From: Nitrospira sp. CR1.3
Lineage (GTDB): Bacteria; Nitrospirota; Nitrospiria; Nitrospirales; Nitrospiraceae
DNA length: 64,000 nt
Reading direction: 5' to 3'
NCBI GenBank assembly: GCA_014055525.1
Contig: WIAH01000011.1
Location: 1 to 64,000 of the forward strand
Shown here one piece after another: positions 1-64,000 of the stretch. The translations under genes and the position numbers were made by a program. Under the pieces are notes generated by a model. The model had not been told where the DNA came from. It saw nothing but the letters and a program-made list of their open reading frames with translations, and did no database searches. Position 1 is the first letter of the stretch. Every line of letters begins with the position of its first letter.

Positions 1-117
1 GTGAGTGTGACGGCCGAATTGATCAGCCCGATTGCGATGGATCAGGGGCTGCGGTTCGCCGTGCGCGAGGGCGGCAAGACCGTCGGCTCCGGCGTCGTCA
101 CCGAAATCCTCGCCTAA
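1..117 (+). CDS. tuf: Elongation factor Tu, C-terminal fragment
   Basis: The window opens inside a reading frame that encodes the last 38 residues of EF-Tu before a TAA stop. The tail ([20 protein letters not shown], then [10 protein letters not shown]) is the beta-barrel domain 3 end that is near-invariant in bacteria. EF-Tu delivers aminoacyl-tRNA to the ribosome as a GTP complex. It lies directly upstream of rpsJ, the usual str-to-S10 junction. The start lies outside the window. Confidence 0.95.
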
Positions 118-154
118 CGCGGACAGCTGTCGATTGACAGCCAAGGAGTGGGAA

Positions 155-466
155 GTGAAGGTCGACCAAAGAATCAGAATCAGGCTACGAGGGTTTGACT
201 ACCGCGTGCTGGATCAATCGGTTGCGGAAATCGTCGAAACGGTCCGGCGCAGCGGAGCCAAGATCGTGGGGCCGATTCCCCTGCCGACCAGGATCGAGAA
301 ATTCACGGTCCAGCGCGCGACGCATGCGGACAAGAAGGCGCGCGAGCAATTTGAGATCAGAACCCATAAGCGTTTGATGGACATCATGGAGCCCACGCCG
401 GAGACCATGGATTCCTTGATGAAACTGAATCTGGCCGCCGGGGTCGACGTGGAAATTAAATTGTGA
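155..466 (+). CDS. rpsJ: 30S ribosomal protein S10
   Basis: The 103-residue product matches S10 in full, including the loop region around [17 protein letters not shown] and the [12 protein letters not shown] segment. S10 sits in the 30S head and also acts as NusE in transcription antitermination. The frame is open further upstream. I chose the GTG at 155 because an AAGGAG ribosome-binding site ends 6 bases before it and the residues after it ([14 protein letters not shown]) are the family N terminus. First gene of the S10 operon. Confidence 0.95.
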
Positions 467-468
467 GG

Positions 469-522
469 AAGGTCGAGGTTCAGGTTAAGGCTGAGCTCGA
501 CTTTGGCCTCAACCTCAACCTT
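469..522 (+). repeat. Imperfect inverted repeat between rpsJ and rplC
   Basis: Two 16-base arms (469-484 and 507-522) pair at 14 positions, rich in AGGTT/AACCT units. The loop contains the string GGTTAAGGCTGAG, which recurs in the rplR-rpsE gap near 8.35 kb. It forms a hairpin in the S10 operon transcript but has no T-run, so it is not a standard terminator. I regard it as a small dispersed palindromic repeat. Confidence 0.6.
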
Positions 523-533
523 GGGGTGAGCGA

Positions 534-1154
534 ATGACGAACGGGTTGCTCGGAAAAAAGCTTGGGATGACGCAAGTCTTCGATGAGAGCCAGTTGATCC
601 CGGTGACGGTGATCGAAGCCGGTCCTTGCCGTGTCGTCATGGTGAAGACAAAGGACCGTGACGGCTATGAAGCGGTCCAGTTGTCTTACGGCGAGGTGAA
701 AGATCGCAAATTGTCCAAAGCCCAGCTTGGACATCTCAAGAAGCATGAGGCTCCTTCCAGTCGGACCCTCAGAGAGTTCAAGAAGGCCGGCGATGCGGCG
801 GTCGGTCAGACGGTCAAGGTTGACATTTTCAAGAAGGGGGACTGGGTTGATGTCATCGGGGTGTCGAAGGGGAAGGGGTTCCAGGGCGTGGTGCGGCGGC
901 ACCACTATTCGGGTGGACCTGAATCGCACGGGTCGATGTTTCATCGTGCACCCGGCTCGATCGGAGCCAGTTCATTTCCTTCCCGTGTGTGGAAAGGTAA
1001 GACATTGCCGGGACACATGGGGGCCGAGCGCGTGACATCGCAGCGGTTGAAAGTGATCGAATCGAGACCGGAGGAGAATCTGCTGTTCGTCCGCGGCGCC
1101 GTTCCCGGTGCGGCGAACGGACTCGTCGTGGTGAGAAAGTCGAAGAAGGGATAG
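534..1154 (+). CDS. rplC: 50S ribosomal protein L3
   Basis: 206 residues, normal for bacterial L3. The N terminus ([12 protein letters not shown]) and the central [20 protein letters not shown] loop, which reaches the peptidyl-transferase centre, are family hallmarks. L3 is an early 23S rRNA assembly protein. It is separated from rpsJ by a hairpin repeat and lies 3 bases before rplD, so it is cotranscribed with the S10 operon. Confidence 0.96.
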
Positions 1155-1157
1155 GGC

Positions 1158-1781
1158 ATGCCGACGGTTGATGTCGTTGATTTGAGCAGGCGGAAAGTCG
1201 GATCTGCGGAGCTTCCGGCCGAAGTCTTCGGCTGCAAGCCTCATACGGCCCTGGTGCATGAAGCCGTGGTGATGCAGCAGGCCTGCGAGAGGCAGGGAAC
1301 CGCGTCGACGCTGCGTCGAGGTGAAGTGCAGGGTTCTGGGAAGAAACCCTGGAAGCAAAAGCATACAGGCCGTGCACGTGCAGGGTCGGTGCGCTCCCCG
1401 GTCTGGCGGCACGGCGGATCGGTATTCGGACCCAAGCCGAGAAGTTATGCGTTCAGCATGCCCAAGAAGAAATACCGCGCGGCGCTGCAGAGCGCTTTGT
1501 CGGCAAAGGTGGCGGGAGGTCAGGTGGTCGTGATGTCCAACCTGTCGCTGGACCAGCCCAAGACGAAACTGCTGGCCAAAGCCTTGGGGCAATTCGGTGA
1601 AGGCACTCGGATTCTTGTCATTGCGGGCGAAGGACACAGCGGCCTCATACAGGCGGCTCGGAATCTTCCCACTGTCGAGGTGGTCGCGCCGGATCGCTTG
1701 AATGTCTATGAAGTGGTGCGTGCGAAGACGATCGTCATTCCCGAACGGGAATTGGCGCGAGTGAAGGAGGTCTGGGCATGA
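1158..1781 (+). CDS. rplD: 50S ribosomal protein L4
   Basis: 207 residues. It contains the L4 extended loop (KPWKQKHTGRARAGSVRSP followed by WRHGGSVFGPKPRSY) that lines the nascent-peptide exit tunnel. L4 binds 23S rRNA domain I. In enterobacteria it also autoregulates the S10 operon; no such leader can be judged here because the operon start is outside the window. Its stop overlaps the rplW start by 4 bases (ATGA), which suggests translational coupling. Confidence 0.96.
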   Translation: MPTVDVVDLSRRKVGSAELPAEVFGCKPHTALVHEAVVMQQACERQGTASTLRRGEVQGSGKKPWKQKHTGRARAGSVRSPVWRHGGSVFGPKPRSYAFSMPKKKYRAALQSALSAKVAGGQVVVMSNLSLDQPKTKLLAKALGQFGEGTRILVIAGEGHSGLIQAARNLPTVEVVAPDRLNVYEVVRAKTIVIPERELARVKEVWA

Positions 1782-2071
1782 GCATCGATCTCCATCACGT
1801 GTTGATACAGCCGTTACTGACGGAGAAGGTCACGGCGATGAGGGAGGCCAGCAACACAGTCGGATTCTTGGTTCATCCCGATGCGAATCGCGTTCAGATC
1901 AAGCAGGCAGTCGAAACATTACTAAAGGTCAAGGTGGAACGCGTGAATGTGCTGAACGTGCAAGGCAAGATCAAGCGTCTGGGACGGTTTTCCGGGAAGC
2001 GCTCCGATTGGAAGAAGGCCTTCGTCAAGCTGAAGCAGGGCGAGAAGCTCGAACTCTACGAAAGCGCGTAG
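1778..2071 (+). CDS. rplW: 50S ribosomal protein L23
   Basis: 97 residues, the bacterial L23 length. The motifs LLTEKVTAMREASN and VNVLNVQGKIKRLGRFSGKRSDWKKAFVKL are typical. L23 forms the exit-tunnel rim and docks trigger factor and SRP. It starts at an ATG inside the rplD stop. Confidence 0.95.
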   Translation: MSIDLHHVLIQPLLTEKVTAMREASNTVGFLVHPDANRVQIKQAVETLLKVKVERVNVLNVQGKIKRLGRFSGKRSDWKKAFVKLKQGEKLELYESA

Positions 2072-2100
2072 CAGGCCTGGGGACGCAATAAGGACGAATT

Positions 2101-2943
2101 ATGGGACTGAAAGCCTATAAGCCGACGACATCAGGGCGGCGCGGGATGTCCGTGGTGACGACCGAAGAGTTGACCAAGAAGAGACCGGAAAAGTCGCTCA
2201 CCTCGTTCGAGCTTCGTACCGGTGCACGGAACAACCAGGGACGGACGACGGTTCGGTTCCGCGGGGCCGGGCATAAGCGGTTGTACAGAACAATCGACTT
2301 TCGTCGTGAGAAGGTCGGGATTTCGGCCAAGGTTGTGGCGTTGGAGTACGATCCCAACCGTTCAGCTCGCATCGCGCTGCTCAGTTATCGAGACGGCGAA
2401 AAACGCTATATCCTGGCTCCGGTGGGATTGCAAGTCGGAGATGTGTTGCAATCCGGGTCCGATGCGGAGGTCAGGACGGGAAACGCGCTGCCGTTGGCCA
2501 ATATGCCTTTGGGAACGACGATCCACAATGTCGAGTTGAAGCCGGGCAAGGGCGGGCAGTTGATTCGCAGCGCCGGCGGATTCGCTCAAGTCATGGGCCG
2601 CGACGGCGACTATGTGCAAGTGCGGCTCAAGTCTGGAGAGATGCGCCGCATTCTCGCCTCCTGTATGGCTACGGTCGGACAGGTCGGAAATTTGGATCAT
2701 GAAAACATCAATGTCGGGAAAGCTGGTCGGTCTCGCTGGCTGGGGCGTCGTCCGCACGTTCGCGGCGTCGTCATGAATCCGGTCGACCATCCGCACGGAG
2801 GCGGTGAGGGTAAGTCCGGGCAGGGCAACCCGCATCCAGTCTCTCCCTGGGGTTTGCCGACCAAGGGATACAAGACACGCAAGAACAAGGCGACGGATAA
2901 ATACATCATCGCCCGTCGGAAGTCAGGAGTGCGCAATGCCTAG
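2101..2943 (+). CDS. rplB: 50S ribosomal protein L2
   Basis: 280 residues with the SH3/OB fold signature ([14 protein letters not shown]-type segment, here [19 protein letters not shown]). The C-terminal [18 protein letters not shown] loop carries the histidine region important for peptidyl-transferase assembly. L2 bridges 23S rRNA domains. Its last 8 bases overlap the start of rpsS. Confidence 0.97.
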
Positions 2944-3223
2944 ATCGATCAGCAAGGGGCCGTTCGTCGACGACCATCTACTCAAGAAAGTGGAGCAGAT
3001 GAACCAAACCAAGGATCGGAAGATCATCAAGACCTGGTCGCGGCGGTCGACCGTAGTGCCGGACATGATCGGACATACGTTCGCGGTTCACAATGGAAAA
3101 AAATTCATCCCGGTATTTGTCACGGAGAATATGGTCGGGCACAAACTCGGGGAGTTTGCTCCGACGAGGTTCTTCAAAGGGCACGGACAGGCCAAAACGG
3201 AAAAGGCGGTTGCCCTCAAGTAG
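2936..3223 (+). CDS. rpsS: 30S ribosomal protein S19
   Basis: 95 residues starting [18 protein letters not shown], the standard S19 N terminus. The conserved [23 protein letters not shown] core follows. The frame is open upstream inside rplB, but the ATG at 2936 is the family start, with a nearby AGGAG in the rplB end. S19 contacts the head of 16S rRNA together with S13. Confidence 0.96.
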
Positions 3224-3241
3224 GCTGGCTTAACGAGGAAG

Positions 3242-3595
3242 ATGATGGCAGAAGCACGAGCAGTACTCCGGTTCGTTCGCGTGGCCCCACGCAAGGCCCG
3301 TCCGGTCGTCGACATGATCCGTGGACAGCAGGTGCCGATGGCCCTGGCGATGCTGAAGCATCTGCCCCGGCATGCGGCGCGGGTCATCGAGAAAGTGCTC
3401 CGTTCCGCCGTCGCCAATGCGGAGCAGAAAGAACTCGGAGACGGCGAATCCATGCGCGTGTCCAAGGCGTTCGTCAACTGCGGCCCGATTTATAAGCGGT
3501 TTCGCGCCAGGTCCATGGGGCGAGCCAATGCGATTCAAAAACGTACGAGCCACATCACGGTCGTGGTGGAAGCGCCTGGCGTAACGGGGAAGTAA
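3242..3595 (+). CDS. rplV: 50S ribosomal protein L22
   Basis: 117 residues. The [21 protein letters not shown] segment and the C-terminal SHITVVVEA strand identify L22, whose beta-hairpin lines the exit tunnel beside L4. Two consecutive ATGs (3242 and 3245) are possible starts after a GAGGAAG ribosome-binding site. Confidence 0.95.
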
Positions 3596-3642
3596 ATTTC
3601 GCCGCGGCATGTTGGCCGCTGCAGAACTGAGGCACAGATCGT

Positions 3643-4314
3643 ATGGGTCAAAAAACACATCCAATCGGCTATCGGCTGGGCTACAACTATACATGGAGCT
3701 CCCGGTGGTATGCCGGGAAGGACTATGCCAAGCTCCTGCATCAGGACATCAAGATCCGCAAGATCGTGAAGCAGAAGCTGTTTCATGCGGGTGTGGCGAA
3801 GGTTGAGATCGAGCGTTCCGGAGACCAGACGCGCGTGATCATTCACACGGCTCGTCCCGGGATCATCATCGGCCGCAAGGGCGCAGAAGTCGATAAGCTC
3901 AAGGCTGAATTGGAAAAACAGTACGGCGGACAGGTCTATATCACGGTCAGGGAGATCAAGAAGCCCGAGCTGGACGCCCAGCTCGTCAGCGAAAACGTGG
4001 CCACGCAGTTGGAAAAGCGGGTGGCATTTCGCCGGGCCATGAAGCGAAGCGTGCAGTCGGCGTTGCGCCTCGGCGCGCAGGGCATCAAGATCATGATCGC
4101 CGGACGCCTCGGCGGGGCGGAAATTGCCCGGACCGAGTGGTATCGGGAAGGACGAGTGCCTCTCCATACGCTTCGAGCGGAAGTCGATTATGGGTTTGCA
4201 GAGGCCCACACGACGATGGGACAGATTGGCGTTAAGACGTGGATCTATAAGGGAGAGCTTCTCCCGGCGCAACCGCTCAAACCGGAATCCGCTTTTGAGC
4301 GGCGGCTTGGGTAA
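3643..4314 (+). CDS. rpsC: 30S ribosomal protein S3
   Basis: 223 residues. It starts [14 protein letters not shown], then a KH domain with a [15 protein letters not shown] motif (about residues 75-90) and the C-terminal [26 protein letters not shown] region. S3 forms the mRNA entry tunnel of the 30S subunit. The gene is preceded by 47 bases after rplV and followed closely by rplP. Confidence 0.96.
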
Positions 4315-4328
4315 GGCATGAGGGAATC

Positions 4329-4742
4329 GTGTTAGCACCGAAGAAGGTCAAGTTCAGAAAAATGATGAAGGGGCGCATGCGGGGGAAGGCCTACCGCGGC
4401 GGGCACGTCACCCTCGGCGAATTCGGATTGAAGGCGTTGGAGCCTGGTTGGGTAACGAGCCGGCAGATCGAAGCAGCTCGTATTGCGATCACTCGATATG
4501 TGAAACGCGGCGGACAGGTGTGGACCAGGATTTTTCCGGATAAGCCGATTACGAAGAAGCCGGCCGAAACCCGCATGGGTAAGGGAAAAGGCAACCCGGA
4601 ATATTGGGTTGCGGTCGTGAAGCCCGGCCGGATTCTCTACGAGATGGGTGGAGTCACGCCGGAAATTGCCAATGAAGCGTTCAGGCTGGCGTCGCACAAA
4701 TTGCCGATTGCGACCAAGTGTGTTGCGCGCGGCGAGTTTTAA
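4329..4742 (+). CDS. rplP: 50S ribosomal protein L16
   Basis: 137 residues, normal size. [19 protein letters not shown] and the [20 protein letters not shown] segment are diagnostic. L16 organises the A-site tRNA binding region of 23S rRNA. The start codon is GTG. Confidence 0.96.
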
Positions 4743-4776
4743 GACGGTTTGAGATTCGGAGAAGGCGGAGATCTCG

Positions 4777-4986
4777 ATGGATCTGAAGGAACTGAAACAA
4801 TTGACCGGTCCGGAGTTGTCGGAGAAGGCGAAACAGTTGACGCAAGAGCTCTTCAACCTCCGCTTCCAGCTGGGCACCGGACGGCTTGAAAATCCGATGC
4901 AAATCAGGAAAACGAAACGGGCCATCGCGCAAGTGAAGACCATCTTGCGCCAGGTCGAGCATACGGGGCGCAAGACGGCTTCCTGA
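4777..4986 (+). CDS. rpmC: 50S ribosomal protein L29
   Basis: 69 residues forming the expected two-helix protein: [20 protein letters not shown], then [18 protein letters not shown]29 sits at the tunnel exit beside L23. It is preceded by a GGCGGAG ribosome-binding site. Confidence 0.95.
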
Positions 4987-5005
4987 AGCGAAAGGGTTTG
5001 GAATC

Positions 5006-5272
5006 ATGGCAGAGGCGAAGGTCAAACGGCGAGAGTGGGTCGGGCGGGTCATCAGCAACAAAATGAACAAGACCGTGGTGGTGGCGGTTGAACGGTCGGT
5101 CGTGCATCCGATTTATCGGAAAGTCCTGCGACGGATGACGAAGCTGAAAGCCCATGACGAACAGAATGCTTGTGGTATCGGAGACCGCGTACGGATGATC
5201 GAAACCAGGCCGATCAGCAAGGAAAAACATTGGCGCGTGGTCGAGGTGCTGGAAAAAGGACGGGCGGAGTAG
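5006..5272 (+). CDS. rpsQ: 30S ribosomal protein S17
   Basis: 88 residues, OB-fold. The motif [27 protein letters not shown] is characteristic. S17 binds 16S rRNA helix 11 early in assembly. It lies 19 bases after rpmC in the standard rpmC-rpsQ-rplN order. Confidence 0.95.
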
Positions 5273-5309
5273 GGCGAAGCAATCGAGGTCGTAAGGAACG
5301 AACGAGATC

Positions 5310-5678
5310 ATGATTCAGAACTACACATACATGGATGTTGCCGATAACTCCGGGGCGAAGCAGGCCATGTGCTTCCATGTGCTTGGAGGCTCGAAGCGCC
5401 GGTATGCCTCATTGGGGGATATCATCGTGGTGGCCGTCAAGGAAGCGATTCCTCAGGCGACCGTCAAGAAAGGCGACGTCAGCCGAGCGGTAATCGTGCG
5501 CACGACGAAGGAAGTTCGTCGCGAAGACGGCTCCTACATCAAGTTCGATCGAAACGCCTGTGTGCTCATCAATAAGGACGGGGAACCTGTCGGGACGCGC
5601 ATCTTCGGACCGGTCGCGCGCGAGCTGCGGTGGAAAAAATTCATGAAGATCATTTCTTTGGCTCCGGAAGTGCTCTAA
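5310..5678 (+). CDS. rplN: 50S ribosomal protein L14
   Basis: 122 residues, the invariant L14 length. [21 protein letters not shown] and the [31 protein letters not shown] region are highly conserved. L14 contacts 30S helix 14 and is the anti-association target of RsfS. Confidence 0.97.
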
Positions 5679-5702
5679 CTGAACCGAGACGTAGGAGTGC
5701 CA

Positions 5703-6032
5703 GTGCAAGCGTTGCAAAAAGCTCGAATCAGGAAAGGCGATACGGTGGTGGTGATTGCCGGCCGAGACCGTGGAAAGTCGGGCAAGGTCTTGTCGGTCGA
5801 TCGTACGGCTGGCAAGGTCGTGGTCGAAAAATTAAACATGATCAAGCGGCATACCAAGCCGAATCAGAAGGTCAAGCAGGGTGGAATTCTGGAGCGGGAG
5901 GCGCCGCTGGCCATTTCCAACGTGATGTATCTGTGTCCAGTCACGCAGAAACCGACGCGGCTCGGAGTGCGGACGCAGAACGATGGTCGTCGGGTCCGGT
6001 TCAGCAAGAAGTCCAAGGAACTTGTCGAGTAG
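5703..6032 (+). CDS. rplX: 50S ribosomal protein L24
   Basis: About 109 residues with the KOW motif ([22 protein letters not shown], residues 8-30). L24 nucleates 50S assembly near the exit tunnel. Two in-frame GTG codons compete. I prefer 5703 because the TAGGAG ribosome-binding site (5692-5697) would overlap the GTG at 5697, whereas it lies 5 bases before 5703. Confidence 0.93.
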
Positions 6033-6048
6033 AAGAGGACTGGCAGCA

Positions 6049-6708
6049 ATGGCGGATGCAAAGGATCCCAAGAAAGCAAAAGCCGGCAAGCCGGCGGGGC
6101 GGCCGTCGAAGAAGGAGAGCGCCTCGGCGCCTCAGGCGTTAGATGACGGGAGCGAAGAGTCGAAGTTCAGCCCGAGGCTCCGCGAGATGTATCGCGAGCA
6201 GGTCATACCGGCCCTGATGAAAGAATTCGGTTACAAGAACGTCATGCAAGTGCCGAAGCTGGAGCGCATTGTGCTGAACGTCGGTATGAGCGAAGCAACG
6301 CAGAACGTCAAGCTGCTGGAAGGCGCGGCGAGCGAACTGGGAACGATCACAGGACAGAAACCGATCATTACCAAGGCGAAAAAGGCGATCGCCGGATTCA
6401 AGCTGCGGCAGGGGATGCCGATCGGGACCAAGGTCACTTTGCGGAATCGCCGAATGTACGAATTTTTCGATCGACTGGTGACGCTGGCCCTCCCCCGGAT
6501 TCGCGACTTCCGCGGGGTTTCTCCGAAGGCGTTCGATGGGCGCGGCAACTATACGCTGGGTCTCAAAGAGCAGTTGATTTTCCCGGAAATCAAGTACGAT
6601 GAGGTGGCGTCGATTCACGGCATGGATATTACCATCGTGACTACGGCCCGAACGAACGATGAAGGGAAGGCCTTGCTCAGGCAATTGGGCATGCCCTTCC
6701 GAGCCTAA
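6049..6708 (+). CDS. rplE: 50S ribosomal protein L5 with N-terminal extension
   Basis: 219 residues; the usual length is about 179. The core from about residue 43 ([20 protein letters not shown], then [19 protein letters not shown]) is ordinary L5, which contacts 5S rRNA and the P-site tRNA. The first 42 residues are a Lys/Ala/Pro/Ser-rich low-complexity stretch. The ATG at 6049 has an AGAGGA site about 10 bases upstream, and I see no good ribosome-binding site for an internal start. The extension is therefore probably translated. Confidence 0.93.
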
Positions 6709-6729
6709 CGCGCAACGAAGGAGCCGACT

Positions 6730-6915
6730 GTGTCGAGATTAGCCCTGAGAAACAAGTGTGCGGAAAAGCCCAAGTTCCCGACAAGAGTTTATCATCGGTG
6801 CGGGATTTGTGGACGCGTCCACGGATTCTTGCGCCGGTTCAAGATGTGCAGAATTTGTTTCCGGCTACTGAGTCTGAAGGGAGAGATTCCAGGCGTCAGG
6901 AAATCCAGTTGGTAG
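6730..6915 (+). CDS. rpsN: 30S ribosomal protein S14, zinc-binding type
   Basis: 61 residues, the short type Z form. It carries two CxxC pairs (CGIC and CRIC) that bind zinc, separated by a basic segment. The start is GTG. S14 is a late 30S head protein. The zinc-free long paralog found in some bacteria is not seen here. Confidence 0.95.
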
Positions 6916-6986
6916 TGTGGTCATTGCCGGACGTATGAACGATCCGGCGGCGTGGTGATCGACTAGGACCGAGTGAAAGGGTTCGT

Positions 6987-7382
6987 ATGGTAACAGATCC
7001 GATCAGTGACTTGCTGGTGAGATTGCGAAACGGGTTCCGGCGTCAGCATGAGGTCGTGACCATTCCTGCGTCCAAACTGAAGCGGGAAGTGTTGCGCGTC
7101 TTGCAGGCCGAAGGATTCATTCACGGTGTCGAGACGGCGACGGAGGATGGGCATCCCGTCCTGAAAATCCAGCTTCGTTACGTAGGCGAAGGACAGCCGA
7201 TGATCACCGGCATGGAACGGGTGAGCAAGCCCGGACGCCGTGTCTACGTCGGCAACAAGAACATTCCACGAGTGCGAAACGGCATCGGAATGGCCATCTT
7301 GTCGACATCGAAAGGGATCATGACCGATCAAGCATCCCGCAAGGCGGGACTCGGCGGGGAAGTGCTCTGTTCAATTTGGTAA
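6987..7382 (+). CDS. rpsH: 30S ribosomal protein S8
   Basis: 131 residues starting MVTDPISDLLVRLRNG, with the C-terminal STSKGIMTDQASRKAGLGGEVLC rRNA-binding motif. S8 binds the central domain of 16S rRNA and represses spc operons in enterobacteria. A GTG/ATG context at 6987 follows GTATGG. Confidence 0.96.
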   Translation: MVTDPISDLLVRLRNGFRRQHEVVTIPASKLKREVLRVLQAEGFIHGVETATEDGHPVLKIQLRYVGEGQPMITGMERVSKPGRRVYVGNKNIPRVRNGIGMAILSTSKGIMTDQASRKAGLGGEVLCSIW

Positions 7383-7421
7383 CGGGCCGTTGACCGTATC
7401 GGCAAGAAGGATGGCGCAGCG

Positions 7422-7958
7422 ATGTCACGCATAGGGAAGAAACCGGTTCAGGTTCCCGCCGGAGTTGATGTGAAAGTGACAGGGTCTGTCGTGTCGGTGA
7501 AGGGTCCGTTGGGTAGGCTCGATTGGACGCTGGCACCGGGGATCGGTGTCACCGTGGACAAGGGACAAGTCGTGGTGACGCGGTCCAGCGACGACCGTAA
7601 TGTGCGTGCGTTACACGGGCTTGTCCGCGCGGAACTCAACAATATGGTTCACGGGGTTACGAAAGGCTACGAACGAAATCTGGAGATCACCGGTGTCGGT
7701 TACAAGGCCGCCGTTCAAGGGCGGGCCATGAGCTTCAATGTCGGCTATATCAACCCGGTAATTTATCCGATTCCGACCGGGATCGATGTAAAGGTGGACA
7801 AGCAGACATTGATCAATGTGAAGGGCTTCGATAAACGGTTGGTGGGACAGGTAGCCGCAAACCTCCGGGCCATCAAGCCGCCGGATGTCTACAAGCAAAA
7901 GGGTGTGCGATACGTCGGTGAAGTCCTGCGGAAGAAGGAAGGGAAAACAGGGAAGTAG
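7422..7958 (+). CDS. rplF: 50S ribosomal protein L6
   Basis: 178 residues, two tandem L6 domains. The start MSRIGKKPVQVPAGVDV and the C-terminal IKPPDVYKQKGVRYVGE motif are diagnostic. L6 lies near the sarcin-ricin loop. It ends 6 bases before rplR. Confidence 0.96.
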   Translation: MSRIGKKPVQVPAGVDVKVTGSVVSVKGPLGRLDWTLAPGIGVTVDKGQVVVTRSSDDRNVRALHGLVRAELNNMVHGVTKGYERNLEITGVGYKAAVQGRAMSFNVGYINPVIYPIPTGIDVKVDKQTLINVKGFDKRLVGQVAANLRAIKPPDVYKQKGVRYVGEVLRKKEGKTGK

Positions 7959-7964
7959 GGTGGT

Positions 7965-8330
7965 ATGAACAGCGCGGAAAAAAACCGGCAATTAGCCCGT
8001 CGTCAACAGCGTGTTCGCCAGCGAATTTTCGGGACCGACATGCGCCCCCGGCTGAACGTGTTCCGAAGCAGCGGCCATATTTATGCGCAAATCATCAATG
8101 ATCTGAATGGAACGACGCTGGTTTCGGCGTCCTCACTCGACAAAGCGTTGCGAACATCGCTGAAGTCGACCAGCAGTATCGTCGCGGCCAAAGCCGTCGG
8201 GAAGCTGCTGGCTGAACGGGCGAAGAACGCCAAGGTTCATGCGGTCGTGTTCGATCGCGGCGGCCGGCTCTACCACGGCCGAATTAAGGCGCTGGCCGAA
8301 GCCTCGCGCGAAGGCGGCCTGCAATTCTAG
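7965..8330 (+). CDS. rplR: 50S ribosomal protein L18
   Basis: 121 residues. [23 protein letters not shown] and the C-terminal [26 protein letters not shown] are typical. L18 anchors 5S rRNA together with L5. Cotranscribed with rplF. Confidence 0.96.
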
Positions 8331-8337
8331 CAAAGGC

Positions 8338-8402
8338 TTAGGTTAAGGCTAAGGCTGAGCAGAGTCATGGACCACTTAACCTCGGCCTGGACCTCAACCT
8401 AA
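8338..8402 (+). repeat. Inverted repeat between rplR and rpsE
   Basis: An AGGTTAAGGCTAAGG-type left arm (8338-8360) pairs imperfectly with a right arm (8381-8402) made of complementary CCTCAACCTAA units. It is related to the repeat in the rpsJ-rplC gap: both share GGTTAAGGCT followed by GAG. There is no T-run. It occupies nearly the entire 87-base gap just before the rpsE ribosome-binding site. Confidence 0.55.
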
Positions 8403-8417
8403 ATTAGGAGAAACAGC

Positions 8418-8927
8418 GTGCGAGTCAATCCAGATGAACTCAGCCTGAAAGATAAAGTCGTCTTCATCAATCGCGTGGCAAAGGTGGTGAAGGGCGGAAA
8501 GCGGTTCAATTTCTGCGCCCTCGTCGTGGTCGGAGATGGGCAGGGGTGGGTCGGTATCGGCAAGGGAAAAGCCGCTGAAGTGCCGGTGGCGATTTCAAAG
8601 GCGGTCCAACAGGCCAAGAAGAATTTGGTTCATGTGCCGCTCAAGTCCGGAACGATTCCACATGAAGTCCATGGACTCTTCGGTGGAGAGCACGTGCTTC
8701 TGAAGCCGGCGGCTGAAGGAACAGGCATCATCGCCGGCGGCGCAGTGCGGGCGGTCGTCGAACTGGTGGGTGCGCATAACGTGATCTCCAAGACCTTGGG
8801 AAGAGGTAATCCGTTCAATACCGTTCGAGCAACTCTTGACGGCCTGACGCAACTTCGAAATCCCGAAGAGGTGATGCAGCTGCGGCGCGGTCTCTCGGAA
8901 ACCCGGCATACCGGTGTGGGGGCGTAA
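8418..8927 (+). CDS. rpsE: 30S ribosomal protein S5
   Basis: 169 residues: a dsRBD-like N domain ([21 protein letters not shown]) and the C domain with [29 protein letters not shown]5 is at the mRNA entry and affects decoding fidelity. GTG start with an AGGAG site. The stop overlaps the rpmD start (TAATG). Confidence 0.96.
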
Positions 8928-9145
8928 TGGCGACGGCGAAAGCGGCAAAAGTCGTTAAAGGGGGGGCGCAGACCATGCGTATTACGCTGAAGCGGAGCCC
9001 GATCGGGACCCCAGAGCGTCATCGACTTGTCTTGCGCGGGTTAGGGCTACGAAAGATTCGTCAATCAGTTCTGCGGCCCGATACGCCCCAAGTGAGAGGC
9101 CTCATTCATCAGGTCGGATATTTATTGGAAGTGCAGCCACAATGA
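8927..9145 (+). CDS. rpmD: 50S ribosomal protein L30
   Basis: 72 residues from the ATG that overlaps the rpsE stop. The L30 core begins at MRITLKRSPIGTPERHRLVL, giving a 16-residue Lys/Ala-rich N-terminal extension. An internal ATG at 8975, preceded by a G-rich stretch, would give the usual length of about 56 residues. I keep the overlapping start because of the tight operon spacing but cannot exclude the internal one. Confidence 0.9.
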   Translation: MATAKAAKVVKGGAQTMRITLKRSPIGTPERHRLVLRGLGLRKIRQSVLRPDTPQVRGLIHQVGYLLEVQPQ

Positions 9146-9591
9146 ACCTACATGAACTCGCTCCGGCAAAAGGAGCCAAGAAGAAGCGGAAGCGGATCGG
9201 CCGGGGGCCGGGATCGGGTCACGGAAAAACGGCGACCAAAGGCCATAAGGGTTTGCTGGCTCGCTCCGGCGGCGGTAAAGGTCCCGGATTTGAAGGCGGT
9301 CAAATGCCGCTCATCCGCCGGGTGCCGAAATACGGATTCACCAATCCGTTCAGAAAAGAATACGCCATCGTGAACGTGAAGAGCCTGGTCGACTTGTCCG
9401 TGGAGGGAACCATCACGCCCCAAGCGCTGGTCGATGCGGGACTGGTCAAGCGCGTAACATTGCCGGTCAAGATCCTCGGGAATGGAGAGTTGAAGAAGGC
9501 CCTGGTCGTGCAGGCTCACAAGTTCAGCAAGTCGGCTGAGGCGAAGATCCAAGCAGCGGGAGGGAGAGTCGAGGTCATCCCCGGTGTTTGA
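9142..9591 (+). CDS. rplO: 50S ribosomal protein L15
   Basis: 149 residues. The Gly/Lys-rich N terminus (KKRKRIGRGPGSGHGKTATKGHKG) and the GFEGGQMPLIRRVPKYGF motif identify L15, a late 50S assembly protein. It overlaps rpmD by 4 bases and secY by 8 bases. Confidence 0.96.
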   Translation: MNLHELAPAKGAKKKRKRIGRGPGSGHGKTATKGHKGLLARSGGGKGPGFEGGQMPLIRRVPKYGFTNPFRKEYAIVNVKSLVDLSVEGTITPQALVDAGLVKRVTLPVKILGNGELKKALVVQAHKFSKSAEAKIQAAGGRVEVIPGV

Positions 9592-10903
9592 GCGGCTCCT
9601 GACCAGTTTTCAGAATATTTTCAAGATTCCCGAGCTGCGGACCCGGATCCTCTTTACCCTCGGGATGCTGGTGGTCTATCGGGTCGGCGCGCATATTCCG
9701 ACGCCTGGCATCAACGGCGAAGCGCTTCAAGAATTTCTGCAAAAGCAGGGCGGTGCGCTGCTCGGGTTCTTGGACATTTTTTCGGGCGGCTCGCTGTCGC
9801 GGTTAACGATCTTTGCGCTCGGCATCATGCCGTATATCAGCGCATCGATCATTCTGCAATTATTGACGGTGGTGATTCCGCATCTTTCGAAGCTCGCCAA
9901 AGAAGGCGAGCGCGGGCGGAAAAAGATCATTCAGTACACCCGGTTCGGCACGATCGGGATCGCGCTGATTCAGGGGTTCGGCATCGCCGTCGGTCTCGAG
10001 CAGATGAACAGCGGCGCCTTCGTGCTCGATAAGGGATGGGGGTTCCGCCTGATGACGGTGATCACCCTGACCGCCGGTACCGGTTTCTTAATGTGGCTCG
10101 GCGAGCAAATCACCGAGCGCGGAATCGGCAACGGAATCTCGCTGATTATTTTTGCGGGCATCGTCGCCCGTCTTCCGGCAGCGGTCGCGCAGACGTTCGA
10201 TCTCTACAAGGTCGGACAACTGAGCTTCATACTGCTCGCCGCGCTCGCCGTCTTGATGGTCGCCGTGGTGGCCGCGATCGTGTTTCTTGAAAGCGGCCGG
10301 CGCAAAGTGCCGGTTCAGTATGCGAAACGGGTTGTGGGTCGACGGGTCTACGGCGGGCAGAGCACGCATATTCCGCTGAAGATCAACACGGCCGGCGTCA
10401 TTCCTCCGATCTTCGCGTCGTCGATTATTGCGTTTCCGGCAACGATCGCCGGCTTTTTCGAAACGCCGTGGGTCAAGGCCATCGGGGCGCAGCTGGCGCC
10501 GGGATCGCTCTTGTATACCTTGATGTACGTCGGGCTCATTCTGTTTTTCTGTTTTTTCTATACGGCGGTGGTGCTCAATCCGGTGGACATGGCTGACAAC
10601 ATGAAGAAGTACGGAGGTTTCATCCCCGGTATCCGGCCGGGGCAGAGGACTTCCGACTATATCTATAAGGTACTGACGCATATTACGTTCGCCGGGGCAA
10701 TTTACCTGGCCATCGTCTGCGTAATTCCGGAATTCCTAATTTACAAATTGAATGTACCGTTTTATTTCGGCGGCACTTCGCTCCTGATCGTCATCGGTGT
10801 CGGACTCGATACGGCCCAGCAAATTGAATCGCACATGCTGATGCGCAACTACGAAGGATTCTTGGGTAAAGGGATGGGACCTCTACGCGGACGGAGCGGT
10901 TGA
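9584..10903 (+). CDS. secY: Preprotein translocase subunit SecY
   Basis: 439 residues with about ten hydrophobic segments. Family motifs include RVGAHIPTPGIN after helix 1, LGIMPYISASIILQLL, the cytoplasmic AKEGERGRKKIIQYTR loop and GGTSLLIVIGVGLDTAQQIESHMLMRNYEGFL near the C terminus. SecY is the channel of the general secretion pathway. GTG start, inside the end of rplO. Confidence 0.97.
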   Translation: MFERLLTSFQNIFKIPELRTRILFTLGMLVVYRVGAHIPTPGINGEALQEFLQKQGGALLGFLDIFSGGSLSRLTIFALGIMPYISASIILQLLTVVIPHLSKLAKEGERGRKKIIQYTRFGTIGIALIQGFGIAVGLEQMNSGAFVLDKGWGFRLMTVITLTAGTGFLMWLGEQITERGIGNGISLIIFAGIVARLPAAVAQTFDLYKVGQLSFILLAALAVLMVAVVAAIVFLESGRRKVPVQYAKRVVGRRVYGGQSTHIPLKINTAGVIPPIFASSIIAFPATIAGFFETPWVKAIGAQLAPGSLLYTLMYVGLILFFCFFYTAVVLNPVDMADNMKKYGGFIPGIRPGQRTSDYIYKVLTHITFAGAIYLAIVCVIPEFLIYKLNVPFYFGGTSLLIVIGVGLDTAQQIESHMLMRNYEGFLGKGMGPLRGRSG

Positions 10904-10908
10904 AGCTC

Positions 10909-11565
10909 ATGCGTGTCGTATTCCTCGGGGCGCCGGGAGTCGGCAAGGGTACGCAGGCGGACCGAGTCGCTTCGAAGTTCAAGAGTGTGAAAATCTCGAC
11001 GGGCGATCTGCTTCGAGAAGCTGTGAGAAATCAGTCGCCGTTGGGCCGCGAAGCGAAAAGCTACATGGACCAGGGAAAGCTGGTTCCGGATTCGGTGGTG
11101 ATCGGGCTCGTGCGGGACAAACTCCGTGAGCCAAGCAGTGCGAACGGGTTCGTGCTGGACGGCTTCCCGCGGACAGTTCCTCAAGCCGAGGAATTGGGAG
11201 ACGTTCTGAAGTCGGCGAAGACACCGTTAGACCGCGTCCTGAATTTTCAGGTGTCTCGCGAAGACGTCATTAGGCGGCTGAGCGGGCGTCGGAGTTGCCC
11301 GAAGTGTCAGGCGACATTTCACGTGGACTTTGCCCCGTCAAAGACGGGAGATGCGTGCGATCGATGCGGCGAAGCCTTGGTGCAGCGGAGTGATGACCGG
11401 CGGGAGGCGATCGAAACGAGACTCAAAGTCTATGAAGAGCAAACGGCTCCGCTGATTCAGTATTACCGCAATCTGCATCTTCTGTCGGAACTTGACGGAT
11501 CGGGCACAGTCGATGCGGTATTTGAGTCCTTGTCCCGGGTGCTGGCGCCGTACAAGCCGACATGA
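10909..11565 (+). CDS. adk: Adenylate kinase, zinc-LID type
   Basis: 218 residues. The P-loop GAPGVGKGTQ is at residues 7-16, and the GFPRTVPQAE NMP-binding motif is present. The LID domain carries four cysteines (CPKC and CDRC) expected to bind zinc. The enzyme interconverts ATP+AMP and 2 ADP. A TTG at 10900 overlapping the secY stop would add three residues. I prefer the ATG at 10909 because the beta-strand MRVVFLGAPG begins there in the family. Confidence 0.94.
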   Translation: MRVVFLGAPGVGKGTQADRVASKFKSVKISTGDLLREAVRNQSPLGREAKSYMDQGKLVPDSVVIGLVRDKLREPSSANGFVLDGFPRTVPQAEELGDVLKSAKTPLDRVLNFQVSREDVIRRLSGRRSCPKCQATFHVDFAPSKTGDACDRCGEALVQRSDDRREAIETRLKVYEEQTAPLIQYYRNLHLLSELDGSGTVDAVFESLSRVLAPYKPT

Positions 11566-12311
11566 TCATACTGAAGACGCCAGAAGAAATTGCCGTCATG
11601 GCAAAGGCGTCAAGAGTGGTGGCTGAAGCCCTGGAGGTCCTGAGGAAAGCGGTCAAGCCCGGTGTCACAACGGACGAACTGGACCGGCTGGCGGAGGCGG
11701 AGATTCGGTCGCGCGGGGCGCAGCCGGCGTTCAAAGGGTATCGGAACTATCCCAAGACGCTTTGTGCGTCGGTGAATGAACAGGTCGTGCACGGGATTCC
11801 CTCCAAGCGTGTGTTGAAGGAGGGAGACATTATCGGGCTCGATCTCGGCGCGATTGTCGGAGGGTTCTACGGAGATTCTGCGGTGACCGTCGGAGTCGGG
11901 CAGATCGACGAGGAGGCGGCGAAGCTAGTTCGCGTGACGGAGGAAGCGCTGACGCTGGGAATCGAACAGGCTGTGGTGGGGAATCGGTTATCGGACATCT
12001 CCCACGCCGTTCAGCGGCATGTCGAAGCGGCAGGCTACGCCGTCGTCACAGAGTTTGTCGGACATGGCATCGGTCGACAGCTCCACGAGGAACCACAGGT
12101 CCCAAATTACGGGAAGCCGGGGCAGGGTCCTCGGTTACAACATGGAATGGTGCTGGCTATCGAACCGATGGTCAATATGGGCGGGGCTGCGGTCAGGGTC
12201 TTGGATGATCGCTGGACGGCGGTCACCACGGATGGGAGCTGGTCGGCTCACTTTGAACATACGATCGCCATTCAGCCGGAGGGACCGGCGAGAATACTGA
12301 GTCGGCTTTGA
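11562..12311 (+). CDS. map: Methionine aminopeptidase, type I
   Basis: 249 residues. The five metal ligands are visible: two Asp in GLDLGAIVGGFYGDSAV, His in GHGIGRQLHE, Glu in AIEPMVNMG and Glu in FEHTIAI. The enzyme removes the initiator methionine from nascent proteins. It overlaps adk by 4 bases (ATGA). The secY-adk-map-infA order is classic. Confidence 0.96.
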   Translation: MIILKTPEEIAVMAKASRVVAEALEVLRKAVKPGVTTDELDRLAEAEIRSRGAQPAFKGYRNYPKTLCASVNEQVVHGIPSKRVLKEGDIIGLDLGAIVGGFYGDSAVTVGVGQIDEEAAKLVRVTEEALTLGIEQAVVGNRLSDISHAVQRHVEAAGYAVVTEFVGHGIGRQLHEEPQVPNYGKPGQGPRLQHGMVLAIEPMVNMGGAAVRVLDDRWTAVTTDGSWSAHFEHTIAIQPEGPARILSRL

Positions 12312-12355
12312 GGGGGGACGGAATGGTCGACGGGTGTCGGAAAGGATAAGGGTTC

Positions 12356-12574
12356 GTGCCCAAGGAAGATATTATCGAGATTCAAGGAACCGTGGCAGAA
12401 ACCTTACCGAACGCAATGTTTCGCGTGCAGCTCGACAACGGTCACAAGATTCTGGCTCACATTTCGGGAAAGATGCGCATGCACTTCATCCGCATTCTTC
12501 CCGGAGACAAAGTGACCGTCGAGATGTCGCCGTATGATCTGACCCGTGGGCGAATCACATATCGGTTCAAGTAG
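12356..12574 (+). CDS. infA: Translation initiation factor IF-1
   Basis: 72 residues, the standard IF-1 length and OB fold. It begins [22 protein letters not shown] and ends [14 protein letters not shown]. It binds the 30S A site during initiation. GTG start. It lies 15 bases before rpmJ. Confidence 0.96.
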
Positions 12575-12589
12575 GAGCGTGAAAGGGAC

Positions 12590-12703
12590 ATGAAGGTCAA
12601 ATCATCCGTCAAGCCGATCTGTGCGAAGTGCAAGGTAGTTCGACGCCGAGGCGTCGTGCGGATTCTTTGCGAGAATCCGCGGCACAAGCAGCGGCAAGGC
12701 TGA
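12590..12703 (+). CDS. rpmJ: 50S ribosomal protein L36
   Basis: 37 residues, read directly from the sequence. [20 protein letters not shown] is followed by a segment with a third Cys ([13 protein letters not shown]) and a His, giving the CxxC-C-H zinc knuckle of the C+ L36 form. An AAAGGGAC site precedes the ATG. Expected position between infA and rpsM. Confidence 0.95.
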
Positions 12704-12792
12704 GAACGTTGTTCGTCAAACGTGAAACGTTGAGCGTCTCGCGATTCGCAAATAGCGCGTAACGGTTCACGGTTCGACCGAAGGGAGAAAAG

Positions 12793-13188
12793 ATGGCACG
12801 CATTGCCGGTGTGGATTTGCCGAGGGAAAAGCGGTCGGATATCGGCCTGACCTACGTGTTCGGGATCGGGCGGGCGGCAGCCCGCTACATTCTCGACAAG
12901 GCCGGAATTGATGGGGCGATTCGCGTAAAGGATCTGAGCGAGGACCAGATCGTCAAGATTCGCGAAATCATCGATCAGGAGTATCAGGTCGAAGGCGACC
13001 TCAGAAAAACATTCTCCATGAACATTAAGCGATTGATCGACACCGGAACATACCGGGGGTTGCGTCATCGCAAAGGGCTGCCAGTCCGAGGCCAGCGTTC
13101 GAAGACGAATGCGCGGACCAGAAAAGGTCGCCGCACAGGAGTCGGAAGCAAGCCGAAACCGGCGGCGCGCCCAGCACCCAGCGCCTAA
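12793..13188 (+). CDS. rpsM: 30S ribosomal protein S13
   Basis: 131 residues with a helix-two-turn-helix region and a basic C-terminal tail ([25 protein letters not shown]). It starts [15 protein letters not shown]13 contacts P-site tRNA and the intersubunit bridge. An 89-base gap after rpmJ contains only short CGT/ACG-rich sequence. Confidence 0.96.
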
Positions 13189-13212
13189 TCTCTCTCGTCG
13201 TAGGAGCTTCTA

Positions 13213-13596
13213 ATGAGCGTAAAAAAGGGAAAAAAGAAGGAGCGGCGGATCGTCCAGAGCGGGATCGCCCACGTGCAGGCCTCGTTCAACAACACCATCG
13301 TGACGATAACCGACATGAGCGGCAATACCGTCGTATGGGCAAGCGCGGGCAATCAGGGATTCAAGGGCTCTCGAAAGAGCACGCCGTTTGCGGCTCAACG
13401 GGCGGGAGAAGCCGCGGCGCGAAAGGCGATGGAAAGCGGGATGCGTCAGGTCGATGTCTATGTTAACGGGCCTGGTTCGGGTCGCGAGTCGGCCATCCGC
13501 TCGCTTCAAGGGGCGGGACTTCGGATTAACCTGATTCGTGATGTCACGCCGATTCCGCACAATGGATGCCGGCCGCCGAAACGGCGCCGGGTGTAA
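13213..13596 (+). CDS. rpsK: 30S ribosomal protein S11
   Basis: 127 residues. [19 protein letters not shown] and the C-terminal [18 protein letters not shown] are invariant S11 features. S11 forms part of the 30S platform and the mRNA exit channel. Strong TAGGAG ribosome-binding site. Confidence 0.97.
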
Positions 13597-13676
13597 GGGG
13601 CGAATCATAAGGTTGAGCGTAAAAAGAATTTCCGGACACATGCCGGTGGCGTTGTTCGGTAACCGGAGGTAGAGAA

Positions 13677-14303
13677 GTGGCAAAGTATCGTGGTCCCGTC
13701 TGTCGGTTGTGTCGACGCGAAGGGGAAAAACTTTTCCTGAAAGGCTCGCGCTGCATGACGGAAAAATGTGCCATCGAGCGTCGGAGTTATCCGCCTGGCC
13801 AACACGGGCAGGGGCGTCAGCGGACTTCCGATTACAGCCTGCAGCTTCGGGAGAAGCAGAAGTTGCGGCGGATCTACGGACTACAGGAAAGGCAATTCCG
13901 CGGCGTGTTTGAGCGGGCGGAACGCCAAACCGGCGTCACCGGTGAAGCGTTGCTGCGACTGCTTGAATCTCGACTCGACAACGTTGCCTATCGGCTGGGA
14001 TTTGGCGCATCTCGGCGAGAGGCGCGTCAGTTGGTCAGTCATGGCCACGTAATGGTGAACGGCAGAAAGACCAATGTGCCTGGGGCGCTGGTGAAGGCCG
14101 GAGACGTCGTGGCGGTTCGTGAACGGAGCCGGAGTTTGGTATCCATCCAGTCGTCATTGGAATCGGTCGAGGGAAGAGGCATCCCCGAGTGGCTTGAGCT
14201 GGATAAGGCGGGATTCAAGGGCACGGTGCGCGCGCTTCCAACGAAAGACCAGATTACGTTGCCGGTGAACGAGCAGATGGTCGTGGAGCTGTACTCGAGA
14301 TAA
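13677..14303 (+). CDS. rpsD: 30S ribosomal protein S4
   Basis: 208 residues. The N-terminal domain has a cysteine set (CRLC plus two further Cys up to CAIERR), the zinc-binding form. The S4 RNA-binding domain ([31 protein letters not shown]) is central. S4 is a primary 16S binder. GTG start after GGAGG. Confidence 0.96.
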
Positions 14304-14382
14304 CGGTGACTTCATACAGCACCGCTCCCCGCAGAATGCATCGCAGGGAATGGATGGGCGCTGACACAATGAAGGGGGACTC

Positions 14383-15384
14383 ATGATCAAAGCGATGAAG
14401 GACTTTCAGATCCCTTTGCGGGTCGAAGTCGACAAAGAAACAATCTCTCCGACCTTCGGCCGGTTTTCCACGGAGGCCTTTGAACGGGGATTCGGGACGA
14501 CAGTCGGCAATGCGTTGCGTCGCGTGCTGCTGTCCTCTTTGACCGGCGCGGCCGTGACTACGGTGAAAATCGAGGGCGTCCTGCACGAGTTTTCCACGAT
14601 CCCCGGGGTGACGGAGGACGTGACATCCATTATTCTAAACGTCAAGGGGTTGCGGCTGGCGCTCCATACGGATAAGCCAAAGACGATCCGCCTGAAGAAG
14701 AAGGGGCCGGGAGAAGCAAAGGGCTCGGACATCATCCACGATGCCGACATCACGATCCTGACGCCCAACCTTCATATCGCGACACTGGACAAGGACGCGA
14801 CCTTGGATATGGAAATGACGATCAAGCACGGGCGTGGCTATGTCCCGGCTGAGCGGAATAAGGAAGAGGGGCTTCCCATCGGCGTGATCGCCATCGATTC
14901 AATCTTTTCGCCGATCAAGCGGGTGAACTTTCAGGTCGAAAACGCCCGCGTGGGCCGCATGACCGACTACGATAAATTGACTTTAGAAATTTGGACGGAC
15001 GGGACGATTTCGCCGCGCGATGCCCTTTCGACGGCGGCGGGAATCTTGCGCGATCACGTGGATATCTTCATCAACCCAGAGGCCCGAGTCGAGGGACGGG
15101 GAGAGTTGGCGGGCGATGAAGCGCAACGTGAGATCAATAAGAATCTGTTCCGCAGCGTGAACGAGCTGGAATTGTCCGTTCGTGCGGCAAACTGCCTGAA
15201 AAATGCCAACATCAAGACGATCGCCGATCTGGTGCAAAAGACTGAAGCGGAAATGCTGAAAACCAAGAACTTCGGCAAGAAATCGCTGAATGAGATTAAG
15301 GAAATCCTGACGGAAATGGGGCTGGGTTTGGGGGTGAAGTTGGACGCGGTGCCTTCAAACGGAAATCCCAAGCCGGCTGAGTAA
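14383..15384 (+). CDS. rpoA: RNA polymerase alpha subunit
   Basis: 333 residues. The N-terminal dimerisation and assembly domain carries FERGFGTTVGNALRRVLLSSLTGAAV. The C-terminal domain (NELELSVRAANCLKNANIKTIADL onward) contains the UP-element and activator-binding helices. The ATG at 14383 has a GGGGGA site 5 bases upstream; a second ATG follows at 14395. Confidence 0.97.
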   Translation: MIKAMKDFQIPLRVEVDKETISPTFGRFSTEAFERGFGTTVGNALRRVLLSSLTGAAVTTVKIEGVLHEFSTIPGVTEDVTSIILNVKGLRLALHTDKPKTIRLKKKGPGEAKGSDIIHDADITILTPNLHIATLDKDATLDMEMTIKHGRGYVPAERNKEEGLPIGVIAIDSIFSPIKRVNFQVENARVGRMTDYDKLTLEIWTDGTISPRDALSTAAGILRDHVDIFINPEARVEGRGELAGDEAQREINKNLFRSVNELELSVRAANCLKNANIKTIADLVQKTEAEMLKTKNFGKKSLNEIKEILTEMGLGLGVKLDAVPSNGNPKPAE

Positions 15385-15400
15385 CGAACGAGAGGGAACC

Positions 15401-15811
15401 GTGCGTCATAGAAAAAAAGGCAGACAGCTCGGTCGGCAGACCAAGCATCGATGGGCATTATTCAGAAGTCTGGTGACATCGCTTCTCGAGCACGAGCGGA
15501 TCGAAACCACGGAGGCCAAAGCGAAAGAGATCCGTGGCTTTGCCGACCGCATGATCACACTCGGCAAGGAAGGATCGCTCCCTGCTCGCCGGCGGGCGCT
15601 CAGCTTTCTTCGCAGTAAGGATGTGGTCTCGAAGTTGTTCAGCGATGTGGCGGTTCGGTTCAAGGATCGGCCGGGCGGATATACCAGAATGGTGAAGACG
15701 CGGCGGCGGATCGGGGATGCCGCTGAACTCGTCGCGATCGAACTTGTGACCCGCCCGGATACGGCTTCGGCGAAAAAAGCCGCCCCTGCAGTTCCGGGTT
15801 CGAAGTCTTAG
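15401..15811 (+). CDS. rplQ: 50S ribosomal protein L17
   Basis: 136 residues. MRHRKKGRQLGRQTKHRWALFRSLVTSLLEHERIETTEAKAKE is the L17 signature. A short Ala/Lys-rich tail follows the conserved KTRRRIGDAAELVAIELV end. GTG start. Last gene of the alpha operon. Confidence 0.96.
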   Translation: MRHRKKGRQLGRQTKHRWALFRSLVTSLLEHERIETTEAKAKEIRGFADRMITLGKEGSLPARRRALSFLRSKDVVSKLFSDVAVRFKDRPGGYTRMVKTRRRIGDAAELVAIELVTRPDTASAKKAAPAVPGSKS

Positions 15812-15824
15812 CTCCCATGATGCT

Positions 15825-15851
15825 CGACGGGACTCTATGTGGGTCTCGTCG
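15825..15851 (+). terminator. Hairpin after rplQ (weak terminator candidate)
   Basis: A 9-bp stem (15825-15833 with 15843-15851, one G-U) with a 9-base loop lies 13 bases after the rplQ stop. A T-run follows only some 30 bases later (15889-15896), so this is not a textbook intrinsic terminator. Its position at the operon end is the main support. Confidence 0.35.
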
Positions 15852-15931
15852 GGCTATCCGACACTTCTTCCTGCCAGAATCAGTCAGGACTTTTTTCTCC
15901 TAAATTCAATGAGCCGGCAGGTGGGAACGAG

Positions 15932-15960
15932 TTTACTTGCTCCGGCCCACATGCTACTAT
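15932..15960 (+). promoter_or_regulatory. Sigma-70-type promoter upstream of lptC
   Basis: TTTACT (15932-15937) and TACTAT (15955-15960) are spaced 17 bases apart, each matching consensus at four of six positions. This sits about 30 bases before lptC, after the end of the ribosomal operon. Confidence 0.5.
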
Positions 15961-15991
15961 CGTGCCAGCGATTCAATCGAAGGTAAGCTGG

Positions 15992-16573
15992 GTGCGTAAC
16001 ATGTGGAGAAGTCTGGCACAACGAGGCCTATTGGGCTTGAGCGTAGTGCTGGCCTGCTATTTAGTCTATCTGCTCATGACGAACTCGACCTCAGCCCCGC
16101 CGCCAACGGCCGCAGGTCCCGGCGCAATGGATCAAGCCGACGCAACAATCTCTCGATTCACGTTTACCCAAACCAAGGGTGACAAGGTCCAGTGGCAAGT
16201 TGATGCCAAGCAAGCGCGGCTCTTCGAGCTGGACAAGCGCGCCCGCCTCGAAACTGTTGCGGTCACACTGTTCGGGAGAGAAGGGAAGGAGCTGACGGTT
16301 GAGGGGGATGAAGGAACCTTGGATACGGACACGAAGAATTTTGTTCTGGCCAACCGATCCGAGCCGCTCGTGCTCCGGACGCAAAGCGGATATACCATTT
16401 ATACAAATCATCTGGCTTGGACGGACGAGACGCGGGAGATTCGAACAAAAGATCCCGTCCGTATTGTGGGACACGGACTGGAAGTCACGGGGATAGGGCT
16501 CTTGGGGCATCTCGATAGGGAAGAGTTCGAAGTGCTGGAGGATGTGCATGTTAACGTGGCTCCAGCGTCCTAG
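15992..16573 (+). CDS. lptC: LPS export protein LptC
   Basis: About 193 residues. An N-terminal membrane anchor (LGLSVVLACYLVYLLM) is followed by a periplasmic LptC/OstA-like beta-jellyroll domain with repeated short strands (KGDKVQWQVDAKQARLF). LptC bridges the inner-membrane LptBFG exporter and periplasmic LptA. The frame extends upstream without family resemblance. GTG at 15992 has AAGG 8 bases upstream; ATG at 16001 is the alternative. First gene of lptC-lptA-lptB-rpoN. Confidence 0.85.
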   Translation: MRNMWRSLAQRGLLGLSVVLACYLVYLLMTNSTSAPPPTAAGPGAMDQADATISRFTFTQTKGDKVQWQVDAKQARLFELDKRARLETVAVTLFGREGKELTVEGDEGTLDTDTKNFVLANRSEPLVLRTQSGYTIYTNHLAWTDETREIRTKDPVRIVGHGLEVTGIGLLGHLDREEFEVLEDVHVNVAPAS

Positions 16574-17105
16574 CGCTGTGTTGATTGCCATCTTGTTGTC
16601 GCCTCATACGGCACCCGCGGCTCCGGTCGCTGCGGGTGCCGACCAAGACGTCAGCACGACCATCACATCGAAGAAGATGACGGTCAAGAATCATGACAGC
16701 CAGGCGATTTTCGAGGGCGCCGTCGTGCTGACTCGCGGTACCCTGGTTGTCTATTCTGATCGTATGATCGTTTCGTTCGGTTCACCGGAACCGAACGGAG
16801 GCGAGGAACGAAAGACTCGGGAAGCCTCCCAGCGGAAAGGTCCTGAGACGGTATCGAACCGCGCGGTTAACAAGATCGAAGCGACGGGTCGGGTCAAGAT
16901 CGAGCGTGACAATGGAAACGCGACGTGTGAAAAAGCGGTCTATTATCGTGAAGAGGATAAGATTGTGCTGACCGGGTCTCCAGTGGCATGGGAGAAAGGT
17001 ACAAGAGTCAGCGGGAAGCAGATCACGATGTTTTTGGCCGAAGATCGGAGTGTGGTCGAAGGAGGTTCCCACGTGAGAATCGAAGCGGACGGGGGAACAA
17101 AATGA
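16542..17105 (+). CDS. lptA: LPS transport periplasmic protein LptA
   Basis: 187 residues with a signal peptide (AVLIAILLSPHTAPA, then AAPVAAG) and an OstA domain (ITSKKMTVKNHDSQAIFEGAVVLTRGTLVVYSDRM). LptA monomers form the periplasmic bridge for LPS. The start (GTG 16542 or ATG 16548) lies inside the end of lptC, so the genes overlap and are probably coupled. A Glu/Arg/Lys-rich insertion sits mid-domain. Confidence 0.88.
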   Translation: MCMLTWLQRPSAVLIAILLSPHTAPAAPVAAGADQDVSTTITSKKMTVKNHDSQAIFEGAVVLTRGTLVVYSDRMIVSFGSPEPNGGEERKTREASQRKGPETVSNRAVNKIEATGRVKIERDNGNATCEKAVYYREEDKIVLTGSPVAWEKGTRVSGKQITMFLAEDRSVVEGGSHVRIEADGGTK

Positions 17106-17884
17106 CCGAGGTCGCGCAGGTGCATCCGGCCGCCGTTCAGCCTGTAGGCCAGAACTCTCGAAAGATTTCACTCCAGGCGACGGGGCTGGTGAAGAGTTTT
17201 CGTTCACGGAAAGTCGTGAAGGGCGTGTCCGTACAGGTTCAAGCCGGAGAAGTTGTCGGTTTGCTTGGGCCGAACGGGGCCGGTAAGACGACGATCTTCG
17301 ACATGATGGTCGGTCTGACGCAACCGGATGAAGGGGCGATCACGCTGGATGACGAGCCGTTGACAGATTTGCCCATGTACAAGCGTGCGCGGAAAGGGAT
17401 CGGGTATCTTCCTCAGGAATCATCGGTTTTCAGACGCCTATCGGTTGAGGACAATATTCTGGCAATTCTCGAAATGCTGGATTACTCTCGAACAGAACGG
17501 ACCGAGCGGGTTGAGTCATTGCTGAAAGAACTGGATCTTGGGCATATCCGTAGGAGCATGGCCTACGCCCTGTCCGGCGGAGAGCGACGCAGGCTTGAAA
17601 TTACCAGGGCCTTGGCTACCAGCCCCTTGTTCATGCTCTTGGACGAGCCGTTTGCCGGAATCGATCCCATAGCCGTGGCCGATATCCAGCAAATCATTAC
17701 ACGGCTGAAAGAGAAGGGCATCGGAATTCTCATCACGGACCACAACGTTCAGGAAACCCTCTCCATCACTGATCGCGCCTACATTATCAATGAAGGATTG
17801 ATTTTGGAGGCGGGGTCTCCCGAATCGATCGTGAAGAGCGAAACTGCTCGAGCCGTATATTTGGGCGATCGGTTCAAGTTGTAA
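17102..17884 (+). CDS. lptB: LPS export ABC transporter ATPase LptB
   Basis: 260 residues. Walker A is GPNGAGKTT, the signature is LSGGERRRLEITRAL, Walker B is LLDEPFAGIDP and the switch His is in ITDHNV. The FAGIDPIAVADIQ wording is typical of LptB. About 26 extra N-terminal residues precede the usual start. The ATG overlaps the lptA stop. It powers LPS extraction with LptFG, which are not in the window. Confidence 0.94.
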   Translation: MTEVAQVHPAAVQPVGQNSRKISLQATGLVKSFRSRKVVKGVSVQVQAGEVVGLLGPNGAGKTTIFDMMVGLTQPDEGAITLDDEPLTDLPMYKRARKGIGYLPQESSVFRRLSVEDNILAILEMLDYSRTERTERVESLLKELDLGHIRRSMAYALSGGERRRLEITRALATSPLFMLLDEPFAGIDPIAVADIQQIITRLKEKGIGILITDHNVQETLSITDRAYIINEGLILEAGSPESIVKSETARAVYLGDRFKL

Positions 17885-17896
17885 GGAGCGCCTGCA

Positions 17897-19420
17897 TTGT
17901 CGATGAAATTACGACTCGACCTGAAGCTGAGCCAAAAGCTCATCATGACGCCGCAATTGCAGCAGGCAATCAAGCTGTTGCAACTGTCTCGACTGGAGCT
18001 GCAGCAAAGTTTGGCTCAACATTTGATGGACAATCCACTCCTGGACGAAGTGCCTTCCGAGGCTGAAGACAACGAAGCAGGAACGACCGATGAACAGGCA
18101 GAGGAATCCGCTGCTTCGGCGTCGACGAACACCGAGGCGTCCGATAAGGAGGAAACGACTCCTGAAGAGCGCGATACACCCGAAGAAGCGTCGGCAGCGG
18201 GATGGGAGGAATACTTCGACACCGATCGACGGACTGGTGGTGGGGAGCGCCAATCCTCGTCGGCGGAGGAGTTTCCCTCGTACGAACAGACGGTGGCGAA
18301 GGCCACGTCGCTTGAGGATCATTTGCTCTGGCAGCTCTCCTTGTCCGGTTTGTCAGAACGGCAGAAAGCGATCGGTCGACTCCTGATCGGCAATCTCGAT
18401 GACGACGGGTATCTGCGAATGCCCCTGGCGGAAATTGTCAGCGGGACCGAATTCACGGAAGCGGAGGTTGAGTCCGTTCTGCGGGACATCCAGACTTTTG
18501 ATCCGACCGGAGTCGGTGCTCGAGACCTTCCCGAATGTCTCCTCTTACAGCTCGGGCATCTGGGAAAAAGCGCAATCGGATCGTTGGGCGCTCGTCCAGG
18601 CGCTTTGAGAGGATCGATTGTCGAAGCAATCGTTCAGCATCATCTCAAGGACCTTGAGAAGAAACAGTATGCCCGCGTCGCCAAGGCTCTTGATGTGACG
18701 GTGGAGGAAGTGTTGCAGGCCACCAAGGTAATCGAAGCGCTTGAGCCGAAACCGGGGCGCCCTTTTGCCAACACGCAGAATTATGTGATCGTGCCGGATG
18801 TCTTCGTCGTGAAGAATGAAGGGGAGTGGGTGGTTCTGCTGAATGATGACGGGTTGCCTCGCATGCGCATCAGTCCCTATTACAAGCAACTCATGTCCTC
18901 GGGCCAAGGCGGGTCATCCGAAACGAAGGCCTATCTCGATGAGAGGCTTCGCGCGGCACAATGGGTCATTCGCAGCATCGAGCAGCGCAATAAAACCATC
19001 GTGAAGGTCGTCTCGAGCATCGTCAAATTCCAGGAACAATTTTTTGAGCGCGGCGTCGAATATCTGAAACCTCTGGTGCTGAAGCAGGTGGCTGAGGACA
19101 TCGGCATGCACGAGTCCACCATCAGCCGGGTGACGGCCAACAAATACATGTATTGTCCGCAAGGGATGTTGGAACTCAAGTTTTTCTTCAACGCCGGTCT
19201 CCAGAGGGCGGATCAGCCGAGTGACATGCTCTCTTCCGTGACGGTCAGAGAAATGATTCGAAAAATGGTTGCTGCGGAAGATGCCCGTCATCCGTTGAAG
19301 GACGAAGAGATCGCCGCACGCCTTCGAGATCAACAGGTGTTGATCGCCAGGCGGACGGTCGCGAAATATCGGGCCGAGGAGAACATTCCGCCGGCGACCC
19401 AGCGCAAACAATTTTTCTAG
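17897..19420 (+). CDS. rpoN: RNA polymerase sigma-54 factor RpoN
   Basis: 507 residues. Region I is Gln/Leu-rich (LKLSQKLIMTPQLQQAIKLLQLSRLELQQ) and acidic region II follows (about residues 50-110). The core-binding and DNA-binding domains come next, and the RpoN box ARRTVAKYR sits near the C terminus. Sigma-54 directs activator-dependent transcription, often of nitrogen genes. TTG at 17897 is chosen because AAGGAG ends 8 bases upstream; ATG at 17903 is 14 bases away. I found no clear -24/-12 element in the window. Confidence 0.96.
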   Translation: MSMKLRLDLKLSQKLIMTPQLQQAIKLLQLSRLELQQSLAQHLMDNPLLDEVPSEAEDNEAGTTDEQAEESAASASTNTEASDKEETTPEERDTPEEASAAGWEEYFDTDRRTGGGERQSSSAEEFPSYEQTVAKATSLEDHLLWQLSLSGLSERQKAIGRLLIGNLDDDGYLRMPLAEIVSGTEFTEAEVESVLRDIQTFDPTGVGARDLPECLLLQLGHLGKSAIGSLGARPGALRGSIVEAIVQHHLKDLEKKQYARVAKALDVTVEEVLQATKVIEALEPKPGRPFANTQNYVIVPDVFVVKNEGEWVVLLNDDGLPRMRISPYYKQLMSSGQGGSSETKAYLDERLRAAQWVIRSIEQRNKTIVKVVSSIVKFQEQFFERGVEYLKPLVLKQVAEDIGMHESTISRVTANKYMYCPQGMLELKFFFNAGLQRADQPSDMLSSVTVREMIRKMVAAEDARHPLKDEEIAARLRDQQVLIARRTVAKYRAEENIPPATQRKQFF

Positions 19421-19593
19421 GCGATGTGTGCACAGCCTGCCAGCACTGCCCGTCCGAACATCGGATTTCCCGATCGCTGTCCAGCGGCGAGGCACGGTTT
19501 CGAACATCCTCCTGCTCTGATCGGTTCGCTGGTCATCCGCCCTTATTCGCCACCTCCATTCATTCATGGCGATTCATCCAAAGGAGCCGCTGC

Positions 19594-20100
19594 ATGAAGA
19601 TTACAGGGAGACATCTGGTGGTGACGCCTGCCCTCAGGCGGCACATTCGGGAGAAGTTTGAGCGACTTGATCGATATGGAGTTCCGCCGGATCGTACGGC
19701 AATCATTCTAGGAGTGAACAAACTTCAGCATACGGCGGAAGCCGTGTGCTCTATCGGCGGAAAGCGGTTTCAAGCCAAGACATCGACCCGAGAAATGTAC
19801 GCCACCATCGATCAGCTGGTCGATTGCCTTGAGGCGCAGATTCGCAAGCACAAAGACCGAAGGACCGAGCACAAACATGGAAAAGCCGCCTCAAGAAGGT
19901 TCAGCCAGCCGATGTCTGCTTCAAGCGAAGAGGAGATCGAGATAGTCCGGCCGGTGGTTTCAGTGCTCTCTCGTGCAGCGGCGACAAATCGGCTGGATCC
20001 ACGCCCAGGATCAGTCATCGTATTTACCTGCGCGGATTCCGGGAAATTGCAAATTTTGCGACGAGTGGAGAACGGAAAGATTGTGCTGATTGATCCCTGA
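19594..20100 (+). CDS. hpf: Ribosome hibernation-promoting factor
   Basis: 168 residues. Residues 1-100 form the S30AE/HPF domain (MKITGRHLVVTPALRRHIREKFERL). The last 30 residues (VIVFTCADSGKLQILRR, then ENGKIVLIDP) resemble the end of the C-terminal dimerisation domain of long HPF. It may therefore dimerise 70S ribosomes into 100S particles. Start chosen at the ATG with AAAGGAG upstream. Located after rpoN as in many bacteria. Confidence 0.88.
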   Translation: MKITGRHLVVTPALRRHIREKFERLDRYGVPPDRTAIILGVNKLQHTAEAVCSIGGKRFQAKTSTREMYATIDQLVDCLEAQIRKHKDRRTEHKHGKAASRRFSQPMSASSEEEIEIVRPVVSVLSRAAATNRLDPRPGSVIVFTCADSGKLQILRRVENGKIVLIDP

Positions 20101-20111
20101 GGAGATCGGAG

Positions 20112-20975
20112 ATGCCGGGATTAAAGCTTGTGGTCATCAGCGGCCTTTCAGGAGCAGGAAAATCCCATGCTCTGAAGTCGTTTGAGGATGTAGGATACTT
20201 TTGCATCGACAACCTGCCTCCCGCGCTGCTTCCGACGTTCGTCGAACTGTGTCATCAGCAGGGGGGAGAAATTGAGAACGTGGCATTGGGCATCGATGTC
20301 CGCGAACGTGTGTTCTTCACCGATCTTGTCGGCGTCCTTGATCGACTCAAAGCGCTCGGTCATTCTGTCGAGATGTTGTTTCTCGAGGCACGGGAGGAGG
20401 TGCTGGTCAGGCGATTCTCCGAGTCTCGAAGACCCCATCCACTTCTTCCCGACCTGCCGGTATTGGAGGGAGTGAGATTTGAGAAGGAGCGTCTTGCCGA
20501 ACTGCGGCGGCATGCCGACAGGATAATCGACACCTCAGATCTGACCGTTCATGAATTGCGGGATCTCCTCGCGAGACAGTTCAGTCAGGATCGCGCGCCG
20601 CGCCGCCTCACCATCTCGATCATCACGTTCGGGTACAAGTTCGGCGTTCCGTATGATATCGATCTCCTGTTCGACGTCAGGTTCTTGCGAAATCCCTTTT
20701 TTGTTCCGGAACTCAAACCATTGACCGGAGAAGATCCTAGAGTAAGGGCCTTCGTCCTCGCGGATCCTGACGCGGTCGCCTTCATTGCCCAATTGGAGCA
20801 ACTATTCAAGTTCCTCATCCCTCTCTTCGAGCGCGAACGCCGCAGCTACCTGAATGTCGCCATCGGTTGTACCGGCGGCCGACATCGATCGGTGTCGGTA
20901 GCCAAACGACTTCAAGAAAGTTTCGCCGCTTCGGGATATCACACAACCGTCGTGCATCGGGATCTCGGAAAATAG
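20112..20975 (+). CDS. rapZ: RNase adapter / nucleotide-binding protein RapZ
   Basis: 287 residues. The P-loop GLSGAGKS is near the N terminus, and the C domain carries IGCTGGRHRSVSVAKRL (YvcJ/RapZ signature). In enterobacteria RapZ controls glmS sRNA decay; in this phylum the role is unproven. It follows hpf by 11 bases. The ptsN gene usually found between them is absent here. Confidence 0.93.
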   Translation: MPGLKLVVISGLSGAGKSHALKSFEDVGYFCIDNLPPALLPTFVELCHQQGGEIENVALGIDVRERVFFTDLVGVLDRLKALGHSVEMLFLEAREEVLVRRFSESRRPHPLLPDLPVLEGVRFEKERLAELRRHADRIIDTSDLTVHELRDLLARQFSQDRAPRRLTISIITFGYKFGVPYDIDLLFDVRFLRNPFFVPELKPLTGEDPRVRAFVLADPDAVAFIAQLEQLFKFLIPLFERERRSYLNVAIGCTGGRHRSVSVAKRLQESFAASGYHTTVVHRDLGK

Positions 20976-21052
20976 CCTGCCAGCCCTTCGTCCCGCGTTT
21001 TTATATTGATTCCATTTCGGACGAACTACGGTTCACCGTTTCCAGCGTTTCC

Positions 21053-21080
21053 TTGACACACTAGGCATATGAACTATACT
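21053..21080 (+). promoter_or_regulatory. Near-consensus sigma-70 promoter for pilMNOPQ
   Basis: A perfect TTGACA (21053-21058) lies 16 bases before TATACT (21075-21080). The predicted transcript has an untranslated leader of about 125 bases before pilM. That leader contains a short palindrome (TGTGA, 3 bases, TCACA, at about 21115-21127) and an outer CCTGTG/CACAGG pair. Confidence 0.75.
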
Positions 21081-21215
21081 TACCCTGTGCATCATAAGAA
21101 TTTGATTTAGGATTTGTGATTGTCACAGGCGGTGCGCACGACTTGCTCCCTGTATGGGTGAAATCGTGAAAATAGTTTGTCCCTTGAGCGAAGTGAGATA
21201 CAGTCTGAGGCACAC

Positions 21216-22325
21216 ATGCTGAATTCTCTCAAAAACCTAGTGGAAACCGATATCCTCTCGATGCTGACGCCAAAGCGTCAGCTTGTCGGCTTGGATATCG
21301 GATCAAGCGGCATCAAGCTGGTGCAATTGAAGGAACACCGCGGGCGCTATGTGCTGCAGAAATTCGGGATTAAGCCGCTTGAACCAGAAGTAATCGTTGA
21401 TGGCACCGTGATGGATGAGGGACGAGTGGTGTCCGCGATTAAGGAGCTCTTCGAAGAGCTCAATATCAAAGTCAAGCAGGTAGCCGTATCCATCTCGGGG
21501 CACGCCGTGATCGTGAAAAAGATCAGTCTTCCTCCTATGCCGGATGACGAGCTGGAGGGCCAGGTCAGACTGGCTGCGGAACAATACATTCCGTTCGATA
21601 TCAACGAGGTCAACATCGATTTTCATGTACTTCCTCCTTCGGAGAATGAAGCGGATGCTGAAGGAGAAATGTCCGTTATTCTGGTCGCCGCGAAGAAAGA
21701 CAAGATCAACGAATTGACGGAACTGGTGAAGGGCGCCGGTTTATTTCCAATGGTCATGGATGTCGATGCCTTCGCCATTGAAAACATGCATGCCATTAAC
21801 TATCCCGTTTCACAAGAGGACACAACGGCGCTCGTCAACATCGGTGCCAGCGTGATGAATATCAACATTGTGCGCGCGGGCGTGTCGGTGTTTACGCGAG
21901 ATATTCCTATCGGAGGCAATCGGTATACGGAAGCGATGCAGCGCGAGTTGGGGCTCTCCTATGAAGACGCTGAGGACACGAAGAAGGGCGGGCGATCCGC
22001 TGGATCCAATAAAGCCGCCGTAACTGGAGTCATTGATGGCGTGAATGCCGAAGTGGCGTCAGAAATTGCGCGCACGGTTGATTATTTTAAATCGACGATG
22101 CCGGATGCGGATGTCCAACACGTTCTTCTGTGCGGTGGCGGGGCGCAGATAACAGGTCTTGAACAGCAGTTGCGTGATCGGATGCACGCCGCGGTGGAGA
22201 TTGCGAATCCGTTCGGTGAAGTTGACACCACTGGGTGTGACATGGATCAAGCTATGCTCGCCGAGCTTGCTCCGATCGCGGCTGTCGGAGTTGGACTGGC
22301 TCTGAGATCGGTAGGGGACCGATGA
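21216..22325 (+). CDS. pilM: Type IV pilus assembly protein PilM
   Basis: 369 residues, actin-like ATPase fold: VGLDIGSSGIKLVQLK phosphate-1 loop, then VLLCGGGAQITGLEQQL near the C terminus. PilM sits in the cytoplasm and binds the PilN N-terminal tail to form the inner-membrane alignment complex. I chose the ATG at 21216 because GAGG lies 5 bases upstream, although the frame is open from 21177. Overlaps pilN by 4 bases. Confidence 0.94.
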   Translation: MLNSLKNLVETDILSMLTPKRQLVGLDIGSSGIKLVQLKEHRGRYVLQKFGIKPLEPEVIVDGTVMDEGRVVSAIKELFEELNIKVKQVAVSISGHAVIVKKISLPPMPDDELEGQVRLAAEQYIPFDINEVNIDFHVLPPSENEADAEGEMSVILVAAKKDKINELTELVKGAGLFPMVMDVDAFAIENMHAINYPVSQEDTTALVNIGASVMNINIVRAGVSVFTRDIPIGGNRYTEAMQRELGLSYEDAEDTKKGGRSAGSNKAAVTGVIDGVNAEVASEIARTVDYFKSTMPDADVQHVLLCGGGAQITGLEQQLRDRMHAAVEIANPFGEVDTTGCDMDQAMLAELAPIAAVGVGLALRSVGDR

Positions 22326-22873
22326 TTCGAATCAATCTGTTGCCAGGCCCGAAGGGCCGCAAGGCGAAGCCGCAGTACGATGTTCGCGCTCAGGCCATGC
22401 TCGGCGTGGGTCTTGTGGTTGTCACGCTCGCCGGGTGCTGGTGGTATTCATCAGCACTGGATGAAGAGTTGGAAGCCAGACAGACAGAAAAGAGTGAAAA
22501 GACGAAGCAAGTTGCCTCGCTGAATGAGCAGGTCAAACAAGTTGCAGACTTTGAGCAACGCAAGAGGCATCTGGAAGACAAGAATCGCATCATAGACCAG
22601 TTGGAAAAATCGCGCGTCGGTCCAGTGAAGGTGCTGGATCATGTGAGTCAAAGCCTCGATCCTCTTAAGCTGTGGCTGGTGAGGGTGGGGGTTAACGGCC
22701 AGAACATCGATTTGGAAGGACGCGCCCTTTCGAACGACGACGTGGTTGAGTTTGTCAACAATCTGAGGCGCACGGACTATTTCACCAACATCGATCTCCA
22801 GGAAAGCCGCTCCGCGGTCGAAAGTCAACTGAGCGTGTACCAGTTCAAGCTTGCTTTCCGTTTAAAGGGATAG
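22322..22873 (+). CDS. pilN: Type IV pilus assembly protein PilN
   Basis: 183 residues. The cytoplasmic MIRINLLPG motif (PilM-binding INLLP peptide) is followed by one transmembrane helix (about residues 25-42), a coiled coil and a periplasmic ferredoxin-like domain. PilN pairs with PilO in the alignment subcomplex. Overlaps pilM. Confidence 0.93.
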   Translation: MIRINLLPGPKGRKAKPQYDVRAQAMLGVGLVVVTLAGCWWYSSALDEELEARQTEKSEKTKQVASLNEQVKQVADFEQRKRHLEDKNRIIDQLEKSRVGPVKVLDHVSQSLDPLKLWLVRVGVNGQNIDLEGRALSNDDVVEFVNNLRRTDYFTNIDLQESRSAVESQLSVYQFKLAFRLKG

Positions 22874-22875
22874 AC

Positions 22876-23499
22876 ATGACGTTGCCCGCGATCAATTTAG
22901 AGGTTCTGCGAACGGTCCCGCTGGTTCAAAAGGTCGGACTCTTGGTCTTGATGCTGGCAGGGATCATCGTGGGGTTTTACTACTACATCGTGGAGCCCAA
23001 AACAGCCGAGATTGCGGGGCTCCAGGCTGAAATCAGCAAGCTCGACGGGAACATCCAAACGCTCACGATCAAAGTGAAGCATCTTGACGAGTTGATTGCA
23101 GCCAGCAAGCAATTGGAAATTGAACTCGCCAAGAAGAAGGAGCGGCTCCCACCGGAAGAAGAAGCGGTGATGCTGCTCAAGCAAGTTTCCGATCTCGCCA
23201 TCCGGTTGGGTCTAGACATCAAGCTATGGCGGCCGAGCGCAAAATCTGAAGACCCGTCGAAACTGTTTGTGCGAATGCCCGTGAACGTGGAAGTGTCCGG
23301 GGGATATCACACGGCTGCGCTGTTCTTCGATCGCATCAACAGCTTGCCGAGGATTGTCACCGTCTCCGGGGTTAAGATGGGAAGTCCCAAGACCGAAAAG
23401 GGACGTGTCGTGACGCAGACAGTATTCGATCTGGTGGCCTACGCGGCACCTCAGGAAACCAAAGTAGCCGCAGTTGCGCCCGCGGGCCAGAATAAGTAG
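22876..23499 (+). CDS. pilO: Type IV pilus assembly protein PilO
   Basis: 207 residues: a short cytoplasmic end, one transmembrane helix (VGLLVLMLAGIIVGFYYYIV), a coiled coil (about 45-95) and a periplasmic domain containing the typical PilO segment FFDRINSLPRIVTVSGVKM. Two bases after pilN. Confidence 0.93.
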   Translation: MTLPAINLEVLRTVPLVQKVGLLVLMLAGIIVGFYYYIVEPKTAEIAGLQAEISKLDGNIQTLTIKVKHLDELIAASKQLEIELAKKKERLPPEEEAVMLLKQVSDLAIRLGLDIKLWRPSAKSEDPSKLFVRMPVNVEVSGGYHTAALFFDRINSLPRIVTVSGVKMGSPKTEKGRVVTQTVFDLVAYAAPQETKVAAVAPAGQNK

Positions 23500-23531
23500 T
23501 TGGCGTCAAACGTAGCAAAGGGTGATCACTC

Positions 23532-24131
23532 GTGTTCCACTTGAGAAAAATGACCATCATGTTCCTGGGATGGGCCCTCGCGCTTCTGGCAGCAGGAGGC
23601 GCACTGGGGCAACCAGGACTGAAGCCGGTTGCGAAGCAGGTGGCACCGATGCGGCAGGACTCTCTGAAAGTTCCGGCCCCCAACGATGTTTCAAGGCGCG
23701 CAGCTGCAGATTTGCCGCAGCCGAGTCCTGAAGGCACGATGGCCCCGATTGATGTTCCACAATCTGCGCTCCCAATATCCGTGAACGGGTATGATCCATC
23801 GGGACGCCGGGATCCCTTCGCACCGGTCCTCCAGCAGCTGGCCCCTGGCCAGATCGACTTAACCCTTCCTCCATTGCAGCGTGTCGGCCTGACTGACATG
23901 AATCTGATCGCGGTAATCTGGGGATCATATGGATACACAGCTATGGTCCAAATGCCGGACGGCAATGGCTATGCCGTGCGAAAGGGAACTCGGATTGGGC
24001 CGAATAACGGAGTGGTCAGCGCCATTACGGAGAAGGGGATAGTGGTCCAGGAACGGTTCACCGATGTCTACGGGCGAAAGCAAGAGCGGGAGTATGTCAA
24101 GCTCCTCCATCCGAAAGAGGCTTCAGAATGA
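23532..24131 (+). CDS. pilP: Type IV pilus lipoprotein-like PilP
   Basis: 199 residues. The N terminus is hydrophobic (IMFLGWALALLAAGGALG) but lacks a clear lipobox Cys, unlike many PilP proteins. The RRDPFAPVL motif and the beta-sandwich domain (LTDMNLIAVIWGSYGYTAMVQ) are PilP features. It links PilNO to the PilQ secretin. GTG start. Overlaps pilQ by 4 bases. Confidence 0.88.
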   Translation: MFHLRKMTIMFLGWALALLAAGGALGQPGLKPVAKQVAPMRQDSLKVPAPNDVSRRAAADLPQPSPEGTMAPIDVPQSALPISVNGYDPSGRRDPFAPVLQQLAPGQIDLTLPPLQRVGLTDMNLIAVIWGSYGYTAMVQMPDGNGYAVRKGTRIGPNNGVVSAITEKGIVVQERFTDVYGRKQEREYVKLLHPKEASE

Positions 24132-26098
24132 CACCTAAAGCGATGCAGACAATCAAGGTTGTTCGCGTTCTTCTCGCCGTCGGGACGGTGGGGCTCCAGC
24201 TGTCGATGCCCTCGACCGGGACGCCGGCTGATTCCTTGAATGCCCAGCCTGGCGTGTCGTCAGAGCTGCCTGCAGCAGCAAGCTCGCCGGACGCTTCGAT
24301 CGCGGGCCTGGCCCGTACGCTGACGGGCATTGACGTTCAACGAGATCTTGATGACGTCAGGGTCGTCATTTCCGGGGACGGACGGCTGGCGCATGAAGTC
24401 AAGCTTGTGAGCGGTCGCCGGCTTGTCGTCGACATTCCTCACGTGACGACTTCGATCAGGAAGCCGACGCTTCCGGTCAATCACCCGCTGCTAGAGAGGA
24501 TCCGGCTCGGAAACTATGCGGACAAAGTCAGAGTCGTATTTGATTTGAACGCAAAGGCCGGTTTCTCCGTTGAACCTCAGGGTGCCGCTCTCATAGTCAG
24601 CGTAAAGAACAGTCAAGATAATCAGTTTTCCGAGGCAAATGGTGCTTCAAGTCCCGAGGCCGCTGCCCTATCTGCTGATGCCGAAGCGCCCGATGCTGCG
24701 ATAGATCTTGGCGGGGCACGTAGCGACTTTCGAGCGACGCCTTCAAGGCCCCGTCGCATCCCAGCTTCGTTTCAAATTCGTCCGGCTCAAATGATGGTCG
24801 GCTCTGAGGCGACGGAGAAGCATACTCCGAAGGATGACCTTGTTCTGGGTGAAACCCGGTATGTGGGGCGAAGAATCTCCCTCGATTTTCAGCAGGCCGA
24901 TATCAGCAATGTGTTGCGTCTGATCGCAGAAGTAAGCGGATTCAACATCGTCGTCGGCGAGGGTGTGAAGAGCAAAGTGACGATGAAGTTGGTAAGTGTG
25001 CCTTGGGATCAGGCGCTCGATATGATTCTGAAAATGAACGGTCTGGGAAAAATCAAGCAAGGCAACATTCTCTGGATCGACTCCTTGGCCAACATTGCCA
25101 GACAAGAGGATGAAGAGGCGCGCGCAAAAGATGCAAAGACCAAAGCAGAAGAACTAGTCGACCGAGTGTTTTATGTCCGCAATCTTCAAGCCCAGGAGCT
25201 GCTGACAGCCCTTCGCCAGAACTTGAGTGCGAGAGGGGTGATGCAGATCAGTCAAGGCACCAACGCGCTGATCGTGCGAGATACCGAGAGCAAGATGAAC
25301 GTGCTCAAACAGCTCATCGACGGACTGGACCTTGCGGTCCCTCAAGTCCAAATCGAAGCGAGAATTGTGCAGGCGGACACTACGTACTCACGGTCCCTCG
25401 GTGTGCAGTGGGGCGTTCAGAACCTCAATTCGGGATCGTCATTTGGCGTAGCCAACTTTAAATCCGGCACTACCGGATCGTTTGGGAACCAGGCCTCGGA
25501 CTTTCTCGTGAATCTTCCCGCAGCGGTCGGTGGTTTAGTGAGCACGCCGGGAGCCGGCTTCACATTTGGCCGCACGGACGGCGCGCTGCTCGACGTGAGA
25601 CTTTCCGCAGGCGAATTGCTCGGTTTGAGCAAGGTTATCGCGGCGCCGAAGGTGACGACGCTCGATAAGCGGGAAGCCAAGATCTCTCAGGGCGAATCGA
25701 TTCCATTCCAAACGACATCGCTGCAGGGGACGCAGACGACATTCGTCGATGCGAATCTTGAACTGAATGTCACACCGCAAATCACATCGCGTGATCCGAA
25801 AGAAATAGGAAAGCAAATTCTGATGAGGGTCCGCGCAACCCGAAACGCAGTCGGAGCTCGCAGCAACCCGGCCGGCCCGAGCATTGACCGGCGTGAGGCG
25901 AATACTCAGGTCATCATCCGGGACGGCGAAACGATGGTTATCGGAGGAGTGTTTATCGACACGCAGAACAATAACGTGGCAGGCGTTCCCTATCTCTCGC
26001 GTGTGCCGGTACTGGGTTGGCTTTTCAAACAAAAGACGGAGTCGGTCGCCAAACAAGAACTGTTGATTTTCCTCACGCCCACGATTGTTAAAACCTAG
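24128..26098 (+). CDS. pilQ: Type IV pilus secretin PilQ
   Basis: 656 residues. The order is signal peptide, one AMIN domain (about 55-160, peptidoglycan binding), a linker, the STN/secretin N domain (ISLDFQQADISNVLRLIAEVSGFNIVV), an N1 domain and the C-terminal secretin barrel (about 430-655, with VPYLSRVPVLGWLFK). It forms the outer-membrane pore for the pilus. It closes the operon and is followed by a clear terminator. Confidence 0.95.
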   Translation: MTPKAMQTIKVVRVLLAVGTVGLQLSMPSTGTPADSLNAQPGVSSELPAAASSPDASIAGLARTLTGIDVQRDLDDVRVVISGDGRLAHEVKLVSGRRLVVDIPHVTTSIRKPTLPVNHPLLERIRLGNYADKVRVVFDLNAKAGFSVEPQGAALIVSVKNSQDNQFSEANGASSPEAAALSADAEAPDAAIDLGGARSDFRATPSRPRRIPASFQIRPAQMMVGSEATEKHTPKDDLVLGETRYVGRRISLDFQQADISNVLRLIAEVSGFNIVVGEGVKSKVTMKLVSVPWDQALDMILKMNGLGKIKQGNILWIDSLANIARQEDEEARAKDAKTKAEELVDRVFYVRNLQAQELLTALRQNLSARGVMQISQGTNALIVRDTESKMNVLKQLIDGLDLAVPQVQIEARIVQADTTYSRSLGVQWGVQNLNSGSSFGVANFKSGTTGSFGNQASDFLVNLPAAVGGLVSTPGAGFTFGRTDGALLDVRLSAGELLGLSKVIAAPKVTTLDKREAKISQGESIPFQTTSLQGTQTTFVDANLELNVTPQITSRDPKEIGKQILMRVRATRNAVGARSNPAGPSIDRREANTQVIIRDGETMVIGGVFIDTQNNNVAGVPYLSRVPVLGWLFKQKTESVAKQELLIFLTPTIVKT

Positions 26099-26131
26099 CC
26101 ATCGCTTCGGACAGACTCTCCGAGGCTATGA

Positions 26132-26168
26132 AGGGGGCCGGTTACGCCAAGTAATCGGCCCTCTTTTT
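26132..26168 (+). terminator. Intrinsic terminator after pilQ
   Basis: The arms GGGCCGGTTAC and GTAATCGGCCC (one G-U pair) enclose a GCCAA loop and are followed by TCTTTTT. It lies 33 bases after the pilQ stop. Confidence 0.85.
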
Positions 26169-26423
26169 ACGTGTTCTCAGAGACTTTCCCTTCCGCGGGT
26201 AGTGGGCTCCTCCCAGCTCTCAGCAATTGACGGTCAGTCGAATTTGATCCCACCGACCTGAAGCCTTTTTAGTTAACAACTTGTTGTGGTACTATCATCC
26301 GCGCTCTCGTAACCCCTTGATATTTCTTTCAAGATTTATGAGTTGTGCGCAGCAGAGGCAATTCTCGATCTCGGGAACTGGGCGCTGATGTCGAACTTGG
26401 CAGGGGCTGAAGGATCGGTGGAG
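26169..26423. other. pilQ-aroB intergenic region
   Basis: About 255 bases with no gene I can support. A TACTAT box at 26290-26295 could be a -10 element but lacks a good -35 partner (TTTAGT, 16 bases upstream, is poor). The short AT-rich stretch around 26265-26340 is the likeliest promoter region for aroB. Confidence 0.3.
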
Positions 26424-27593
26424 ATGAATGCTCCGGTTGAACGCATAATTCCGGTGCGATTGGGTGAGCGCAGCTATGAGGTTGTGATCAAACAGGGGAT
26501 CTTGTCTGTAGTCGGAGAGCGTCTAAGGCGTCTTTCCAAGAGCCGAAAAGTCGGTATCGTGACGGACACACATGTTGCCCGCCGCTATCTGAAGGAGTTT
26601 CACCGATCGCTCCGTAAAGACGGGCTGGAGTCTTTTCCCATCGTCTTGCCTCCGGGAGAGCGATCGAAAACGCTGGAAACGGTCAGCACAATTCTTAATG
26701 CGCTGGCGAGGCACAAGTTCGATCGACAGTCGCTCCTGTTGGCGCTCGGCGGCGGTGTTGTCGGCGATCTGGCCGGCTTTGCTGCGGCGATCTATCAGCG
26801 CGGGATCCCATTCATACAAGTTCCGACTACGCTTGTGGCCCAAGTGGATTCCAGTGTGGGGGGCAAGACCGGCGTGGATCACCCATTGGGAAAGAATCTG
26901 ATCGGAGCGTTCCATCAGCCCCGCGCGGTCTTCATCGATCCGGACACGCTTCGTACACTCCCGCGTCGCGAGTGGGTGGCGGGGTTGGCGGAAGTGATCA
27001 AGTACGGGATCATCGCGGACGAAACGTTCTTTGCTTACCTTGAAGAGGCCATGCCGGGGTTATTGAAGCAGGAGCCGGAAGCGGTGATGCATGTCATTGC
27101 CCGGTCCTGTCAGATCAAAGCGGATGTCGTCGCTGAAGATGAAAGAGAGTCCGACCAGCGTCGCATTCTCAACTACGGGCATACGATCGGACATGCCCTG
27201 GAATCTCTGGCCGGCTATCGCGGGATGATTCATGGGGAAGCGGTTGGAATCGGGCTTGTCGAGGAGGCGGATTTGGCTTTACATATGGGGCTCTGCGGGC
27301 AGGACGTGGTTAACCGGATCAGGTCCCTTGTGCGGCAGTCAGGCCTGTCTGACCGGCTGACGAAAGTGTCTTCGCCCTTGCTGTGGGAGGCGATGCAACA
27401 CGACAAGAAAGTTGTTGCAGGGCAGGTCTTCGGCGTGTGGCCTGTCCGAATCGGCAAGGTCATGATTCGGCCGTTGGACAAGCAGGTGTTCGCGGATTGG
27501 TATCGCCGGCGGCATGCGGAAACAAGGCGCCCGAAAAATCGTCGTCTACCACGGCTCAATCGTTCCCGCCCGTTGAAAGGAATGTGCGGCTAG
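26424..27593 (+). CDS. aroB: 3-dehydroquinate synthase
   Basis: 389 residues. The NAD-binding GGGVVGDLAGFAAAIYQRGI and VPTTLVAQVDSSVGGKTGVD motifs are present, with zinc ligands in the GLAEVIKYG, HTIGHALE and HGEAVGIG regions. It carries out the second step of the shikimate pathway. A basic tail of about 30 residues follows the usual end. Start: ATG at 26424, with AAGGA 9 bases upstream; the frame extends upstream without resemblance. It ends 7 bases before the ANTAR gene. Confidence 0.94.
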   Translation: MNAPVERIIPVRLGERSYEVVIKQGILSVVGERLRRLSKSRKVGIVTDTHVARRYLKEFHRSLRKDGLESFPIVLPPGERSKTLETVSTILNALARHKFDRQSLLLALGGGVVGDLAGFAAAIYQRGIPFIQVPTTLVAQVDSSVGGKTGVDHPLGKNLIGAFHQPRAVFIDPDTLRTLPRREWVAGLAEVIKYGIIADETFFAYLEEAMPGLLKQEPEAVMHVIARSCQIKADVVAEDERESDQRRILNYGHTIGHALESLAGYRGMIHGEAVGIGLVEEADLALHMGLCGQDVVNRIRSLVRQSGLSDRLTKVSSPLLWEAMQHDKKVVAGQVFGVWPVRIGKVMIRPLDKQVFADWYRRRHAETRRPKNRRLPRLNRSRPLKGMCG

Positions 27594-27600
27594 ACTATCC

Positions 27601-28866
27601 ATGGCAACGACGCGCCCCTTATCACCGGCACAACTCGAGCAGGCATTGCGGGAGAAATCCCGGGAAGTCGACGTGTTGCACCGGATTACCGATTCCATCA
27701 GCAACACGCTCGATCTTGAAGCTGTCCTCAGGCACATTGTTGAGGTCGTGGTGGAGGTGACAAAGGCGGACGCCTGTCTCCTCTATCTGCTTTCCGACAG
27801 GCGAGACGAACTGATCCTCCGTGCGTCAAAAAATCCCCATCCCAAACTCATCGGGCGCATCACCATCGGAATGGGAGAGGGGATCACAGGATGGGTGGCG
27901 CGAGAACAAACACGAGTCGTCATTCCGAGTAATGCCAGCGATGATCCCCGGTTCAAATTTTTTCATAATTTGCCGGAAGATCGCCACCAGGCCTTCGTTT
28001 CCGTGCCGATCATGGCCAAGAAGGAAGTGGTCGGCGTCATTAATGTCCAGCATAAGCGGCCTAAGCGGTATCGTTCAGATGAGCTGACCTTACTCTCCAC
28101 GATCGCCAGTCAGGTGGGTGGAGCCATCGAGAATGCGAGGCTTTATGAGCAAATGCGGCGCAAAGCCGTGCAGGTCGAAACGCTCTCCCAGGTTTCCGAG
28201 ACAGTTGCGTCCAATCGCCTGATTGAAGATGTGCTTCAACTCCTGGTGACGATGACCGCGCAAATGATGAACTCGAAAATCTGCTCGATCATGCTGTTGG
28301 ACGGGGCGACCGGAGATCTTCGGATCGAGGCCACCCAGAGCTTGAGCGAGCTGTATCGCCGCAAGCCGAATTTGAAAGTGGGTCAGAGCATCAGCGGACG
28401 CGCGGTCCAGGAGCGCCGGCCGATCATTGTGGCGGATGTGACGAAGGAAGCGGACTACATGTATCCGGAAATGGCGAAGAAAGAAGGTTTGTGTTCCCTC
28501 CTCTGCGTCCCGATGATGGTTCGGGAGAAGGCCGTGGGAGTCATCAATAGCTACACATCTGCGCCCTATTCGTTTACGAACGAGGAAGTAAGGTTGTTGC
28601 AGGTCATCGCAAACCAGGCGGCGATCGCCATCGAACATACGACTTTGCTTGAAAAGTCATTCGAAATGCAGGAAGCGCTGGCGGTCAGAAAGCTGCTGGA
28701 GAGGGCCAAAGGCTATCTGATGCGCTCGAAGAAATTGACCGAGGAGGAAGCATTCAGGCTCATTCAGCGGCAAAGCATGGACCTGCGAAAATCGATGCGT
28801 GAAATTGCCGAGGCTGTCTTGTTGGCAGGGGAACTTGAGGAGCGGGCGGAAAAACAACGAGGCTAA
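27601..28866 (+). CDS. GAF-GAF-ANTAR RNA-binding antiterminator
   Basis: 421 residues. Two GAF sensor domains (about 25-185, with VPIMAKKEVVGVINVQHK, and about 205-350, with VPMMVREKAVGVINSYT) are followed by an ANTAR helical domain (about 355-412: LLERAKGYLMRSKKLTEEEA, then FRLIQRQSMDLRKSMREIAEAVL). ANTAR domains of NasR and EutV bind tandem hexaloop hairpins in nascent leaders and prevent termination. Four such leaders occur in this window, before urea, ammonium and cyanate/nitrate genes, so this protein is the obvious candidate trans-factor. That link is inference. What the GAF domains bind is unknown; no receiver or NIT domain is present. It lies in an apparent operon with aroB, without a strong ribosome-binding site. 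Confidence 0.9.
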   Translation: MATTRPLSPAQLEQALREKSREVDVLHRITDSISNTLDLEAVLRHIVEVVVEVTKADACLLYLLSDRRDELILRASKNPHPKLIGRITIGMGEGITGWVAREQTRVVIPSNASDDPRFKFFHNLPEDRHQAFVSVPIMAKKEVVGVINVQHKRPKRYRSDELTLLSTIASQVGGAIENARLYEQMRRKAVQVETLSQVSETVASNRLIEDVLQLLVTMTAQMMNSKICSIMLLDGATGDLRIEATQSLSELYRRKPNLKVGQSISGRAVQERRPIIVADVTKEADYMYPEMAKKEGLCSLLCVPMMVREKAVGVINSYTSAPYSFTNEEVRLLQVIANQAAIAIEHTTLLEKSFEMQEALAVRKLLERAKGYLMRSKKLTEEEAFRLIQRQSMDLRKSMREIAEAVLLAGELEERAEKQRG

Positions 28867-29001
28867 AGCGGTTTGGGTTTCTCGCGCGAGGAGCTCCAAG
28901 CCTTGTCACGGTGATTGCGGAGGGACCGGACCTTTCGGTCGAGCCGGATTGCGTTGGGCGTCCTGGGAGAAGGACGCGAGAGTGGAGCCTGCGAAATCTG
29001 G

Positions 29002-29904
29002 CTAAGGCTTCTTCGGTGAAGGTTTCCCGATATCTTTCCGGATGTCCTCCACCTCTTTCTTCAAGGTATCAATCTCCGCATCCTTTCTCTTCATCTCTTC
29101 CCGAATCTGTTGAATGTCCTGGTCTTTAACCTTTGACTCACCGGTTGTGCTGGACGCGGGCCGCTCCGTCGCGGTACCGGGTAGCTCTGCCGCCGCCGGC
29201 AGTTCAGCCAGTCGTACATAGTCGATTGCGAAGAGGGCTTCCGGTGTGCTCCCGAGGAACAGGGATGGTTTCTTGCCATTCTGTGCCAAGGCCTCTTGCG
29301 GTTCGAAACGCAACTCCTGGTCGACTTGCCCCGAGGGATCCGGCAGTCGCCGGTTGGCCATGTTGATCGTGTCCGCCCGCTCGGCCCGTTTGCGATATTG
29401 ACTCACCATGAGATACAGCGAACGGTCGTGCGCAAGCAGGTGTCCCGTGGTGGTCTCGAGCAAGGTCGAGTCGGCCAGGAGAGGCTCCGAGGACCCGACC
29501 CCCGCTCCGCCTCGACGAGAGAAGGAGAGATCAGGAGGATAGCCACGCACTTGAAACCCCACCTGTTGGTCGGTTGCAGCCTGACGAAGCGCGGCGGTCA
29601 GGAAGGGAGCCAGGAACTTGATGTCCTCCTCGGAAAATGCCTGAACGGTCGTCTGCTGCTTCGAGAAAGCGGCCTGAACGGCAGTCTTCGTTTCTGATAC
29701 CTTCACACCGCGGAGCGTGCGCGCGATCACGTGTTCTTCGAGCGTGATCGGATGACTTGCCTTGAATGAGTGATTCGGAATCCGTTCAAGGTAGATTGCC
29801 CCCTTGGGCGCCTCGTGGAGCATGGTATCCACCTCGGGAGCGCTCTTACATCCGCCAATGAGCAGAACGCAGACGGCCACGATGAAGAAAGACCTCTGTG
29901 TCAT
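29002..29904 (-). CDS. Predicted lipoprotein with C-terminal coiled coil
   Basis: 300 residues. A signal peptide ends in LLIGGC, a plausible lipobox, so it should be membrane-anchored in the envelope. I do not recognise the middle domain (about 30-220). The tail (about 245-300) is charged and heptad-like (IQQIREEMKRKDAEIDTLKK), suggesting a coiled coil. It is convergent with the ANTAR gene and divergent from the porin-urt unit. A similar-sized lipoprotein precedes the other porin, but I see no sequence link. Confidence 0.75.
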   Translation of the reverse strand: MTQRSFFIVAVCVLLIGGCKSAPEVDTMLHEAPKGAIYLERIPNHSFKASHPITLEEHVIARTLRGVKVSETKTAVQAAFSKQQTTVQAFSEEDIKFLAPFLTAALRQAATDQQVGFQVRGYPPDLSFSRRGGAGVGSSEPLLADSTLLETTTGHLLAHDRSLYLMVSQYRKRAERADTINMANRRLPDPSGQVDQELRFEPQEALAQNGKKPSLFLGSTPEALFAIDYVRLAELPAAAELPGTATERPASSTTGESKVKDQDIQQIREEMKRKDAEIDTLKKEVEDIRKDIGKPSPKKP

Positions 29905-30026
29905 CTATCTATCCAACTTGGTGAAAAAATCCAGCGTAAGGTCACATGCGACGGTAGTCTACCATAGGGGCAGGAACGGTGACATTGGAGAACTCCGGCT
30001 CTCCTCCCACTCATGGGGATTGTGCC

Positions 30027-30056
30027 TTGACAATGAATAGGCAATGGTCCTATAAG
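30027..30056 (+). promoter_or_regulatory. Sigma-70 promoter for the porin-urt leader
   Basis: TTGACA (30027-30032) and TATAAG (30051-30056) are spaced 18 bases apart. Transcription would start near 30062, about 17 bases before the first hairpin of the ANTAR-type leader. Confidence 0.7.
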
Positions 30057-30078
30057 CGTGCCACATCGTGCCGCCCGA

Positions 30079-30144
30079 CGAGAGGGACAACGAGGTCCCG
30101 ATCGAAGGCACGAGCTATTTCGAGAGGACAATGGCGTCCTTTTG
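30079..30144 (+). promoter_or_regulatory. ANTAR-target leader, tandem hexaloop hairpins (porin-urt)
   Basis: P1: stem GGGAC (30084-30088) with GTCCC (30095-30099) closes the loop AACGAG. Beyond a tandem G-A mismatch it extends by CGA/TCG (30079-30081 with 30102-30104). P2: stem AGGAC (30125-30129) with GTCCT (30136-30140) closes the loop AATGGC, extendable to 9 bp with wobbles (30121-30144). Both loops have A at position 1 and G at position 4, as in known ANTAR targets. The 3' arm of P2 is also the 5' arm of the terminator, so the two folds exclude each other. Confidence 0.8.
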
Positions 30145-30177
30145 GTCCATCAAGTGGGCCGGGAGGGCGTTTTTTTT
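30135..30177 (+). terminator. Intrinsic terminator in the porin-urt leader
   Basis: A 14-bp uninterrupted stem (30135-30148 with 30156-30169, several G-U pairs) with a 7-base loop is followed by eight T residues (30170-30177). It lies about 60 bases before the porin start codon. It overlaps P2 and so should form when the hexaloop hairpins are not stabilised. Confidence 0.85.
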
Positions 30178-30239
30178 GCCTGTGAGTCCCTTCCGGATGG
30201 GTGTGTAGCAGCGGTTGTCTATCAGGAGGAGACTCTGAC

Positions 30240-31682
30240 ATGAGATGCGGGTTGAACAATTTGGCCTTCGCCATTGTCTTTATGTCGCTCGCGACCATAC
30301 TCGCGACCGAGGTGCCGGTTCTTGCTCAAGTTCCGGAAAAGCCTGCGGGAGAAGAGACTGGTGGCGGCAGAGAGACACGGAAAATGGAAGACGTGGAACC
30401 GGCCGTTAATCTCTGCGCAGGTTGTGTCGCGCCGATTTTTACCAAGGGAAGCAAGGGAGCGATTACGCCGTACGGGCGCATCGAATTAGATGGTATCTAC
30501 AGCACCAGGAACACGAACCCGTTGGATCCGCAGCAATTCAACGGCTACGGAACTGCGGCCGGCCGTCAGGGCAACAGCAGCAGCACGCTGAATCCACGCT
30601 ATAGCGTCTTCGGCCTCCGCGCCGATAGAACAGACGGGCAGAGCACGCTCGCCGGCGTCGTCGAGGTGGACTTCTACGGACAGTCTGACACCGGCAATAA
30701 CCTGTTGCCCCGTCTGCGTCTCGCCTACATGAAATATTCTCCTAACAACGGGAAGACGTCGTTTACGATCGGACAGGACTGGAACCCGATCATGTCGTTG
30801 CTGAGTGACAACATCGACTTCTCCATCATGGGTTACACCGGCAATCTCTGGCAACGTATTCCACAGATCACCCTGCGGCAGAAGTTCTCAGAAAACATCG
30901 AGGGGCTCATCACCGTCATGCGATTCGAGCGCGGGTTGTCGAACTGTTGCGGCAACAACCAAGTGCGCCCGACGCCCGCTGAAGGAGCCAATGGAGGCGG
31001 GCCCGGCAGCACCCAATCGTTTAACGACCCGGTCCAGATGCCCTATTTCGGGAGCAGACTCGCATACAACGGAACCGGGAACATGGCGGGCACCATGGTT
31101 GCGGCTAACCTCGCCTATCGTTGGTATCGGTCGGCACCGACTCTTAACGCAGCCGGAGGAGCGGGACCCACAAGCGCTGCTTTTACCTCCGGCAAGGACA
31201 TCAATTCCTACCTGGTCGGGATCGAAGCGGTGCATCAACTGACCAAACAATTGAAATTCATGGGAGAGTTGGCCTATGGGCAGGCTCTCGGGAACGAATG
31301 GTTCCGGTGGAATCAAGATCTGAACTGGCTGACAGGCAGTCCAGTGCGGACGACCACCGCCTGGTTCCAACTCAGCTATGCGCATTCCAGAGACTACACC
31401 TTCTTGTTTGGCTATGGTATCGACAATCCCCTCGACCGGGATTTGAAAGGCAGTATCAATGCCTATGGCACAACGCCTGGCTCGGCTGGCTATAACTCCA
31501 GCATCCAATATCTTTCCAATCAACGAACATATCTCACGGCGATTCATCCTGTATGGGCGGACATGATGATGGGCTTCGAGTGGCAACACTTCTGGACAAA
31601 CTGGGCGCAGCCGACCACCTATTTCGCAAAGGCATCGAATCAGGCCGATATGTTTACGCTGTCCGCCTGGTATAACTTCTAG
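30240..31682 (+). CDS. Outer-membrane porin upstream of urtA
   Basis: 480 residues. A signal peptide (LAFAIVFMSLATILATEVPVLAQ) and a short periplasmic linker are followed by a beta-barrel with alternating aromatic strands, starting GAITPYGRIELDGIYSTRN and ending FTLSAWYNF with the C-terminal Phe typical of barrel assembly. It resembles the DcaP-like porin group. Its place at the head of urtABCDE suggests urea or amide passage across the outer membrane, which is inference. The ATG at 30240 has AGGAGGA 9 bases upstream. Confidence 0.85.
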   Translation: MRCGLNNLAFAIVFMSLATILATEVPVLAQVPEKPAGEETGGGRETRKMEDVEPAVNLCAGCVAPIFTKGSKGAITPYGRIELDGIYSTRNTNPLDPQQFNGYGTAAGRQGNSSSTLNPRYSVFGLRADRTDGQSTLAGVVEVDFYGQSDTGNNLLPRLRLAYMKYSPNNGKTSFTIGQDWNPIMSLLSDNIDFSIMGYTGNLWQRIPQITLRQKFSENIEGLITVMRFERGLSNCCGNNQVRPTPAEGANGGGPGSTQSFNDPVQMPYFGSRLAYNGTGNMAGTMVAANLAYRWYRSAPTLNAAGGAGPTSAAFTSGKDINSYLVGIEAVHQLTKQLKFMGELAYGQALGNEWFRWNQDLNWLTGSPVRTTTAWFQLSYAHSRDYTFLFGYGIDNPLDRDLKGSINAYGTTPGSAGYNSSIQYLSNQRTYLTAIHPVWADMMMGFEWQHFWTNWAQPTTYFAKASNQADMFTLSAWYNF

Positions 31683-31740
31683 ACAAGCACGATCAGCGCT
31701 CAGCGTGTCATTATGAGATCATAGACAAAGGAGATGAGAG

Positions 31741-33102
31741 ATGAGCGAGATCACAAAGAACAATGACGAGAACAGAGTGCCGGAGAGGCCCGAACAGGGA
31801 TCTTCGCGGCGGGAGTTCCTAGTTCAAAGCTCGAAGGCTGCAGCCGGCGTGGGCATCGCCGCGTTGCTCGGCAATTTGGGCAATTGGGCCTTGTCTTATG
31901 CGGCCGACAAGGAGCCGATCAAGATCGGAGTGCTCCATTCGCTAAGCGGTACGATGGCAATCAGCGAAGTGTCGCTGCGAGATACCGTTCTCATGGCGGT
32001 GGAAGAAATCAACGCGAAGGGCGGCGTGCTGGGTCGACAGGTCAAACCGGTGGTGGTTGATCCCGCCTCCAATTGGGACCTCTTCGCGGAAAAGGCCAAG
32101 CAGCTCTTATTGCAGGACAAAGTGGCAGTGGTGTTCGGTTGCTGGACCTCCGTCAGCAGGAAATCCGTCCTCCCGGTCTTTGAAAAGAACAACGGCTTGC
32201 TCTTCTACCCGGTTCAGTACGAGGGCGAAGAATGTTCCCACAACGTGTTCTACACCGGCGCTGCGGTCAACCAACAGGCGGTGCCGGCGGTGGAATATCT
32301 CATGAGCAAGGAGGGCGGGGGTTATAAAAAGTTCTATTTATTGGGCACGGACTACGTGTATCCGCGGACGACGAATAAGATCCTGCGGGCTATGCTGTTG
32401 GCGAAGAAGGTGCCGGAGGCCAATATCATGGAGGAGTACACTCCCTTCCATCATCAGGATTATCAGACCATCGTCGGCAAGATCAAAAAGTTCGCGGCAG
32501 GCGGAGGAGCGGCGGTGATCAGTACGATCAACGGCGACAGCAACGTGCCGTTCTACAAGGAATTCGCGAATCAGGGATTGCGCGCTGAAGATGCTCCTAT
32601 CATGGCCTTCAGCGTGGCGGAAGACGAATTGCGAGGCATGGATACCTCGGCGCTCGTCGGCCACTTGGCGGCCTGGAACTACTATCAGAGCGTCGATACG
32701 CCCCAGAACAAGCAATTCGTCGCGAATTTCAAAGCCTATTGCAAACGGAACAATTTGCCGGACGGCGACAAACGAGTAACGGACGATCCGATCGAGGCGG
32801 CGTATTTTGGAGTCCATGTCTGGAAACAGGCGGTCGAAAAGGCGGGTTCAATCGAAGTGGACAAGGTGCGAAAAGCCGTCTATGGTCAAAAATTCCTTGC
32901 GCCTGGCGGTGAAATCATGATGGATACTGGCAACCATCATACGCACAAGCCGGTGCTCATCGGTGAGATTTTGAAGGACGGGCAATTCAAAGTTGTCTCG
33001 CGCTCCAAAGGATTGGTGAAGCCGGAGCCCTGGAGCGAATATACGAGCCCCGACAAGGGTTGTGACTGGATCAGCCATCAGGGCACCTATCAGAAAAAGT
33101 AG
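31741..33102 (+). CDS. urtA: Urea ABC transporter substrate-binding protein UrtA
   Basis: 453 residues. A Tat signal (SRREFLVQSSKAAAGVGIAALLG) is followed by a periplasmic-binding fold of the branched-chain amino acid type (IKIGVLHSLSGTMAISEVSLRD, FYPVQYEGEECSHNVFYTGA). The wording is characteristic of UrtA rather than LivJ. It captures urea in the periplasm. It is separated from urtB by a strong hairpin that could raise its level above the membrane parts. Confidence 0.95.
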   Translation: MSEITKNNDENRVPERPEQGSSRREFLVQSSKAAAGVGIAALLGNLGNWALSYAADKEPIKIGVLHSLSGTMAISEVSLRDTVLMAVEEINAKGGVLGRQVKPVVVDPASNWDLFAEKAKQLLLQDKVAVVFGCWTSVSRKSVLPVFEKNNGLLFYPVQYEGEECSHNVFYTGAAVNQQAVPAVEYLMSKEGGGYKKFYLLGTDYVYPRTTNKILRAMLLAKKVPEANIMEEYTPFHHQDYQTIVGKIKKFAAGGGAAVISTINGDSNVPFYKEFANQGLRAEDAPIMAFSVAEDELRGMDTSALVGHLAAWNYYQSVDTPQNKQFVANFKAYCKRNNLPDGDKRVTDDPIEAAYFGVHVWKQAVEKAGSIEVDKVRKAVYGQKFLAPGGEIMMDTGNHHTHKPVLIGEILKDGQFKVVSRSKGLVKPEPWSEYTSPDKGCDWISHQGTYQKK

Positions 33103-33158
33103 CGGGCGCGCAGTCGCAAAACCTGCGAACCCAATAGGCGAAAAAGGATAAGGGATAT

Positions 33159-33204
33159 AAGCGGGTGACGTGACGGAATGTCCACGTCACCCGTTTGTCT
33201 TGTT
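33159..33204 (+). terminator. Hairpin between urtA and urtB, probable partial terminator
   Basis: A perfect 11-bp stem CGGGTGACGTG / CACGTCACCCG, extendable to 14 bp (33159-33172 with 33183-33196), encloses a 10-base loop and is followed by TTTGTCTTGTT. It probably reduces read-through so that the binding protein is made in excess. Confidence 0.6.
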
Positions 33205-33221
33205 CTGGAGTTGTCGCAATC

Positions 33222-34766
33222 GTGAAGAAATCCTGCCGGTTCCTCCTGCTTCTCCTGGGCCTCCTTCACCCCGTCAATGATTGCGCCATTGCCGAGGAAC
33301 CACAGGCATCTGTCTCCACCGGCGCATCGGTTGAGCGGGCGCTCGCGCAACTCACGAGTGAAGATGAAGCGATGCGAGAAGCGGCGCTCCGCACCATCAT
33401 TGAGCAGGGCGATGTCAACCTGATTCCACGCCTGGATGAAATACGTGCCAATGCGGACCGCTCGATCAGGCAGGTCATCAAGCCGGTGATGGACTTGCTG
33501 AAAAATCGAGCCAATCTCGAAAGTCCCAAGAACGATGTCCGGCGCTCCGCCGCGACGGATCTCGGCACCTCGGGAAAACAAGTGGCCGTGCCGTGGCTCG
33601 AACGGGCCGCCGGGAAGGAAACAAACAAGTGGGTGCGCTACACAATGGAGGAATCTGCAGCGCTGCTCAAGCTGGCAACGGACGACCCATCGACAAAACT
33701 CGCGGCGGCAGAAAAACTGGCTGAACTCTCGAGCCAGAACGGAGTGCCGGCTCTGAGAGAACTGGTCAAAGCCGGAGAATCGCCCGATGCCACGGATGTC
33801 CAACAGGGCCTGGCGAAAGCCGCCGCTTCCGCCATTGAGCGCATTGAAACCTGGGCGGCCTGGTCGAACGCCATCGAGACGATTTTTCGCGGCATCAGCC
33901 TTAGTTCGATTCTTCTGATCATGTCCGTCGGTCTCGCGATCGTCTTCGGGCTCATGGGCGTGATCAACATGGCCCATGGGGAACTGATGATGGTCGGAGC
34001 CTATGGAACGTTCGTGACGCAGGAGCTGTTCAAGACGTTTCTTCCGGCCCCCATGTTCGACTACTATTTCGCGTTCGCCATGCCGGTCGCATTTCTGCTG
34101 GCGGCAGGCTGCGGATTCCTGCTCGAAGCCACCGTCATTCGTTTTCTGTACGGGCGCCCGTTGGAAACGATGCTGGCTACCTGGGGTGTGAGTCTGGTCC
34201 TCATGCAGGCGGCGCGGGTCTATTTCGGCGACCTCACCGCGGTCGTGGCACCGGCATGGCTGAGCGGCGGGCAGCAAGCCATGGTCGGCGTATATCTGCC
34301 GAACAACCGGCTTTTTGTCATCGCCCTTTCCGTGTTCTGCGTGCTGGCCATTTACGCCATCCTCTTCCGGTCCAGCCTCGGATTACGCGTCCGCGCAGTG
34401 ACGCAGAATCGTAATATGAGCGCCTGCCTTGGTATTCCGACCAGAAGGGTGGATGCCTATACCTTCGCCTTCGGTTCCGGCCTGGCAGGGATCGCGGGTT
34501 GGGCGCTTACGCTCATCGGCAACGTAGAGCCGGGTCTCGGCCAGAACTACATCGTCGATTCGTTCATGGTGGTGGTCACCGGTGGCGTCGGGAAGCTGGC
34601 CGGGACCATTGTGGCGTCCCTAGGCATCGGGGGACTGAATAAGCTGCTTGAACCGAGTCTCGGGGCTGTCTACGGCAAAGTCTGTATCCTGGTCCTGGTC
34701 ATTTTATTCCTGCAGTGGCGTCCCTCAGGATTATTCGCGATCAAAGGACGCCACGCCGACTCCTAA
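33222..34766 (+). CDS. urtB: Urea ABC transporter permease UrtB
   Basis: 514 residues. A signal sequence and a periplasmic helical-repeat domain (about 30-210, HEAT-like) precede the LivH-type permease domain (about 230-510, with VGLAIVFGLMGVINMAHGELMMVGAY). This long N-terminal region is normal for UrtB. GTG start, with GGAG 11 bases upstream. Partner of UrtC. Confidence 0.93.
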   Translation: MKKSCRFLLLLLGLLHPVNDCAIAEEPQASVSTGASVERALAQLTSEDEAMREAALRTIIEQGDVNLIPRLDEIRANADRSIRQVIKPVMDLLKNRANLESPKNDVRRSAATDLGTSGKQVAVPWLERAAGKETNKWVRYTMEESAALLKLATDDPSTKLAAAEKLAELSSQNGVPALRELVKAGESPDATDVQQGLAKAAASAIERIETWAAWSNAIETIFRGISLSSILLIMSVGLAIVFGLMGVINMAHGELMMVGAYGTFVTQELFKTFLPAPMFDYYFAFAMPVAFLLAAGCGFLLEATVIRFLYGRPLETMLATWGVSLVLMQAARVYFGDLTAVVAPAWLSGGQQAMVGVYLPNNRLFVIALSVFCVLAIYAILFRSSLGLRVRAVTQNRNMSACLGIPTRRVDAYTFAFGSGLAGIAGWALTLIGNVEPGLGQNYIVDSFMVVVTGGVGKLAGTIVASLGIGGLNKLLEPSLGAVYGKVCILVLVILFLQWRPSGLFAIKGRHADS

Positions 34767-34767
34767 T

Positions 34768-34890
34768 CGGTTGCTGAAAATGGCCTCAAGCTTCGTTCTC
34801 AGTCGTTCGTGCGCCTCAACGTACAAGGTAAAGCACGCCTCGGCGCCCGAACTCCTTGCGGCCTTGCTTGATAACCATTTTGAGCAATCG
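34768..34890 (-). repeat. Dispersed palindromic element, copy 1 (inverted)
   Basis: A 123-bp element fills the urtB-urtC gap. Its ends (34768-34783 and 34875-34890) are inverted repeats pairing at 14 of 16 positions. Its interior strings GCCTCAACGTAC, AGCACGCCTCG and TGCGGCCT match, in reverse orientation, the element before cynS (57470-57593). From memory, related sequences are scattered through Nitrospira intergenic regions; I could not check this. Confidence 0.65.
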
Positions 34891-34910
34891 CAGTAAACAC
34901 GCTCGAACCC

Positions 34911-36050
34911 ATGACTGAGAATCACGACATCCAGCCGCACGCACAGCGCGACGTAGGGTTGGCCTTTTGGGTCACGGGCTTTGTCTTGTTGATTCTGATG
35001 CCGCTGTTGAATGTCATACCGCCTGAGGATTCGTGGCTGCATCTCTCCGACTTTTCGCTGAATCGCTTCGGGAAGTTTTTGGCCTTCGCGATATTGGCGA
35101 TCGGCCTTGATCTGATTTGGGGGTATACCGGCATCCTGAGTTTGGGACAGGGCGTTTTTTTCGGGCTCGGCGCCTACTGCATGGGCATGCACCTCATGCT
35201 CACGATCGGGAAAGAGAGTGTCTATGGAAGCGAACTGCCGGACTTCATGGTCTGGAACCAGGTGAAAGAGCTGCCGTTTTTTTGGAAGCCGTTCTACAGT
35301 TTTCCTCTTGCGCTGTTCGGGGCCATCCTCGTGCCGACCCTGTTCGCCCTTGTGTTCGGGTTTCTCGCCTTCCGTAGCCGGATCAAGGGCGTGTACTTCG
35401 CCATCATCACCCAAGCGCTTGCGCTGGTCGCATGGCTGGTCTTCAACCGTAACGAAACGAATCTCGGCGGCACCAATGGATTGACCGACTTCAAGCAGCT
35501 CCTTGGGTTTCGGCTTTCTGAGCCCGGCACGCAAAGGGCATTGTACGTTGTAACCGTCCTCTGTCTCGGCGGCGCCTATCTGCTTTGCCGGTGGATTATC
35601 CGTTCGCGCGCCGGAAAGGTCCTCATCGCCGTTCGCGACAGTGAGCAACGCGTGGTGTTCTCCGGTTATACGCCGGCGAACTACAAATTGTTCGTGTTCG
35701 TGACGGCCGCCGCTCTGGCAGGCCTCGCCGGCATGCTCTATGTGCCGCAAGTCGGCATCATTACTCCGGCGCAGATCGGCGTATTGCCTTCCTTAGAAAT
35801 GGTGATTTGGGTGGCGGTCGGAGGCCGGGGGACACTGGCGGGCGCAGTGTTGGGAGCCGTCAGCGTCAATCTCGGGCGGAGCGTGCTCACGAATTACTTT
35901 CCGGAACTCTGGCCGTTCATTCTGGGCGGGCTCTTTGTGGCGGTCGTACTCCTGTTTCCGGACGGGCTGATCGGAATCCTGCGCAATCTGAAAGAGCAGG
36001 TCCGCGTCCGCAAGCCCGTCGTCGTCGCCGAGGGGGAGACGTTGACGTGA
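34911..36050 (+). CDS. urtC: Urea ABC transporter permease UrtC
   Basis: 379 residues, LivM-type permease. About nine to ten hydrophobic segments and the conserved ILAIGLDLIWGYTGILSLGQGVFFGLGAY motif, plus the EAA-like loop SEQRVVFSGYTPANYKLFVF. It forms the channel with UrtB. Its stop overlaps the urtD GTG. Confidence 0.94.
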   Translation: MTENHDIQPHAQRDVGLAFWVTGFVLLILMPLLNVIPPEDSWLHLSDFSLNRFGKFLAFAILAIGLDLIWGYTGILSLGQGVFFGLGAYCMGMHLMLTIGKESVYGSELPDFMVWNQVKELPFFWKPFYSFPLALFGAILVPTLFALVFGFLAFRSRIKGVYFAIITQALALVAWLVFNRNETNLGGTNGLTDFKQLLGFRLSEPGTQRALYVVTVLCLGGAYLLCRWIIRSRAGKVLIAVRDSEQRVVFSGYTPANYKLFVFVTAAALAGLAGMLYVPQVGIITPAQIGVLPSLEMVIWVAVGGRGTLAGAVLGAVSVNLGRSVLTNYFPELWPFILGGLFVAVVLLFPDGLIGILRNLKEQVRVRKPVVVAEGETLT

Positions 36051-36814
36051 GCGAACGTGGGTCCATCATCTATCTCGAAGGCGTGACCGTCGACTATGAC
36101 GGATTCAAGGCGCTGAACAATTTGAATTTCATCGTAAATTACAACGAGCTGCGCGTCGTAATCGGCCCGAACGGCGCCGGAAAGACCACGCTCCTGGATG
36201 TGATTTGCGGGAAGACCAAGCCGGCGTCCGGCCGGGTGATTTTCGGCAAAGATACCGAGTTGATCGGCAAACGGGAGGACGAAATCGTTAAGCTCGGCAT
36301 AGGGAGAAAATTTCAAGCCCCCTCCATTTATGCCAACCTGACGGTCTGGGAAAATCTCGATCTCTCGGTAAAGCGGGTCAGTAAAGGCGTGCTTCACACG
36401 ATGCTGAAAACGTCCACACATGAAGAGCAGGCCAGGATCGGCGAAACGCTGGAGGTAATCGGCCTCAAGGACTACGCGCCGACCAGGGCCGGTTCGTTGT
36501 CGCACGGACAGAAACAGTGGCTCGAGATCGGCATGGTGATTCTCCAAGATCCGTCCCTGCTCCTGGTCGACGAACCGGTTGCAGGCATGACCGACAGAGA
36601 GACGGAGCAGACCGGTATCCTCTTGCAATCGTTGGCCGCAAAGCACGCCATCGTCGTGATCGAGCACGATATGGAGTTCGTGCGGCAGATCGCCCGGATT
36701 GTGACGGTCCTGCATGAAGGGACGGTCATTTGTGAAGGACCGGTCGAGAAAGTACAGGCCGACGCCAGAGTGCGAGAAATCTATTTGGGAAGACAGAAAG
36801 TCGCGCACGCGTAA
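36047..36814 (+). CDS. urtD: Urea ABC transporter ATPase UrtD
   Basis: 255 residues. Walker A GPNGAGKTT, signature LSHGQKQWLEIGMV (the SHGQ variant typical of UrtD), Walker B LLLVDEPVAGM and switch His in VIEHDMEFV. LivG-like. Start: GTG at 36047, overlapping the urtC stop (GTGA), with AGGGGGAG about 8 bases upstream. The longer open frame upstream has no family resemblance. Confidence 0.94.
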   Translation: MSERGSIIYLEGVTVDYDGFKALNNLNFIVNYNELRVVIGPNGAGKTTLLDVICGKTKPASGRVIFGKDTELIGKREDEIVKLGIGRKFQAPSIYANLTVWENLDLSVKRVSKGVLHTMLKTSTHEEQARIGETLEVIGLKDYAPTRAGSLSHGQKQWLEIGMVILQDPSLLLVDEPVAGMTDRETEQTGILLQSLAAKHAIVVIEHDMEFVRQIARIVTVLHEGTVICEGPVEKVQADARVREIYLGRQKVAHA

Positions 36815-36817
36815 CGC

Positions 36818-36919
36818 GTATCTCGTGAAGCGCGAAATCAAAGTGGTACTTTGGAGAAAAGCTAGTGTGACGGGAATTCATTGTTAGCGAGACACGAGAT
36901 ACCAACGACGAGTAACGAG
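36818..36919 (+). repeat. Palindromic intergenic element between urtD and urtE
   Basis: A perfect 10-base inverted repeat (GTATCTCGTG at 36818-36827, CACGAGATAC at 36893-36902) spans the gap. Its right end, 36887-36919, is a run of CGAG units matching 24 of 33 positions with 44453-44485, just before ureG. Confidence 0.5.
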
Positions 36920-36924
36920 TATTG

Positions 36925-37635
36925 ATGCTGGAACTGAACAACATCAATGCCTACTATGGAGAAAGCCATATTCTCCGGAATGTGTCGTTCACCGTGGAGC
37001 CGGGCGAAGTGGCATGCTTGATGGGACGTAACGGCGTGGGCAAGACCACCACCCTCAAGGCGATTACAGGACTGCTCGCGGTCCGATCCGGAAAAATAAT
37101 GTTCGACGGATCGGACGTGACAAAGCTGTCCACAGATCGACGAGCCCGTCGCGGGTTGGCCTATGTTCCTCAGGGGCGCGAGATCATTCCGCACTTGACC
37201 GTCCGTGAAAATTTGCAGCTCGGATTCTGGGCCAGGCCGGCTACGGCGGGCAGCGCCGTTGAAAAAGACGCGTTCGATGAAGTCTATCAGCTCTTTCCGA
37301 AGTTGACGCAGATTCTCGATCGTCCCGGCGGTGTGCTGAGCGGCGGCGAACAGCAGCAGCTCGCGATCGGGCGAGCGCTGCTCTCAAATCCGAAGCTGCT
37401 TCTTCTCGATGAACCGACGGAAGGCATCCAGCCCTCTATCGTCGATCACATTGAAGACGTGATCATCCGATTCAAGAACTCCCGGCGGTTCGCCATACTG
37501 CTGGTCGAGCAGGGGCTCCACTTTGCGGCGCGGTTGGCGGAGAAGTATGTGGTGATGGCCAAGGGGGCGGTGGTGGCGGCTGGCAAGAGCGATGAGCTAA
37601 ATGCCGAAATGGTGAGACAGCATTTGACGGTGTAA
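36925..37635 (+). CDS. urtE: Urea ABC transporter ATPase UrtE
   Basis: 236 residues, LivF-like. MLELNNINAYYGESHIL, Walker A GRNGVGKTT, the YVPQGREIIPHLTVREN segment, signature LSGGEQQQLAIGRAL, Walker B LLLDEPTEGIQP. It pairs with UrtD. ATG at 36925 chosen; a TTG lies one codon earlier. Last urt gene. Confidence 0.94.
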   Translation: MLELNNINAYYGESHILRNVSFTVEPGEVACLMGRNGVGKTTTLKAITGLLAVRSGKIMFDGSDVTKLSTDRRARRGLAYVPQGREIIPHLTVRENLQLGFWARPATAGSAVEKDAFDEVYQLFPKLTQILDRPGGVLSGGEQQQLAIGRALLSNPKLLLLDEPTEGIQPSIVDHIEDVIIRFKNSRRFAILLVEQGLHFAARLAEKYVVMAKGAVVAAGKSDELNAEMVRQHLTV

Positions 37636-38043
37636 CGTGTGAATTCACGGATGAAATGCCCGCACGCTTCCGGTGCCTCAACTCGACCGTACAATGCTTC
37701 GCATCTGCTCGGCTGTGCAACTCGGTCCGTTGATGCGAAGCGCCAACGGACCATCGAACAGTGCTCGCCGTCGTGACACACGACCGCATCTGCTTAGCAT
37801 GAACGGCACCCGAGCTTCGGCACAAGTCGCGTGCCCGGCATTCCATCCTTACTTGAGATGGGTGATGATGCTCTTTCTGCGATTCGCGACGCTGGCGGAA
37901 CATTACCTTATCCGCCTCTGGAAGAGGAGGGGAGGAGGAATGTGAATGACTGTGGATGGTCGGGCCCCCAGGTCGACGTCACCCGCCACGAACGTCTGAA
38001 GAATATGAGGGAAAAGATTTGTGGTACTCCGTGGAGCGAAAAG
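37636..38043. other. Intergenic region after urtE with interleaved inverted repeats
   Basis: 408 bases without a gene I can support. Two perfect inverted repeats interleave: GCTTCGCATC (37696-37705) with GATGCGAAGC (37732-37741), and GGTCCGTTG (37724-37732) with CAACGGACC (37744-37752). The order A-B-A'-B' allows either a pseudoknot or two mutually exclusive hairpins. No T-run follows either stem. The rest shows no recognisable signal. Confidence 0.5.
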
Positions 38044-38412
38044 ATGAAGACGTTGCTGCAATCATGTGCTCTAGTCCTGACCGCCTTGCTGACCGGCTGT
38101 GCGACCGGACAGTACACGCCGTTGTCGGAGGCTGAGAACGATCAGGTCGAACAGCTCAGGGAAAACGCCTATCGCGTGGAATACCGGGTCAGCCCCTTCA
38201 CCCCCCAGGAGCAGTTGGATATATACCTTCGACGACGCTGCGCGGAGTTGACGCTTCGGGAAGGATATGATTATTTTCATCTGGGCCAGCGCTTTGATGT
38301 GCTGATGCTGTCCCGCCGCACGTCCATGACCGTGACAATGTTCAAAGGCGAAAAGCCGACAGGTTCCCTGGATCTCTATGACGCCAAGACTGTCTTGAGC
38401 GAGCATCCATGA
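38044..38412 (+). CDS. Small predicted lipoprotein
   Basis: 122 residues. The signal peptide ends LLTGC, a good lipobox. The body contains YLRRRCAELTLREGYDYFHL, reminiscent of small lipoproteins of the CC0125/CC1285 type, and a C-terminal beta-strand region. Function unknown. The ATG at 38044 has GGAG 7 bases upstream; the frame is open further upstream. It precedes a porin gene by 114 bases. Confidence 0.75.
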   Translation: MKTLLQSCALVLTALLTGCATGQYTPLSEAENDQVEQLRENAYRVEYRVSPFTPQEQLDIYLRRRCAELTLREGYDYFHLGQRFDVLMLSRRTSMTVTMFKGEKPTGSLDLYDAKTVLSEHP

Positions 38413-38526
38413 GTATCGACTGAATTCTTGAAGATCGACGGCGTGAGTCGTTGCGTTCATTTAGTGCTTGCGAGCATCGTTCGACTCTCCGGCCAGCGGA
38501 AGGCAAGGAAGACGTTGCGGCCTTGA

Positions 38527-39804
38527 ATGATACAAGCCCTTGTTCGAACCGTCACCTTCGGAATTGCCCTGGCGCTGTGTGGCTTTCCAGGTTTCGCCTT
38601 CGATGCCTTTGCCGAAGACCCCTCGGATGCACCGGTTGATCAACTGGAACATATTTCTCTGAGGCTGAAGCAAGCCGAGCAATCCATCGAACGGAAGCTC
38701 CTATGGGAGAAGCTGCGGCTCCACTTCTACGGATATCTCGACGGCTCCTATACGCAGAACTTCAACAACCCGTCCAATCGAATCAATCAACTGCGGATCT
38801 TTGACGTCAATTCCAACGAGTTGCGACCGAATCTCGCGCAGTTTGTATTGGGAAGAGAGGCGAAAGCGGATGGTGATTGGACAGACCGCACGGGATTCAA
38901 GGTGAAATTTAACGCCGGCCGCGATTCAGACTTCATCGGCGGCGTGAATCTCAGTACTTGGGCGGACTTCCAGGAATTCTTCGTGCAGTACATCGCGCCG
39001 GTCGGAACGGGATTGAAGCTGCAAGTTGGACAGAGCAACGGCCTTGTCGGATACGAAGTGGTGGAAAGCCCGTACAACGCGAACTATTCACGATCCTGGC
39101 TGTTTGGATTGGGGCAACCGTTCACCACGAGGGGATTCCGCGCAAGCTATGATTTCACTGACCAGCTTTCCTGGTCAGTGGGCGTCATTAATCACATCAA
39201 CAGCAATTTGTCGGACAATCGGGGAGACCCCTGGATTGAATCGGCCCTGACGGTAGCCTACTCCGAGAAGTTCAAGTTGACGCTCTATGGATTAGTCGGG
39301 TCCGGTTTGAACGCGGTTCCGGTCGGTTGGGGGAGTCTGCTGCTCGGGGGCGGCTACTTCTCCATTCAAGCGACCGAGCGGGCGTCCTTCGTCCTGGAAT
39401 CCTATTATGCCAACCAGATCAATAGCAGTACGATCAGTCAGGCGAAGAACGCGCGGTGGGACGGCGTGGCAGGCTATTTCATCTACGACCTGACGAAGCA
39501 GTGGGGCGTTCGCATCCGCGGGGAGATTTTCGAGGATCCCGGTGGATTTGCCTCCTGCGGCGGAACGACTGCCTATCAACCGAGGGCGAACGTGTGTTTC
39601 GGCGCGACTTCGACCAGTCCGGCATCACCGGTGGGCCAGACGCTGTGGGAGGTCACGTCCACCCTCCAGTACAAGCCGATCAGCTCTCTGATGACTCGCC
39701 TGGAATATCGCTATGACAAGTCCAACCAGAATGTCTTCCAGGTCGGAGGACGATCGACCAGTTACCAACCGACCCTCTCGTTCGAAGTGATCTATTTCTT
39801 CTGA
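38527..39804 (+). CDS. Predicted outer-membrane beta-barrel porin
   Basis: 425 residues. A signal peptide is followed by a short helix (about 35-60, HISLRLKQAEQSIERKLLWE) and many alternating beta-strands ending FEVIYFF, a standard barrel-assembly C terminus. It resembles BBP2/porin-2-type outer-membrane proteins. Substrate unknown; its position between urt and the urea channel suggests a nitrogen compound. The last 13 bases overlap the convergent channel gene. Confidence 0.8.
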   Translation: MIQALVRTVTFGIALALCGFPGFAFDAFAEDPSDAPVDQLEHISLRLKQAEQSIERKLLWEKLRLHFYGYLDGSYTQNFNNPSNRINQLRIFDVNSNELRPNLAQFVLGREAKADGDWTDRTGFKVKFNAGRDSDFIGGVNLSTWADFQEFFVQYIAPVGTGLKLQVGQSNGLVGYEVVESPYNANYSRSWLFGLGQPFTTRGFRASYDFTDQLSWSVGVINHINSNLSDNRGDPWIESALTVAYSEKFKLTLYGLVGSGLNAVPVGWGSLLLGGGYFSIQATERASFVLESYYANQINSSTISQAKNARWDGVAGYFIYDLTKQWGVRIRGEIFEDPGGFASCGGTTAYQPRANVCFGATSTSPASPVGQTLWEVTSTLQYKPISSLMTRLEYRYDKSNQNVFQVGGRSTSYQPTLSFEVIYFF

Positions 39805-40841
39805 GCCGCTCGATATCGCGCCAGATTGTCTTCCGGCGTCGTGGCATCGGCCGGCGCGACCAGGATCAGCGAAGGAAATCCGTTTCTGGCGAGAAGCATC
39901 AACCATGTGACGAAGACGAATGCGGATGTGAGAACCGGCATTCCGGACGGTTCCAGGAAAATGCCGAGTGAGGCCCACACTCTGGCGGATACGATCACGC
40001 CGATCACCGTGTAGATAAAACCTGGAATGTTCAACACCAGGAACGTGCCGCCGAGGGCCATCGCGGTCAGAGCGGCATTGTACCCGAATAGGCCGTCACG
40101 GATTGTGGCATCATGGGCTCCGTAGAGTACTGCGACACCCACTGCAAGCGTGGACCCGATGAGGGCCATCAGAGCGCCGATCCTGGTATTGACCGCGATC
40201 CCCATCAGAATGACAATTCCGGTCACCCAATTGTCCTGGAAAAAAATCTCCCCGATTCCCATGGTAATGCCGTGGAACCAGGTGATCCAGGTGTACTCCG
40301 GTCTCGGGCCCGAGAAATCCGAAGGCGAAGTCGGCTTGAGCGCGTTGGACACATCGATCGTAGAGAATTGCAGCAATGCTCCGAGAAAGAACCAGGTCGC
40401 CAAAACGAACGGCATGGTGAGGCCGGGAACCTTGTGCGGGCCGAACAGGGCGCCAAACGCCGGCATTGTCACTGTCGTGAAAGCGGCGGAGAGGACGATA
40501 TAGAGCCAGAGGTGCCAGTTTGGCATGTTTCCGGTCGTAAAGTTCTGGCTGGTGTAGGCCACCAGGGCGATGGCGATCAAGGCGCCGTTAAAACCGAAGA
40601 GCCCATCCTTGATCATGCCCTTGTCGGCTCTGAAGAACAGAGCGGTCACTGTGCTGACGATCGTACCGAACAGACAGACTGTGCCGTAAATCCAGGAATT
40701 GTAGAAAATCCCGGCCAGAATCACGGCTCCGGAGACCGGATTATTCTGAAAGACCACCTGGCCGATTCCGCGCAAGACCCAGTCGACGAATCCAAATGTG
40801 GGATGGTCTCGAAACTGATCTTGGAAAGCGGCGGGCGCCAC
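39792..40841 (-). CDS. Urea channel / urea transporter (UT family)
   Basis: 349 residues with about ten membrane helices in two repeats. Each half has a QVVFQNNPVSGAVILAGIF or EIFFQDNWVTGIVILMGIA motif, plus GLTMPFVLATW or PVLTSAFVFVTW, the selectivity-filter helices of UT/Yut proteins. It conducts urea passively across the inner membrane, complementing high-affinity UrtABCDE. GTG start with AAGGAGG 5 bases upstream. Divergent from ureA. Confidence 0.9.
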   Translation of the reverse strand: MAPAAFQDQFRDHPTFGFVDWVLRGIGQVVFQNNPVSGAVILAGIFYNSWIYGTVCLFGTIVSTVTALFFRADKGMIKDGLFGFNGALIAIALVAYTSQNFTTGNMPNWHLWLYIVLSAAFTTVTMPAFGALFGPHKVPGLTMPFVLATWFFLGALLQFSTIDVSNALKPTSPSDFSGPRPEYTWITWFHGITMGIGEIFFQDNWVTGIVILMGIAVNTRIGALMALIGSTLAVGVAVLYGAHDATIRDGLFGYNAALTAMALGGTFLVLNIPGFIYTVIGVIVSARVWASLGIFLEPSGMPVLTSAFVFVTWLMLLARNGFPSLILVAPADATTPEDNLARYRAAQKK

Positions 40842-40872
40842 GGAGGCCTCCTTTCGTTCATGGCCTGTGAGT

Positions 40873-40902
40873 GCGCTTGACAGGTGCTGAAATCGTAGAC
40901 TA
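40873..40902 (+). promoter_or_regulatory. Sigma-70-type promoter for ureABCFGD
   Basis: TTGACA (40873-40878) and TAGCAT (40897-40902) are spaced 18 bases apart. The leader is about 110 bases and has a G-rich hairpin (GGG, GGAAA, CCC at about 40951-40964). I found no AANGNN hexaloop pair here, unlike the other nitrogen units. Confidence 0.55.
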
Positions 40903-41017
40903 GCATCCGATTCCTCGCAACAAGATTCTGAGGGGATCCTGGTAGGGGGAAACCCATAGCGTACGACCTTCCCCGGCTTACGAAGGACGCCGGTAACGCT
41001 GCGATGAGGGAGGAATC

Positions 41018-41320
41018 ATGCATCTGACGCCAAGGGAACAGGAAAAACTGCTGATCTACACGGCTGGTCAGCTGGCCGCTGATCGCAAGAAGCGCGGCCT
41101 CAAACTCAACCATCCCGAAGCCGTGGCCTACCTCACTGCCGCCGTTCTGGAAGGCATTCGCGATGGCAAGACGGTATCCGAACTGATGACCTATGGAACG
41201 ACCCTGCTGTCTCGTAAGGATGTCATGCCCGGTGTGCCGGAGATGATTCACGAAATCATGGTCGAGGGGACGTTTCCGGACGGCACGAAGCTCGTCACCG
41301 TGCATGACCCGATCCGATAA
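41018..41320 (+). CDS. ureA: Urease gamma subunit
   Basis: 100 residues, standard UreA. It begins [20 protein letters not shown] and carries the [21 protein letters not shown] and [29 protein letters not shown] motifs. Structural subunit of the urease heterotrimer. Strong GGGAGGA ribosome-binding site. First gene of the urease operon. Confidence 0.97.
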
Positions 41321-41371
41321 CCGCACAGACGACTTCGCCGAATCTCGGCCCCATCTGTTCAGGAGGAAGAC

Positions 41372-41839
41372 ATGCCAAAAACCAAGAGAGGCCCCAAAGC
41401 TTCAAAGAAAAAGGGGGATTCACTGGCTGCGACCATCCGGGCTGAACTCGCCAGACCGGTAATTCCGGGAGAAATTCTCTTTGCGGCAGGCGACATCGAG
41501 ACCTTCAAGAATCGCGCAACCAAGGAATTGACGGTTAAGAATACAGCCGACCGGCCGATTCAAGTGGGTTCCCATTGCCATTTCTTCGAAGTGAATCGCG
41601 GGCTCATCTTCGACCGTGAGGAGGCGTTCGGATTTAAGCTCTGCATTCCTGCCGGCACTGCGGCGCGGTTCGAGCCCGGTGAGGAAAAGCGAGTCGCATT
41701 GGTCGCGCTGGCCGGCAAGCGCGCAGTCCACGGCATCAACGGCTTGACCGACGGCTCATTGGACGACGCACAGATCAAGACTCGAGCGTTGGCCCGCGCA
41801 GTTGAACGCGGATTCATCCGGAAAGGAGGGGCCCGGTGA
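41372..41839 (+). CDS. ureB: Urease beta subunit, extended
   Basis: 155 residues; typical UreB is about 100-110. The core ([22 protein letters not shown] to [19 protein letters not shown]) is intact, including [11 protein letters not shown] Lys-rich N-terminal extension of about 30 residues and a slightly longer C terminus are added. Overlaps ureC by 4 bases (GTGA). Confidence 0.95.
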
Positions 41840-43563
41840 AGATTCCCCGAAAACAGTATGCGGATCTCTTTGGCCCGACGGTTGGCGACCGCGTTCGATT
41901 GGCTGATACGGATCTGTTGATCGAAATCGAAAAGGACTTTACGTCCTACGGGGATGAAGCCGTATTCGGTGGCGGGAAGGTCCTTCGCGACGGAATGGGT
42001 CAATCGTCCCGAGCCACGAACCGCGAAAGGGCGCTGGACACGGTCATCACCAATGCCCTGATTCTGGATTACTGGGGAATCGTCAAAGCGGATATTGGGA
42101 TCAAGGACGGGCGCATCGTCGGCATCGGCAAGGCAGGCAATCCCGATACGATGCCGAACGTCTCCCCTGGCATGGAGTGCGGAGCGGGAACGGAAGCGAT
42201 CTCAGCCGAAGGCTGTATCCTGACGGCAGGGGCGCTCGAAACGCACGTCCATTTTATTTGCCCGCAGCAATGCTGGGAAGCGCTTTCAGCAGGCATCACC
42301 ACGATGATCGGAGGAGGGACCGGGCCTGCCACCGGGACGAATGCGGTTACGTCAACGCCCGGTCCGTGGAACATCCATCGGATGCTCGAGGCGGCTGAAG
42401 GCATTCCGATGAATCTCGGATTCACCGGCAAGGGTAATTGCTCGTTACCCGATGCGTTGAACGAGCAGATCGAAGCCGGAGCGTTGGGGTTAAAGGTGCA
42501 TGAAGATTGGGGCTCGACGCCGGCCGCAATCGATAGCGCCTTGAGCGTCGCCGAACGGTACGATGTGCAGGTTGCGTTACACACGGACACCTTGAACGAA
42601 GCCGGTTTTGTCGAGGACACCGTCAAGGCCTTTAAGGGCCGGACGATCCACTCCTACCATACAGAAGGCGCCGGCGGAGGGCATGCGCCGGACATCATCA
42701 AGCTGTGCGGAGAGCCGAATGTGCTGCCCTCGTCGACCAATCCGACGATGCCGTTCACGGTGAACACGCTGGATGAGCATCTGGATATGCTGATCGTGTG
42801 TCACCACCTCAACAAGCGCGTTCCGGAGGATGTGGCCTTCGCCGAATCGCGCATTCGGCGGGAAACCATCGCCGCTGAGGATGTCCTGCACGACATGGGT
42901 GCGATCAGCATGATGTCCTCCGACACGCAGGCGATGGGGCGCATCGGAGAACTCATCATCAGGACCTGGCAGACCGCCCACAAGATGAAAGTGCAGCGAG
43001 GCCATTTGACGGAGCGCGGCATCCAATCCGGGAAGGGGCAGAACGACAACTTCCGCGCAAAGCGGTATGTGGCGAAGTACACGATCAATCCGGCGCTCTC
43101 CCATGGAGTTGCGCATGAGGTTGGCTCGATTGAAGTGGGGAAGGTGGCAGATCTGGTGATCTGGAAGCCCGCATTCTTCGGCATCAAGCCTGAGATGGTG
43201 TTGAAAAGCGGATTTATTGCCCAGGCGCAGATGGGCGATCCCAATGCCTCGATCCCGACGCCCGAGCCGATCATCAGCAGGCCGATGTTCGGGTCGTTCG
43301 GACGCGCGATCGCCAGCACCAGCCTCACCTTCATGTCGAAGGTCGCTCTGGAGCGAGACGTGCCGAAGAAACTCGGACTCGAACGTCGCGTGGCGGCGGT
43401 CAAGAATTGCCGCACGGTGAAGAAACGCGACCTCAAACTCAACGATGCACTTCCCAAGATCGAGGTCGATCCTGAAACCTATGTGGTCACCGCCGACGGT
43501 GTGCGTCTGACGTGCGAGCCGATCGTCGTGCAGCCGATGGCGCAGCGGTATTTTCTTTTTTAG
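41836..43563 (+). CDS. ureC: Urease alpha subunit (catalytic)
   Basis: 575 residues. All catalytic features are visible: HVH nickel ligands in [11 protein letters not shown], the carbamylated Lys and His in [10 protein letters not shown], His in [10 protein letters not shown] and [16 protein letters not shown], the flap Cys-His in [19 protein letters not shown], and Asp in [11 protein letters not shown]. It hydrolyses urea to ammonia and carbamate. GTG start inside the ureB stop. Confidence 0.98.
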
Positions 43564-43673
43564 GCTGGAGGCGCGTGGCGAGAGACAATAGGTGACAGGC
43601 TTCAAGGAATCTTTTCTCCGCTTGCCTCGCGCCCTTCGCCGATGACAAGAGCCACAAGGGCTCAACGTGACAC

Positions 43674-44357
43674 GTGAAGACCGTTGCTCTCATACAAGGC
43701 CTTCGCTTCGTCGACAGTTTTTTCCCTTCCGGAGGGTTTGCCTTCTCGTCGGGACTGGAGGCGGCGGTGAAGGATGGAGCGGTGAGAGATGTCAAGAGTT
43801 TCACGCGATATGTGGAAGATCTCCTCGTTCATGGAATCAGCCGGCGCGAAGCAGCCGTTGTGGCAGTCGCCCATCAGGCCGAGTCGACCGGCACGGTGAA
43901 AACCGTCTTGACGATTGATCGTGAGTTGGATGCGTTGAAAATTGGCCGCGAATCGCGACTGGCCAGTCGGCAGATGGGGAAACAGGTTGCCAGAGTAGCC
44001 GCCGAGCAGCTCCCCAGGGGACGACTATTGCGTCAATTTCACAATGCCATCGATGAGCGGCGCACTCCGGGACACTTTCCGGTCAGCGTCGGGCTCACGT
44101 TGGCAGGATGCGGTTGGTCGAGACAGGAAACTGTCTCGGCGTATCTGTATCAAACCGCGCAGGGCTTCGTATCCGCAGCGATGAAACTGCTTCCTGTCGG
44201 TCAGTTGGAAAGCCAACGTCTGTTAGGTCGATGGGCGTCGTTGATCGCGGATCTGAGCCTGGAACAGCCGCGCGAAGGCTTGGCGTCATGGTCTCCGGTC
44301 CAGGATATCTATGCGATGCGCCATGCGAGGCTGGAATCGCGGCTCTTCAGATCGTGA
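43674..44357 (+). CDS. ureF: Urease accessory protein UreF
   Basis: 227 residues. LRFVDSFFPSGGFAFSSGLEAAVKDGAV is the UreF signature. UreF acts with UreD and UreG in nickel insertion and checks GTPase-dependent activation. GTG start without a strong ribosome-binding site. The 110-base gap after ureC holds imperfect GC-rich repeats only. Confidence 0.92.
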   Translation: MKTVALIQGLRFVDSFFPSGGFAFSSGLEAAVKDGAVRDVKSFTRYVEDLLVHGISRREAAVVAVAHQAESTGTVKTVLTIDRELDALKIGRESRLASRQMGKQVARVAAEQLPRGRLLRQFHNAIDERRTPGHFPVSVGLTLAGCGWSRQETVSAYLYQTAQGFVSAAMKLLPVGQLESQRLLGRWASLIADLSLEQPREGLASWSPVQDIYAMRHARLESRLFRS

Positions 44358-44452
44358 AACATGGTCAATTTCAAGTTCAGCGGTTCGCATTACCCGTCGG
44401 GAACCAACGACTTGAAACAAGAAACTCGAAACGCGAAACGTCGTAAATTTTC

Positions 44453-44486
44453 GCGAGATGCGAGATACGCTTCACGAGGGACGAGG
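44453..44486 (+). repeat. CGAG-rich intergenic repeat before ureG
   Basis: A 33-34-base stretch matching 24 of 33 positions with 36887-36919 before urtE. Both abut the start of a downstream gene, and here the end of the repeat supplies the GAGG ribosome-binding sequence. Confidence 0.45.
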
Positions 44487-44491
44487 TTGTG

Positions 44492-45163
44492 ATGCACCGG
44501 GCGGATGATCATTTGAGTGGCAGCGGCCGGCCCAGAGCACGGCGCTCGCGCCGGATTCCGGTGATCGGCATCGGCGGTCCGGTCGGTTCCGGGAAAACCG
44601 CGCTCGTGGAAGCGCTCTGCCGGAGACTACGCGACCGATACAGCCTGGCCGTCGTCACGAACGACATCTTTACCAAGGAAGACGCGGAATTTCTCACGAG
44701 GAAAGGCGCGCTCCCTCAGGACAGGATTCTCGGAGTCGAAACCGGCGGCTGCCCCCATACCGCCATTCGGGAGGATGCGTCGCACAATCAGGAGGCGCTG
44801 GATGATCTGCTCAAGCGTCATCCCGAAGTCGAGTTGATGTTCGTCGAAAGCGGCGGCGACAACCTCGCCGCGACCTTCAGCCCGGAATTGGTCGACAGGG
44901 TCATTTACGTGATCGACGTGGCGGCAGGCGACAAGATTCCCCGGAAAGGCGGCCCCGGTATCACGCGCTCGGATCTGCTTGTCATCAACAAGATCGACCT
45001 TGCGCCGCACGTCGGCGCAGATCTCTCCATCATGGAGCGCGACAGCCGGCGCATGAGGGGCGATCTCCCCTTCATGTTTACCAACCTCCTGACCGGCGAA
45101 GGTCTTGATCGCGTGGTGACCTGGGTTGAACACTGCATCCCTCAGCATGCGCAGTCGAGCTGA
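44492..45163 (+). CDS. ureG: Urease accessory GTPase UreG
   Basis: 223 residues. The P-loop [13 protein letters not shown], nickel-binding region [17 protein letters not shown] (CPH motif) and [16 protein letters not shown] guanine motif are all present. UreG delivers nickel to apo-urease using GTP. ATG at 44492 chosen (GAGG 5 bases upstream); a GTG lies one codon earlier. UreE, the usual nickel donor, is not in the window. Confidence 0.96.
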
Positions 45164-46058
45164 CGGCGCGGTACCGCCGCGCGTGTCCACTTCAAAAACA
45201 AACCGTGAGGATGCGTCGACAGAATCCGTCGGGAGAGTCGGCGGCCTCACGCTCCGGTATGTCCTGAACGGGACGCGCACCGTCTTCGCGCGCACGAATG
45301 CCCAAACACCCTGGCATCTGCTGCCGCCGATCTATCTCGACGATTCCGGCGCGGCCTATACCCTCTTGTTGAACCCTTCCGGCGGTCTGGTGGGCGGGGA
45401 CCGCCTCGCGATCGACATGCATTTGGCCCCCTCGGCGCATGTGCTGATTTCTACGCCGTCCGCGAATCGGGTCTATCGGTCTCCTACTGAGGAGGCGGTT
45501 CAGGACATCGACGTTCACCTCGGAGCCGGGGCAAAGCTGGAGTGGTTTCCGGAACACACCATTCCTTTTGCGGGGTCGCGATTTCGCCAATCGATCAATG
45601 TGACGTTGGCGTCAGGAGCCACGGTCTTGTTGTGGGACGCCATCGCGTCCGGGCGGATCGCCAGCGGAGAACGCTGGGCCTTCTCCAGTTTGAACAACGA
45701 GATCCGGATCACGACGGCATCGGGGTCATCGTTGTTGGAACGATACCATCTCGCGCCTGCCAAGAAATCTGGAGCGGTCGGCCTGGCATCGAAATGGGAT
45801 TACGTTGCTTCGCTGTTCATCGTGGGCGATGGAATAGCCGACGCTCTCTGGAATGTTCTGGAAGCTGAGATCAGTTCGATCCTTGACGAGCGCCCGGGAC
45901 ATCTGCTCGGCGGCGTTTCCCGGCCGGCGCTCCCCGGCCTGGCAATCAAGCTGGTCGCACGGTCCGCTCCGGACCTCACCGCTGTATGTAACGCGCTTTG
46001 GGCGGCCGTTCGCAGGGTCGTATGGGGCTTGCTCCCTCCGGCATTGCGAAAACATTGA
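45147..46058 (+). CDS. ureD: Urease accessory protein UreD
   Basis: About 303 residues. [27 protein letters not shown] and [20 protein letters not shown] are typical UreD/UreH motifs. It is the scaffold that binds urease first during activation. ATG at 45147 lies in the ureG end; a TTG at 45126 is a possible earlier start. Last urease gene; the next unit has its own leader. Confidence 0.92.
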
Positions 46059-46083
46059 CGGGACCGGAAGCTCCGGAAACAAT

Positions 46084-46112
46084 TTGACAGGCTCGGCGGC
46101 TGAATGTTACCG
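46084..46112 (+). promoter_or_regulatory. Candidate promoter for the nadE leader
   Basis: A perfect TTGACA (46084-46089) is followed 17 bases later by TTACCG (46107-46112), a poor -10. The distance to the first leader hairpin (about 16 bases) resembles that in the porin-urt unit, which supports the call. Confidence 0.4.
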
Positions 46113-46127
46113 TGTCGCCGGCTCGTC

Positions 46128-46184
46128 GGAGACAACGGAGTCTCCTATCACGTTTAATCACCTGACTCACGGACAATGACGTCC
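46128..46184 (+). promoter_or_regulatory. ANTAR-target leader, tandem hexaloop hairpins (nadE-amt-gln)
   Basis: P1: stem GGAGAC (46128-46133) with GTCTCC (46140-46145) closes the loop AACGGA. P2: stem GGAC (46171-46174) with GTCC (46181-46184) closes the loop AATGAC. Both loops fit A1/G4. The linker is 25 bases. The 3' arm of P2 is the start of the terminator stem, so the folds are alternative. Confidence 0.8.
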
Positions 46185-46222
46185 TCGGCTCTTTTCATGA
46201 GAGTCTGAGGGCGTTTTTTTTT
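46179..46222 (+). terminator. Intrinsic terminator abutting the nadE start
   Basis: A stem of about 14 bp (46179-46192 with 46200-46214, one bulged T, two G-U) and a short loop are followed by nine T residues ending 4 bases before the ATG. The nadE gene has no separate ribosome-binding site. GAGGG in the terminator 3' arm (46207-46211) is the only candidate and would be hidden when the stem forms. Confidence 0.85.
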
Positions 46223-46226
46223 ACCT

Positions 46227-48002
46227 ATGCGAACCTTTCGCATTGCCATGGTCCAGATGAACCCCACCGTCGGAAACCTGGACGGCAACGTCCGGCAGAT
46301 CATCGGCTGGCTGCGCGAGGCACGCAAGGCCAAGCCGGATCTCGTCGCATTTCCTGAACTGGCGATAACAGGTTACCCGCCGGAAGATCTTCTCTTGAAG
46401 CCGCAGTTCGTCGAAGACAACAGGCGCGCTCTCAACGAGGTCGCTCGCGCCTGCCGGGATCTGGTGGCGGTCGTCGGCTATGTGGGCCATGGAAGTATGC
46501 CGGAGCAGAAAGAAGCACAGTCCTCCGTCGTGCCGGCCGGCCGGCATGAATTGTATAACGCCGCTGCCGTCATCGCCGGAGGTCGGCTCGTGACGACCTA
46601 CGCAAAATGGTATCTGCCCAATTATGGCGTCTTCGATGAAAGCCGCTACTTTCACCCAGGGCGTCGCCTCCCGCTGGTGACGGTGAACGGTACAGTCGTG
46701 GCTGTGAACATCTGCGAAGATATCTGGCTACCCGAGGGTCCCACCCGCCGGCAGGCCGCGGCCGGGGCGGAGATCATCGTCAACATCAACGCCTCGCCGT
46801 TCCACGTCGGGAAAAGCCGCTCGCGGGAGCAGATGCTGGCGACCCGCGCGAGGGACAATCGAGTGATCGTGACCTATACCAATACCGTCGGCGGGCAGGA
46901 CGAACTGGTGTTCGACGGTCATAGCGTGATCCTGGACCATACCGGTGATCTCATCGCGCGGGCCAAGGGATTCGAAGAGGACCTGTTGGTGGCCGACCTG
47001 AACGTCGAATCGGTGACGAGGGCGAGGGTGGCGCAGGCAAGAAAACCGGGGGTGGCCGGAAAGACCGCGGCCTCAGTCGATCGGTTCGCGCTGAAAGCCC
47101 GGCCTTCGCAGAAACGCGTCCGCATCGTTCCCGCGAGCGGATCACTCGCCGATCCCTTGGATGAAGTGTATCAGGCGCTCACGTTGGGTGTGCGTGACTA
47201 CGTCAGGAAGAACTGGTTCAAACGGGTCGTGATCGGGCTCAGCGGCGGCATCGACTCTGCTTTGACGGCTGTCATTGCGGTGGATGCGCTGGGAGCGGAC
47301 AACGTCCTGGGCGTGTTCATGCCGTCGCCGTACACGTCGCGTGAAAGCCGCGACGATACGCGCGAACTGGTTCGCCGGCTCGGTATTCAGATGAAGTCCA
47401 TGCCGATCACTCCGGCGTTCAAGTCCTATCTCGCCACGCTCCGGGAGGTGTTCCAAGGCGCGAAAGTGGATACGACGGAAGAGAATCTGCAGGCCCGCAT
47501 CCGCGGGAATCTGTTGATGGCCTTGTCGAACAAATTCGGCCACCTGGTCCTGACGACCGGCAACAAGAGCGAAATGAGCGTCGGCTATGCCACCTTGTAC
47601 GGTGATATGGCAGGCGGCTTTGCCGTCATCAAGGATGTGCCGAAGACCATGGTCTATGCATTGGCGCAACGACGGAATCGGCAAGGGGAGAGCGCGGTGA
47701 TTCCCAAACGGATACTCGATCGCCCGCCGACGGCTGAACTCCGGCCGGACCAAAAAGACGAGGACAGTCTCCCGCCCTATGCAGTGCTCGATCCGATCTT
47801 GAAGGCCTATGTCGAGGACGACCGCTCTGTGGATGAAATGGTCGGAATGGGATTTGACCGGAAGACCGTACTACGGGTTGTCGCGCTCGTCGATCGCAGT
47901 GAGTATAAACGACGTCAGGCTCCTGTTGGCATCAAGATCACGCATCGGGGGTTGGGCAAGGATCGTCGGATGCCGATCACCAACGGGTATCGCGGCGTAT
48001 AG
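46227..48002 (+). CDS. nadE: Glutamine-dependent NAD(+) synthetase
   Basis: 591 residues. The N-terminal nitrilase-type glutaminase has its Glu-Lys-Cys triad in FPELAITGYPPED, AKWYLPNYGVFDE and NICEDIW. The C-terminal synthetase has the PP-loop GLSGGIDSALTAVIA. It converts nicotinate adenine dinucleotide to NAD using glutamine nitrogen. It heads an operon with amt, PII, glnD and glnA, so its expression is tied to nitrogen status through the ANTAR-type leader. The start fits the family N terminus (IAMVQMNPTVGNLDGN). Confidence 0.95.
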   Translation: MRTFRIAMVQMNPTVGNLDGNVRQIIGWLREARKAKPDLVAFPELAITGYPPEDLLLKPQFVEDNRRALNEVARACRDLVAVVGYVGHGSMPEQKEAQSSVVPAGRHELYNAAAVIAGGRLVTTYAKWYLPNYGVFDESRYFHPGRRLPLVTVNGTVVAVNICEDIWLPEGPTRRQAAAGAEIIVNINASPFHVGKSRSREQMLATRARDNRVIVTYTNTVGGQDELVFDGHSVILDHTGDLIARAKGFEEDLLVADLNVESVTRARVAQARKPGVAGKTAASVDRFALKARPSQKRVRIVPASGSLADPLDEVYQALTLGVRDYVRKNWFKRVVIGLSGGIDSALTAVIAVDALGADNVLGVFMPSPYTSRESRDDTRELVRRLGIQMKSMPITPAFKSYLATLREVFQGAKVDTTEENLQARIRGNLLMALSNKFGHLVLTTGNKSEMSVGYATLYGDMAGGFAVIKDVPKTMVYALAQRRNRQGESAVIPKRILDRPPTAELRPDQKDEDSLPPYAVLDPILKAYVEDDRSVDEMVGMGFDRKTVLRVVALVDRSEYKRRQAPVGIKITHRGLGKDRRMPITNGYRGV

Positions 48003-48023
48003 GTTCGTGCGAGAGGAGGCGGT

Positions 48024-49680
<1,657 letters not shown>

Positions 49681-49688
49681 CGTCGATC

Positions 49689-52367
49689 ATGGAACACGAT
49701 TCATCTCGCACATCCGTATCTGAGGCCGAAGCGTCGAATCTCGGGGCGTTGCTGGAGGAGTATCGCCGGATCATTACTCAACGGGTGATGGATGGGGCGC
49801 CCGGCGCCGAGATCCTCTCGGCTATGACGGAATTCGCCGACGGTCTGATCGTCGGCCGCTATCGTGACGCGGTGCGCCAGGGCGGCGACGAACTGGCAAA
49901 CGCCGGCCTTCGACAATGCTGCGTGATGGCCTTGGGAGGATATGGCCGTCGCGAGCTCGCCCCCCATTCCGACATCGATCTCATGTTCCTGTTTCAGCCC
50001 GGGTCGGACAAACCGGTCGAATCGCTCGCCCGGGCGATCCTGCATCCGCTGTGGGATTGCGGATTTCAGGTGGGGCACAGCGTGCGGACGATAGCCGACA
50101 GTATCGAACTCGCCGAAGCGGACTCGACCGTCAAAACCTCCATGATGGAGGCGCGATTTCTGGCCGGCAGCGCGGATCTCTTTCAAGAATTCCATCAGCG
50201 GTATCTGCGGAAGGTCGTGACAAAAAACACCGATCTCTACCTCGATCAAAAACTTGAAGAACGCCGTCGCGAATATGAAAAGTTCGGCGAAACAGTGTAT
50301 CTGCTTGAGCCGAACGTCAAGAAAAGCAAGGGTGGTCTGCGCGATCTTCATCTGCTCCAGTGGGCCGGCATGGCGCGGTTTCACGCGCCGACCATTCGAG
50401 AACTGTCCGATCGCGGGATCCTCTCGCGGGCCGACTCGATGGCGCTCACCGAAGCCCGTGACTTTCTCTGGCGGGTGCGGGCGCTGCTGCACGTGCATGC
50501 AGGCACGGCGCAGGAAATTCTGACCTTCGACGAACAGGTCTTGCTGGCGCAGCATTTCGGATATCAGGATCAGCCGCATCTCCTGGCGGTCGAGCAGTTC
50601 ATGCAGCTCTACTACCAGCACACGATGGGACTGCACGAGCGCTGCATGCGGTTTGTCGAGCGTTGCCGGAGCGTGCCGGTTTGGCGGAGGCTCGCCCGGT
50701 TGTTTCCAGCTCCCCGGGTCGAAGAATACTTCGTCATTCGGAGCGGCGTGTTGACGGTGGCGGAAGAACATCGCGCGAAGGTGCTGGAGAGCCCGGCCCT
50801 CCTGTTGCGTCTCTTCGACCTGGCGCGTGAGCGGAGCCTGACGATCGAGCCGCCGCTGCTAGAAGACATTCATCGCCACGTCGATCACGTGGCCGTCGGC
50901 GTGTACCGCGCGCCGGAAGTCAGCCGCATCTTCCTGCGGATCATGACCGGTCCGAGGACAACGCCGACATTGGAGGCGATGCATCGCGCCCACCTGCTCG
51001 AGAAGCTGGTTCCCGCCATGGGCACCGTCCGCGGGCTCATGCAATTCAATCACTATCACAAGTACACGGTCGATGAACACAGCCTGCTGGCAGTCGGCCG
51101 GGCCGAGGCCCTGGGCCCTGAGTCAAGTCTGCTCGGTGAAATCTATCGAAGCATCAAGCGGAAAGACATTCTGCATCTGGCGGTGTTGATGCACGATCTG
51201 GGGAAAGGACGGGAAGAGGATCATAGCGATGTGGGGCGGCGGCTGTGCGAGGAAGTCGGGAGTCGATTGGGATTGGATGAACAGGACTTGCGGACGTTGT
51301 CGTTTCTCGTCCACCGGCATCTTCTCATGGCGCATACCGCATTTCGACGGGATCCCAACGATGAGAAGGTCGTGCTGCCTTTCGCCAGAGAGGTCGGAAC
51401 GCCGGAAGTGCTCAAGAAGCTGGTTGTCTTGACTGCGGCCGACATTGCGGCGGTGGGCCCCGGCGTCCTGACGAAATGGAAAGAGTCGTTGTTGATCGAA
51501 CTGTACGGGAAAACGATGCCGGAATTGTCCGGCGACCGGGAAGCGCAAGGCGCGCCGGAGCAACTAGCCCAGGTGGCGGAGGATGTCAGTCGGCATCCCG
51601 TTCTGGCCGGACAGGCCGATGTCGATCGAACCTGGGTCGCGGAACAGCTGAAATTGTTTCCGGAGCGATACGTGTATGGGACAACCACGGCCCGCATGGC
51701 GGCGCATTTGTCGGCAGTGCGGCGTCTCCACCCAGGGGAAGTGGTCGTCGAATCCGATTTCAACCGCGAGCTGGGGATCTGCGAGTATACGGTAATCACT
51801 CACAACGAAGTGACGCCTGGTATTTTTTCAAAGATTGCGGGGGTCATGGCGGGCAGCGGCCTGCAAATTCTCGACGCTCAGATTCTGACGAGAGCGGACG
51901 GGATCGTCGTCGACACGTTCCAGGTGACGGACCCGGATTTTCACGGGGAACCACCGGCCGAGCGACGTCACACGGTAGGCGACAGGATCGCTGCGGTGTT
52001 AAAGGGATGGGAACATGTCGACGACGTCTTGAGACGAGGCGCACGGTTGAAACTGACGCGCCAGCTGCCGAAAGCGCGGGAAGCGACCGAGGTGCGCATC
52101 GACAACGAAACGTCGGACGGATTTACGATCGTCGACGTGTTTGCGGACGATCGGCAGGGGTTGCTGCATGTGATCACCAATGCCATTTTCCAGCTCGGCT
52201 TGTCGATCCATGCGGCCCGCATCTCGACCAGGCTGGATCAAGTCGCCGACGTGTTTTATGTGACGGACCAGTCCGGGAAGAAGCTGTCGGATCAGGCGCA
52301 TCTTGAGCGGGTGCGGGCCGGAATCGAAATCGCGATCGAAAAATTTCTTGAAGCCAAAGCGGCATAA
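49689..52367 (+). CDS. glnD: PII uridylyltransferase / uridylyl-removing enzyme
   Basis: 892 residues. Nucleotidyltransferase domain with GGYGRRELAPHSDIDLMFLF (about 80-100), a GlnD helical domain, an HD domain (DEHSLLAVGR, LMHDLGKGREEDHSD) and two C-terminal ACT domains (EYTVITHNEVTPGIFSKIAGVM and IVDVFADDRQGLLHVITNAIF). It modifies PII according to glutamine. It lies 8 bases after glnK. Confidence 0.96.
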   Translation: MEHDSSRTSVSEAEASNLGALLEEYRRIITQRVMDGAPGAEILSAMTEFADGLIVGRYRDAVRQGGDELANAGLRQCCVMALGGYGRRELAPHSDIDLMFLFQPGSDKPVESLARAILHPLWDCGFQVGHSVRTIADSIELAEADSTVKTSMMEARFLAGSADLFQEFHQRYLRKVVTKNTDLYLDQKLEERRREYEKFGETVYLLEPNVKKSKGGLRDLHLLQWAGMARFHAPTIRELSDRGILSRADSMALTEARDFLWRVRALLHVHAGTAQEILTFDEQVLLAQHFGYQDQPHLLAVEQFMQLYYQHTMGLHERCMRFVERCRSVPVWRRLARLFPAPRVEEYFVIRSGVLTVAEEHRAKVLESPALLLRLFDLARERSLTIEPPLLEDIHRHVDHVAVGVYRAPEVSRIFLRIMTGPRTTPTLEAMHRAHLLEKLVPAMGTVRGLMQFNHYHKYTVDEHSLLAVGRAEALGPESSLLGEIYRSIKRKDILHLAVLMHDLGKGREEDHSDVGRRLCEEVGSRLGLDEQDLRTLSFLVHRHLLMAHTAFRRDPNDEKVVLPFAREVGTPEVLKKLVVLTAADIAAVGPGVLTKWKESLLIELYGKTMPELSGDREAQGAPEQLAQVAEDVSRHPVLAGQADVDRTWVAEQLKLFPERYVYGTTTARMAAHLSAVRRLHPGEVVVESDFNRELGICEYTVITHNEVTPGIFSKIAGVMAGSGLQILDAQILTRADGIVVDTFQVTDPDFHGEPPAERRHTVGDRIAAVLKGWEHVDDVLRRGARLKLTRQLPKAREATEVRIDNETSDGFTIVDVFADDRQGLLHVITNAIFQLGLSIHAARISTRLDQVADVFYVTDQSGKKLSDQAHLERVRAGIEIAIEKFLEAKAA

Positions 52368-52414
52368 CGGCGGTCGTCACGTGATCTTCAGTGATCTCTG
52401 AAAGGAGGAGGGGA

Positions 52415-53824
52415 ATGAACGTTCGCGAAGTGTTGGAGTTTGCCAAGAAAAACAAGGTCCAAGTCGTGGACCTGAAATTCGTCGATCTGTTGGGGATGTG
52501 GCAGCATTTCACGATCCCGACCAGCGAACTGACGGAAGATCTGTTCAAAGACGGTTCCGGCCTGGACGGCTCGTCCATCCGGGGATGGAAAGCGATCAAC
52601 AACAGTGACATGCTGGTCGTGCCGGACCCTGCGACCGCCTGCCTGGACCCGTTCACCGCCGTCCCGACGCTGAGTCTGACGGGAAACGTCATCGATCCGA
52701 TCTCCCGCGAGAACTACGACCGCGACCCTCGATTCATCGCGCAAAAGGCCGAGAAGTATCTCCAGAGCACGAAAATCGGCGACATCTCCTTTTGGGGACC
52801 TGAAGCCGAATTTTTCATCTTCGACCAGGCTCGCTACGATCAAACGAGCCACAGCGGTTACTACTTCATCGATTCCGAAGAAGGCGTCTGGAATTCGGGA
52901 CAGGAGGGCGTCAATCTTGGCGGCAAGATCCGCCACAAGGAAGGGTACTTTCCCGTCGCCCCGACCGACACGCAGCAGGATATCCGGAGCGAAATGATCC
53001 TCGAAATGGAGAAGGTCGGGATTGCAGTCGAGAAGCATCACCATGAAGTCGCGACCGCCGGCCAAGCCGAAATCGACGTGCGCTTCGATTCGTTGCTCAA
53101 GATGGCGGACAAGATGATGATGTACAAGTACATCGTCAAGAACGTGGCGCGCCGTCACGGCAAAACAGTGACCTTCATGCCGAAACCGCTCTTCGGGGAC
53201 AACGGCTCCGGCATGCATACCCACCAGAGCATCTGGAAGGACGGTAAGCCGCTCTTTGCCGGAAAGGATTACGCCGGAGTATCGCAACTCTGCTTGCACT
53301 ATATCGGCGGGATCCTGAAACATGCGCCGGCCCTGGCGGCGATCACCAATCCGACGACCAACTCCTACAAGCGCCTGACGCCGGGATTCGAGGCTCCGGT
53401 GCTGCTGGCCTACTCAAGCCGGAACCGGTCTGCCGGTATCCGCATTCCGATGTACTCCCCGAGCCCGAAGGCCAAGCGGATCGAGGTGCGGTTTCCCGAT
53501 CCCGGGTGCAATCCCTACTTGGCATTTTCCGCGATGCTCATGGCGGGGCTCGACGGCATTGAGAACAAGATCAACCCGGGTGAGCCGGCTGAAAAGGATC
53601 TCTACGACCTCGAAGCGAAGGAAGCGGCCAAGATCAGGACCATGCCGGGCAGCTTGGACGAGGCGCTGAACAATCTGGAAAAGGATCACAAGTTTCTCCT
53701 GAAGGGCGGAGTTTTCAGCGAAGATCTGATTGAAGCCTGGATCAGCTATAAACGGACGAGGGAGGTCGATCCGATGCGGCTCCGTCCTCATCCCTACGAA
53801 TTCTTCCTGTATTACGACCTATAA
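52415..53824 (+). CDS. glnA: Glutamine synthetase, type I
   Basis: 469 residues. N-terminal beta-grasp with [18 protein letters not shown], catalytic [38 protein letters not shown] and NRSAGIRIP motifs. The KDLYDL segment holds the Tyr adenylylated in GSI-beta enzymes. It makes glutamine from glutamate and ammonium. An AAAGGAGG site precedes the ATG at 52415. Adenylyltransferase glnE is not in the window. Confidence 0.97.
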
Positions 53825-53843
53825 GGGTTTCCCGGCCGTCCGG

Positions 53844-53873
53844 TTGACGGGAGCGGAACGGTCATGATATACA
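53844..53873 (+). promoter_or_regulatory. Candidate promoter for the nitrate/cyanate transporter leader
   Basis: TTGACG (53844-53849) and TATACA (53868-53873) are spaced 18 bases apart, about 16 bases before P1 of the leader. The TATACAT string recurs at 54022-54028 before the second leader element. Confidence 0.5.
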
Positions 53874-53888
53874 TGGCGCCGTGAGTTG

Positions 53889-53947
53889 GTTCAGGCAACG
53901 GCGCCTGAACGAAGCTTGCTCATAAGGCAACGGACAAAGGCGTCCGT
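53889..53947 (+). promoter_or_regulatory. ANTAR-target leader, tandem hexaloop hairpins (transporter-cynS)
   Basis: P1: a perfect 8-bp stem GTTCAGGC (53889-53896) with GCCTGAAC (53903-53910) closes the loop AACGGC. P2: stem ACGGAC (53930-53935) with GTCCGT (53942-53947) closes the loop AAAGGC. The linker is about 20 bases. Loop plus 3' arm of P2 form the 5' arm of the terminator. Confidence 0.85.
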
Positions 53948-53983
53948 CATTCACTCAAGAATGGCGGACGCCTTTTGGCTTTT
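53936..53983 (+). terminator. Intrinsic terminator in the transporter leader
   Basis: A 17-bp stem (53936-53952 with 53959-53975, one G-T) with the loop ACTCAA is followed by TTGGCTTTT. It overlaps P2 completely on its 5' side. Confidence 0.85.
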
Positions 53984-54034
53984 CAGGGGGCAGAAGGCCG
54001 CGTAGTTGCCTCGTCATCATCTATACATAATCAT

Positions 54035-54110
54035 GCGGGTCGCTGAAGACCTGCGGCGGTCGGACAAAGGCGTCCTTCTCTCGGTCAGGGAGAGGGACGT
54101 TTGTTGTTTG
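54035..54110 (+). promoter_or_regulatory. Second, degenerate ANTAR-type element
   Basis: A 7-bp hairpin (GCGGGTC 54035-54041 with GACCTGC 54048-54054) has the hexaloop GCTGAA: G4 is kept but position 1 is G. Seven bases on, GGAC / GTCC (54062-54065, 54072-54075) closes AAAGGC exactly as in the first element. A bulged terminator-like stem (54064-54104) follows, with a weak TTGTTTG tail. It looks like a decayed or divergent duplicate of the upstream element. Confidence 0.55.
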
Positions 54111-54153
54111 CGCTCTTGGTGAACGTAGGCGGAAACAAGGAAAGGAGTGCGCC

Positions 54154-55479
54154 ATGACGGACCGCATCTCATCTCGGTCTCAGAACACGTGCCACAGCGA
54201 GACGGACGGAGCGTCGTCTTCCGAGCAGTATCTGGACCGGACGCTCGAACAGGCTGTCACTGCCGCCGTGCTTGAGGCCGCAGGACCGACCCGCCGGCAG
54301 CTGCTTGCGGGATTGGGAGCCGCGACTCTGGCGGCGTTGGTCGCAGAGCTGTTTCCGCTGGCCAAGCTGAAGGCGTTTGCCGCGGACCCGGCAGGCAAGC
54401 CGGAAAAGACCGACGTCAGCATCGGCTTCATTCCGATTACCTGCGGCACTCCGATCATCATGGCCGAGCCGCTGGGCTTCTACAAGAAACACGGGCTGAA
54501 CGCTTCGGTGAAACGGGCGGCCGGCTGGGCGATGATCCGCGACTGGGCGGTGAACAAGGAAGTCGACGCCGCGCATATGCTCACGCCGATGCCGTTGGCC
54601 ATCACGCTGGGCGCGGGCTCGGTCCCGACGCCGATCTACATGCCGGCAGTCGAGAACATCAACGGGCAGGCCATCACGTTGCACATCAAACATAAGAACA
54701 TAAAGTCTGCCGCGGAAATGAAGGGATTCCGATTCTGCGTGCCGTTTGATTTTTCCATGCACAACTACCTGCTTCGGTATTATCTGGCGGAAGGTGGAGT
54801 GCATCCTGATAAGGACGTCCAGATCCGGGTTGTACCGCCGCCTGAGATGGTCGCGAACCTCAAGGCCGGCAATGTGGACGGCTATCTCGGGCCTGATCCC
54901 TTCAACCAACGGGCTGTCTACGAAAACGTCGGGTTTATTTACAAGCTTTCCAGGGAAATCTGGGACCGGCACCCCTGCTGCGCGTTTACGGTGACCAAGG
55001 ACTATGCGACTTCATATCCGAACACGTTTCTCGCCATGTGGCGGGCGATCGTGGACGCGACTCATTACGCATCCGATCCGGCGCATCGCAAAGAGATCGC
55101 CGCGGCGATCGCGCCGACCAACTATTTGAACCAGCCCGTGACTGTTCTGGAGCAGGTATTGACGGGAACCTATGCCGACGGATTGGGCAGCATCAAGAAG
55201 GAGCCGAACCGGATCGACTTCGATCCCTACCCCTGGCACTCGATGGCGATCTGGATTCTCACGCAGATGAAACGCTGGGGCCATCTCAAGGGCGACGTGA
55301 ACTATAAGTCTGTGGCCGAGCAGGTGTATCGGGCTGCGGACTGCGACCGTATTGCGAAGGAGCTCGGCTATCCGACTCATCAAGCGACCACCATGAAGCA
55401 TGTCATCATGGGCAGGGAATTCGATCCGAACAATGCGGAAGCCTATGTCAAAGGCTTCAAGATTCACAGTATGGCGTGA
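54154..55479 (+). CDS. Nitrate/nitrite/cyanate ABC transporter binding protein
   Basis: 441 residues. A long N terminus contains a Tat-type signal (TRRQLLAGLGAATLAALVAE), then an NrtA/CynA-type binding domain (VSIGFIPITCGTPIIMAEPLGFYKKHGLNASVKRAAGWAMIRD). NrtA, NasF and CynA are hard to separate by eye. Cyanase downstream argues for cyanate, but nitrate or nitrite remain possible. GAAAGGAG site before the ATG. Confidence 0.88.
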   Translation: MTDRISSRSQNTCHSETDGASSSEQYLDRTLEQAVTAAVLEAAGPTRRQLLAGLGAATLAALVAELFPLAKLKAFAADPAGKPEKTDVSIGFIPITCGTPIIMAEPLGFYKKHGLNASVKRAAGWAMIRDWAVNKEVDAAHMLTPMPLAITLGAGSVPTPIYMPAVENINGQAITLHIKHKNIKSAAEMKGFRFCVPFDFSMHNYLLRYYLAEGGVHPDKDVQIRVVPPPEMVANLKAGNVDGYLGPDPFNQRAVYENVGFIYKLSREIWDRHPCCAFTVTKDYATSYPNTFLAMWRAIVDATHYASDPAHRKEIAAAIAPTNYLNQPVTVLEQVLTGTYADGLGSIKKEPNRIDFDPYPWHSMAIWILTQMKRWGHLKGDVNYKSVAEQVYRAADCDRIAKELGYPTHQATTMKHVIMGREFDPNNAEAYVKGFKIHSMA

Positions 55480-55487
55480 GGAGACTA

Positions 55488-56546
55488 ATGGAATCGACGA
55501 ACGAAACGATATTGCCTGAAGCCACCTCTCCGGAGCGGGTCGAGGCCCCGTTGATGCTCTCCCTTCAGCGGTTTCTGGCCAGGCTTTCTTCATCAACGAT
55601 GTTGAGGCCGTGGGGATTGCGGGCACGACGCGGTGCGCAGGCTCAAGGAGGAGGGACCATGGCCGGCCAGGCGAAAGGGAATCCGTGGTTTATTTCGGCG
55701 TTTGTGCTGGTGGTCTTCCTGCTGGCCTGGCATTTCTTCACGCTGCGGCCGACCTTCGATGCCGTGGGACTGACGGAGGAGCAGCTCCAGCTCATGGAAT
55801 TTAACGGCGACATTGTGCGGCTGCCGGATGGCGTCTATACCTGGAATCCGGAGAAAGAAAAGGTCAAAGGCATTCCCGGTCCGTTGGCGGTGCTGGAGAA
55901 GGCGCGCACAGAGTTGGCTGAGGCCTTTGTGAAAAAGGGAACCAACGATCACGGCATCGGCTACTTGGTGCTGTACACAGTCTCGCGCTTCGCGGCCGGG
56001 TTTCTGGCGGCTTCGGTGATCGCCATCATGCTCGGAGTCATTCTGGGCCTCAACAAGGTCCTCTTTCGTGCGGCGAACCCGTTTATTCAAATCCTGAAGC
56101 CGATCTCGCCGTTGGCCTGGATGCCGCTCCTGCTGTACACGGTCAAGGATCCGAAGTGGACTGCCATGCTGGTCGTCTTTATGGCGGCCGTGTGGCCTAC
56201 CCTGGCGACGACGGCCTTCGGAGTCAGCTCTCTGAAGAAGGAGTATCTGCACGTCGCGGCGATCGTCCAACTTTCCTGGTTCAAGCGGTTGTTCAAGGTG
56301 ATCCTGCCGGGAGCCGCGCCGACTATCGTGAACGGCTTGCGCATCTCGTTCGGCAGCGCCCTGGTCGCGGTCGTGCCGGCGGAGATGCTGCTCGGCGAAC
56401 TCGGCGTCGGGTATCTGAGTTGGATCGAGTGGAACAATCTCGATATCGCCGGTGTCATTTTTGCCATTCTGGTTGTTGGGGTCGTGGGTGTGATTCTGGA
56501 TTCCGGCTTCAACAAACTGGCAGGCCTTGTCACCTATCAGGAGTAA
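55488..56546 (+). CDS. Nitrate/cyanate ABC transporter permease
   Basis: 352 residues from ATG 55488. The region from about residue 58 is an NrtB-type permease with around six helices and the EAA loop (HVAAIVQLSWFKRLFKVILPGAAPTIVNGLRISFG). The first 57 residues show no clear membrane segment. An ATG at 55659 with AAGGAGGAGGG at 55645-55655 would give 295 residues, closer to the usual length. Both starts have ribosome-binding sites. Confidence 0.87.
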   Translation: MESTNETILPEATSPERVEAPLMLSLQRFLARLSSSTMLRPWGLRARRGAQAQGGGTMAGQAKGNPWFISAFVLVVFLLAWHFFTLRPTFDAVGLTEEQLQLMEFNGDIVRLPDGVYTWNPEKEKVKGIPGPLAVLEKARTELAEAFVKKGTNDHGIGYLVLYTVSRFAAGFLAASVIAIMLGVILGLNKVLFRAANPFIQILKPISPLAWMPLLLYTVKDPKWTAMLVVFMAAVWPTLATTAFGVSSLKKEYLHVAAIVQLSWFKRLFKVILPGAAPTIVNGLRISFGSALVAVVPAEMLLGELGVGYLSWIEWNNLDIAGVIFAILVVGVVGVILDSGFNKLAGLVTYQE

Positions 56547-56549
56547 ACT

Positions 56550-57419
56550 ATGTCCTTTCTGCAGATCGACCATGTGAGCAAATCTTTCCCGAACCCGTCC
56601 GGCGAGGGACAGGTCTGCATCTTCAAAGATGCCACGATCAAGATCGAGAAGGGGGAATTCGTCACCGTCATCGGGCATTCGGGATGCGGCAAGAGCACTC
56701 TGCTGAACATCATTGCCGGGCTGGAAACGCCTACGGAAGGCGGCATCATCCTCAACGGCCGCGAGGCGAGCGGACCGGGTCTGGACCGGATGGTGGTGTT
56801 CCAGAACTTCGCGCTCATGCCTTGGATGACGGTGTTTGAAAATATCGCGCTGGCGGTCCGCTCCGCCTATCAGGATTGGAGCGCTGCTCAGGTGACGGCC
56901 CATGTCAATAAATACATCGCTCTGGTCGGACTCAAAGGAGCCGAGAATAAGAGGCCTATCGCCCTCTCCGGCGGCATGAAGCAGCGTGTGGGCCTGGCCC
57001 GGGCCTTCTCCATCGAGCCGAAGGTGCTGCTCCTCGATGAGCCGTTCGCCCAGATCGACGCCTTGACACGAGGCGTGATCCAGGAGGAGTTGATTCAAAT
57101 GTGGAACACGTCGCGGAATACGGTCTTCATGGTCACTCACGACGTCGACGAAGCCATCTTGCTGTCTGATCGCATTCTGTTGATGACGAACGGGCCGGAG
57201 GCGCGAATCGCGGAGATGGTGCACGTGTCGGTTCCGCGTCCGCGATCGAGGGAAACAGTCATCGAGCACCCGCATTACTACAAAATCAGAAACCACATCA
57301 TCCACTTCCTCGTCCGTCATGCCAAACACGGGAGCAGCGAGGGAACGGCTTCCGGCTCATCGACAAACGGGGATCCGGTCATTGTCAATTTCGAGCAGGA
57401 CGCTCTCGCGACGCATTGA
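56550..57419 (+). CDS. Nitrate/cyanate ABC transporter ATPase
   Basis: 289 residues. Walker A GHSGCGKST, the QNFALMPWMTVFENIALAV segment typical of NrtD/CynD/SsuB, signature LSGGMKQRVGLARAF, Walker B LLLDEPFAQID and switch His in VTHDVDEA. It lacks the fused binding domain of NrtC. A Ser/Gly-rich tail of about 30 residues is extra. Three bases after the permease gene. Confidence 0.92.
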   Translation: MSFLQIDHVSKSFPNPSGEGQVCIFKDATIKIEKGEFVTVIGHSGCGKSTLLNIIAGLETPTEGGIILNGREASGPGLDRMVVFQNFALMPWMTVFENIALAVRSAYQDWSAAQVTAHVNKYIALVGLKGAENKRPIALSGGMKQRVGLARAFSIEPKVLLLDEPFAQIDALTRGVIQEELIQMWNTSRNTVFMVTHDVDEAILLSDRILLMTNGPEARIAEMVHVSVPRPRSRETVIEHPHYYKIRNHIIHFLVRHAKHGSSEGTASGSSTNGDPVIVNFEQDALATH

Positions 57420-57469
57420 AAAGCGCGCTAGAGTCGAATGGAGGATGGAAACAAGGCAAAAGGTGCTCG

Positions 57470-57593
57470 CAGGATGGTCAAAAAGGCCGCCCGGCGAGGC
57501 CGCAGCGAGCGAAGAGGCGAGGCGTGCTCTGAGTTGCACGTTGAGCCTCTGAGTGACGCGAGAACAAAGTCGGCGGGCTTTTTCAACATCCTG
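57470..57593 (+). repeat. Dispersed palindromic element, copy 2
   Basis: 124 bp. The ends CAGGATGGTCAAAAAGG and its imperfect complement CTTTTTCAACATCCTG form a long hairpin base, and the interior includes GCGAGGCGTGCTC and GCACGTTGAGCCTC. It is homologous, in opposite orientation, to 34768-34890. It lies inside the transporter-cynS gap and ends exactly where the cynS ribosome-binding site (GAGGAGGA) begins. Confidence 0.7.
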
Positions 57594-57604
57594 AGGAGGA
57601 CAGA

Positions 57605-58045
57605 ATGGAGAAAGACGAAGTTCGGAAGGCCATTAAGGCGAAGCGACTGGCGAAGAAGATCACGATTGCCGACGTGGCGAAAGCGCTTGGGAGAAATCCA
57701 ACATTCGTCGGAGCAGTCCTCCAGGGAACCCATAAGCTGCCGGCGGAAGAGGCCAAGAAGGTCGGCGATTTGATCGGGTTGGACGCCGAGCTCACGGCCT
57801 CGTTGAGCAAATTCCCGGTTCGGACGGATTTCCCCAATACGACGGATCCGTTCAAATATCGTTTGATGGAGATCATCGGGGTGTACGGAGACTCGATGCG
57901 CGAGCAGGCCAATGAAATGTTCGGCGACGGCATCATGAGCGCCATCGATTTCACGCTCGATATGGAAAAGGTGACCGGGAGCCAGGGGGAGGCTCGTTGC
58001 AAGATCACGTTGAACGGGAAATGGCTTGAGTACAAGACGTTTTGA
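57605..58045 (+). CDS. cynS: Cyanate hydratase (cyanase)
   Basis: 146 residues, close to the 156 of the E. coli enzyme. The N-terminal helix-turn-helix-like domain (IADVAKALGRNPTFVGAVLQG) is followed by the catalytic domain with Arg and Glu in YRLMEIIGVYG and Ser in FGDGIMSAIDF. It converts cyanate and bicarbonate to ammonia and CO2. Context with the ABC transporter indicates cyanate use as a nitrogen source. Strong GAGGAGGA ribosome-binding site. Confidence 0.95.
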   Translation: MEKDEVRKAIKAKRLAKKITIADVAKALGRNPTFVGAVLQGTHKLPAEEAKKVGDLIGLDAELTASLSKFPVRTDFPNTTDPFKYRLMEIIGVYGDSMREQANEMFGDGIMSAIDFTLDMEKVTGSQGEARCKITLNGKWLEYKTF

Positions 58046-58139
58046 GGCGGTCTTGATTGTAAGGATGATCCCCGGAGGCAGATTGAGCGCGGAATTGAAG
58101 CGGCGCTGACGGGGAGAGAGCGGTTTCTGACGCGGTTGG

Positions 58140-58202
58140 GCTGAGACAATGTCGTCTTCAGCGCTTCCCGCGGCTAAGCATCATACGGACAAAGGCGTCC
58201 GT
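58140..58202 (+). promoter_or_regulatory. ANTAR-target leader, tandem hexaloop hairpins (amt-orf-amt)
   Basis: P1: stem GCTGAGAC (58140-58147) with GTC-T-TCAGC (58154-58162, one bulged T) closes the loop AATGTC. P2: stem ACGGAC (58185-58190) with GTCCGT (58197-58202) closes the loop AAAGGC. The linker is about 22 bases. An ATG at 58149 lies in the P1 loop and is not a gene start. No clear promoter is seen just upstream, so read-through from cynS or a weak promoter is possible. Confidence 0.8.
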
Positions 58203-58236
58203 CATTCTTCGTGGAATGGCGGACGCCTTTGTGTTT
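58189..58236 (+). terminator. Terminator-like stem in the amt leader
   Basis: A 19-bp stem (58189-58207 with 58214-58232, one G-T) with a 6-base loop, nearly identical in sequence to that of the transporter leader. The tail GTTTACGG is poor in T, so termination efficiency is uncertain. It overlaps P2, and the amt ribosome-binding site follows at once. Confidence 0.7.
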
Positions 58237-58250
58237 ACGGAGCGGACGAG

Positions 58251-59606
58251 ATGAGCGGCAAGAAAACGGAACGGCCCATGCGAAATTGGATCGGAATACG
58301 TGAAGGGATGACGCTGCTCGCCTGGTGTGCGGGAGCAGTTGCGCCGGAAGCGACCATGGCGCAAACAACCGTTGGAGCCGCGGCTCCGATCAGCGGAGCG
58401 GATACGGCATGGGTCCTACTTTCATCCGCGCTGGTCCTGGCGATGATCGTCCCTGGCCTGGCGCTGTTTTACGGCGGCTTGGTGCGAAGCAAGAACGTCC
58501 TCGGCACCATCATGCAGAGCTTCGTGATTCTCTGCCTGGTCAGCCTGTTGTGGGTTCTGGGCGGCTATAGTCTGGCGTTCGGTCCGGATCTGTACGGGAT
58601 GATCGGCGGCCTGGATTGGGCCGGACTGAGAGGAGTGGGCGTGACCCCTCATGCCACCTACGGCGCGACGATTCCGCACCAGGCCTTCATGGTCTTCCAA
58701 CTGATGTTTGCGGCGATTACTCCGGCCTTGATCACCGGCGCCTTCGCCGAGCGAATGAAGTTCAGCGCGCTGCTGATCTTCTCTGCGCTCTGGTCTCTGG
58801 TCGTTTACTGTCCCGTGGCCCATTGGCTGTGGGGCGGAGGCTGGCTGGCACAATTGGGAGCGTTGGACTTTGCCGGCGGCGCGGTCGTGCATATCAGCTC
58901 CGGAATCAGTGCTCTGGTCTGCGCCTATGTGCTGGGAGTCCGCCATGGATATGGAACGGACTATATGGCGCCGCACAATCTGCCGATGGTCCTCTTGGGG
59001 ACCGGTCTTTTGTGGTTCGGATGGTTCGGGTTCAACGCGGGAAGCGCGCTGGGCGCCAATGAAACCGCCGTGGTGGCCTTCGTCGCGACCCATACTGCTG
59101 CCGCTACGGCGGCGCTGAGCTGGATGGCAGTGGAATGGTGGCATCGCGGGACTCCGACCGTCCTCGGCATTGCCAGCGGCGCCGTTGCTGGATTGGCTAT
59201 GGTCACGCCAGGAGCCGGCTATCTCAGCCCGTTCTCCGCTCTGGTGATGGGGGTTGCGGCGGGAGGGCTGTCCTATCTCGCCATCATGAAGAAAGGGCGG
59301 TTCGGGTACGACGATTCTCTGGACGTAGTCGGAATTCACGGCGTGTCCGGCGTGGTCGGTATCCTTCTCACGGGCGTACTGGCCTCGAAGACAGTGAATG
59401 CGACCGGCGCCGACGGATTGCTGTTCGGGAATGCGGCTTTCTTCGGCGCGCAGGCGCTTACGGCAATCGTCGTCGGGCTCTTTTCCGCGATCGGGACGTG
59501 GGTTCTGCTCAAGCTGGTGGATCGATTGGTGGGATTGCGCGTGCTTCCGGAAGAGGAACGGATGGGATTGGATATTAGTCAACACAATGAACGGGCCTAT
59601 TCGTAA
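58251..59606 (+). CDS. amt: Ammonium transporter Amt (second copy)
   Basis: 451 residues from ATG 58251, which has GGAG 8 bases upstream. The open frame extends to 58149, but that part is the structured leader. A signal-like segment ends near AMAQ-type sequence (ATMAQTTVG), followed by PGLALFYGGLVRSKNVL and about 11 helices. Pore histidines in GGAVVHISSGISA and VVGIHGVSGVVG. Its tail [13 protein letters not shown] is close to that of the first Amt. No PII gene is adjacent. Confidence 0.94.
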   Translation: MSGKKTERPMRNWIGIREGMTLLAWCAGAVAPEATMAQTTVGAAAPISGADTAWVLLSSALVLAMIVPGLALFYGGLVRSKNVLGTIMQSFVILCLVSLLWVLGGYSLAFGPDLYGMIGGLDWAGLRGVGVTPHATYGATIPHQAFMVFQLMFAAITPALITGAFAERMKFSALLIFSALWSLVVYCPVAHWLWGGGWLAQLGALDFAGGAVVHISSGISALVCAYVLGVRHGYGTDYMAPHNLPMVLLGTGLLWFGWFGFNAGSALGANETAVVAFVATHTAAATAALSWMAVEWWHRGTPTVLGIASGAVAGLAMVTPGAGYLSPFSALVMGVAAGGLSYLAIMKKGRFGYDDSLDVVGIHGVSGVVGILLTGVLASKTVNATGADGLLFGNAAFFGAQALTAIVVGLFSAIGTWVLLKLVDRLVGLRVLPEEERMGLDISQHNERAYS

Positions 59607-59617
59607 AGGAGGTTGTC

Positions 59618-59848
59618 ATGAGCATCATGCAAGAAGAGCGGCAAGACGTGACCGCCTGTGAACGGCGACTCCTTGAGGTATTGCGCGACAAGGGACCGCA
59701 GACGCTCGACAATCTCTGCGCGATCCCCGATCTCAGTTGGGCGCAAGTGCTGTTGGCGGTCGATCATCTCAGCCGGTCCCGCGAAATCGCGTTGGAATTG
59801 GTCGCGCCCTGCGAATATCAAGTCTCCCTGGCTGGAGGGCGCGCGTGA
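59618..59848 (+). CDS. Small protein of unknown function between two amt genes
   Basis: 76 residues with a strong AAAGGAGG ribosome-binding site 5 bases before the ATG. Predicted helical with a short beta end: CERRLLEVLRDKGPQTLDNL, then WAQVLLAVDHLSRSREIALE, a pattern that fits a minimal winged-helix domain. It could be a regulator, but nothing proves DNA binding. Its stop overlaps the GTG of the next amt, so it is cotranslated with it. Confidence 0.7.
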   Translation: MSIMQEERQDVTACERRLLEVLRDKGPQTLDNLCAIPDLSWAQVLLAVDHLSRSREIALELVAPCEYQVSLAGGRA

Positions 59849-61017
59849 CCTCGCAGGCCGAGCAAACATTGTGGCTGCTGATTTCGGCGACGCTGCTGGT
59901 GCTGACTCTGCCCGGCATCGCCCTTTTTTATGGCGGTATGGTGCGCAAGAAGAACGTCATGAACACGATCGCGCTTCCGTTCGCCGCGCTGGCGCTTGTC
60001 TCGATTGAATGGGGCCTCTTCGGAAACGGATCGGCGTTCGGCGGTGAGCTCGACAGTTCGGTCGCCCAAGCGGCGACCACCGGACCGTTGATATCTGTTT
60101 ATCGCGGAACGATGGCGGCGATCGCATTGGCTCTGGTCGCCGGAGGGGTCGTGGAGCGCGTCCGGTTTTCATTTTTTCTCCTGTTCGGCCTGTGCTGGAT
60201 CGGCGCCGTGTACATTCCATTGTCACATTGGTTGTGGGGAAGCGGGTGGCTGGCCAATCTGGGGTGCCTGGATTTCGCTGGGGGCGCGGTCATTCACATC
60301 AGCGCTGGCGTCAGCGCCCTGGTCATGGCCACGGTGATCGGTCCCCGCAGAGGGTATGGCCGGATCGAGATGATACCGAACCACCTGCCGTTCTCCTTCT
60401 GCGGGGCGGCGTTCATGTGGGTGGGTTGGTTCGGATTTACCGGCGCCGCTCTGTCCGTGTCGATGGTGACCGTTACCGGCGCCTTTGTGGCGATTCAACT
60501 ATCGGCGGTCGCGGCGGCGCTGGCCTGGATGGCGGTCGAGTGGTTGCAGCGGGACAAGCCGACCGCCTTGGGGGCGGTAAGCGGCGCCGTGGCCGGGCTG
60601 GTTGCGATCGCTCCCGCAGCCGGATACGTGAGCCCTCTCTCGGCCATCGTCATCGGGATCGGATCCGGAGGGCTCTGTTACATGGTCGTGAATTACGTCA
60701 AGCTCATTCTGGGCTATGACGACTCGCTTGATGTTTTCGGCATGCATGGGGTCGGAGGAACCTGGGGCATGATCGCCACGGGGCTGTTCGCCTCGACGGA
60801 CATCAACGCGAGCGGGAGCGACGGCCTGTTCTATGGCTACCCCTATCAATTTTTCGTGCAAATCGTCGCCACCTGCGCCGCATGGGTCTTGGCCGGGGGA
60901 GGGAGCTGGCTCTTGCTGAAGGGACTCATGCTGGTCTTGCCGCCTCGCGTGGATGAAGAAGCAGAAGTGATGGGATTGGACCTTCATCAACATGGAGAGA
61001 AAGGCTATACGGGATAA
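59845..61017 (+). CDS. amt: Ammonium transporter Amt (third copy)
   Basis: 390 residues from GTG 59845 (GGAGGG 6 bases upstream, overlapping the previous stop). It has no signal-like extension, unlike the other two. Motifs: PGIALFYGGMVRKKNVMN, pore histidines in GGAVIHISAGVSA and VFGMHGVGGTWG. The C-terminal tail is short (GLDLHQHGEKGYTG). Divergent enough from the others to have a distinct role. The Rieske gene begins 3 bases later. Confidence 0.94.
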   Translation: MTSQAEQTLWLLISATLLVLTLPGIALFYGGMVRKKNVMNTIALPFAALALVSIEWGLFGNGSAFGGELDSSVAQAATTGPLISVYRGTMAAIALALVAGGVVERVRFSFFLLFGLCWIGAVYIPLSHWLWGSGWLANLGCLDFAGGAVIHISAGVSALVMATVIGPRRGYGRIEMIPNHLPFSFCGAAFMWVGWFGFTGAALSVSMVTVTGAFVAIQLSAVAAALAWMAVEWLQRDKPTALGAVSGAVAGLVAIAPAAGYVSPLSAIVIGIGSGGLCYMVVNYVKLILGYDDSLDVFGMHGVGGTWGMIATGLFASTDINASGSDGLFYGYPYQFFVQIVATCAAWVLAGGGSWLLLKGLMLVLPPRVDEEAEVMGLDLHQHGEKGYTG

Positions 61018-61020
61018 GCC

Positions 61021-61467
61021 ATGGCAATCGTTCACGACGACGCGGGCCGGCGCCGCTTCCTCAGTCAGGCCGTGATGGGATTCGGGATCCTCTTCGGAAT
61101 CGGAACGCTCGGATTTCGCTTTATGCAGTTTCTTCTACCGACCGGCAGGCAGAGACGGCCCGAGACCGTCCTGATCGGCGCCGAATCCAGAATCCCTTTG
61201 GGTGAGGCGATCCCGATGGACCTCGGCGGCCACAAGATTCTCGTGCTCAAGACGGACGAAGGGGTGGCCGCCTTCTCGCGGCGCTGTACGGATCTGGGCT
61301 GTCTCGTGTCCTGGAACAGAGAACGGCAGCAGTTTATCTGCCCCTGTCATCAGGGGACGTTCGACAAGGCCGGCCTCAATATCAGCGGGCCGCCGCCTCG
61401 TCCGCTGGATCGGCTCGCAATTGTGAAGCGGGGCGAGCAGCTGTACGTGAATGTGAATAGTACATAG
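61021..61467 (+). CDS. Rieske iron-sulfur protein with Asp at the first His position
   Basis: 148 residues. An N-terminal membrane anchor with an RRRFL motif (about 10-40, Tat-like) is followed by a Rieske domain. The cluster boxes are Cys89-Thr-Asp-Leu-Gly-Cys94 and Cys107-Pro-Cys-His110. The canonical first box is CTHLGC, so the His ligand is replaced by Asp91 (codon GAT at 61291). Disulfide cysteines 94 and 109 are kept. It is likely the high-potential subunit of a bc/b6f-type complex with the next two genes. Confidence 0.85.
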   Translation: MAIVHDDAGRRRFLSQAVMGFGILFGIGTLGFRFMQFLLPTGRQRRPETVLIGAESRIPLGEAIPMDLGGHKILVLKTDEGVAAFSRRCTDLGCLVSWNRERQQFICPCHQGTFDKAGLNISGPPPRPLDRLAIVKRGEQLYVNVNST

Positions 61468-61525
61468 ACAGGCGGAAGACTGAAGCTCAAGAAGGCTGAA
61501 GGCTGAAGCTGAGGATGGTGAGATA

Positions 61526-62548
61526 GTGGCGACACAGGCGACAGAGACGGAACAGGCAGGGAAATCGAAAAGCTGGATCGATTACATCCAGAAGGATCTC
61601 CCCGAGCACCTCGAATGGTGGCCCTACACATTGGGAGCCATTCCGCTGACGCTGTTTGGGATTCTGGTCGCGACCGGCCTGCTCCTGACGTTTTACTACG
61701 TGCCCTCTCCCGAGAAGGCCTATGAAAGCGTCGAACAGATTACGAATGAAGTCTATCTCGGCTGGTTTGTCCGAGGCCTGCACAAGACATCCGTGGATCT
61801 TATGATTCTGTTCCTGCTGTTCCATGTAATCCGGGTGTTCATGACGCGGGCCTATCGGTCGCCCGGAGAGTTGAAATGGGTGAGCGGCTCAATCGTGCTG
61901 TTCGTCACGTTTGCGATGGGATTCACCGGCTATTCGCTGGTCTATGACAACGTGTCCTACTGGGGGATGACGGTCGTGACCAACATGATCGGGACCCTGC
62001 CGGTCGTCGGCACTCCCTTGTTGTATTTGCTGCGGGGAGGCGAAGAGGTCTCCGGTATCACGTTGCTGAGGCTCTATGATCTCCATACCAAGCTCCTGCC
62101 GGTGCTGCTCGGCGGTCTGGTGATGGGGCATGTGGTGATGGTCCGCATGCTCGGCTTCACGGACGTGGAAGGCAGCCGCGAGTTTCACCCCTTCTATCCC
62201 GAGCACACCCTGAAGATGGGCGCCGTCGCCATCGGATTGCTGGTCTTGATAGTCGACCTCGTCATGATCTTTCCTCCCGTTCTGGGCCCGCCGGCCAATC
62301 CTCAAGAGGTGGCGTCGGATGTGTCGCCACCCTGGTATTTCTCGGCGCCGTTCATGTGGATCACGCTGTTGCCAGGACCTGTGGCGCTGTGGAGCCTCCT
62401 GGGAGGCGCAGGCCTGTTCGTCCTCTACCCGTTCGTCGATCGCGAACTCTCGCGGCGCGGCTTGCCGATGGCTGTCGTCAATGCCTTGGTGGCGACCATC
62501 GCGGTCGGAGCGGTCGTGATCCTCATGTATTTGGATACGCAGATGTGA
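61526..62548 (+). CDS. Cytochrome b, b6/subunit IV fusion type
   Basis: 340 residues, about seven or eight helices. Haem-ligand His pairs: RGLHKTSVDLMILFLLFH (13 residues between) and DLHTKLLPVLLGGLVMGH (14 between, the b6 rather than bc1 spacing). The C-terminal part is subunit IV-like, with PPWYF at the place of the Qo-site PEWY motif. It oxidises quinol in the membrane. The 58-base gap before it contains simple CTGAAG repeats. Confidence 0.88.
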   Translation: MATQATETEQAGKSKSWIDYIQKDLPEHLEWWPYTLGAIPLTLFGILVATGLLLTFYYVPSPEKAYESVEQITNEVYLGWFVRGLHKTSVDLMILFLLFHVIRVFMTRAYRSPGELKWVSGSIVLFVTFAMGFTGYSLVYDNVSYWGMTVVTNMIGTLPVVGTPLLYLLRGGEEVSGITLLRLYDLHTKLLPVLLGGLVMGHVVMVRMLGFTDVEGSREFHPFYPEHTLKMGAVAIGLLVLIVDLVMIFPPVLGPPANPQEVASDVSPPWYFSAPFMWITLLPGPVALWSLLGGAGLFVLYPFVDRELSRRGLPMAVVNALVATIAVGAVVILMYLDTQM

Positions 62549-62577
62549 ATAGGCGAGCAGGCATTTAGGAGGAATCA

Positions 62578-64000
62578 ATGGACGAGCCCAAGACAGTGTC
62601 GAGCGAGCATGACAACCCGCAGGCTCATTCGAGCAACGGCAGGAAGAATTTCACCCGCTACATGATCGGCGGGTTGTGTCTCGTATTGTTCCTGGCCTTG
62701 ACCGGGGTCGGCTACGTCCAGGTGGAGGAGCGCCGCGGGGGCGGCATCAGACCCTTCGTGTCGGGCGAAAACAAGAAGTGTATCGACTGCCACATGGCCA
62801 AGGATGTCGGGGTGGGCGGCATCAACGACTGGAAAGTCAGCCGCCACGCGCCGAAGGGCATCGGCTGTGTGGAATGTCATCGAGCCGAGAAAGGCGAAGC
62901 GGATGCCTACGATCACGAGGGATTCCTCATTTCCACCCTGGTGACGCCGAAGGACTGCATGCGATGCCACGACAAGGAAGCGAAGGAGTTCGAGAAATCT
63001 CACCATGCGAAGGCCGCGCAGTTCACCGGCTCCCTCGATAACTTCCTGGGCAATGTGGTGGAAGGACCGGAGATCGTCACCACCGGCTGCGCCGGCTGTC
63101 ACGGAAGCGTGGTGAAGGTGATGGAAAAGGGGAAGCTGCATCCGGCCACCTGGCCCAATTCCGGGATCGGGAGGGTGAATCCAGATGGGTCGAAAGGCAC
63201 CTGCTCAGCCTGCCACGCCAGGCACAGTTTCTCCGTCGCACAGGCCAGGCAGCCGGAGAGCTGCGGCCGTTGCCACATGGGACCGGACCATCCGCAGATC
63301 GAAGCCTATTACGAGAGCAAGCACGGGGTCCTGTACGAAGCGAACAAGGAGAAAATGAAGCTCGCGGATCCGGCTGAAAAATGGCATCCCGGGAAAGACT
63401 ATCTTTATCCGACCTGTGCCACGTGTCATATGAGCGCGACCAGCACACAGGAGGTGACCCACGATGTCGGAGACCGCATCAGCTGGACTCTTCGTCCGGT
63501 GATCTCGACCAGGCTGGAGAACTATGAAGACCGGCGCAAGGCGATGAGGCAGGTCTGCTCCTCCTGTCACAGCGAGCAGATCATGGACCGGTTCTTTACC
63601 TCGATGGACCAGGGCATCACCCTCTACAACGAGAAATTCGGCAAGCCGGCCAAGGGGGCGATGGACAAGCTACTGACGATGAAGAAAATCACGCCGACGC
63701 CCTACGATGAAAAGATCGAATGGGTCTTCTACGAACTCTGGCACCATGAGGGTAGGAGAGCCAGACACGGGCTCTCCAAGATGGCCCCGGATTATGTGCA
63801 TTGGCAGGGTTTCTATGAAGTGGCCAAGAGTTTCTACACGAAGTTTCTTCCGCTGGTCCGCGAGCTCTCGCCGCAGGTGGCGGAGGAGATGCTTCGCAAT
63901 GAAGGGCATAGATGGATTGAGAAGGGGATGACGAAGGAAGAAATCGCGCAGATGCTGGAGTTCTACGACAAGGAGATGCAGGGAAAACGCGGCGGGGGAT
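62578..64000 (+). CDS. Membrane-anchored octaheme cytochrome c, HAO-like, partial
   Basis: 474 residues to the window end, open at the 3' side. One N-terminal helix (YMIGGLCLVLFLALTGVGYV) precedes eight CxxCH haem sites at residues 68, 97, 127, 171, 209, 229, 280 and 327. The spacing and the CATCHMSATSTQEVTHDVGD and RKAMRQVCSSCH segments fit the hydroxylamine oxidoreductase-like octaheme family. As the third gene after Rieske and cytochrome b, it is likely the c-type electron acceptor of that complex. AGGAGG ribosome-binding site. Confidence 0.85.
   Translation, partial: MDEPKTVSSEHDNPQAHSSNGRKNFTRYMIGGLCLVLFLALTGVGYVQVEERRGGGIRPFVSGENKKCIDCHMAKDVGVGGINDWKVSRHAPKGIGCVECHRAEKGEADAYDHEGFLISTLVTPKDCMRCHDKEAKEFEKSHHAKAAQFTGSLDNFLGNVVEGPEIVTTGCAGCHGSVVKVMEKGKLHPATWPNSGIGRVNPDGSKGTCSACHARHSFSVAQARQPESCGRCHMGPDHPQIEAYYESKHGVLYEANKEKMKLADPAEKWHPGKDYLYPTCATCHMSATSTQEVTHDVGDRISWTLRPVISTRLENYEDRRKAMRQVCSSCHSEQIMDRFFTSMDQGITLYNEKFGKPAKGAMDKLLTMKKITPTPYDEKIEWVFYELWHHEGRRARHGLSKMAPDYVHWQGFYEVAKSFYTKFLPLVRELSPQVAEEMLRNEGHRWIEKGMTKEEIAQMLEFYDKEMQGKRGGG

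What the first reader, a model, noticed from the sequence alone, without database searches (positions are those of the whole stretch)
30027..30177. Complete promoter, tandem hexaloop and terminator leader before porin-urtABCDE
A good promoter, P1 with an extra tandem G-A mismatch extension, P2 of up to 9 bp, and a 14-bp terminator with eight T residues follow in order within 150 bases. Each base of the P2 3' arm is reused in the terminator. Urea import would thus be switched by an RNA-binding protein rather than, or besides, NtrC-type control.
Basis: seen in the sequence. Interest (0 to 1): 0.75.

Follow-up and report, generated by a model that had tools for sequence, protein, structure and literature searches.

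The report
ANTAR antitermination leader before urea-uptake operon
This stretch is an RNA switch of a known kind: two small hairpins that an ANTAR-type protein, encoded 1.2 kb upstream, should clasp so that RNA polymerase runs past a terminator and makes the urea importer; it is one of at least four such switches before nitrogen genes in this Nitrospira genome.

Summary
At 30027-30177 there is a TTGACA/TATAAG promoter, two hairpins with A1/G4 hexaloops and C-G closing pairs (P1, P2), and a 15-bp terminator plus T8 whose 5' arm reuses the whole P2 3' arm. The pattern is not chance: a blind descriptor finds three such arrays in the window and none in 100 shuffles. Thirty-three leaders covary. All 30 urt-type leaders keep TTGACA.

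It is an ANTAR dual-hexaloop antitermination leader. The genome encodes one ANTAR protein, a GAF-GAF-ANTAR at 27601-28866. A covariance model finds only five leaders genome-wide. All lie in this window: before porin-urtABCDE, nadE-amtB-glnK-glnD-glnA, the cyanate/nitrate-type ABC operon (a strong and a weak one) and amtB. In 175 family genomes, 103 of 104 with ANTAR have a leader, against 9 of 71 without. Eleven sampled relatives without ANTAR keep urtA but no leader upstream.

The mechanism is known, and urea-transporter targets were already reported (Ramesh 2012). What appears new is the Nitrospira regulon, its one-component GAF-GAF regulator and a long P1-P2 spacing. Binding, termination and the signal remain untested.

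The parts
30027..30056 (+). sigma-70 type promoter TTGACA-N18-TATAAG
   Evidence: sequence; TTGACA with a TATA-like -10 at 17-18 nt in nearly all 30 urt-type leaders of relatives
30066..30113 (+). extended P1 arm: outer helix 30066-30072/30107-30113, CGA/TCG plus tandem G-A, GGGAC/GTCCC topped by hexaloop AACGAG (A1, G4) at 30089-30094
   Evidence: P1 pairs covary; loop A1 and G4 invariant in 33/33. Outer helix is a folding prediction, kept in two close relatives
30120..30145 (+). P2 hairpin, 10 bp, hexaloop AATGGC (A1, G4) at 30130-30135
   Evidence: conserved by DNA in 48/175 family genomes
30135..30177 (+). intrinsic terminator, 15 bp (30135-30149/30155-30169) plus T8, overlapping the P2 3' arm
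27601..28866 (+). GAF-GAF-ANTAR protein, the only ANTAR protein of the genome; proposed antiterminator
30240..31682 (+). outer-membrane porin-like protein, first gene after the leader
31741..37635 (+). urtABCDE urea ABC transporter
   Evidence: UrtA passes TIGR03407
46084..46222 (+). second leader of the same kind, before nadE-amtB-glnK-glnD-glnA
53880..53981 (+). third leader, after glnA and before the cyanate/nitrate-type ABC transporter genes and cynS; short T-run
53991..54108 (+). weak leader-like element with a good P2 hairpin around 54062-54075 but no standard P1
   Evidence: 23.6 bits
58131..58236 (+). leader before a second ammonium transporter

Best explanation
The stretch is an ANTAR-responsive transcription-attenuation leader. 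Transcription starts near 30063 from a housekeeping promoter. P1 and then P2 fold as they emerge. If nothing holds P2, the P2 3' arm switches into the longer terminator and polymerase stops at about 30170-30177, giving a short RNA of about 110 nt. When the GAF-GAF-ANTAR protein is in its active state, presumably under nitrogen limitation sensed by its GAF domains, its ANTAR dimer grips the A1/G4 hexaloops, keeps P2 folded and lets polymerase read into porin-urtABCDE. The same protein acts on the related leaders before nadE-amtB-glnK-glnD-glnA, the cyanate/nitrate-type operon and amtB. Shown here: anatomy, conservation, covariation, gene context and co-occurrence. Inferred: protein binding, termination, antitermination and the identity of the signal.
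For: Two A1/G4 hexaloops with C-G closing pairs, the EutV and NasR recognition rule (PMC3369931, PMC7496416); A1 and G4 of P1 are invariant in 33/33 leaders although P1 was not used to collect them. Covariation: P1+P2 19 cells changed on both sides, 0/500 shuffles as high; extended P1+terminator 46 cells, 0/500. Truncated RNA folds as P1+P2, full RNA as P1+terminator. One ANTAR protein in the genome; by alignment to EutV (numbering of PMC8934654) it keeps R142, K149, E160, an aromatic at 164 (F), M172 and R175. Family-wide: ANTAR and leader both present 103, ANTAR only 1, leader only 9, neither 62. Eleven sampled ANTAR-less relatives keep urtA and have no leader. Fetched leaders mostly lie before urt, nadE/amtB/glnK, porin-amtB or cyanase-like genes.
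Against: P1-P2 spacing is longer than allowed in eut: 20-25 nt from the P1 core to P2 here, loop-to-loop 33-49 nt across leaders, whereas a 14-nt linker or +20 nt abolished EutV action (PMC3369931, PMC8934654). An outer P1 helix would shorten the unpaired linker to about 4-6 nt but is only predicted. EutV R168, N173 and R177 are Q, D and S here. Nine genomes have a leader without a detected ANTAR gene, seven of them under 90% complete. In about 25 ANTAR-bearing genomes no leader was listed just before urtA (that listing was cut off).
Confidence: 0.93

Rival explanations
1. The hairpins and terminator are a simple constitutive attenuator, or the terminator of an upstream unit, without a protein regulator.
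For: Terminator and promoter alone would work so; no binding data exist.
Against: Hexaloop A1/G4 invariant; leader and ANTAR gene co-occur at 103/1/9/62; the same two-hairpin element stands before several nitrogen operons; its own promoter lies between it and the neighbouring gene, which runs on the other strand.
Confidence: 0.03
2. urt is controlled mainly at initiation by an NtrC-type sigma-54 activator and the leader is secondary.
For: An rpoN-like gene is in the window (17897-19420) and many sigma-54 activators exist in the genome.
Against: No good sigma-54 site at the promoter; loose matches in the window do not exceed chance. Conserved TTGACA promoter in 30/30 urt-type leaders. No protein above the NtrC cut-off.
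Confidence: 0.03
3. The leader is a ligand-binding riboswitch whose hairpins only resemble ANTAR sites.
For: The extended P1 arm with tandem G-A mismatches could look like a small aptamer.
Against: No Rfam family near threshold; P1 arm sequence varies freely except the hexaloop and top pairs; ANTAR co-occurrence.
Confidence: 0.01

Closest known systems
EutV-responsive eut leaders of Enterococcus faecalis (PMC3369931, PMC8934654)
   Same: Two consecutive A1/G4 hexaloop hairpins; P2 overlaps the terminator 5' arm; antitermination logic; multiple leaders form a regulon
   Different: Regulator here is one-component GAF-GAF-ANTAR, not a phosphorylated REC-ANTAR; P1-P2 spacing longer; target is urea import, not ethanolamine
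NasR / nasF leader of Klebsiella (PMC7496416)
   Same: One-component sensor-ANTAR protein controlling a nitrogen operon through two hairpins with C-G closing pairs and A1/G4 loops, before an intrinsic terminator
   Different: NIT domain senses nitrate/nitrite; here two GAF domains with unknown ligand, GAF1 nearest to PtsP and NifA GAFs; several target operons
ANTAR leaders predicted before urea transporters and other nitrogen genes (Ramesh et al. 2012, PMC3369931)
   Same: Same element class and gene theme, including urea transporters, ammonium transporters and P-II
   Different: Main text does not mention Nitrospira or Nitrospirota; supplementary tables could not be read here

Membership tests
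ANTAR dual-hexaloop antitermination leader | Two consecutive stem-loops with hexaloops having A at 1 and G at 4 | tested here: met
   AACGAG and AATGGC; A1/G4 invariant in 33 leaders for P1
ANTAR dual-hexaloop antitermination leader | C-G closing pair under each hexaloop | tested here: met
   P1 32/33, P2 33/33
ANTAR dual-hexaloop antitermination leader | P2 overlaps an intrinsic terminator so the two exclude each other | tested here: met
ANTAR dual-hexaloop antitermination leader | Genome encodes an ANTAR protein | tested here: met
   one, 1.2 kb upstream; co-occurrence 103/1/9/62
ANTAR dual-hexaloop antitermination leader | Short linker between P1 and P2 (5-12 nt in eut) | tested here: inconclusive
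   20-25 nt from the P1 core; about 4-6 nt if the predicted outer helix forms
ANTAR dual-hexaloop antitermination leader | Protein binds the hairpins and lifts termination | not testable with these tools
   needs in vitro transcription and binding assays
ANTAR domain protein (PF03861) | Score above gathering cut-off and RNA-contacting residues kept | tested here: met
   69.2 bits against 27.3; R142, K149, E160, aromatic 164, M172, R175 kept by alignment to EutV 6wsh; R168, N173, R177 not
NtrC / sigma-54 controlled operon | -24/-12 sigma-54 promoter upstream | tested here: not met
   only a 2-mismatch match on the opposite strand at 30048-30063; window count at chance level

The most novel reading that the evidence does not exclude
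A single GAF-GAF-ANTAR antiterminator is the main nitrogen-status regulator of many Nitrospira and their order, acting on RNA for urea, ammonium, glutamine/NAD synthesis and cyanate operons in place of NtrC. The conserved 33-49 nt loop-to-loop spacing with an extended P1 arm would mean a different engagement geometry from EutV.
Probability: 0.35. Interest if true: 0.65.

Novelty: new member of a known kind. Interest (0 to 1): 0.48.

Why it matters
Nitrospira are leading nitrite oxidisers and include comammox bacteria, yet little is known about how they control nitrogen uptake (my own knowledge; the held library gave no relevant paper linking ANTAR to Nitrospira). A one-protein, RNA-level regulon gives a direct, testable model for when these organisms import and split urea. 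It also offers a GAF-ANTAR protein matched to its RNA targets; Ramesh et al. noted that none had been characterised by 2012.

Tried and rejected
Rfam: no family near threshold at the leader; best sub-threshold hits are chance. Sigma-54 control: no good site at the promoter; no NtrC above cut-off. Simple promoter scanner: missed the promoter because of its fixed rule; conservation used instead. Pattern GGACANNGNNGTCC in the whole genome gives 17 matches against 13 for the reversed control pattern, so the hexaloop hairpin alone proves nothing; the tandem arrangement with terminator is what is specific. A phylogeny of leader/ANTAR co-loss was not built; the Fisher value ignores relatedness.

Full report
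What is there. In order: TTGACA 30027-30032, TATAAG 30051-30056, P1 core 30084-30099 with loop AACGAG, P2 30120-30145 with loop AATGGC, terminator 30135-30169 and T8 30170-30177. P2 is 10 bp and the terminator 15 bp. The P2 3' arm lies wholly inside the terminator 5' arm. The tandem G-A and CGA/TCG extension of P1 are present, and folding adds an outer helix 30066-30072/30107-30113. RNA cut before the terminator 3' arm folds as P1+P2; the full leader folds as P1+terminator, z = -4.91.

Chance. A descriptor written from the ANTAR rule alone finds three arrays in the 64-kb window and none in 100 dinucleotide-preserving shuffles.

Conservation. The leader DNA is found in 48 of 175 genomes of the family. 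Aligned with three other leaders of the window, 33 leaders show paired changes far above shuffles and above slid controls, for P1+P2 and for extended P1+terminator. A1 and G4 of the P1 loop are invariant although P1 was not used to collect the sequences. All 30 urt-type leaders have TTGACA, nearly all with a TATA-like -10 element 17-18 nt downstream. The exact P2-terminator core occurs in 22 stretches among about 85,000 species genomes; all carry Nitrospira or Nitrospirota names except one labelled Nitrosospira sp. isolate NOB2.

The regulator. The genome has one ANTAR domain, in a GAF-GAF-ANTAR protein at 27601-28866. Aligned to EutV (PDB 6wsh; residue roles from PMC8934654) it keeps R142, K149, E160, an aromatic at 164, M172 and R175. 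Its first GAF domain is close to PtsP and NifA GAF domains. That suggests, but does not show, sensing of nitrogen status.

The regulon. A covariance model finds five elements in the 3.46-Mb genome, all in this window and on this strand: before porin-urtABCDE (91 bits), nadE-amtB-glnK-glnD-glnA (70), a second amtB (53), the ABC operon ahead of cynS (47), and a weak one just after that (24). Three of these, besides the target itself, were in the training alignment; the blind descriptor found two of the three independently. In other genera most fetched leaders stand before porin-urt, nadE, porin-amtB or cyanase-like genes.

Co-occurrence. Of 175 family genomes 103 have both ANTAR and leader, 1 ANTAR only, 9 leader only, 62 neither. 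In the largest genus it is 14, 0, 3, 62. urtA is kept in many genomes that lack ANTAR. In eleven sampled ones no leader is found in about 3 kb upstream, while the neighbouring lipoprotein-like gene is still there in most. Relatedness was not corrected for. Similar leaders also occur in a second family of the same order.

Mechanism. This is the ANTAR antitermination scheme established for EutV and NasR (PMC3369931, PMC8934654, PMC7496416). Everything up to co-occurrence is shown by sequence; binding, termination and the signal are inferred. One departure deserves a test: spacing between the hairpins is longer than eut tolerates, unless the outer P1 helix forms and shortens the free linker.

Novelty. 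Ramesh et al. already reported ANTAR elements before urea transporters, ammonium transporters and P-II genes in other bacteria. The finding is therefore a new member of a known kind, with a coherent and apparently undescribed Nitrospira regulon around it (only open-licence papers were searchable).

Noticed in passing
41983-42280 (-): Rfam 5_ureB_sRNA (RF02514) matches antisense to ureC at 84.7 bits; probably reflects conserved urease coding sequence rather than an sRNA.
   Followed up: no
53991-54108: A second leader-like element directly after the strong one, with a good P2 but a P1-like hairpin whose loop (GCTGAA) breaks the A1 rule; tandem or decaying leader.
   Followed up: partly
39792-40841 (-): A Yut-type urea transporter gene on the opposite strand between urt and ure (265.7 bits against a cut-off of 274.6), so two kinds of urea importer sit together.
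   Followed up: no
L118, L122, L127: Some relatives have two consecutive leaders about 1.1-1.2 kb apart before porin-urt; what lies between was not identified.
   Followed up: no
L148 (G070), L149 (G062): Leaders in genomes with no detected ANTAR gene; G070 is 99% complete, so either the gene was missed or the leader is an orphan.
   Followed up: no
46227-48002: NAD synthetase (glutamine-dependent type) heads the amtB-glnK-glnD-glnA unit and is kept behind the leader in several genera, an unusual link between NAD synthesis and nitrogen control.
   Followed up: partly
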